Shown in pieces: positions 1 to 28,358 of a stretch of DNA of 28,358 bases. The stretch spans positions 1-28,358 of the IMG/VR virus record IMGVR_UViG_3300046744_000064. One strand, 5' to 3'. The notes beneath the pieces are model-generated. The model was not told where the DNA came from and did no database searches. It saw only the letters and a list, made by a program, of their open reading frames with translations. This DNA comes from a virus. Made by a program: the position numbers and the translations under genes. Each line of letters opens with the position of its first letter. Positions within the stretch are counted from its first letter, which is position 1.

Positions 1-1200
1 ATGTGATATTTTGTTTAAGCGTTGAGGCTCAAGTAAAAGAGCAGGACACGAAGCACCACCACTATAATCTAATCTCGGTAAGTCCTCTAATATACCTGCT
101 TGTGCAGTAGATGCTCCTGTCTCAATGTAGTCAGTAGCAACCAAGCCGCTTTCTATTTGTCCTCCCCAAACATAAAAGCCTTCACCTATTGTAAAGTCAG
201 TAACATAACTACCACTTTTAGATAAGTAAACTGCATATCTTGTTATAGATGATGAATAGGTTATGGAATATCTATACCAATCATTTCCTGCATCTTCAAT
301 ATTATAATCAATAATATTTGTTGTTCCATTCAAATAAGAAACAAATGAGCCTGATGTTAGATTAAAATAAATTCCATTGTTGTTACCAAGTTCAAACAAA
401 AGCATTTCGGTTATCTCATCGGCTTTTGCATACAATGAAATTGTATTTAGTCCACTAACAGATATATTTTGTTTTACCCTTGATGTGTTCGTTGAAAATG
501 TGGCATTTGCCGCAATCTTATCAGCCGTATTAGTTCCATCAGGAGCAGTAGTCGTATTAGCAGTTACAACATTTCTTGTCTTATCCCAAGAAGCATTATC
601 AAAACTTTGGCTTTGCAGCAAGAGATTCTCTCTACCCTTCTCAATAAGACCATTAACATCTACCCTTGTAGCAGCAAGATTTGAACCCCTACTAAATGTG
701 AAGTCTCCATTTGCAGTAATCGCTTCTTTGACTGATACCGAATGTATAGACAAATCACAAGTACCTGCATCCCTTGACCTAAATAGTATTGAAGCATCAC
801 CTGCACTTGCGGTAATACTAAAAGTTTTAACTCCGCTACCCTCTGCAAATTCGTATTGCGTTGTGTCCGATGGATTTCCTGCGGAATCGCCAAAACCTAA
901 TTGAAAGGTGTTAGATGTTGCAGTACCACTTGCGGTATAGTTTATTACTACTTTGTAAGTCACGCCACTTGTTAGCGATATATTTTGCTTGGTATTTGCG
1001 TTATATGGTGCTGCAACTATATTTAAAGAGCCACCACTAATAGTAGAGCCTGTTCCTTTAGTCCAATCACTATCAGTAGCAAAGTTTCCGTTGGTAACCA
1101 ACTCATCACCTAACTCCTCAACAGGGCGTATGCTATACAACTTACCATCCTTCACCGCTGAAGGTATCATTACTAATGAGGCATCCTTATACAGACTCAT
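1..1200 (-). CDS. Tail fibre / receptor-binding protein, N-terminal part (runs off left edge)
   Basis: Open for exactly 400 codons from the ATG at 1200 to the window edge with no stop. Residues about 25-160 begin ELVTNGNFATDSDW and look like a carbohydrate-binding-module-type beta domain. Residues about 195-370 form a second domain typical of phage tail proteins (ENLLLQSQSF, then WYRYS and FYVWGGQIESG). A third such domain starts at LPRLDYSGG and ALLLEPQR just before the edge. The protein probably sits at the tail tip and binds host surface glycan. The start overlaps the stop of the 104-aa gene by 4 nt (ATGA). The missing C-terminus is probably the partial gene at the right edge. The tail-protein class is fairly sure; ligand binding is inference. 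Confidence 0.8.
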   Translation of the reverse strand, partial: MSLYKDASLVMIPSAVKDGKLYSIRPVEELGDELVTNGNFATDSDWTKGTGSTISGGSLNIVAAPYNANTKQNISLTSGVTYKVVINYTASGTATSNTFQLGFGDSAGNPSDTTQYEFAEGSGVKTFSITASAGDASILFRSRDAGTCDLSIHSVSVKEAITANGDFTFSRGSNLAATRVDVNGLIEKGRENLLLQSQSFDNASWDKTRNVVTANTTTAPDGTNTADKIAANATFSTNTSRVKQNISVSGLNTISLYAKADEITEMLLFELGNNNGIYFNLTSGSFVSYLNGTTNIIDYNIEDAGNDWYRYSITYSSSITRYAVYLSKSGSYVTDFTIGEGFYVWGGQIESGLVATDYIETGASTAQAGILEDLPRLDYSGGASCPALLLEPQRLNKISH

Positions 1201-1511
1201 ATCAATTCGTTTAATTCGTTAATAGTACAGGTTCTCGCTTCGGTATCACCTGCTGCTGCTTCTACCCTAACATCATAGGCATCCATCAATTGTCTGCCTC
1301 TATCCGCTTGTGGGAATCTTCTCAAAGATTTAGAAACACACTCAAAAGCCTCCATTGTAGCACCATCTTCTAATGCTCTTTGTTGGAATTGTGCAGGGTC
1401 TAATATATAGAACATTGCACTTCCCCAACCTATCTGGTTAGTAAACGCATCACCACTACCCCACCAAGTAGAGCCGTAGATTGCTCCATATCCTCTTTCA
1501 TCACTTGCCAT
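1197..1511 (-). CDS. Conserved-type phage structural protein, 104 aa, unknown function
   Basis: A 104-residue soluble protein beginning MASDERGYGAIYGSTWWGSG, Gly/Trp/Tyr-rich at the N-terminus, with a charged C-terminal half. It sits between the head-tail connector and the tail fibre and overlaps the fibre start by 4 nt (ATGA), so it is likely co-translated with virion genes. I do not recognise a domain. A virion or adaptor role is inferred from position only. Confidence 0.75.
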   Translation of the reverse strand: MASDERGYGAIYGSTWWGSGDAFTNQIGWGSAMFYILDPAQFQQRALEDGATMEAFECVSKSLRRFPQADRGRQLMDAYDVRVEAAAGDTEARTCTINELNELI

Positions 1512-1626
1512 TTTCTATCTTCTTTATAAGTTTCTTCAACTTCTCTATGTTCTTCTTTTTTGGCTTGTAATGCTTAGAGCTGCCAACCGTTGAAGACTCC
1601 GTTTTTATCGGGGTACATATCATCAT
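1501..1626 (-). CDS. Small basic protein, 41 aa
   Basis: The frame runs from an ATGATG at 1626 to a TGA at 1501 and ends in a Lys-rich helix (KNIEKLKKLIKKIENGK). It overlaps the connector gene by about 50 nt and the 104-aa gene by 11 nt, and it fills an otherwise empty gap between them. The Lys-rich C-terminal half, which lies in the gap, looks like real coding sequence. The N-terminal half overlaps the connector and could be spurious. The exact start is uncertain; function unknown. Confidence 0.45.
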   Translation of the reverse strand: MMICTPIKTESSTVGSSKHYKPKKKNIEKLKKLIKKIENGK

Positions 1627-2074
1627 CTTGACTTTGGTTATACTCTGGGTAACTCGCATTGTTGAAAGACATAAAGTCAATAAACCTTCTTGTGTAGTGC
1701 TCTGCAATAGTTCTGTGCTTCTCACTTAAGAAATCCAACTCCTCCTTAGTCATTGACTCGCTTGCTTCTGAGGAGTGCTTGTATGCACCCCCATTCGCAA
1801 TCGTATAGGCTGCGTGAGGTAGGTACTCTGTCATAGCGTAGTGGATCAACATAGGTTGTATGTAATCATCTACTAGACTTTCATAAGCGGCAGTTAAACT
1901 GCCTGCTATGATGTCGTTTCTTATCTTGTCGTACAGCTTAGAACCTAAAAAGTTCTGTATGTGTATCTCCTGAGCTATCTCAATAAAGGGTAGCAGCTTA
2001 TCACTATCTAGGTTTCCGCTGATAGTGCTATTGCGTACAATGTCCTCTTTCTTTATGAATAATACCTTAGCCAT
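1574..2074 (-). CDS. Head-tail connector (DUF6712-like adaptor)
   Basis: A 166-aa, mainly helical protein. The N-terminal pattern LFIKKEDIVRNSTISGNLDSDK, then FIEIAQEIHIQNFLGSKLY and YIQPMLIHYAMTEYLP, is the pattern I know from DUF6712-type adaptors of Bacteroidetes phages, analogous to HK97 gp6. It would form a ring under the portal that links the filled head to the tail. The ATG overlaps the last base of the portal stop (position 2074), consistent with a portal-connector cassette. Family recognition is from memory; the role follows from family and position. Confidence 0.7.
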   Translation of the reverse strand: MAKVLFIKKEDIVRNSTISGNLDSDKLLPFIEIAQEIHIQNFLGSKLYDKIRNDIIAGSLTAAYESLVDDYIQPMLIHYAMTEYLPHAAYTIANGGAYKHSSEASESMTKEELDFLSEKHRTIAEHYTRRFIDFMSFNNASYPEYNQSQDDDMYPDKNGVFNGWQL

Positions 2075-3831
2075 TATTTTCCGTAATTAGGGTGATGTCC
2101 TTGTCTTGGCATATCAATAGGTGCTACTGACACCTCATTAGGATTCTTTGGCAACTTAAACCCTGCCCTTACAGCCTGGTTCACGTTGACAAACTTAGTA
2201 CCCTGAAGGGCATTGCCTCCCCAAGGCTCTCCGTTCTTCGTTATCTTCTTCTTGTAAATTCTACGCTCCCATCTATGGTAACACGAAGGGCCACCCTTAT
2301 ACTTAAAAATAGAGTAGTTTTTACCCTTGTGGCCAAACTTCTTGTTTACACCTCTTGCACTCATCATACCGATGTCTTCCTTGCGGTACAGCTTCTTAGT
2401 GCGTAGCATCTTTCTACAGAAGTCACGAGTCTCTCCGTCAGGAGTCTTACTCGTGCCCTTCACATAAGTATAGCGAACCTTATAGAGTTCGCTGTCCTGA
2501 GACGAATCCTCCTTAGCAGATAGGTTCACAAGACCATTGAGGTAGCCCTCAACGTCAAAGTCCTCAGGCTCATCTTCTGTAGACTCGCTGTCTACATCAA
2601 TGAGCTCATAGTCTCCTTCTTGTGGTTCGTCTTCGCCTATCTGCTCAAGAAAATCCTCTAAGTCAATTTCAGGATCGTCAGCACTAAACTTGCGACCCGT
2701 TTGCTCCTCAGCAGTCTCGTTATCTAGCCCTTCATAGTCAATAAACTCTAAAGGCTGTAACGTCTTAAAGTAGAGGTTTAAGCTGATGTCATTGTAAGCT
2801 AGTAGTTCATCCATAGCATCGAGAATCATCTCTTGAGTGCTACGGATAACCGTGTTTTGGAATAGTAACGATGCCGTCTTAATCTCGTCAGCGTTACTAC
2901 CTAAACCTGAGCCATCCTTAATACCTAATAGCATAGGTGAGGTGATACGGTGGCCTACCATCAACTTCTGTGAGGACTCCTCAGAAAGGAACTCATACTG
3001 CTGTGAGGCATCACTTAACTGTACAGGCTCAATAGTTGCCTGCATCTCTTTGTTATCGTTAAACGCTAAAATGAACTTACCAGAGTTTGACGTACCGCTA
3101 AACTTCTGTATGATTCTACGCTCAATCAATTCACGCTCCTCCTCCGTTGGAATCCCGTTATTGAAGTTAATCAACATCGAAGGCGAAAGGCCGTTCTTGA
3201 TATTGTTGATGTGGTAGTTTGCTACCTCCTCCTCAAGTTCCGCATACGGCAAAGCCCCTTGGTAATCTACAGGGCTATAGTAATAGTACCCTGCTCTGTA
3301 CGGCTTGATACAATATATCTCTAGCTTATCGCCTCCTTTACCATACCCGTAGGCAGGGATACGCTCAGGCTCATAGCCCTTCTTGCGAATCATAGACCAA
3401 TCCTTGCTGTACCAATAGGCTTCTATTTCCCCGTCCTCATTCATCTTCTCATAGCGAAGAGTCTCAATAGGGAAGTGCTCAACCTGTGCAATAGCTGACT
3501 TATCCTCATTATAAATAACTTGGAAGGCCGCCTGGCCCATAGCCTTTAAATCAAAGACTACCCTGCGTAGGCAGTGCTTAGAAAACATTGAGACCATACG
3601 AGCATACTGCTCAGGTCTTCTACTTGCATCTGTTGCACCAATGCCCTTACCATAGATCAACTCACACACACCATTGATGATGGCGTTGTTAGTTGCTGAC
3701 CCATTGTAGCGGTCTATAAGGTATTGGTAGTAGTTGTTATCCCCACCATACTCAACCCACTGCTTGCGGTTATTCTCCTGCACAACAGGGGTCGTGTAGC
3801 TGTTGAGGTTTACGATTCTTATGTTACTCAT
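2074..3831 (-). CDS. Portal protein with extra C-terminal Cys/His domain
   Basis: 585 aa. The first ~370 residues match Bacteroidetes-phage portal proteins: an N-terminal DNNYYQYLIDRYNGSATNNA stretch, the segment NYHINNIKNGLSPSMLINF, and the long-helix region HRITSPMLLGIKDGSGLG followed by the clip/stem region. The portal is the dodecameric DNA gate of the head. After an acidic linker (about 375-435) comes a separate basic C-terminal domain, about 445-585, with FCRKML (C472) and GGPSCYHRWERR (C517, H519). This part is not standard portal and resembles minor-head-type modules. The gene overlaps the upstream 108-aa gene by 4 nt and touches the connector gene downstream. Confidence 0.85.
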   Translation of the reverse strand: MSNIRIVNLNSYTTPVVQENNRKQWVEYGGDNNYYQYLIDRYNGSATNNAIINGVCELIYGKGIGATDASRRPEQYARMVSMFSKHCLRRVVFDLKAMGQAAFQVIYNEDKSAIAQVEHFPIETLRYEKMNEDGEIEAYWYSKDWSMIRKKGYEPERIPAYGYGKGGDKLEIYCIKPYRAGYYYYSPVDYQGALPYAELEEEVANYHINNIKNGLSPSMLINFNNGIPTEEERELIERRIIQKFSGTSNSGKFILAFNDNKEMQATIEPVQLSDASQQYEFLSEESSQKLMVGHRITSPMLLGIKDGSGLGSNADEIKTASLLFQNTVIRSTQEMILDAMDELLAYNDISLNLYFKTLQPLEFIDYEGLDNETAEEQTGRKFSADDPEIDLEDFLEQIGEDEPQEGDYELIDVDSESTEDEPEDFDVEGYLNGLVNLSAKEDSSQDSELYKVRYTYVKGTSKTPDGETRDFCRKMLRTKKLYRKEDIGMMSARGVNKKFGHKGKNYSIFKYKGGPSCYHRWERRIYKKKITKNGEPWGGNALQGTKFVNVNQAVRAGFKLPKNPNEVSVAPIDMPRQGHHPNYGK

Positions 3832-4154
3832 CGGTATATGTATCCGTTATTGTCTGAGTTGTACTGCGTGTACTGCCCTTGATTGACCGTGTACTTCTCG
3901 TAATCGGCTTGGTCAGTACAGAACACACGGCCTCTATAGACCTCGTTAGAGCCACTTACTCGTATCGCATAGAACCTTCCCTCCTTGAAGGAGTAGGAAG
4001 GGTCTATAACCATATAATTACGGCTTCTAGTGCCCGTTAAAGAGACTGTACTGCTTGTATTGGTTTCCTCATCTGTAATAACCACAGAGAGGGAAGTGTC
4101 ATAGGCTCTTGGTACAAACTTAATTGTACTGTCTGTAGTGGTTACTATATGCAT
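3828..4154 (-). CDS. Small beta-rich structural protein, 108 aa
   Basis: 108 aa, predicted mostly beta, with a C-terminal YRGRVFCTDQADYEKYTV segment followed by a Gln/Asn/Tyr-rich tail. It directly precedes and overlaps the portal gene by 4 nt (ATGA), and it is the first gene after the terminator that ends the tail-tube unit. Similar short proteins next to the portal occur in flavobacterial phages, as I recall. Function unknown; a virion component is the likeliest guess. Confidence 0.75.
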   Translation of the reverse strand: MHIVTTTDSTIKFVPRAYDTSLSVVITDEETNTSSTVSLTGTRSRNYMVIDPSYSFKEGRFYAIRVSGSNEVYRGRVFCTDQADYEKYTVNQGQYTQYNSDNNGYIYR

Positions 4155-4175
4155 AATAGGTTAACCCTTTTGCTC
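4155..4175 (-). promoter_or_regulatory. GGTTAACC leader element before the portal unit
   Basis: On the minus strand the leader reads GCAAAAGGGTTAACCTATT directly before the ATG at 4154. Nearly the same string, GCAAAGGGGTTAACCTTTT, precedes the ATG at 14696. The core GGTTAACC is a perfect 8-bp palindrome. It could be an operator, a phage-sigma start region or a translation signal; the sequence alone does not decide. Confidence 0.5.
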
Positions 4176-4186
4176 AGACATTGTTA

Positions 4187-4226
4187 CAAAACAAAAGAGG
4201 GGGACGTACTTAAACGTCTCCCCTCT
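4187..4226 (-). terminator. Intrinsic terminator after the tail-tube gene
   Basis: Minus-strand hairpin with arms at 4214-4226 and 4196-4207 (AGAGGGG-A-GACGT pairing with ACGTCCCCCTCT, one bulged base), followed by TTTTGTTTTG. It separates the tail tube from the 108-aa/portal genes. A smaller hairpin (GTGCT/AGCAC) lies just upstream, near the tube stop codon. Confidence 0.8.
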
Positions 4227-4280
4227 CTAACCAAACCAGAGTGCTATGCCCTAGAGCACAAATATACACTTATTTATCAA

Positions 4281-4853
4281 TTACGAGTTAGTTCCCTCCG
4301 TAATAGTAATTGTACCTGTTAATCCTGCCATCTCGCTGAATGGGTAACCTACCTGTGTAGAGTCAACCTCCATAAAGTTTGCAGGTAGAACCTCTTGCGC
4401 TGAGAACGTCAAGGTGTACCCCGAAAGGTCTCCCATTGCTGCACCCGTTACAATACTTCCTCCGTTTACGTCAGCACCATTCTTCAATCCCATCATCATA
4501 CAGTTTCCGTTGTAGTCTTCTACAACAATATGAGGACGGCCATAAGCCAACAATTTAATTTCTTTGTGATCTTCCTTGCTCAATTTTTTCAAAGTCAAGC
4601 TAAGGGTTTGGTCAAAGAAAGTAGTCCCGTTCTCACGAGATGCTGTGATTGCCTGCTCAAATGAACTGTTTCCTTTTAGTTCGTATTTGAATGCGGTCAA
4701 GTTGTTTGATGAATCACCTGTCATATTAGTGATTTCATCAGATGCCTCTGTTACCGTACCTAAATTTCCGAAGTCTACGAAGTAAACATTCTTTAGGCCA
4801 CCAACTACATCTTTACAGGGTTCTTTTCTACCCAATGTTAATACACACGCCAT
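4281..4853 (-). CDS. Major tail tube protein (probable)
   Basis: 190 aa, predicted beta-rich, with a Gly/Thr-rich C-terminus (GLTGTITITEGTNS). It resembles phage tail tube proteins in size, composition and the pattern of a strand-rich core with a central KLSKEDHKEIKLLAYGR helix. The gene stands alone between two terminators directly after the capsid gene, as expected for a very abundant virion protein. The identification is from pattern and position; a head decoration protein is the main alternative. Confidence 0.65.
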   Translation of the reverse strand: MACVLTLGRKEPCKDVVGGLKNVYFVDFGNLGTVTEASDEITNMTGDSSNNLTAFKYELKGNSSFEQAITASRENGTTFFDQTLSLTLKKLSKEDHKEIKLLAYGRPHIVVEDYNGNCMMMGLKNGADVNGGSIVTGAAMGDLSGYTLTFSAQEVLPANFMEVDSTQVGYPFSEMAGLTGTITITEGTNS

Positions 4854-4868
4854 AATATAGTTTTTATG

Positions 4869-4905
4869 AAAAAAGGGCAGACAGGCTGTAGCCCACCTGC
4901 CCTTT
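4869..4905 (-). terminator. Strong intrinsic terminator after the capsid gene
   Basis: Minus strand: AAAGGGCAG pairs with CTGCCCTTT (arms 4897-4905 and 4872-4880), with an inner GGCT/AGCC stem and a downstream T-run. It lies 22 bases beyond the capsid stop and just before the tail-tube start, so it would cut most capsid transcripts to a single gene. Confidence 0.9.
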
Positions 4906-4927
4906 AAATTATTTAATTAGTTGCTTC

Positions 4928-5854
4928 TTAGTTGTAAAGAACAATCTCAGTACCGATACCGTATTGGATACCTGCAGTAAAGCGCATTACAACACGAACG
5001 TTTTGCGAACCATCTAAGTCAGCCATATCTAACAACTTAACCTCGTTAGTGTCAGCCAACAAGCCTGTACCGAAGAACAAGTTTGATTTCTGAGCAGCAG
5101 CCATAGTGTTATCAGAAAGACCTGGAGCAACAAAGATTTTAACACCGTCAAATGCCAAGTTCTGACCGTTGAACCAAGTAGTTCCTTCGCCATTCAAACC
5201 GTTAGCACCTAGACCTGAAGCACCAAAGCCACCTAATGCACGAACGTAAGCACGAGCAACGTTAGAAGAAACGTAAAGGTAAAGGTCTTCTTTTCCGTAG
5301 ATAGCAGTAGGTACAGCATCAACTACTTTACCCATCTCAGTGATAACGTTTGCAGCCGTTACAGTTGTACCTGTTACGTCTACAACGTCAGAATCTGCTT
5401 CCCATAATACTTCGAAGCCATCGAACTCACCTGCAGTTGCGTTAGCACCTTGCCAGATGTTGTTCTCCATTTTCTCAGCTACCTTAGAAGCAACGTGGCC
5501 GATAAGGAAGTCAGAGAATGCAGGAGGCAAGTTATCGAATGAGCTGTAGCCCATTTGGATTGCTTCCCAATCGCTGCGGAAATCTTTCTTACAAAGCTCA
5601 AGGTTCACTTGGAACTCCTCAGGCTGAAGAATACGCTCAGTAAGTGTAAGCGTTGAAGTGTCAGAGAAATCACAAGTAGCGTCTTTGACGATAGCATCCG
5701 TAGATACTTTCTTCATTACTTCCTTGAATTTCACATTTGGTTTAACTGTGATACCACCACCTTCAATGGTATCTGCACTTAGCAAGGCAGCAGAGAGGTA
5801 TTTCCCTGCAAATTCACCTGCGTAAGTCGTAGTAATGCTAGTAGTTGTAGCCAT
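4928..5854 (-). CDS. Major capsid protein (HK97-fold type)
   Basis: 308 aa. Features seen are an N-terminal Thr-rich start, the segment LTERILQPEEFQVNLELCKK, then DNLPPAFSDFLIGHVASKVA, VSSNVARAYVRALGG, and a C-terminal NVRVVMRFTAGIQYGIGTEI strand. This order is what I know from Bacteroidetes-phage major capsid proteins with the HK97 fold. It self-assembles into the icosahedral shell. There is no obvious long N-terminal delta domain, which fits a separate scaffold (the acidic 193-aa protein upstream). The gene has its own candidate promoter element and its own terminator. The start is the only upstream ATG in a good position. Confidence 0.85.
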   Translation of the reverse strand: MATTTSITTTYAGEFAGKYLSAALLSADTIEGGGITVKPNVKFKEVMKKVSTDAIVKDATCDFSDTSTLTLTERILQPEEFQVNLELCKKDFRSDWEAIQMGYSSFDNLPPAFSDFLIGHVASKVAEKMENNIWQGANATAGEFDGFEVLWEADSDVVDVTGTTVTAANVITEMGKVVDAVPTAIYGKEDLYLYVSSNVARAYVRALGGFGASGLGANGLNGEGTTWFNGQNLAFDGVKIFVAPGLSDNTMAAAQKSNLFFGTGLLADTNEVKLLDMADLDGSQNVRVVMRFTAGIQYGIGTEIVLYN

Positions 5855-5866
5855 TTCTATATATTA

Positions 5867-5902
5867 TTATTGATTATTTACTTATTAAAACGGAAGGTCA
5901 AA
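5867..5902 (-). promoter_or_regulatory. Candidate promoter of the capsid gene
   Basis: On the minus strand, TTTG (5899-5902) is followed after 20 nt by AATAATCAATAA (5867-5878), 12 nt before the capsid ATG. The same 12-mer, with TTTG 18 nt upstream, precedes the SSB-like gene at 23078. TTTG near -33 matches the Bacteroidetes primary-sigma consensus; the second box does not match TAnnTTTG, so a phage-specific signal is possible. Confidence 0.5.
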
Positions 5903-6343
5903 GTTTGATGCACGAGAGATGCGAGATGAGTTCCACTCACGCTTCAAATCGTCAATAACGCCATCAGCGTTATTTACCATTTCTTTAGCCTCCTCAAAAT
6001 CATTATAAATGTCAGAAGGGTCTAAACCAAGATCGTCAGCACTGCTTTCAATCTTTTTAAGAATATCACCTAAACGCTCTGCAGCCTCTGGCAAGTAAGA
6101 CATTTCGCTGTTGATGATGTAGTCATCAACCTGCATATAAATGTCAGTCATCTTATCTTCTAACTCTTCAAGAGCTTCGTATGCAAAGTAAGAAGTTGTG
6201 CCGTATGCACCTTCTACGTCACGGAATGCGCTCTCTGCATCATCTACTAAAGACAATTTTACTTGCTTGCCTTGCTTGCTGAATTTAGCAGGCTTCTGAG
6301 CCTTGCCCAATTCAGCCCATAATTTTTGTACTCCCTTTTTCAT
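5885..6343 (-). CDS. Capsid-proximal 152-aa protein, paralogue B
   Basis: 152 aa, acidic and mainly helical, ending NFDLPF. The N-terminal layout (a short Lys/Trp helix, KPAKFSKQGKQVKL) and the LGLDPSDIYNDF segment parallel the neighbouring gene of identical length. It lies directly upstream of the major capsid gene and touches the previous gene by one base. Possible roles are scaffold or capsid accessory protein. Function is not recognised. Confidence 0.75.
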   Translation of the reverse strand: MKKGVQKLWAELGKAQKPAKFSKQGKQVKLSLVDDAESAFRDVEGAYGTTSYFAYEALEELEDKMTDIYMQVDDYIINSEMSYLPEAAERLGDILKKIESSADDLGLDPSDIYNDFEEAKEMVNNADGVIDDLKREWNSSRISRASNFDLPF

Positions 6344-6801
6344 TATTTAATCTGTGTTTTTAACTCGTCAATAGCATCCTCTAATTCTGCTGCTGTGCCA
6401 TAAAGGGTTGAAAAAATTTGGATAGCCTCGTTAACATCGCTACCGCTGTAATCAATCAAGTCTTCATAGTCCATACCAAGATTTTCTCTTGCAGCATTAA
6501 AGCTCTTGAGTCTTCTTGTCAATTCATCTCCTTGACCTTCCCAAAACACAGAGTCAGCATCCTCTAACTGAACCAATCGGTTTTTGAAGCCAACCACGAA
6601 GTCATCTACAAAAGAGCGGAACTCTCTGTAAAACTCAACTTGTCTTTCATTGTCAAAAGCAACAGATAAAAGGTCTTGTAATTGTTCAGAAGTGTTTAGC
6701 TTAACCTCACGACCCTCCTTAGGTTGCTTAGACAGGTTTCGTTTCGGCTCTTTAGCCGCACGAACCTCGTCCCATACCTTTTCTATCTTGCGCCAACTCA
6801 T
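6343..6801 (-). CDS. Capsid-proximal 152-aa protein, paralogue A
   Basis: 152 aa, helical and acidic. The start MSWRKIEKVWDEVRAAKEPK, then NLSKQPKEGREVKL and LGMDYEDLIDY, match the pattern of the next gene, which is also 152 aa. An ancient tandem duplication is likely. It overlaps both neighbours by one base. A role in head assembly is inferred from its place between the scaffold-like and capsid genes. Confidence 0.75.
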   Translation of the reverse strand: MSWRKIEKVWDEVRAAKEPKRNLSKQPKEGREVKLNTSEQLQDLLSVAFDNERQVEFYREFRSFVDDFVVGFKNRLVQLEDADSVFWEGQGDELTRRLKSFNAARENLGMDYEDLIDYSGSDVNEAIQIFSTLYGTAAELEDAIDELKTQIK

Positions 6802-7382
6802 TACTCAGCAATTTTTGCCATTACACGATCCAAAGTGCTACCGCCTTTTTTAGACTGACCCAAGTTAACCTGAGGCTTTGCCTTAGTCTCTGGGCTGTGC
6901 TTCATCGGCTTACGAGCAGGCTTTGCTTTGCTAAGTTTCTCCTTAGCTTCAGCAGCCATCTTCTCTTCTTTCTCCGACATCATCTGCTCTACCATTGCCT
7001 TGATTTCGTTAACGACCTCAGCCAACTCCTCACGAGTGACATAGTTCATTTCCTCTTCAGCAGCTTCTACTTCTTCAGCAGGAGCTTCTTCCCCTGCAGG
7101 TGCTTCTTCAGGTGCTTCTTCTTCACCTCCTTCACGAATCTCTCCGATGATACCTTCCTCAGCAACCACGAGAATACGCCCGTCTTCCATTTCGTACTCA
7201 CCAACAGGGACAGCTACACGCTCTTCTTCTGATACAATGAATACCTCGTTACCTGACTCAAAGGCCTCGGCTTCTAGGACAGTTCCGTTTTCTAATGTTG
7301 CTTGAGCAGCAGCGACTTTTACTTGATCCTCTGAGAGGTTCAAGATGCTCATAATTTTTGATAGGGTCTCTTGTGACTTCAT
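6801..7382 (-). CDS. Scaffold-like acidic protein
   Basis: 193 aa. The N-terminal half holds a small beta region (VFIVSEEERVAVPVGEYEME), then a Glu/Ala-rich stretch (about 90-120), a coiled-coil-like helix (ELAEVVNEIKAMVEQMMSEK), and a basic C-terminus (KPARKPMKHSPETK). An acidic, low-complexity, helical body with a basic tail between the protease and the capsid gene is typical of phage scaffolds. The tail would bind the capsid and the protease would clear the scaffold. No sequence family is recognised, so the role is inference. Confidence 0.6.
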   Translation of the reverse strand: MKSQETLSKIMSILNLSEDQVKVAAAQATLENGTVLEAEAFESGNEVFIVSEEERVAVPVGEYEMEDGRILVVAEEGIIGEIREGGEEEAPEEAPAGEEAPAEEVEAAEEEMNYVTREELAEVVNEIKAMVEQMMSEKEEKMAAEAKEKLSKAKPARKPMKHSPETKAKPQVNLGQSKKGGSTLDRVMAKIAE

Positions 7383-7433
7383 AACTATGTTATCTATATA
7401 GGTTAATTAAATAATTGGCTTTGCGTTACATTT

Positions 7434-8381
7434 TTAGATTTGGTCTAAAGACTTCAACTTACTCTCTGCCCAACGCTTGGCAGCCTTACCACCCCACAAG
7501 AGGTAAGAGATGTAACCACAGCTCTCTTTGTCTCCTTCATCGTAGTATTCCTCTGCTCTGCTGAGGTAGCTGTACATCCTCTTTATTGTTTCAACTGAGA
7601 CATTACGGCCTGCTTCTAAATCGGCTGCTCTCTGCTTCCCCACATCCGTGGCGCACTTGTTGTTCTGCTTCTCGTTTAACTCTCTCCCTCGCTTGGCGTT
7701 GTTTCGCACCGCTTCGGGATAGTCATTATAGCTTTCAAGTTCTGTCTTCTTACCCGACTTGTATCTCTTGTCTTTTTTAATAACCGCCTTAATAGCACTT
7801 AGCTTTTCCTCAGCGTATACCTCGTCTGCTTCCTTTTCAATGGAGGCTACTGAGTCTGCACTCATATTTACCTTATCCATAAAGTAGCCCTCAATGCTAA
7901 AGCCCTTGACCTTACCTGTCTTTACCCAATCATTCCAAATCTCATCATTGTTGACTTTCATTGAAACCATCCAAGTCCCTACAGGTAAGTCCATACCATA
8001 TAAGCGGCTCTTGTCCTGCTCACCTTCTATGATCCACGACTCAACGGCTGTCAATCCTTCGATGTCCACCTGGTGCTCTAGCGTAGCCTTGCTTTGGTTT
8101 CCACTCATAAAGAAAAGCTCGCTTGCCTTTCTTACCGTGTCTTTGCTGAAGTAGATGTAATACTCCTCCTCACCATCTCTTCTATAGATAGGCTTGTTAG
8201 GGATGAGAGCTGCACCCATCAGGATGCGCTTCTCATCGTCAATACTCTTTAGCTCTACTTTCTTTTCCTCCTTGAGTGCTATAAAGTCCTCCTCAATAGC
8301 AGGCTGCTCAACTACAGAGATGGCTTGTATTCCTGTGATAAAAGCCTCCTCGTCAATTATAAGTTCAATTATATTCATCAT
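7434..8381 (-). CDS. XkdF-like prohead protease with C-terminal extension
   Basis: 315 aa. Residues about 1-170 fit the XkdF-type phage serine protease family: GIQAISVVEQPAI, LEHQ (H103) and KGFSIEGYF (S162) carry the probable catalytic His and Ser. Such enzymes cut scaffold and capsid during head maturation. Residues about 210-310 form a second module (SYNDYPEAVRNNAKRG, CATDVGKQRAADL, RMYSYLSRAEEYYDEGD, ISYLLWGGKAAKRW) that I know as a recurrent phage head-protein domain without a clear function. The gene overlaps the tape-measure stop by 4 nt (ATGA) and stands upstream of the scaffold-like gene. Confidence 0.75.
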   Translation of the reverse strand: MMNIIELIIDEEAFITGIQAISVVEQPAIEEDFIALKEEKKVELKSIDDEKRILMGAALIPNKPIYRRDGEEEYYIYFSKDTVRKASELFFMSGNQSKATLEHQVDIEGLTAVESWIIEGEQDKSRLYGMDLPVGTWMVSMKVNNDEIWNDWVKTGKVKGFSIEGYFMDKVNMSADSVASIEKEADEVYAEEKLSAIKAVIKKDKRYKSGKKTELESYNDYPEAVRNNAKRGRELNEKQNNKCATDVGKQRAADLEAGRNVSVETIKRMYSYLSRAEEYYDEGDKESCGYISYLLWGGKAAKRWAESKLKSLDQI

Positions 8382-10288
8382 CCGAAACTTGCTGTATTTA
8401 CTTTATTTCTATCTAATTCTTGCTGCGTGGTAACGTCTCCTGCAACTACATACGCTTTCACAGGGCGTTCCTGTGATACACTTTGTGCTAATTGATTGAT
8501 ACCACTTGTGCCTACAATGTTAAACTGAGGTGTTTGACTTGGTGCGGTAGGGGTATCAATGCTACCCTTATCGCTACTGCCAAAAGTAGTCTGTTGAATG
8601 CTTGCTACCTGAGCAAGACCCGTAGCCCCTGCGATAGCTGCATTAGCTACACGAACGGGGAAGGGTAATAAACCATCTGCACCCTCCGCTTTAAGTGCAC
8701 CTATAATTGCTTGGTAGGTACTCACTAATGCCTGCCCTTGGCTCATACGCTTCTGAATGGCAAACGCCTTCTTAGCTCTCTCCTCATCTTCTCCTGCAAA
8801 GGCTTCAGCTAATGAACTCACAGCCTCTAGGCCAGAGTTAGCAATGTCAAATTTCGCATCTCTTAACTCCTCTTCCTTCTCCTTGTTTAGTTCAAAGGTC
8901 TCTTCATTAAGTTCCCGTACCTCATTCTGATACTCCGCCTCTATGACTTTCTTCTCGTCAGCTAACTGCTTGTACAGCTCACTCTCTATGTCTAGTTGCG
9001 CCATCTGCTCCTCAAGGGCAGCTAGGCGCAGGCTCTTTATCTCTGCAAGGTTCTTCTTCTGTATCTCTAGCTTCTTTGACTCCCTGCGCTCCTCAATCAG
9101 GGCTGCCTCTGCTTCAATCTCTGAGAGTTCAATAGCACGCTCACCTGCCTCAACTGCTGCATCAAATCTCTCTTGATCCAAGTCTCTAAGCTCCTCAGTA
9201 AGCTGTAAGTTACTGCTGTCTATATCAGCTTGTACCTGCTTAACATCATTTAGCTTTTCCTCAAAAGCTATACGGTCTTCATCTAGCCCTGAGATTTCAG
9301 CCTGCTGACGTAAAGACTCTGCTTGAATTTTTAGCTGTGCCTTCTGCTTCTCTAAAGACTCTACCCGTAAACGGTTTGCTTCTCTAATAAGCTCTTCACG
9401 TCTGTTAAGGCTGATATTCTCCTCATTCTGTAAACTCTCAGCCTCTTCAATTAAACCTATGTACTCGGTTTGTATCTGGTTAATACGAAGGTCAGCCTCC
9501 TCTGCTAACCTACGCAGGGATACTATTTTTTCGGCTTGCTTTGTAACCTCCTTAATGTCTATGTTCTGAATAGCATCAGCAGCGTTCTGTGTGATTTCAC
9601 TAACACCGTTGGCTATCTCTCCTACAGCATCAACAAAATTAGTAGCGACATCCTTAGCGTTCTCTGCTAGGGCCTTACCTGTCTCTGCTATTTTTTCCTT
9701 GGTCTCTTCAATCTCTGCATTAAGTGCAGCGAGCTTATCAGGGTCTTTGTTACCGAAGAAACTGTTCTCCCAAGCACGTTGTGCTACAAGCACACCTAAC
9801 TTAATGCCTTCTAGATTTAAGACTAACAAATTCAATGCCCCTTTAAGTAGCGAACCTAACACCTTACCCGTCTTCTCAAAGCTCACATTGCTATTAGACA
9901 CCGCCTGATAAACCGTATCAAACGCAATAGATAAGCCGACAGAAACCTTCTCAAGGGCATCTATGACAGGCTGAGTATTTAGAGCCGCATCCTTTAAGAA
10001 GTTCAAACCGTCAATAAGGAACTTAATACCCGTAGCCTTTAACGCTAGACCAAAACCTGTAACTCCCTTAGTCAGCTTTTTAAGTGCTGCTAGGTTGCTC
10101 TTGTTAGCCTCAGCGTTTTCCTGAGCTGCCTTTGTATTGTCCTCAACAGCTTCCGCCACCTCCTCAACATTCTTTGAGGTCTCCTTGGCAGCATCACCAA
10201 CACCCTCAATAGAATCCGCTAAGGCATCTAATTTCTTATCTATGTCTGAGGTGTCCGCCTCTACCTTAAATGTCTTTTCTACCGCCAT
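8378..10288 (-). CDS. Tail tape measure protein
   Basis: 636 aa. A long alpha-helical, heptad-rich protein: coiled coil around 30-70, a hydrophobic segment about 75-160, then a very long coiled coil about 260-500 rich in Glu, Lys, Leu and Gln. A hydrophobic Ala/Gly segment follows (ANAAIAGATGLAQVASIQQT), then a Pro/Ser linker and a small C-terminal region. This is the usual architecture of tape measure proteins, which set tail length and line the tail tube. At 636 aa the tail would be short to medium for a siphovirus. It starts inside the end of the 47-aa gene. Confidence 0.85.
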   Translation of the reverse strand: MAVEKTFKVEADTSDIDKKLDALADSIEGVGDAAKETSKNVEEVAEAVEDNTKAAQENAEANKSNLAALKKLTKGVTGFGLALKATGIKFLIDGLNFLKDAALNTQPVIDALEKVSVGLSIAFDTVYQAVSNSNVSFEKTGKVLGSLLKGALNLLVLNLEGIKLGVLVAQRAWENSFFGNKDPDKLAALNAEIEETKEKIAETGKALAENAKDVATNFVDAVGEIANGVSEITQNAADAIQNIDIKEVTKQAEKIVSLRRLAEEADLRINQIQTEYIGLIEEAESLQNEENISLNRREELIREANRLRVESLEKQKAQLKIQAESLRQQAEISGLDEDRIAFEEKLNDVKQVQADIDSSNLQLTEELRDLDQERFDAAVEAGERAIELSEIEAEAALIEERRESKKLEIQKKNLAEIKSLRLAALEEQMAQLDIESELYKQLADEKKVIEAEYQNEVRELNEETFELNKEKEEELRDAKFDIANSGLEAVSSLAEAFAGEDEERAKKAFAIQKRMSQGQALVSTYQAIIGALKAEGADGLLPFPVRVANAAIAGATGLAQVASIQQTTFGSSDKGSIDTPTAPSQTPQFNIVGTSGINQLAQSVSQERPVKAYVVAGDVTTQQELDRNKVNTASFG

Positions 10289-10422
10289 CTGTTCTTAACG
10301 TGTTTCTTTATTTGTCCCCAAGTCCTAGGCAGTTCATACCTGCCCTTTGCAATGTCGATAGTCGCACTGCGCTTGTCAGTACGCTTCAACTCCTCTATAA
10401 GATAACCCAATACACTAGACAT
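10279..10422 (-). CDS. Small basic protein upstream of the tape measure, 47 aa
   Basis: The frame runs from the ATG at 10422 to the TAG at 10279 and encodes MSSVLGYLIEELKRTDKRSA followed by a basic part ending in HVKNRWR. It overlaps the preceding gene by 8 nt and the tape-measure start by 10 nt, and without it this stretch would be the only gap in the cassette. The tight packing supports it. Function unknown. Confidence 0.7.
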   Translation of the reverse strand: MSSVLGYLIEELKRTDKRSATIDIAKGRYELPRTWGQIKKHVKNRWR

Positions 10423-12418
10423 CGTTTAGCAGTTCTAGCTGTGATTCACCTGTAGCCAGGTTCATTGTCACAGAGTTAATAATGTAATTACGCTCAAGGA
10501 TTGTTAGCTTGTCATTAGACTTCAAGTCAAGCAGCACCCTTATAGGTAGCTGCGCCTTGAAGCTGAACAACCTACGCTGTACATCATACAAGTCCGTGAT
10601 GTAGTCCTTCCAATACGTTTTGTATAAGCCATCATCAAAGGCCTGTAATAGATACGGGTCTATTTCTGTACCAAAATTCAAGGTCTTGGTTACACTCGTG
10701 GCTACCGTACTGTTTACATTACCTATAAGCCACATATCTTGCTTTTGGTTTGCAGCATCATTCATATCGGTATAGCTCCAATGATTTGATAACGGAATGC
10801 GTAGGTTTCCTGCTGCATAGAAAATAATAGGCTGACCTATGTACGGTTCAAGCTCCCTCGTTACGCATTGCCCTACATTAAGTTCTGTTAACCCTAAGTT
10901 CTGGGAGGCTTGAGGGTTCGTGTCACTTAACCGCTCAAACAGCATATTATCAAATCCTACTTCTATCTCAAACTCGTCTCCATCAAAGTCAAAGTCCGCC
11001 CGTAGGTCACCATAGCCAATATCATTTTGTAGTCTGTACTCCTCTCCAAGTATTGCCTCGGTTTCATTATAGCTAAAAGATACTCGCCTGTAGAGGCTTG
11101 GTCTTTTAATCTCTGTATCTGTGATGTCAACATATTTAGACACGTCTCTTGTAACTCCCTCAGCATACCAATCATCTAAAGGCTCAATGTCGTAGGCCGT
11201 ACTTGAGGTAGGCACTACGACTAGATTAAATGCCTTGAGTGTGCTGCTAAAGAAGTCTACTATCTTCTGCTCTGGCATTTGGTCTGATATAGTCACTATA
11301 CCTGCAGTAGTCATTGCACTTGTCAATGCCGTAGCAGCTAATAAGGTTACCCCTGAAGCATCCGCATACCAATCAGCAAATACACCAACGGTTACCGCAC
11401 CACCATCACCCGATGGAGCTAAACGCATCTCTACATAATCGCCTACCGAAAGAGTAGGTAAGAAAACAAAAACATTAGATACAGGGCCTGTATGTTCTTT
11501 AGAGGTGAATCGTTCATTGTTAATAAACACATCTACTCTATAATTAGTAGAGGCAGTAGCCGTACAACTGTAAGATATTAACGCAGGATTTGCGGTAGAG
11601 GTTACAGGAAATCTATGCAGCGTGGAATCAAATACAGCATCTCCAGAGACTAATTCTATTAGCTCTGAAGTCGCACCTATCGGTTGGTCTTTGAACATAT
11701 ACCCTGCTCTCCTATGACACCACATAAACAACTTACCAAAGTCAGCACTATCAAAGAAGTCACTATTGAACGTAATACCATACTTCGTCTCTATAGCATC
11801 TATAATCTTCTGTAGCTTAACAGCAGGCTTGAGGTCGTAGTAGAATACCCCGTGGGTAGGGTCATTATGATAGTGTATGTTTCCGTCACCGTGTGAACCT
11901 TGGCTGTCCCAATACCATCTTGTTACAGGGGTAATCATTGGGTAGATAACAGCATTATCTGTACCACTTACATACCCATTTATACCTGCCTCAATGTTCG
12001 TGTCATTGTAGCCGTGATCTTGGGCTGATAGGTCAAGGTCATTTAAAGTGTCCTCACCAAACAAGTCCTTTAAAGATGTGGTCTTACTATAGAACCCTAC
12101 CTTATACGCATAAGGCTGTAGGTTCTTTAACTGCACACCCTCAAGCTCTATCACGCCACTACGAAACACATTGTTGTTTAGCTCTATGAAAGCCGATGTG
12201 CGTGTGTTGGCATCGAAGCCCCCACTCACATCTACATTGTAGTAATGTTTAAACACAGCATTGTTGTTAGGGCTAGCAGGCAGGGTGAAGCTCTTACTGA
12301 AATCACCAAACACCTTAGAGATGTCCTTAACGTTCTGCACGCTCATCGTCAGCTCTATGCTCTCTTGGTCAAAGAAGTCTACCCTTTGGCTGTCTATATA
12401 TAAGTCAACTCTATTCAT
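10415..12418 (-). CDS. Large tail/baseplate-like protein, 667 aa
   Basis: 667 aa, predicted largely beta, starting MNRVDLYIDSQRVDFFDQES. Recognisable stretches are DISKVFGDFSKSFTLPASPN near residue 35 and a C-terminal FSFKAQLPIRVLLDLKSNDK. Proteins with this N-terminus are common in tail modules of Bacteroidetes phages, as I recall, but no mechanistic role is known to me. It lies between the 416-aa tail protein and the tape measure, so a distal-tail or baseplate hub role is plausible. It overlaps its upstream neighbour by 8 nt. Confidence 0.7.
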   Translation of the reverse strand: MNRVDLYIDSQRVDFFDQESIELTMSVQNVKDISKVFGDFSKSFTLPASPNNNAVFKHYYNVDVSGGFDANTRTSAFIELNNNVFRSGVIELEGVQLKNLQPYAYKVGFYSKTTSLKDLFGEDTLNDLDLSAQDHGYNDTNIEAGINGYVSGTDNAVIYPMITPVTRWYWDSQGSHGDGNIHYHNDPTHGVFYYDLKPAVKLQKIIDAIETKYGITFNSDFFDSADFGKLFMWCHRRAGYMFKDQPIGATSELIELVSGDAVFDSTLHRFPVTSTANPALISYSCTATASTNYRVDVFINNERFTSKEHTGPVSNVFVFLPTLSVGDYVEMRLAPSGDGGAVTVGVFADWYADASGVTLLAATALTSAMTTAGIVTISDQMPEQKIVDFFSSTLKAFNLVVVPTSSTAYDIEPLDDWYAEGVTRDVSKYVDITDTEIKRPSLYRRVSFSYNETEAILGEEYRLQNDIGYGDLRADFDFDGDEFEIEVGFDNMLFERLSDTNPQASQNLGLTELNVGQCVTRELEPYIGQPIIFYAAGNLRIPLSNHWSYTDMNDAANQKQDMWLIGNVNSTVATSVTKTLNFGTEIDPYLLQAFDDGLYKTYWKDYITDLYDVQRRLFSFKAQLPIRVLLDLKSNDKLTILERNYIINSVTMNLATGESQLELLNDV

Positions 12419-13661
12419 AGATAGTGTCGTAAGCGTATTGTAAGTCTATCGTGTAATTGATGGTCTTGTTTGTAATATGCTTCTGTAGCTGTAGTGATCC
12501 TGTGCTCACATTGACGGGCTTGCTGTCGAGTAACACACGCTCGGAGGCAAGCAACTGAGTCATCATCTCGTTATAGTCCTCACCTACCCATCCCGTGTTT
12601 ACTCGGATGCTGTTTCTGTAATTGGTGTTGAACCTCTTGTATTGCTCCTGTTCAGTATCGTAGCTAAACCCTGTTGCACCTGAAGAACCTATAGACCTTC
12701 TGTACTCTGATGTTCTGGTCTGTAGTTGCTCTTGGCTAGACTTAAAGAATGTAACACTCTCCCATACACCGTTCTTGTTTATGAACTGAATTTGTAAGGG
12801 TGTGTACTTAGGCTCACAAGTAGGGTAGAACCTACGAGTGTCTAATGTTGTGCCGTCCTTGTCTTTAAGGTTGATGTCGTAGTAGTTGGTATACGTTAAA
12901 GTCTCACCAACCGTTGACACCCAAGCATCAAGATTGCTAACGCCACACGGCAGTAACAAAACTCTTCCTTCAGCTTGCAGGTTCTGCAAATCTGACTCTG
13001 TGATTCTGATGTCTATGTTATAGCCACCATCACCTAATACCTCAACAGTCTCTAGGCCGATATTAGCACATAGAGTAGTTCCCTCAACAGTACCACCATC
13101 TGCCAATACTCTATCCTTATAAGCCCAATAGATGTCATAACCCTCACCCCATTTACCGAGATATACAGGCACAACCTCATTGCCAGAGTCTTTAATGTAT
13201 TTAACTGCATTGACACTTGCGAATCCTTTGTTCACCTCTTTGTTAGCCGCCTCAATAAATATGTGATAGCCATTACTAACCTCAAAGATGTCAGTGCTGC
13301 CTGTATCGTTAACCGTTACAGGAGGGTCTGCTTTGTTTTGATAATTAATCGTGTAATCTACCTGTACCCAATACACAGAACCATCAGGTACATAGCTCAC
13401 ATCTGTAGGATCAAAACCCGTGTGTGTATTGGTAATGTACTCCTGTACAAACTTAGACACGTCAAAGGATACATCCTGACCTGCGAACACATCCCTAAAA
13501 AGGGTGTAGGTCGCTGTGGCAGGCTTGCTGTTTCTTGCTCCCTTCCATATAAACACCTCAAGCTCCACATCCGTTATAGAAGATGCAAGACTTGAGTAGT
13601 TTGCTGTGATGTATATAGGACTTCGTGCTCCTACTAAACTGCTTGGTGCTATTACTGCCAT
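12411..13661 (-). CDS. Tail/baseplate-like protein, 416 aa
   Basis: 416 aa, mostly beta. An Ig-like start (SPIYITANYSSLASSITDVE) is followed by repeated beta segments and a C-terminal half with CEPKYTPLQIQFINKNGVWE, an Arg/Tyr-rich linker (RTSEYRRSIGSS) and RVNTGWVGEDYNEMMTQLL. It looks like a structural tail-tip component. It starts one base after the stop of the gp10-like gene and overlaps the 667-aa gene. No named family is recognised. Confidence 0.7.
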   Translation of the reverse strand: MAVIAPSSLVGARSPIYITANYSSLASSITDVELEVFIWKGARNSKPATATYTLFRDVFAGQDVSFDVSKFVQEYITNTHTGFDPTDVSYVPDGSVYWVQVDYTINYQNKADPPVTVNDTGSTDIFEVSNGYHIFIEAANKEVNKGFASVNAVKYIKDSGNEVVPVYLGKWGEGYDIYWAYKDRVLADGGTVEGTTLCANIGLETVEVLGDGGYNIDIRITESDLQNLQAEGRVLLLPCGVSNLDAWVSTVGETLTYTNYYDINLKDKDGTTLDTRRFYPTCEPKYTPLQIQFINKNGVWESVTFFKSSQEQLQTRTSEYRRSIGSSGATGFSYDTEQEQYKRFNTNYRNSIRVNTGWVGEDYNEMMTQLLASERVLLDSKPVNVSTGSLQLQKHITNKTINYTIDLQYAYDTIYE

Positions 13662-13662
13662 A

Positions 13663-14244
13663 CTAGAAAGGTTTTATCTCCTTCAAAAATTCATCTACAT
13701 CTTTACCGAGGGCCACCAAGAAATCAGGCGGCAGGTTTTCGAACTCGTCTCTAAACGGCTGACTAAACCACTCTGTCTTGGGTATACCTCGCATCTTAAT
13801 CTTGCGAGCAATACCCAATGCAAAGCCCTCCTTTGCTTCTTCAGTCTGCTTAACAAACTGATTAGTCTCAGGGTCTCGTACCTTAATCCTGCGTACCCTC
13901 ATCCATTCAAGGATAAACTTCGTAGGTGGTTGCTTACTCCTAAATGAGAAACGGCTGTTACCTGGTACTCTATACTTAACACCGTCAACACCCTCATCGA
14001 GGTAAGTACCATAAGGCACATTAAAGAAGAAGGAAAGTGCAGGGTGTGGTGATAGTGCGGTTACAAAACTGACACTATCCTTTAGGCTTCCCGTGGCTAC
14101 ATTTCTCCGTCTCTTTATAGTCCCGTCATTATATCTAATGCTACGAGTAGCCCCTAGGTTGAGTTGTGCTGCTTTCTTAACACGCTCACCAAAGGCTTTC
14201 ATCACCGCCTCCTGATTGGCTTTTCTTATCCTTGTTGCTGACAT
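13663..14244 (-). CDS. HK97 gp10-like tail completion protein (probable)
   Basis: 193 aa from the ATG at 14244. An earlier ATG at 14289 would lie deeper inside the preceding gene. The protein has an N-terminal basic helix (RIRKANQEAVMKAFGERVKK), then NVATGSLKDSVSF, the segment FFFNVPYGTYLDEGVDG and a helical C-terminus. The pattern of ATGxLxxS, then YGxYxxxG, is characteristic of gp10-like/neck proteins that connect head and tail. It is followed directly by the large tail proteins. Role assigned from pattern and context. Confidence 0.6.
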   Translation of the reverse strand: MSATRIRKANQEAVMKAFGERVKKAAQLNLGATRSIRYNDGTIKRRRNVATGSLKDSVSFVTALSPHPALSFFFNVPYGTYLDEGVDGVKYRVPGNSRFSFRSKQPPTKFILEWMRVRRIKVRDPETNQFVKQTEEAKEGFALGIARKIKMRGIPKTEWFSQPFRDEFENLPPDFLVALGKDVDEFLKEIKPF

Positions 14245-14696
14245 ATGTCTATCGTGTTCGGTACACTGATACTCAAGGTTACTGACCAACCTACAAGTAG
14301 ATTCTCGTAGCGATCCATAAACGGCTGACAGCTTGGGTCACCCTGTAGCTGATACTTGTCAGAGAATAGGTCTCCACGCTTTAGGGCTTGCACCAAGTCA
14401 TTAACAACATAGAACTGAGTGTTGAGTAAATCCTGTTCAATGCCTACACCGTAGAATGGCTCTGCCTCATCCCTTACATCTTGCTTGCTTACGTCTGCAA
14501 CATCCATACACATAACGCTAATAGAGAAGGTAGCAATCTGATTGCTGATTGTAGCGTTATCTATCATCATATGTGACAATGGGAAGATGCTCTGCTTGTT
14601 CAGGTCTACCTCCATAATGTCCCCAAAAGTAACCGTGTTCACCTGAGCGTTCGCCTCTAGGTGGTTCTTGATTGTTGTAAGAATATCATATACCAT
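14226..14696 (-). CDS. Tail terminator/completion-like protein
   Basis: 156 aa. MVYDILTTIKNHLEANAQVN at the start, a strand region IATFSISVMCMDVADVSKQD, a helical VVNDLVQALKRGDLF and a C-terminal GWSVTLSISVPNTIDIC. I know this order from flavobacterial phage proteins next to the gp10-like gene; it fits a tail-terminator-type fold (helix plus beta sheet). It starts 3 nt after a conserved GGTTAACC element and overlaps the next gene. Confidence 0.6.
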   Translation of the reverse strand: MVYDILTTIKNHLEANAQVNTVTFGDIMEVDLNKQSIFPLSHMMIDNATISNQIATFSISVMCMDVADVSKQDVRDEAEPFYGVGIEQDLLNTQFYVVNDLVQALKRGDLFSDKYQLQGDPSCQPFMDRYENLLVGWSVTLSISVPNTIDICQQQG

Positions 14697-14697
14697 A

Positions 14698-14746
14698 AAA
14701 GGTTAACCCCTTTGCGCCCTATTTGTAGCACAAGCGGTTAACCTTT
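14698..14746. repeat. Inverted repeat AAAGGTTAACC ... GGTTAACCTTT
   Basis: Perfect 11-nt arms at 14698-14708 and 14736-14746, separated by 27 nt. The right arm overlaps the TAA that ends the frameshift extension and the left arm abuts the ATG at 14696. Each arm contains the palindrome GGTTAACC. It could fold in RNA between the chaperone and tail-terminator genes, or be a paired protein-binding site. Confidence 0.75.
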
Positions 14747-14995
14747 CTTCTTAAGCAGCATTCTCTCTACCTCATTCTTCTCCTTGTCGAATATCATTTT
14801 AAGGAATACACGCTGAAAAGGTAGGTTAGTCACAGACTCGTATTTGTTTATGTCTCCGCCTGCCAGATGGTCTATGCTTCCATACCAACCCCACTTCCTT
14901 GAGAAGTTGGCTTGAAGACTGAGGTCAGTATGTCCTTCGGGTTCTTCGGCAAAGAGTTCGGGGTATCGCTCAATAACTCCTTTCTTAAAGTCCAA
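14738..14995 (-). CDS. Frame -1 extension of the tail chaperone (gpT-like)
   Basis: An 85-codon frame that opens at the T-run inside the preceding gene. It has no ATG at a useful place; the first possible start is TTG inside the slippery site. The product reads LDFKKGVIERYPELFAEEPE, then FSRKWGWYGSIDHLAGGDI, KYESVTNLP and a Lys-rich end. The KWGWYxxIxxLAxGD pattern is the type seen in second-frame parts of tail assembly chaperones. A -1 slip would fuse it to the first 161 residues of the chaperone, giving a 246-aa protein. Confidence 0.7.
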   Translation of the reverse strand: MDFKKGVIERYPELFAEEPEGHTDLSLQANFSRKWGWYGSIDHLAGGDINKYESVTNLPFQRVFLKMIFDKEKNEVERMLLKKKG

Positions 14996-15477
14996 AAAAA
15001 AAGCGTTGCACCCAACCCTGCCCCTAATGGGAAATCTTTATATCCTTCGTTTGGCTCGTACTCTTCTATGTCGTACTTGTCCCCGACCCTATCCGTGATG
15101 GGTCGGTAGAGTACGCTTAGTGCTTTGTGCATATCCTGCACATCTGTAAGGTGACTGTCTAAATCTATGTACTCCCCAAAGGTCAACTCCTCTAGGTTAG
15201 GTATGAAGCCGTAGTCCTTACCCCTGTACTTTACTATGGGTTGCAGCTTGTGATCTTGAGCCAACATCTCAAAGAGTTCATTGGTCATAGCATAGAAGTC
15301 AGTAGTCTGCATCTTGAGGGCTTCCCGTATTGGTAGCCCTAAGAATATCTCTGCAGCTTTAAGGGTCTTGAAATTACTCTCCCCCTCTTCAATCTGCACA
15401 TACCTCTGATACTGCCCAATGGTTAACTCATTAGCATTCTCAGGGAATTGTACCTTAACGTACTGCGTATCTCCCAT
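14872..15477 (-). CDS. Tail assembly chaperone-like protein (gpG-like, frame 0)
   Basis: 201 aa. NELTIGQYQRYVQIEEGESN at the N-terminus, a helical middle, YGFIPNLEELTFGEYIDLDS, MHKALSVLYRPIT and GAGLGATLFFWTLRKELL, ending in a Pro/Ser-rich tail. In gpG/gpGT systems the short form and a minor frameshifted long form both act on the tape measure before tail-tube growth. Here the slippery T-run lies in the LFFW codons (residues 160-162). It overlaps the terminase end by 23 nt. Unusually it is next to terL, not next to the tape measure. Confidence 0.65.
   Translation of the reverse strand: MGDTQYVKVQFPENANELTIGQYQRYVQIEEGESNFKTLKAAEIFLGLPIREALKMQTTDFYAMTNELFEMLAQDHKLQPIVKYRGKDYGFIPNLEELTFGEYIDLDSHLTDVQDMHKALSVLYRPITDRVGDKYDIEEYEPNEGYKDFPLGAGLGATLFFWTLRKELLSDTPNSLPKNPKDILTSVFKPTSQGSGVGMEA
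14993..15003 (-). other. Probable -1 ribosomal frameshift site (9-T run)
   Basis: The minus strand reads CTT TTT TTT TGG in frame 0. Slipping back one base gives TTG GAC TTT, which enters the 85-codon downstream frame. Nine consecutive T allow perfect re-pairing of both tRNAs. A homopolymer length error in the assembly would produce the same picture and must be excluded. Confidence 0.65.
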
Positions 15478-16609
15478 AATTAGGTCTTGTTAGTTTATTG
15501 TAGGTTGCGTATCGCATAGCATCAATGGCGTGGTTAAATGCATCTATAGGTTTGTTGAGTAGCTTGCCGTTCTTGTCCTCCACCCATTTATAGTTCCTCA
15601 TCTCTTTAACCAGGTTGTGACCTACTGCGTGCAGCTTGTATCTCTTGAGTACGTCAATACCTGCGTTGATGGAGTCAGCCCCCTTCTTGGTGGGCTTGAC
15701 ATTCCATCCCATCCTATACAGTTCCTCTATACTCTTAGGCTCTGCACTATCAGCATATATCTCTGCCCTGCGGTCAATGCCTAAGGCTCTCATCTTTTCT
15801 GAGATGTCCCTGTTCGTGAGGTTCGTTTCGTATATAAGTTCTTTCGCATAAAGACTATGGTCATCGCCATATACCGCCACGAGAGAAGTGGGGTCATTAG
15901 TGAAACCAAAGTCCATACCATAGGAGAGGAATTTAGCCTGTTCGGGAACTTCCTCTTCCACAAACGTAAAAACCGTTGCCTTGCTCTGACCCCTTTCACC
16001 CAATCCGTATATGCGCCAATAATCTTCATCCGTATCCCTGAGCCTCTCAATCTCAGATACAATAGTAGTATCAAGAAAGGGATTGTCAACATAGGTAGAC
16101 TTGATGAAGGTAACATCGTCTCTTGTGAGTAGCTTGTCGTATATCCAATGGAAGTCATCGGAGGGGTTGTAGTCGAGGTATATCTTTTCGGTGGTTCTAA
16201 CAAGGAGTTGGAAGAAGTCTTCCCAAGTAAGCTCGTTTGCCTCATTACAGAACAGGTAGTTCCTTCGTGCACCTCTCTTCTTCTGGGGTTGGTCAAGGCT
16301 GACAAACTCAATGATGTTTCCGTTGAGCCTGTAGATATGCTCTGATTTGTTATGATCCTTCTCATTGTATAGACCTGCATTAGTAAGTATCTCAATAAAG
16401 TCCCTCATAGCCGTCATTTTAAGTGACGGCAGGGACTTCCTTACAATAGTAAACACCTTACCCCTCTCGGATAAAGCAAGCACCATTATAAGCTGTAAGA
16501 GTGAGTAGGTCTTACCAGAACGTGTACCCCCTTGATTAACTACAATCTTAGTAGGGGCATTCCAATTCCTCTCAAATATCTCACTCGTCTGTAGGGCTAC
16601 GCTTGACAA
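15455..16609 (-). CDS. terL: Terminase large subunit (PBSX / Terminase_3 type)
   Basis: 384 aa. The ATPase domain has Walker A GGTRSGKT at residues 27-34, a Walker B-like YLFCNEANE at 118-126 and the segment IYLDYNPSDDFHW near 143-155. The nuclease domain has GMDFGFTNDP (D233), ADSAEP (D287) and DAFNHAIDAMRY near 356-367 as likely metal ligands. The enzyme pumps DNA into the prohead and cuts it. At 384 aa it is compact but complete for the family. The start overlaps the small-subunit gene by 29 nt. Confidence 0.93.
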   Translation of the reverse strand: MSSVALQTSEIFERNWNAPTKIVVNQGGTRSGKTYSLLQLIMVLALSERGKVFTIVRKSLPSLKMTAMRDFIEILTNAGLYNEKDHNKSEHIYRLNGNIIEFVSLDQPQKKRGARRNYLFCNEANELTWEDFFQLLVRTTEKIYLDYNPSDDFHWIYDKLLTRDDVTFIKSTYVDNPFLDTTIVSEIERLRDTDEDYWRIYGLGERGQSKATVFTFVEEEVPEQAKFLSYGMDFGFTNDPTSLVAVYGDDHSLYAKELIYETNLTNRDISEKMRALGIDRRAEIYADSAEPKSIEELYRMGWNVKPTKKGADSINAGIDVLKRYKLHAVGHNLVKEMRNYKWVEDKNGKLLNKPIDAFNHAIDAMRYATYNKLTRPNYGRYAVR

Positions 16610-16877
16610 TTTCTATCTTGACTTCGTTAATAGTTTCATCTGTCTCAATCTTATTCTCTACCCTTGCTAGTTTAGGGGTGGTGTACTCCGCCATCTTGTT
16701 AATAATATCCAAGGCCTCTTTAGGTGAGTCCTTAGCCACCTTGTTTAACCAAGTGGTCATATTCTCAAGGTTATCCTCTACGAGCTTTGTAAAGGCTTCT
16801 CTAATGGCGTTGGTGTTCTTGTTAGGTGTACCCTTTGCTCTGCCACCTTTCTTCTCTTGTCCTTCTTTAAACGGCAT
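16581..16877 (-). CDS. Terminase small subunit-like protein
   Basis: 98 aa. A basic N-terminus with GGRAKGTPNKNTNAIREAF is typical of short DNA-packaging proteins found just upstream of terL in Bacteroidetes and other phages, followed by a helical body and an acidic/basic C-terminus. It would select the packaging site and regulate the large subunit. Short for a small terminase but in the right place; assignment by motif and context. Confidence 0.65.
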   Translation of the reverse strand: MPFKEGQEKKGGRAKGTPNKNTNAIREAFTKLVEDNLENMTTWLNKVAKDSPKEALDIINKMAEYTTPKLARVENKIETDETINEVKIEIVKRSPTDE

Positions 16878-16906
16878 ACTATTATATTCTACTTTAGTAT
16901 GTTAAC

Positions 16907-17044
16907 CTAAAACTCTACAAATCGTTTTAGGAGTTCCTGTTCATCTCTAGCGAGTTGCCCCCTTAGGTGCACTTGTATGAGTACATCTAAGAGGGCTTTG
17001 TAGTTGTGCTTGTTGATAAGCATAAGTTCAGTACCTGGCTGCAT
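16907..17044 (-). CDS. Small protein, 45 aa
   Basis: ATG at 17044 overlaps the stop of the previous gene (TGATG). The product begins MQPGTELMLINKHNYKALLD and continues with a helical, charged stretch to KRFVEF. It is the last gene before the terminase cassette; a 29-nt gap follows. Function unknown; coupling supports a real gene. Confidence 0.65.
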   Translation of the reverse strand: MQPGTELMLINKHNYKALLDVLIQVHLRGQLARDEQELLKRFVEF

Positions 17045-17250
17045 CAGAACTTTAGTAATCGTTTCCTGCGTTCGTATTTCCTGATGAGGTTGCCTAGGTT
17101 GTACAGGTGTTTAGATGTCCCCTCGTTAAAGCCTGTGTGGGCTGACGAGGTGACTGTGTTTATTATCTCCCATCTGAGGTCTGTGATATATAGTGATGTA
17201 TATCTAAGGTGTCGTTTCTTGCGGAGGTAGTTCTGTATTCTCTTCTTCAT
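17044..17250 (-). CDS. Small very basic protein, 68 aa
   Basis: 68 aa from the ATG at 17250, rich in Arg and Lys (MKKRIQNYLRKKRHLRY at the start, IRKYERRKRLLKF at the end). It overlaps the previous gene by 47 nt; an ATG at 17283 would overlap more. The high positive charge suggests nucleic-acid binding, but no fold is recognised. Confidence 0.6.
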   Translation of the reverse strand: MKKRIQNYLRKKRHLRYTSLYITDLRWEIINTVTSSAHTGFNEGTSKHLYNLGNLIRKYERRKRLLKF

Positions 17251-17365
17251 CTGATTTAACTTTTTTGATAGCATTCCGTTCAACTATGCGCTCGGCAATT
17301 TTGTTGCCGACTCGCTGCATTGCCCGTCTTGATCTTCGGTTGGGCTTATGGTCATTATTTTTCAT
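17204..17365 (-). CDS. Small basic protein, 53 aa
   Basis: ATG at 17365, TAG at 17204. The product begins MKNNDHKPNRRSRRAMQRVG, has an amphipathic helix (IAERIVERNAIKKVK), then an acidic stretch and a Pro-rich end. It begins inside the end of the preceding membrane micro-gene. Possibly nucleic-acid binding by charge; unknown function. Confidence 0.55.
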   Translation of the reverse strand: MKNNDHKPNRRSRRAMQRVGNKIAERIVERNAIKKVKSDEEENTELPPQETTP

Positions 17366-17459
17366 ACCTGTCTAGCTGTTTCCTAACCTCTTTACAGCGT
17401 AGGTATTCCCTACGCAACATATATAGTACCATTATGGTAACAAGGATTAGACTAATCAT
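17355..17459 (-). CDS. Membrane microprotein, 34 aa
   Basis: MISLILVTIMVLYMLRREYL followed by a charged helix (KEVRKQLDRYEK). It has one predicted transmembrane helix (residues 2-14) and a short cytoplasmic tail. It overlaps the end of the previous 21-codon ORF by 8 nt and the next gene by 11 nt. Very short, so coding status is likely but not certain. Confidence 0.5.
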   Translation of the reverse strand: MISLILVTIMVLYMLRREYLRCKEVRKQLDRYEK

Positions 17460-17517
17460 TCTCTATACCGTTATCGTTAAGGTCTCGGTTCATTAATTCA
17501 ATGAGCGTGTCTTTCAT
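17452..17517 (-). CDS. Very short ORF, 21 aa
   Basis: MKDTLIELMNRDLNDNGIEN then D and stop. It follows a 62-nt gap with direct repeats and ends overlapping the membrane microprotein start. It may be a leader peptide or coupling device. Evidence is only its placement and the good frame. Confidence 0.35.
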   Translation of the reverse strand: MKDTLIELMNRDLNDNGIEND

Positions 17518-17523
17518 TTCTCT

Positions 17524-17587
17524 TTGGTGTTAAAGGTTTGCGCCTACTTTTATATGTGTGCGCCTATTTTTCGTTGGTGTTAAAGGT
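17524..17587. repeat. Nested direct repeats in a short gene gap
   Basis: TTGGTGTTAAAGGT occurs perfectly at 17524-17537 and 17574-17587 (50 bp apart). Between them TGCGCCTA occurs at 17539-17546 and 17559-17566 (20 bp apart, about two helical turns). The same-face spacing suggests protein-binding sites. It fills the gap between the 46-aa and 21-aa genes. Confidence 0.8.
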
Positions 17588-17720
17588 CGTGTTCTATGTT
17601 CTTCCTCTCAATATACCTGCGCCACATATTAGCAGCCCAAGCCTTTCTCTGCATCTTGTTAGGATACACCTTTCTTAACCTCGCATTTGCTATGCGTAGG
17701 AATTGGTTCATCTTGTTCAT
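17580..17720 (-). CDS. Small basic protein after the HNH gene, 46 aa
   Basis: ATG at 17720 overlaps the HNH stop by 4 nt (ATGA). The product, MNKMNQFLRIANARLRKVYP then KMQRKAWAANMWRRYIERK, is basic and helical. It may bind nucleic acid; no domain is recognised. The coupling and clean frame support it. Confidence 0.65.
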   Translation of the reverse strand: MNKMNQFLRIANARLRKVYPNKMQRKAWAANMWRRYIERKNIEHDL

Positions 17721-17962
17721 AGTAATTTATTGTGAATGGTTTGTAGCATCTCTTTGTGTTCTGGGTAGTCACCGTACTTCAAGTGGCAAGGGCGGCAGAC
17801 CGCCATAAGGTTTTCTATAGTGTCCCTATCCTTACTGCCCCCGCTGCCCCTGTTCTCTATGTGGTGGATGTCCACGGCCCTAGAGCCGCAAACCTCACAC
17901 CCTATAAAGTCATCTAAGACATAGCTGAAATAGTTCATATATATCTTAGTGTGCTTTTTCAC
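17717..17962 (-). CDS. HNH endonuclease
   Basis: 81 aa, a complete HNH domain: C22 and C25 (CEVC), DIHHIENRGSGG with H33/H34, N51 and VCRPCH (C56, C59, H60). The two Cys pairs should hold a structural zinc; H34 and N51 are likely catalytic. Phage HNH proteins near terminase often assist cutting at packaging, which fits its place a few small genes upstream of terS. It overlaps the exonuclease stop by 4 nt. A free-standing homing-type nuclease is the alternative. Confidence 0.85.
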   Translation of the reverse strand: MKKHTKIYMNYFSYVLDDFIGCEVCGSRAVDIHHIENRGSGGSKDRDTIENLMAVCRPCHLKYGDYPEHKEMLQTIHNKLL

Positions 17963-18762
17963 AACTCTCCGCTAATGGTATAGTTATTTACCTCTTGCTG
18001 AATCTCCTCCAGAGTTCGATCCTCGAAGAAGTCGCTGTACTGCTGAAGGGCGTACATCACCTTCTCCTCTCCCTTATTATAGAAATCCTCAGAGACTGAG
18101 TACACCCCTACATCACAACTTAGTTTATCTATGACCAAGAACTTAAACTTGGTGTAGTCTACATTGAATAGACGGCAGTAGATATACACCTGAACATCAT
18201 AAGAGTATTTATGCCTTGCTGAATACACAAAGTTCCTGAGGTCTGAAGATGTCTTCAAATCAATTATAGTACCATCATTCTTTATGATGTCGGCCTTACC
18301 CCTGAAAGGATACCCCTCTATGTAGTCAACGGCAGGCTGTTCAAATGAGGCATCTCGTAGTAGCTCTACTGCTTGGTGATTCTTGAACAGGGCTTCAGTC
18401 ATACGCTCTGCAAGTTTACGCTCCTTTGTAGTGTAGAGTAAGTGGTTGGGATGTTCCGCTTTCGCCTCTTTCCACTTCTTAGCGTTCTTACTAGCCACAT
18501 CAATAAACGTCATCTCATCTATCTTGTGTGGCTCTAGTATCATTGTGTGGATGAGCCTACCATCCCGTAGGGCTTGGCTGTTAGTCTCCTCCCCGTACTG
18601 CATTAGATTGTAGTACGTCCTAGGGCTGTCGAGTAGCTTCTTTAAGTTGCTGCTACTAAAAGCCACCTTACCAAGGTAGCCATAGTAGAAGTCATCATCG
18701 TGGGCTTTGTCTACGAGGTAGCTTTGGTCGTGCTCCTCTCCGTTTAGCATTCTGATTTTCAT
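17959..18762 (-). CDS. PD-(D/E)XK exonuclease, exonuclease VIII/RecE-like
   Basis: 267 aa. The family core is visible: GRLIHTMILEP (68-78), FEQPA with E141, RGKADII with D158, IIDLKTSS with D168 and K170, and YDVQVYIY with Q191. These make the two-metal site of 5'-3' exonucleases used in phage recombination and end processing. No annealing partner (RecT type) is recognised nearby; the SSB-like protein at 22599 might stand in. It starts 7 nt after the previous gene and overlaps the HNH gene. Confidence 0.85.
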   Translation of the reverse strand: MKIRMLNGEEHDQSYLVDKAHDDDFYYGYLGKVAFSSSNLKKLLDSPRTYYNLMQYGEETNSQALRDGRLIHTMILEPHKIDEMTFIDVASKNAKKWKEAKAEHPNHLLYTTKERKLAERMTEALFKNHQAVELLRDASFEQPAVDYIEGYPFRGKADIIKNDGTIIDLKTSSDLRNFVYSARHKYSYDVQVYIYCRLFNVDYTKFKFLVIDKLSCDVGVYSVSEDFYNKGEEKVMYALQQYSDFFEDRTLEEIQQEVNNYTISGEL

Positions 18763-18769
18763 ATATATT

Positions 18770-19015
18770 CTATTTGGTTAATCCCATTGCAAGCAAAAAG
18801 CGTTGCCCCTTGTCAGGGTCAATGCCTTTTATCAATCTATAAATAAAGGCAGAGGCTCGCTTTGTAGAAGCTACCTCCGCCTTTGTACTATCTATCCCTA
18901 GGTTAGTGTATAGGGATGCATCTATTTTTAGGAGTTCATCTATCGTCTCCTTGTCCGTTAAGGCATCCTCAAATACTATCTGTGCCTTGTAAATCGCTTC
19001 AGTGTGCTTCATCAT
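18770..19015 (-). CDS. Hypothetical helical protein, 81 aa
   Basis: 81 aa, starting MMKHTEAIYKAQIVFEDALT, helical throughout, ending KGQRFLLAMGLTK. It overlaps the preceding Cys-rich gene by 4 nt (ATGA) and precedes the exonuclease by 7 nt. Function is not recognised; co-expression with recombination genes is likely. Confidence 0.7.
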   Translation of the reverse strand: MMKHTEAIYKAQIVFEDALTDKETIDELLKIDASLYTNLGIDSTKAEVASTKRASAFIYRLIKGIDPDKGQRFLLAMGLTK

Positions 19016-19191
19016 TTCTGTAGTTGTATTTGACGTTCTACTATATTTTCATCATCACATTCGCAAGAAGAACTACTACACTCTCGGCAGCAGTTGCACT
19101 GCCAATCGTCATAACTAGTCTCACCACATATCTCACAGGTAGCATCGTGGTACTCCTGATAGCTTGCAAGTTCTCTGTCTAGGTAGTCCAT
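19012..19191 (-). CDS. Cys-rich zinc-ribbon-like microprotein, 59 aa
   Basis: Frame from ATG 19191 (TAATG overlap) to TGA 19012. Cysteines occur as CEIC, then CNCCREC and CEC, ten in total residues-spread between 19 and 45, consistent with one or two zinc sites. The acidic tail DDENIVERQIQ follows. Both ends are coupled to neighbours, so it is very likely real. Possibly a protein- or nucleic-acid-binding zinc protein. Confidence 0.7.
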   Translation of the reverse strand: MDYLDRELASYQEYHDATCEICGETSYDDWQCNCCRECSSSSCECDDENIVERQIQLQK

Positions 19192-19325
19192 TATACAGGT
19201 AGATTAAATAGGTTCTCAATCAACTCATACAACGCTAGCATTCCTGTGATCCCAACCAGAACCAAGAGGGATGCAGCACCACCATAAACAATGTTTTCCT
19301 TTCGTGTAAATACTCTTTTAGACAT
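19191..19325 (-). CDS. Membrane microprotein, 44 aa
   Basis: MSKRVFTRKENIVYGGAASL then a hydrophobic stretch (VLVGITGMLALYELI). One transmembrane helix at about 14-33 with a basic N-terminus inside. It starts 56 nt after the end of the nuclease-like gene and is coupled to the Cys-rich gene. Function unknown. Confidence 0.65.
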   Translation of the reverse strand: MSKRVFTRKENIVYGGAASLLVLVGITGMLALYELIENLFNLPV

Positions 19326-19380
19326 AAGCATAAAATTTAGTTATGCTCGAATATACACAAAATAGTTAACAATCTAAAAG

Positions 19381-19779
19381 CTAATTGTCCTCATTTATTT
19401 TTTTCGCTAGGGCAATGGGTAGGAATCCCACCTCCTTGACTACCTTTCTTCTGTCAGGGAAATCGGTGGTCTTAGGGAGACCCCCTTTCATTTCCCATTT
19501 AATATCCTTTATCTCTCCAAGGTTAAAGGCATAGATACCTTCAGGTGTTGAGTTAATATAAAACGGTAGTGTTCCGTGCTTCTCTGCTCGCAACATCAAA
19601 GCATCATACTTGTCCTTCTCTATTAGAAGTTCATCGTAGTGAGTCCTGCGACACTTAAGTTCAATATCCATATTCCACTTCTTGCTGAAGCAGTCGTACC
19701 TGGAATACTGCTCACCACTCTGTTCGAGGTCAGCTATAAAACAAGCCTTGATAATGAGAAAAAGTTTACTCTCGGTCAT
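19381..19779 (-). CDS. Possible PD-(D/E)XK nuclease, 132 aa
   Basis: 132 aa. The central WNMDIELKCRRTHYDELLIE segment has the D-x-E-x-K spacing of restriction-like nuclease folds, after an N-terminal helix and a short hairpin, with a following helix and strands. A Holliday-junction or VRR-type nuclease is possible, but the fold call is from one motif. It overlaps the previous gene by 14 nt; a 55-nt gap without genes follows. Confidence 0.5.
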   Translation of the reverse strand: MTESKLFLIIKACFIADLEQSGEQYSRYDCFSKKWNMDIELKCRRTHYDELLIEKDKYDALMLRAEKHGTLPFYINSTPEGIYAFNLGEIKDIKWEMKGGLPKTTDFPDRRKVVKEVGFLPIALAKKINEDN

Positions 19780-20191
19780 ACTCAGTGTATACCTTTCTCA
19801 ATTCATTTATCCAAGACTTCCAAGTCTTAGGGCTACAGCTACAAGGTATATCAAACTTATGATTAAACACCCTAGCGTGAATCTCGGCTAAAGGTCGTGT
19901 ATACTTCTCTGGTACATTCGTGCCGTCAAAGGTCGCATAGAAGTCCTTTAAAAACTCATACTCTTTCTCCTCCAAGCATTCGGTATGCTTGTACGGAAAG
20001 ATTGCATTTAGTTTCTTCTTGCGCTCATCACATCCACAGTCTACACCCGTAGCCTCTGTGAACATCTTAACAGCTTTCTTTATACCTGTGGCTTCTGTGA
20101 TCTTCTCAACAGTGTCACCTAATCCTTTACTCTTAGTTGAGGATTTCTTTTTTGTACTCTTCGTACTCTTCGTAGAGGTTTTCTCTGACAT
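19766..20191 (-). CDS. Hypothetical Cys-containing phage protein, 141 aa
   Basis: 141 aa with a low-complexity Lys/Ser/Thr N-terminus (1-22), then GLGDTVEKITEATGIKKAVK, VDCGCDERKKKLNAIFPY and, near the end, CSCSPKTWKSWINELRKVY. The two CxC pairs could bind a metal. I recall similar proteins next to replication genes in Bacteroidetes phages, with no known function. Its start lies 59 nt inside the sigma-factor gene, so the low-complexity part could be overlap-derived, with the true start later. Confidence 0.7.
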   Translation of the reverse strand: MSEKTSTKSTKSTKKKSSTKSKGLGDTVEKITEATGIKKAVKMFTEATGVDCGCDERKKKLNAIFPYKHTECLEEKEYEFLKDFYATFDGTNVPEKYTRPLAEIHARVFNHKFDIPCSCSPKTWKSWINELRKVYTEYDRE

Positions 20192-20660
20192 ACTCCTTTG
20201 CTTTATTAAGTGTAGTAAAAATTGTTCTTAAGCTGATGGTGGTCTCCTTCTCAATGTCCCTCATAGATAAGTCTGTTGTGTGGTACAACTCGAACATCTT
20301 GTAATCAAACCAATGCATCTCTCTAGCCTTATCAAATATCGTATCTAGAAAGCGGTCAAGGCTCTCCTCATTCTCACGACCCAACTCTTCACTGAACTCA
20401 TCGTGGTCGTGGTACTCTTCAACAAAAACTAAGAGGTCTTTTTTATCCTGAAACTTCCTTACCATATTACGAAGGGTGACCCAAATAAATAGTTTATTGG
20501 GTTCATCTCCGTACATAATTCTTTCAGGATCGTCAACGTACTTATTAAGCCTGAGGTACATCTCTTGCACAATGTCCTCAGCATAAGCACCTGCACCAAA
20601 CTTATAGGCCATCTTAATCCATTCCTTATGGTAGGCGGCAAGCAACTCTAATAGGTTCAT
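20133..20660 (-). CDS. Phage RNA polymerase sigma factor (ECF-like)
   Basis: 175 aa from the ATG at 20660, which overlaps the stop of the membrane microprotein (ATGA). A frame-extending ATG at 20714 would add an unlike Arg-rich 18-residue piece and is rejected. Region 2 is seen at about 25-70 (AEDIVQEMYLRL, then FIWVTLRNMVRKFQ), and region 4 with a helix-turn-helix at about 120-162 (MFELYHTTDLSMRDIEKETT, SLRTIFTTLNKAKEYV). It should redirect host RNA polymerase to phage promoters, possibly for late genes. Confidence 0.75.
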   Translation of the reverse strand: MNLLELLAAYHKEWIKMAYKFGAGAYAEDIVQEMYLRLNKYVDDPERIMYGDEPNKLFIWVTLRNMVRKFQDKKDLLVFVEEYHDHDEFSEELGRENEESLDRFLDTIFDKAREMHWFDYKMFELYHTTDLSMRDIEKETTISLRTIFTTLNKAKEYVRENLYEEYEEYKKEILN

Positions 20661-20827
20661 TCTCCTTCTCCTTCTGTAGACCAAGTGACTACAATGGCCA
20701 AGACCCCGAAGCACAACTGCAAAGAGTGGTACTTGGGGTCTTGATAGTCTTCATCCATCGTGGAGTTCCAATAGTTAACTCCTACTATAATACCTGCTAG
20801 GGGTGCTACATCAATCGCTAAATTCAT
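20657..20827 (-). CDS. Small membrane protein, 56 aa
   Basis: MNLAIDVAPLAGIIVGVNYW, a loop with DEDYQDPKYHS, then LQLCFGVLAIVVTW. One or two membrane helices. It overlaps the DnaA-like gene by 17 nt and the sigma-factor start by 4 nt. The coupling fixes the sigma start and supports this gene. Function unknown. Confidence 0.65.
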   Translation of the reverse strand: MNLAIDVAPLAGIIVGVNYWNSTMDEDYQDPKYHSLQLCFGVLAIVVTWSTEGEGE

Positions 20828-21251
20828 ATTCCTTTTTCATTTCTTTTATAAGGCGGTCTTTGTCACGCACTTTACCTCGTAACTCCAACATCTCCTCACG
20901 CAACTCGTCAAGACGTTGCTGAAGGAGAGCGTTGTGTTTCGTAAGTTGCCACTTCTCACTACCTATCTCTGAGCCTCGTAGCTTCTCAACAATCGTGCAA
21001 CTCTCATTGAACAATTTCATATAGCTGCTGTCAAAGCGGAGGTTCATCTCGTGGGACTTTGTGGCGTGGATAACGGTGGCGTGGTCTTTACCTGTCACCC
21101 TCGCTATTTCCAAGGTTGTATACAACTCTCTAGCGGCTACCATAAAGGCAAACCTTGCCATTACATTAGGTCGCTGTCTGTTTCTCTGTATGTTGTGAAT
21201 ATCAACGTAGTGGTTGTATTCCTCCTGTAATTCAATTATGCTTGCTTTCAT
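20811..21251 (-). CDS. DnaA domain IV-like DNA-binding protein with coiled coil
   Basis: 146 aa. Residues about 30-72 read ARFAFMVAARELYTTLEIAR then VTGKDHATVIHATKSHE, which carries the DnaA domain IV signature (helix, TxxEIAxxxGKDHATVIHA), the part of DnaA that reads DnaA boxes. The C-terminal half (100-142) is a coiled coil. The AAA+ domain is absent. It is coupled by 4-nt overlap to the gene before it and lies two genes after the helicase, so an origin-binding or host-initiation role in phage replication is likely. Confidence 0.75.
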   Translation of the reverse strand: MKASIIELQEEYNHYVDIHNIQRNRQRPNVMARFAFMVAARELYTTLEIARVTGKDHATVIHATKSHEMNLRFDSSYMKLFNESCTIVEKLRGSEIGSEKWQLTKHNALLQQRLDELREEMLELRGKVRDKDRLIKEMKKEYEFSD

Positions 21252-21592
21252 CGTAAGTATTCATCTAGTTCATCAAACTGCGCCTCATACTTAGATACCC
21301 TTTCGCTAAGATTTCTTATCGTCAACTTTAACTCAGCATTCTTTGCTTGGGCATCCCATATGATACGCTGCACTTCCTCTACCATATCAATGGCAGAATC
21401 CATAGCACCATACACACTCAACACATCTAAGAATAAATTCATATCCTCTTCATTGTTTGGGTCTTCAGGTTTTATTCGGTTGGCTATATCAGTCAAGAGC
21501 TGATTCTTAGTGCGTAGCCAGAGCAACGTCATACTCTTGCTCTCGGCATAACGCCATCGGTCACTATCTAAAGGGTGTCTCTCTTCACTCAT
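21248..21592 (-). CDS. Hypothetical coiled-coil protein, 114 aa
   Basis: 114 aa, helical, with a C-terminal coiled coil (NAELKLTIRNLSERVSKYEA). It lies between the helicase and the DnaA-like gene and overlaps the latter by 4 nt. A helicase-loading or adaptor role is possible by position only. The 27-nt leader contains TATATTTA, near the Bacteroidetes -7 consensus, but no good -33 box. Confidence 0.65.
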   Translation of the reverse strand: MSEERHPLDSDRWRYAESKSMTLLWLRTKNQLLTDIANRIKPEDPNNEEDMNLFLDVLSVYGAMDSAIDMVEEVQRIIWDAQAKNAELKLTIRNLSERVSKYEAQFDELDEYLR

Positions 21593-21619
21593 CGTTTATA
21601 AATATAGTATAAGTTTCGG

Positions 21620-22540
21620 CTAAAATGGCAATCCGCCTTGAACTTTCTCTGAAGTTTCCAACAGGCTCTCTCCATCAATCTCAAACCCTGCGCTACCTGG
21701 TTTCATCCGCATCATTATAGGCTCGTCATACGGAGTCGGTTTTCCGCCCGTCTCCGTCTCCTTTACCTTAAAGCAGTGTATGTGTGTGTACATCCATTCG
21801 GTTGGGTGGCTCGTCAGCCTGTGAATACACCACATATCATCAGCACGGTTTCCCCACTTACCCCCTCCTTCAACATCACCTACGCTAGGGGGCTTAGTCA
21901 TTCCTGCGTACTCGTGCTGTGCAGGATACTTGTTTCTTAATGCACCTGTAACTGCGTGAGTGTTTACCCACACACTGACCCTATTCTGCTTGGCCCAATT
22001 ACGCAAAGCTGTAGCCACCTCGTAGTCATACTCGTGGCCACCTAAAGACTGAAACATCTTAGGTTCTTTCCTTAAGGAATTATAAGGATCAATAAGAAAA
22101 CCGTCTATACCCTCTTCGCTGTTTATGTCGGTAGCCTCCTCTATCAAATCCTTGTAGGAGTACATCTTTTTATCGGCATCAATAATGATAAAGTAACCCA
22201 TAATAAAACGCATAGCCTTCTGCATCTCATCCTCCTCAACCTTGTTGATGGTCTTACCTAAGTAGAATTGCACAATCTTTACAGCGACACTTTCTGGAGT
22301 GTTCTCGCTACTAAAGATGAGCCATTTAAGTTTATTCTTCATTGACTGCAATACCATCAAGTAAAGAATAGTAGTAGTCTTACCTACGTTGTTATGCCCT
22401 AAAATTATATTGAAATTACCTCTTTTAAAACGGAGGTACTCGTCTAGTTTGTGATGCCCAAAGTCATAGCCTTGCTTGACCCTGTTCATACGAATGTTAT
22501 CTATACGACCCGTGAGGTCGGCATAGCTGACTTTAGCCAT
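21620..22540 (-). CDS. Replicative helicase (DnaB/RecA-fold ATPase)
   Basis: 306 aa. Walker A GHNNVGKTT at 48-56, IFSSENTPESVAVKI (about 75-90), Walker B GFLIDPYN at 147-154, then WVNTHAV near 191-197 and a C-terminal WGNRADDMWCIHR motif. This is the DnaB-type C-terminal ATPase core with a very short N-terminus and no primase domain. It should unwind DNA at the fork together with host or phage partners. It ends GGLPF, similar to an SSB-tail-like end. It follows a terminator and so needs its own promoter or read-through. Confidence 0.8.
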   Translation of the reverse strand: MAKVSYADLTGRIDNIRMNRVKQGYDFGHHKLDEYLRFKRGNFNIILGHNNVGKTTTILYLMVLQSMKNKLKWLIFSSENTPESVAVKIVQFYLGKTINKVEEDEMQKAMRFIMGYFIIIDADKKMYSYKDLIEEATDINSEEGIDGFLIDPYNSLRKEPKMFQSLGGHEYDYEVATALRNWAKQNRVSVWVNTHAVTGALRNKYPAQHEYAGMTKPPSVGDVEGGGKWGNRADDMWCIHRLTSHPTEWMYTHIHCFKVKETETGGKPTPYDEPIMMRMKPGSAGFEIDGESLLETSEKVQGGLPF

Positions 22541-22554
22541 ATGGTTTTGGTATT

Positions 22555-22581
22555 AAAAAAGGGGAGAGCATTGCCCTCCCC
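22555..22581 (-). terminator. Intrinsic terminator after the SSB-like gene
   Basis: On the minus strand GGGGAG pairs with CTCCCC across a GGCAATGCT loop region, followed by six T. It closes the early unit (25128-22599) just before the helicase. Confidence 0.85.
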
Positions 22582-22598
22582 CGATGTGAAACTTTTAA

Positions 22599-23078
22599 TT
22601 AGAACGGAGACTCAGTGCTCTGCTCTTTCAACGGATTGGCATCATTATCGAGTACCCAATCCTTAAAAGATTCTGCCAACCTCATTACATCCATATGAGT
22701 GGCATCCATACTTGAAGCAAACTCAGCGGCTGCCTTCAATGCTGTTTGACGTACAATAAGTACATCTTTTGAGGTGGTAGCACCTCCGCCCGTTGAAGGG
22801 GCGGTGGCTACCTGTTGTGGTGCATTCGTTACCTGACCATCATACTGAGGATTAGCAGGCTTGATTTTATACCAAGTCTTACCCGTCTTACTCTGTCTTG
22901 CCTCATCAAGGTAGTGGGCTGTTTCACCTACTACAAACTTGTTTTGATTCTCGTTAGTTGATGTGTAAAGACCAGAGTCTCCATTATCAAACCTTACTCC
23001 ATAGGTGTACATCATTCCGTACTGACCTTCTCTTGGCTCGCCTACAGGCTTCACCTCTTGAACTACTGCTGTTTTCAT
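22599..23078 (-). CDS. Single-stranded DNA-binding-like protein (probable)
   Basis: 159 aa. The N-terminal half (EGQYGMMYTYGVRFDNGDSG to KTGKTWYKIKP) looks like a small beta barrel of OB type. A flexible Gln/Ala/Thr/Gly linker (80-103) is followed by a helical C-terminal part that ends QSTESPF, resembling the acidic Phe-ended tail of SSB. It sits among replication genes, with its own promoter-like element and terminator, as expected for an abundant ssDNA-binding protein. The family call is inference. Confidence 0.5.
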   Translation of the reverse strand: MKTAVVQEVKPVGEPREGQYGMMYTYGVRFDNGDSGLYTSTNENQNKFVVGETAHYLDEARQSKTGKTWYKIKPANPQYDGQVTNAPQQVATAPSTGGGATTSKDVLIVRQTALKAAAEFASSMDATHMDVMRLAESFKDWVLDNDANPLKEQSTESPF

Positions 23079-23088
23079 AGCATCTCTT

Positions 23089-23122
23089 TTATTGATTATT
23101 AAACTGATTCGAAATTAACAAA
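23089..23122 (-). promoter_or_regulatory. Candidate promoter of the SSB-like gene
   Basis: TTTG (23119-23122) and, 18 nt downstream, AATAATCAATAA (23089-23100), ending 10 nt before the ATG. The same pair precedes the capsid gene. The region lies in the only gap between the methyltransferase and this gene. Confidence 0.5.
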
Positions 23123-23123
23123 A

Positions 23124-24245
23124 TTATTCATACAACGGCAATAATCTTTTAGCAATTTCCGCTACCACGTCAACCGTGACTGCATTGCCGCACTGCTTAT
23201 AGCGTTGTGTGTTACTCATCTCCTTGACCTTTCCTTCGTACGATCCATAAAGCGTATGGTTATCAGGAAACCCCTGAAGGCGTTCACACTCTATAGGAGT
23301 TAGTCTACGGATGCGGTAGTCTTGTACAAATTGGTCGGTATTACCTCCTTGTCCACTTGATGTGTGTATTGTTCCTGCCGTGTCTTTTAGGTGTCGGTCA
23401 GTAACTTTACCCTTAGCATCTCTTGTATAGCCTATTATTTTAGGCTCTACCACGGCTTGTTCACATAAGGTGTCAAGTGTTTGCGCTTTCTGCTTACCCA
23501 CTCGACCCCTGCGAGTAGTTGAGTTGATAGCAGTTAGGTTTATGCTGTCACCTACCTCAGCTTCTTCATACCCACATTCCTTAGCACTCTTTACTTTTAT
23601 AAAATTAGCACTTAGGTTTATCTTATACTCTGCACTACTTAAGGTGTGTGCAACCTGAAGTTGCTGCTCCGCTTCTCTGCGTGATTTGTTAACCAATCTA
23701 TCATTTTTTGTGATAGGAAAAACTCCTCCATAATCTCCTCTGGCTTCTGCAAGATGTCCGACAAGGTAGACTCGCTCTCTATTTTGGGGTAGAAACCACG
23801 ATGTATTAAGCAGTTGCCATTCAAGTCTATAGCCCCCAAGGTCAACAAAGGCTTGGAGGATTGCCGCAAAGTCTGCCCCATCGTTTGAGCTGAATGCTCC
23901 TTTAACATTCTCCCAAATAAAAACTCTTGGTCTACATTCTCCGATAAGCCGTATTGCTTCAGAGATAAGACTGCTTCGGTCTCCTTCGAGACCCCTGCGA
24001 TTTCCAGCCTGACTAAAGTCTTGGCAAGGACTTCCAAAAGTGATGAGGTCGATTCTTGGGAGGTCTGCCCCCCGAACATCTCTAACTGACCCGACATAGG
24101 TTGCATCTTTAAATTGATTTTGATACACAGCGATAGCGTGCTTGTCTACTTCGGAAAACCAAGAGGTCACTTCATAGCCTGCACGCTCGAAGCCCAAATG
24201 AAAGCCTCCAATACCGCTGAATAAATCTAGTTGGTTAATCTTCAT
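23124..24245 (-). CDS. C5-cytosine DNA methyltransferase (orphan)
   Basis: 373 aa with all main motifs: I DLFSGIGGFHLGFE (7-20), IV GSPCQDFSQAG (catalytic C74), VI ENV (112-114), VIII QNRERVY (154-160), a variable target-recognition region about 170-290, IX RRLTPIECERLQGFP, and X CGNAVTVDVV. It transfers methyl groups from S-adenosylmethionine to cytosine C5. No restriction enzyme is nearby, so it likely shields phage DNA from host restriction. It overlaps the resolvase end by 11 nt. The specificity cannot be read from the sequence. Confidence 0.95.
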   Translation of the reverse strand: MKINQLDLFSGIGGFHLGFERAGYEVTSWFSEVDKHAIAVYQNQFKDATYVGSVRDVRGADLPRIDLITFGSPCQDFSQAGNRRGLEGDRSSLISEAIRLIGECRPRVFIWENVKGAFSSNDGADFAAILQAFVDLGGYRLEWQLLNTSWFLPQNRERVYLVGHLAEARGDYGGVFPITKNDRLVNKSRREAEQQLQVAHTLSSAEYKINLSANFIKVKSAKECGYEEAEVGDSINLTAINSTTRRGRVGKQKAQTLDTLCEQAVVEPKIIGYTRDAKGKVTDRHLKDTAGTIHTSSGQGGNTDQFVQDYRIRRLTPIECERLQGFPDNHTLYGSYEGKVKEMSNTQRYKQCGNAVTVDVVAEIAKRLLPLYE

Positions 24246-24624
24246 TTGTAGGTACTGCGTTCCTTAATCTAATCTCAACCTCACAATAATTCTTTTCAAC
24301 CGTTTGGTCATAAACGATAGTGAGTTTGTTGTAGTATTTAGGGCTATCGTCAGGAATCCATCCGTTAGCCACGAGAGTGTCAGCAGTAAATTTTGAGACC
24401 AAAACAAGGTTATCCACATCGGCACGAGTATTATACCGAATAAGGAGAGTACAAGTCTCCGCAAGATGGTGGTCATAACGAGCCAATTCTGACTCCACGA
24501 TTTTTTTATATTCATCTTTTGTTTTTTTTCTAAATGTCCAATGTTTACCTGCGTAAAGTGAGTTAAGACTTATCGTCTTCGGTAGCTTGAGATTTAAGTT
24601 GAGCTCGTTTAATATCATAACCAA
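24235..24624 (-). CDS. rusA: RusA-like Holliday junction resolvase
   Basis: 129 aa. SLNSLYAGKHWTFRKKTKDE near the N-terminus, then RADVDN (D69, D71), KFTADTL (K78, D82) and NGWIPDDSPKY are the RusA signature with the acidic metal-binding residues. It resolves four-way DNA junctions made in replication and recombination before packaging. The start used is at 24624, inside DUF3310; another Met at 24618 is equally possible. It overlaps the methyltransferase gene. Confidence 0.88.
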   Translation of the reverse strand: MVMILNELNLNLKLPKTISLNSLYAGKHWTFRKKTKDEYKKIVESELARYDHHLAETCTLLIRYNTRADVDNLVLVSKFTADTLVANGWIPDDSPKYYNKLTIVYDQTVEKNYCEVEIRLRNAVPTNED

Positions 24625-24934
24625 TGTATTCTATTTCTTTGTTTATGTGATCTATGGCTTTCTTCAAGTCATTAACCATAGGATTGTTTGGTTTCTTACC
24701 TGCTCGTAACAAGTAGGCGATAGCTACACCAATGTTGTAAGAGTCGCTTGAAAAGTCCATACATACATCAAAAGCCTCAATGCCTTTGTACTTACCTAGG
24801 TAGTAACTTGGTGTCGAGGTAGTATCCTGTTTGGTACTTGCCATATCGGTAGTCGCTAAGTTGCCTGTCTGGGATTCCGAAGTGGAGGTAAAGGTGGTTG
24901 TGTAAGGTGATTTTATTGACTTCGTATTTTTCAT
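24563..24934 (-). CDS. DUF3310 protein
   Basis: 123 aa by the ATG at 24934, which overlaps the previous stop (ATGA). The family core is residues about 44-103: YLGKYKGIEAFDVCMDF, SYNIGVAIAYLLRAGKK and VNDLKKAIDHINKEIE. DUF3310 proteins are common in phage early operons and sometimes linked to nucleotide metabolism enzymes; function unknown. The Thr/Ser-rich first 30 residues are unusual for the family. A start at 24844 would remove them and leave room for the overlapping frame. Confidence 0.75.
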   Translation of the reverse strand: MKNTKSIKSPYTTTFTSTSESQTGNLATTDMASTKQDTTSTPSYYLGKYKGIEAFDVCMDFSSDSYNIGVAIAYLLRAGKKPNNPMVNDLKKAIDHINKEIEYIGYDIKRAQLKSQATEDDKS

Positions 24935-24971
24935 AATGCTCTACTTTCTGTATCTCTTTGTGAATCTTCAT
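24792..24971 (-). CDS. Overlapping small ORF, 59 aa
   Basis: ATG at 24971 has AGGAG six bases upstream, a rare strong ribosome-binding site here. The product is rich in His, Tyr and Lys (KVEHYEKYEVNKITLHNH, then FGIPDRQLSDYRYGKYQTG). It overlaps the N-terminal part of DUF3310 in another frame and the end of the coiled-coil gene. Either this or the DUF3310 N-terminus is the real product, or both are. Confidence 0.4.
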   Translation of the reverse strand: MKIHKEIQKVEHYEKYEVNKITLHNHLYLHFGIPDRQLSDYRYGKYQTGYYLDTKLLPR

Positions 24972-25128
24972 TTTGCTCCTGTTTAAACCTCTCAAATAGA
25001 AAGAGGGCCGTCTCAGCAGATATGTCTTTCCGCTGATAGTCCCTCACTATAAATTGCTTTAGTAAATTAACCTCTTTCTCTAAGGCCTCAACTCTTGCCT
25101 GAGCAAGTTCATAAGTCTCGTTTGTCAT
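24931..25128 (-). CDS. Small coiled-coil early protein, 65 aa
   Basis: 65 aa: a helix with heptads (YELAQARVEALEKEVNLLKQ), then a second charged helix. It is the first gene after the terminator at 25159 and has the ATGCT-ATG leader seen at two other genes. Likely an early regulator or adaptor; unknown function. Confidence 0.65.
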   Translation of the reverse strand: MTNETYELAQARVEALEKEVNLLKQFIVRDYQRKDISAETALFLFERFKQEQNEDSQRDTESRAL

Positions 25129-25158
25129 AGCATCTGTTTTTTATTGTCGTGAAAGTAT

Positions 25159-25192
25159 AAAAAAAAAGCCACCTTTCTAGGGGTGGCTTTTA
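25159..25192 (-). terminator. Strong intrinsic terminator
   Basis: Minus strand: AAAGCCACC pairs with GGTGGCTTT (arms 25182-25190 and 25165-25173, 8-nt loop) and then nine T in total. It lies two bases after the stop of the 50-aa gene and isolates it from the early unit. Confidence 0.93.
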
Positions 25193-25194
25193 GA

Positions 25195-25347
25195 TTAACC
25201 TAACTCAATGTTGTATGAGTTAGCTACTTTCTTGAGTAGAATCTCTGTGTAGTATTGTTGGTCGCTTGACATTTGCATTGTAGCTCCTGAGCCCCACAAA
25301 TAGTTAATAGCTTCCATACACTCTTTCTTTGATACTTGATTTAACAT
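25195..25347 (-). CDS. Small protein in its own unit, 50 aa
   Basis: MLNQVSKKECMEAINYLWGS then ATMQMSSDQQYY and a helical end VANSYNIELG. It has its own promoter-like site upstream and terminator downstream, so it is a one-gene transcript. A stand-alone early product, perhaps a host-takeover protein; no family recognised. Confidence 0.7.
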   Translation of the reverse strand: MLNQVSKKECMEAINYLWGSGATMQMSSDQQYYTEILLKKVANSYNIELG

Positions 25348-25359
25348 AGCATTTTTATT

Positions 25360-25379
25360 TTTGGTTATACCCAAATATA
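25360..25379 (-). promoter_or_regulatory. Bacteroidetes-type -7 box with overlapping inverted repeat
   Basis: The minus strand has TATATTTG (25372-25379), an exact TAnnTTTG box, about 24 nt before the ATG at 25347. A TTTGG-GTATAA-CCAAA inverted repeat (25360-25375) overlaps it, as an operator might. No clear TTTG -33 box is seen at 19-21 nt upstream. Confidence 0.5.
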
Positions 25380-25479
25380 ATAAAAAAACTAATACTGTGT
25401 ATAAGTCTGTGAAAAAAGTTTGATTTGAAAGTTTGGCCGTTAGCCAGGTAATCCCTTTTTTTTACTTTAGTATACTATT

Positions 25480-25524
25480 AGAGTATATATATCTACCCCT
25501 AAAGGGTAGAGATATATATACTCT
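25480..25524. repeat. Long AT-rich hairpin after the holin gene
   Basis: AGAGTATATATATCTACCC at 25480-25498 faces its complement at 25504-25524 with one 2-nt bulge. It starts 10 nt after the holin stop. There is no T-run after it on either strand, so it is not a standard intrinsic terminator. The stretch 25348-25534 otherwise holds no gene. Confidence 0.85.
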
Positions 25525-25534
25525 TACTCTAGAG

Positions 25535-25900
25535 TCATTTTAGTTTACCACGCTTGTCTACGGTGCGTACTGCGAAGTACCCACCTACAACCGTTACACT
25601 TAGCATATTCCAAAGGCTAATCCAAGCACTATCTACTTCTAGTATACCTAAGCCATCAAAGAAAGTAGCTATGACTAAAAACGATACGACCACCACTAAG
25701 GTTAATGGTCTCACGTTTTTACTTAGCCAACTATCAGAACTCATATCTGATTTCCATCGGTTACTTATCTCAGCTTCAATAGAAGCCTTTAGAGCAGCTT
25801 TCTCCTCTGGAGTTGATACATACTTGTCTACGACATTAGAAACGGCTTCTATCGTCTCCTGTGCGCTTTTTCCGAGTAGTTTTGTTATTAGTGGATTCAT
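25535..25900 (-). CDS. Holin (GTA-type 3TM holin family, probable)
   Basis: 121 aa. A helical N-terminus (1-50), then SDSWLSKNVRPLTLVVVVSF, where the first membrane helix (66-84) begins, and a second (92-110). The WLSKNVRPLT motif before the membrane segment is typical of the GTA_holin_3TM family. It would open the inner membrane and time lysis. It is the last gene of the lysis unit and has no gene overlap downstream. Confidence 0.75.
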   Translation of the reverse strand: MNPLITKLLGKSAQETIEAVSNVVDKYVSTPEEKAALKASIEAEISNRWKSDMSSDSWLSKNVRPLTLVVVVSFLVIATFFDGLGILEVDSAWISLWNMLSVTVVGGYFAVRTVDKRGKLK

Positions 25901-25958
25901 TACAATTCTTTTTACAGGTACATTCCTTTGGTGCTATATCGCACCACTTACGATCCAC
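25836..25958 (-). CDS. Cys-rich micro-ORF with GTG start, 40 aa
   Basis: The frame from GTG 25958 reads MDRKWCDIAPKECTCKKNCN, then a basic tail overlapping the holin N-terminus in another frame. The WCx7CxCx3C pattern looks purposeful and lies in the short gap before the holin. No ATG is available. The tail is likely only overlap. Confidence 0.35.
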   Translation of the reverse strand: MDRKWCDIAPKECTCKKNCNESTNNKTTRKKRTGDDRSRF

Positions 25959-26064
25959 ACGCCTCGCAGTCTTCAGGATTCTCTATGTTACAGGTTGGTT
26001 GTTCTTGGTTCTCTAGTTCGTTAATAAAGCTGTCTAAGCTATTGTTATCGTGTGTTATGTTCAT
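25948..26064 (-). CDS. Small acidic Cys protein, 38 aa
   Basis: ATG at 26064 overlaps the preceding TAA (TAATG). MNITHDNNSLDSFINELENQ then CNIENPEDCEACGS, acidic with three C-terminal cysteines. The coupling supports a real gene within the lysis unit; function unknown. Confidence 0.6.
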   Translation of the reverse strand: MNITHDNNSLDSFINELENQEQPTCNIENPEDCEACGS

Positions 26065-26363
26065 TAACCTCTTTTTATTATATCAATTTCACGCTGTAAA
26101 TACCTGTTCTCAGTCTCAAGCTCCGCTACCTTTTGCGTAAGTCTTAAGATTTCTCCTTGTGCAGTTTCAAGGCTTGTACTCATCTCATTCACTCGCTTCA
26201 GCAAGTCATCTCTAAACATAGTCTCTGGATTTTCAGCTCGCTCTTCCTTACGCAACTCTCGTGCCGAATCCTTCTTGGTCTTAATGACCATCTCATAAAA
26301 CTTAAATGCTGCTCCGCTACCCAAGATCGTAACAAGTGCAATAATCAGCTCTTTGCTTTCCAT
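26064..26363 (-). CDS. Membrane-anchored coiled-coil protein, spanin-like
   Basis: 99 aa. One N-terminal membrane helix (about 6-24, IIALVTILGSGAAFKFYEMV), a basic/acidic linker, then a coiled coil at about 55-97 (MSTSLETAQGEILRLTQKVA, ELETENRYLQREIDIIKRG). Size and layout resemble Rz-type inner-membrane spanins, but a lipoprotein partner (Rz1) is not seen. It overlaps the membrane protein gene by 19 nt. Confidence 0.6.
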   Translation of the reverse strand: MESKELIIALVTILGSGAAFKFYEMVIKTKKDSARELRKEERAENPETMFRDDLLKRVNEMSTSLETAQGEILRLTQKVAELETENRYLQREIDIIKRG

Positions 26364-26728
26364 TGTTTAGTAACTCTTATTTGATTTATAACTGCTGCTA
26401 ACGCAATGATTAGCCACCCAAAGCGTGAAGGGGCTTCCCATAAAAGCCCTGTCATCATATACTGCTCAACCGTTAAGAAGGCTACAATCGTAGCTATAAC
26501 TGTTGAATAGTATCTACATCGTAGGTCTCGCATACCTACACTATAGAATTGAAATAAGCCTCCGCCTATGGCTATAAAGATTATATGCCACTTAAAGCCT
26601 ATCTCTGCCCATACCGCAGCAGGTAAGAGTAAGGTGTGTAGCACCGCTATAAGTAACTCTAAAAACTCACTATCAGCAAAGCCTATAATAGTCTTGAGGT
26701 TCTGTTTAATTAGTTTGAAGTTTACCAT
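26345..26728 (-). CDS. Multi-span membrane protein, possible second holin
   Basis: 127 aa with four predicted helices, about 22-41, 46-65, 76-93 and 101-117. It follows the endolysin gene (7-nt overlap). Two hydrophobic lysis-module proteins in one phage suggest a holin/antiholin pair or a holin and an accessory protein. Confidence 0.65.
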   Translation of the reverse strand: MVNFKLIKQNLKTIIGFADSEFLELLIAVLHTLLLPAAVWAEIGFKWHIIFIAIGGGLFQFYSVGMRDLRCRYYSTVIATIVAFLTVEQYMMTGLLWEAPSRFGWLIIALAAVINQIRVTKQWKAKS

Positions 26729-27177
26729 TTCGTGTATCGTGTCTTTCCGTTATCCTTATACGCTACGAGTACCTCACCTCGGTTGCCCGACTCCTTGTAG
26801 GAGCAGTGCACCCAAGCATACTCACCCATATTATCAGGGAACTCACCTATGAGTTGGTCAAAGGTTAAGTGATCTTTGATATACATAAAGAGGTCACGAT
26901 TCGTGTACCCTCCTGTAGACTGCATATCTAATGCTTCACCCTTTGAATGTTGTGAGTTGTTAGAACCTCCGATAGCCTCGTTTAATTCCTTTGACCGATA
27001 ACCAGAAGTAACTCTTAATGGCTTTCCAAAATGTTCTCGGCAAGGCTGAAAGATATTGTTGGCTACTGCCTTCAAATTGATTAAGTGAGATACTGTTGGC
27101 TCGTTTGCAATCCCCTTGCGTAAAGCAGTCGCAGAGTATATCACTTCTGCAAGGCTCAAATTCTCCGTTAGCTTCAT
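26722..27177 (-). CDS. Endolysin, M15 peptidase (D-Ala-D-Ala carboxypeptidase type)
   Basis: 151 aa. VTSGYRSKELNEAIGG, then SQHSKGEALDM with zinc ligands H77 and D84, and WVHCSY with H124, complete the M15A zinc site (HxxxxxxD...H). It cuts peptide cross-links of peptidoglycan to release phage. No signal peptide, so it needs the holin downstream. Its start overlaps the stop of the small Cys protein (ATGA). Confidence 0.9.
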   Translation of the reverse strand: MKLTENLSLAEVIYSATALRKGIANEPTVSHLINLKAVANNIFQPCREHFGKPLRVTSGYRSKELNEAIGGSNNSQHSKGEALDMQSTGGYTNRDLFMYIKDHLTFDQLIGEFPDNMGEYAWVHCSYKESGNRGEVLVAYKDNGKTRYTKW

Positions 27178-27335
27178 TCTTCATCTGTCAAAGTTATACT
27201 ACCAATACCTTGCGCTCTTACAGAGCCATCACAACAGTCTATAGAATATGTGTTAGTCTCCCAACATAGGCAGCCCCTCCGCCCCCCTTTAGGGGAGGTG
27301 CGTGAGGGGATGTAGTTTTGATCCTGGCTACTCAT
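27174..27335 (-). CDS. Small Cys-rich protein, 53 aa
   Basis: ATG at 27335 overlaps the preceding TAA (TAATG) and the stop overlaps the endolysin ATG. MSSQDQNYIPSRTSPKGGRR is followed by GCLCWETNTYSIDCCDGSVR and AQGIGSIT. The CLC...CC...QGIG pattern occurs, as I recall, in small proteins next to tail genes of marine flavobacterial phages. It may bind metal. Function unknown. Confidence 0.7.
   Translation of the reverse strand: MSSQDQNYIPSRTSPKGGRRGCLCWETNTYSIDCCDGSVRAQGIGSITLTDEE
27274..27309. repeat. GC-rich imperfect palindrome inside a small gene
   Basis: CCCCTCCGCCCCCCT faces AGGGGAGGTGCGTGAGGGG. It is much richer in G+C than its surroundings and encodes the Pro/Gly/Arg stretch at residues 9-19 of the 53-aa protein. 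It resembles intergenic palindromic repeats of Bacteroidetes chromosomes. Confidence 0.6.
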
Positions 27336-27721
27336 TATGGTAAATCATCTTCAGATGGCTCAGGGAAATACTCAGGATGTAACTCCTTACAGGTCTCTGT
27401 CCATTCGGCAATAGCAGTAGAGCTACCGAAAGTATGTAAGCCCATAGGCGCACACCATACCATAGCACTATCCCAAGACTCTACAGGCTCACCATCCCAT
27501 AGAACATCTATATGGTAGGTAGAAGATAGTACAGGTGCGGTGAGTTCGTTTCCTTCTTCATCGTATGTACCTTCAGTCTCTACCAAGTGTCCAAGATGTA
27601 CGATAGCGTGAGGGTGGTTAGGTACAACATCTCCTTCGGGAGTTGTCTCTGTACCCAATGCGTTGATTTTAGTTGTTGCTGCTCCTTTAGAGCCGAATGA
27701 GTATTTTCTAAATGTTTTCAT
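27335..27721 (-). CDS. Hypothetical virion-associated protein, 128 aa
   Basis: 128 aa: MKTFRKYSFGSKGAATTKIN, then NHPHAIVHLGHLVET, STYHIDVLWDGEPVESWDSA and GLHTFGSSTAIAEW, ending in an acidic Pro-rich tail. Predicted alpha/beta. It starts two bases after the fibre stop and is coupled to the Cys-rich gene. Possibly a tail-fibre chaperone or virion part by position; no family recognised with certainty. Confidence 0.65.
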   Translation of the reverse strand: MKTFRKYSFGSKGAATTKINALGTETTPEGDVVPNHPHAIVHLGHLVETEGTYDEEGNELTAPVLSSTYHIDVLWDGEPVESWDSAMVWCAPMGLHTFGSSTAIAEWTETCKELHPEYFPEPSEDDLP

Positions 27722-27722
27722 A

Positions 27723-28358
27723 TTAGATTGTTGTTAGTGCTGCTAATTCTTCGTTTGTTAGTCGTGTCTTGAAAAGCATCACCTTGCGATGCCCATAAGC
27801 CATAGGTCTATTACCGACAATGCTATTGTAACCAACTGATATTTCATCCATCGCAGGAACACTTGCACTTGATGATGTGTTGATTTGAGTTCCATTTACA
27901 TACATAGCATAGTCATTGTTCTTATAAGCAACTGCAACTTTTATAAGACCATCAGTATAGGGAGTTGTTGCAGGAGTCCATTGAACTGCTCCGCCGCTTA
28001 CCACATAAACTTGAACGCCATTTGAGGATGTTGAGCCTACAAGAAATCTATTACTATTTGTGCCATCCGAAAGTTGAACGAAACGAGACTCCTCACTTAT
28101 TGTCTTAAAATCAACCTCCGCATATATACTCCCTTCGGTTTGTCCAATAACTGAAGCAGCACTTGAATTTAAAGTATTGTCTTGAACACGAGTTATACTA
28201 CTCCCATAGGTAGGTATGTAGGATGTTGCGTAGCTTCCTGCTTCAAATTGAAATCCATACAACAAATAACTTGATGCAGGAGCAGTACCGCTATTGGTGA
28301 ACAAAACCATTGTATGAGATGTACTTGTAGCCGTAAAATTATGAGTAACCCTTGTCCA
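27723..28358 (-). CDS. Tail fibre / LamG-domain protein, C-terminal part (runs in from right edge)
   Basis: The frame is open to the right edge (WTRVTHNFTATSTSH precedes the first Met at 28310). It begins in the end of a beta domain (YGFQFEAGSYATSYIPTYGS) and continues with a concanavalin/LamG-type domain (GSIYAEVDFKTISEES, then DGLIKVAVAYKNNDYAMYVN, FKTRLTNEELAAL). LamG domains bind sugars at host surfaces. It is most likely the C-terminus of the fibre whose N-terminus lies at 1-1200: the frames fit, and the domain cut by one edge matches the domain entering at the other. Confidence 0.8.
   Translation of the reverse strand, partial: WTRVTHNFTATSTSHTMVLFTNSGTAPASSYLLYGFQFEAGSYATSYIPTYGSSITRVQDNTLNSSAASVIGQTEGSIYAEVDFKTISEESRFVQLSDGTNSNRFLVGSTSSNGVQVYVVSGGAVQWTPATTPYTDGLIKVAVAYKNNDYAMYVNGTQINTSSSASVPAMDEISVGYNSIVGNRPMAYGHRKVMLFKTRLTNEELAALTTI

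Follow-up and report, generated by a model that had tools for sequence, protein, structure and literature searches.

An uninterrupted run of nine T within a marine phage gene on the minus strand of the window, by which we mean the whole 28,358-base IMG/VR virus record that was analysed, raises the question of whether a single start serves two proteins here, and if so, what shifts the reading frame and what the two products do. A sequence-only reading of this DNA had proposed a pair of tail chaperones made by a programmed -1 frameshift in the manner of lambda gpG/gpGT. When the sequence was re-read, its coordinates and lengths (201 aa, 85 codons, and 246 aa) proved correct, as did its count of the T run. 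The slip region of the minus strand is GCA ACG CTT TTT TTT TGG ACT; one base back after the second TTT it becomes TTG GAC TTT, in a frame that stays open to 14738, and the resulting fusion of 246 aa consists of frame-0 residues 1-161 followed by the 85-aa -1 extension. The features referred to below are:

15455..16609, minus strand: terminase large subunit (TerL; Pfam Terminase_3, 2.8e-23), immediately upstream
14872..15477, minus strand: frame-0 ORF of 201 codons, comprising the shared N-terminal domain (residues 1-161) and a 40-aa frame-0 tail
15002-14994, minus strand: T9 run, the slip site, with exactly nine T
15001-14995, minus strand: in-frame heptamer T_TTT_TTT
14738..14995, minus strand: -1 extension of 85 aa plus stop, with TTG as the first post-slip codon and a conserved KWGWY motif
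14872..14994, minus strand: dual-coded overlap, with the frame-0 tail WTLRKELL...GMEA over the -1 extension
14226..14696, minus strand: downstream neighbour of 156 aa (phrog_30964)
8378..10288, minus strand: probable tape measure protein (PHROG tail length tape measure protein, 1e-9)

Relatives were gathered with the fused protein and then with successively more distant ones. All 80 of the first relatives carried the second half in the -1 frame, as did 333 of the 334 loci of the first set (those with both halves placeable, the window counted as one), and the C-terminal part was likewise in the -1 frame in all 80 loci of an additional, more distant set. Overall, the -1 offset was found in 413 of 414 loci, representing about 359 distinct 270-nt junctions (293 in the first set and 66 new in the second, some contigs having been fetched twice) and 20 clusters below 50% identity; clustering at 90, 70, and 50% protein identity gave 135, 69, and 20 clusters, and loci of the same cluster do not count as independent. 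Most loci have T9 and the remainder T10 or T12, these three lengths accounting for 412 of the 413 loci with the -1 arrangement. The exception, L238, has only T8 with the heptamer intact, while its 90%-identical neighbours have T10, and is a genuine shorter run. The phase of the run varies between clades (three phases) and the flanking codons change, with the -1 offset remaining constant. Runs of at least nine T are rare elsewhere in the 135 loci kept at 90% clustering (13 other runs in 720 kb), yet one occupies the slip site in 135 of 135 clusters, and it is therefore not a chance feature. Homologues thus keep both the two-frame arrangement and the slippery heptamer (in frame in 333 of 333 loci), in agreement with the proposed -1 shift and its products of 201 and 246 aa. 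The recoding site is real and strongly conserved in a large Bacteroidota phage family.

A single relative has the other direction: at L210:3487 (IMGVR_UViG_3300040750_000001) the run is T11 and the second half lies in the +1 frame. This single contig either has its run length wrong or presents a situation that the polymerase, but not a -1 ribosomal shift, could serve. An alignment scan of genome contigs returned one relative, a Bacteroidetes MAG contig. Among isolates, the window gene's family (phrog_32199) includes Nonlabens phages P12024L and P12024S, in which the gene is about 25% identical and occupies the same place after TerL; P12024L was read to have T9 and the -1 offset, and in both phages the halves are annotated as separate hypothetical proteins.

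The P12024L record places the second of its two CDSs at an internal ATG, as if there were two genes with the -1 frame independently started. We consider this very unlikely, since 308 of 333 loci lack any ATG, GTG or TTG in the -1 frame ahead of the site, since the nearest downstream ATG or GTG in the first 81 loci, if there is any, lies at least 50 codons in, since the first -1 codon is TTA, not a usual start, in 54 of 135 clusters, and since fused homologues exist. In the window and the first 81 loci, the stretch of the -1 frame that leads from its upstream stop to the site contains no ATG, GTG, or TTG. The sequence-only reading had found no usable ATG in the second frame, which in the window holds for GTG and TTG before the site as well, and relatives with a self-started, separate second gene were not encountered.

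The fused homologues were reached through a fold search with the model of the N-terminal domain: it returned Flavobacterium phage 6H, which in turn pointed to FPSV-F7, laban6-1, Ingeline, and Leef, and each of these last four encodes the homologue as a continuous ORF of 259-301 aa. When the fusion was compared with the continuous Duneviridae ORFs by hhalign, the alignment extended across the junction with a probability of 95.6% (E 1.3e-8). Proteins of phrog_25418 (Duneviridae and Helgolandviridae) are homologous to fusion columns 87-230 and are the same two-part protein, encoded however in a single ORF of 259-301 aa without a frame change, whereas the window family uses two frames. Because distant Duneviridae homologues encode it as one ORF, this alignment indicates that the long form is a real architecture; other phages make the protein in one piece, and the window family therefore appears to split it at the slip site. 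Microscopy shows Ingeline and Leef to be siphoviruses (PMC8776804). In Flavobacterium phage 6H (L417:10352-10927) the homologue stops early, as an ORF of 191 aa, while near-identical FPSV-F7 has one ORF of 293 aa; the two differ by an indel near a short T run, which is either real or a sequencing error. The model of the N-domain and that of the extension each matched five phage proteins of 241-267 aa in BFVD (A0A6J5N0W0, A0A516L611, A0A516L5A8, A0A6J7WJY4, and A0A6J5SVK3), and by these model matches some relatives appear to be continuous genes, naturally or through homopolymer errors.

Whether the frame-0 tail is a protein in its own right was judged from codon identity at residues that are identical between paired relatives. 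It was 62% upstream of the site, 77-80% inside the overlap, and 64% past the frame-0 stop. The two Phe codons of the run were TTT TTT in 49 of 49 and 48 of 48 comparisons, while elsewhere 27% of Phe codons are TTC. Clades differ in how long the frame-0 tail is, which provides a control: codons 36-55 were 82% identical in clades whose frame 0 is open there, and 59% and 61% identical where it has stopped, although the pairs used share members (up to three pairs each) and these percentages are not independent samples. Because codon conservation tracks frame 0 and not the position in the gene, the frame-0 tail is itself under selection, and because synonymous sites are frozen at the run and in the overlap but relaxed past the frame-0 stop, the codon data indicate that both frames are under selection. 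This agrees with the sequence-only reading, to which neither frame had looked like debris. A near-invariant Leu in the frame-0 tail was considered as further evidence of selection and dropped, as it follows partly from the conserved -1 codons.

These results also bear on the possibility that the run is a homopolymer sequencing or assembly error in a truly continuous gene. The distant homologues are indeed continuous, L210 has T11 with another offset, and two plasmid-filed records of a family member (L422 and L423) show T8 and T7, one of them with other indels. An error of this kind is nevertheless refuted by the junction counts, and we leave it practically no probability: the -1 offset persists with T9, T10, and T12, in three run phases and about 359 distinct junctions, and such a constant offset is the opposite of how homopolymer errors behave. 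Moreover, the frame-0 tail is selected and synonymous positions are frozen at the site. With regard to the claim that 8 or 10 T would make a single gene, this is correct for 10 (and also for 7), whereas 8 opens the +1 frame. Records L422 (CP045836.1) and L423 (NZ_CP040811.1) are filed as complete plasmids, one from Lysinibacillus and one from Escherichia fergusonii, each about 66-67 kb long; both contain the same region of a family phage, 99.8% identical and twice per record, with T8 or T7, and look like assemblies of contaminating phage rather than plasmids. Homopolymer tracts are also classic sites of phase variation (PMC3711429), and replication slippage could in principle make the run an on/off switch. 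That reading, which predicts a mixture of in-frame and out-of-frame relatives, is extremely unlikely, since none of the relatives is in frame and the direction differs only in L210.

The proposed function was approached from structure, family, and gene neighbourhood. The AlphaFold2 model of the frame-0 product has a pLDDT of 85, with residues 10-170 well modelled and mostly above 90, and its last helix (151-175) spans the slip site at 160/161; the model of the extension (pLDDT 88) consists of a helix followed by a three-helix bundle. The two halves of the fusion were modelled apart and not as one chain, and from these separate models the residues after the site would continue a helix in both frames. 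The proteins of the window gene had no match in Pfam or NCBIfam and none to a named PHROG family; they matched phrog_32199, of unknown function (E 5e-9 for the window, and 99 of 99 family members scanned), and 6 of 99 members had weak matches to phrog_166 'tail protein' of up to 2e-4. The top structural match in the PDB was the HK97 tail assembly chaperone 2ob9, and it was weak (Z 3.7, 64 residues, 3.5 A), too little to count as proof by itself. Foldseek returned nothing at E<0.001 for the N-domain against the PDB, and a profile search against PDB sequences gave nothing significant, while one match among viral models was named tail assembly chaperone (E 0.05). For the extension, a single weak PDB row (Z 2.5, rmsd 13 A) was left unused.

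Compared with lambda gpG/gpGT and the HK97 equivalent represented by 2ob9, the window gene shares a short product with a -1 extended one, a shift near the end of the first ORF, neighbours of the tail module, and the weak fold match to 2ob9. As in that type, its frames overlap and the second, reached by the -1 shift, lacks its own start. It differs in having a pure T run in place of the lambda site, in its selected frame-0 tail, and in the lack of detectable sequence homology. The position differs as well: lambda gpG/gpGT lies between the tail-tube and tape-measure genes, while the window gene is beside TerL and four genes ahead of the probable tape measure gene, with the tail-tube candidate elsewhere. 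TerL is upstream in 263 of 312 relatives, and the 156-aa protein is downstream in 281 of 300; by inspection, this neighbour and the next gene resemble a tail terminator and a tail completion protein. Since gene position was tested and is not that between a major tail protein and the tape measure gene, and since no homology to a named tail chaperone family was found in Pfam, NCBIfam, or PHROG, the gene is not filed as a member of the gpG/gpGT family.

The earlier comparison with gpG/gpGT is upheld for the short and long pair made by a -1 shift; in position the gene differs, since it adjoins the terminase. By analogy, the pair probably works like gpG/gpGT in building the tail, with the short form abundant and the long one scarce. 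The name tail chaperone is plausible given the 2ob9 match and the tail-like neighbours, even though no Pfam, NCBIfam, or named PHROG family supports it. Alternatively, the recoding may be real and the protein a head-tail connector or another neck or tail-assembly protein instead of a tape-measure chaperone. This would agree with a place that adjoins the terminase and the terminator- and completion-like genes and is four genes away from the tape measure, with the Ingeline homologue, which comes after the adaptor region, and with the missing sequence match to tail chaperone families. We consider it rather unlikely, as no PDB fold matches better than the HK97 chaperone, tail chaperones typically come as such a pair of products, and the viral-model match at E 0.05 is named tail assembly chaperone. 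Overall, two products made by a -1 shift at T9 and acting in a gpG/gpGT-like role are the best explanation, to which we assign a probability of roughly 0.65.

Elsewhere in the window, 2074-10288 on the minus strand holds the probable tape measure, protease, capsid, tail-tube candidate, and portal genes in an unusual order, far from the usual terminase-portal-capsid-tail. A second nine-base run, of A, lies between ORFs at 25159-25167 and is apparently unrelated. The DNA methyltransferase gene at 23124-24245 (minus strand) is overlapped by a second long ORF (23639-24106) on the same strand in another frame.

Turning to how the shift is made, we infer slippage on the homopolymer. From one start, most transcripts or ribosomes would yield the 201-aa frame-0 product, and a fraction would shift by -1 at T9 to give the 246-aa product, which has the 85-aa, mostly helical domain bearing KWGWY in place of the frame-0 tail. 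The -1 frame could be entered in two ways, either by slippage of RNA polymerase, producing mRNA with one extra U, or by tandem tRNA-Phe slippage on U_UUU_UUU. The sequence-only reading spoke of a programmed frameshift; the conserved -1 shift stands, and either the ribosome or the polymerase may be the slipping machine.

The site suits both machines, since the heptamer has the X_XXY_YYZ form in all loci where it was scored and 412 of 413 loci with the -1 offset satisfy an uninterrupted T_n with n>8, the range of transcriptional realignment (PMC3711429). Transcription errors in A/T runs are mostly one-base insertions, which become more frequent as the run lengthens, and the RNA:DNA hybrid spans about 9 nt (PMC5574713). 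Folding of the 60 nt after the site, for structures without pseudoknots, gave no signal of downstream structure (mean z about 0.1), Shine-Dalgarno-like motifs were not enriched upstream and were fewer than at control positions, and Rfam found nothing in the window at the gathering threshold. Stimulators are usual, but not obligatory, for -1 programmed ribosomal frameshifting. In the lineage to which the hosts belong, Shine-Dalgarno pairing is rarely used (PMC8710568). A tree from which the junction residues had been excluded shows at least 19 changes in the T flanks of the heptamer and only one drop of the run below nine T. If the flanks were independent, 7 of 130 runs should be shorter, compared to one observed, in a permutation that ignores relatedness. 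Where the downstream flank is lost, all 5 clusters have TTT as the preceding codon, compared with 3 of 64 clusters otherwise, a comparison that amounts to only three independent pairs on the tree.

A purely translational shift, with a paired tRNA-Phe slip on U_UUU_UUU and the extra Ts reflecting a hydrophobic protein sequence, is a serious alternative that we rate below even odds. The in-frame heptamer is universal among the 333 loci, L238 retains it at T8, the known tail cases use ribosomal frameshifting (PMC5009743), and a hydrophobic-F-F-hydrophobic stretch alone can explain most of the Ts beyond the heptamer. On the other hand, E. coli ribosomes shift far less readily on U_UUU_UUU than on A_AAA_AAG (PMC5009743), neither downstream structure nor an upstream Shine-Dalgarno motif was found, and the run fell below nine T only that once among the boundary changes. 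In addition, the last base of the heptamer is never C, though TTC/CTR would be synonymous in both frames when the next -1 residue is Leu. From these sequence patterns we slightly favour transcriptional slippage over ribosomal frameshifting and give RNA polymerase slippage about an even chance of being the mode; both machines may contribute. Shigella mxiE and spa13 and Thermus dnaX (A9) likewise make products of different length by slippage on an uninterrupted homopolymer of about nine bases (PMC5009743, PMC3711429), but these are bacterial genes with RNA evidence, while the window holds a phage assembly gene read from sequence. In the literature searched, no description of transcriptional slippage in a phage tail gene was found. 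Tentatively, and at less than even odds, RNA polymerase slippage on T9 could set the ratio of a short to a long tail-assembly protein in this large family of aquatic Bacteroidota phages, with the tail of the short form as a selected second C-terminus.

For annotation, the finding means that gene callers break such a gene into two hypothetical proteins and that homopolymer errors in assemblies disrupt it. In the dual-coded tail, two C-termini are clearly both under selection. Frameshifted tail chaperones have been taken as a ribosomal device, and a family of hundreds of phages with at least nine T and no stimulators found makes the slipping machine testable, directly so in the cultured phage Nonlabens P12024L.
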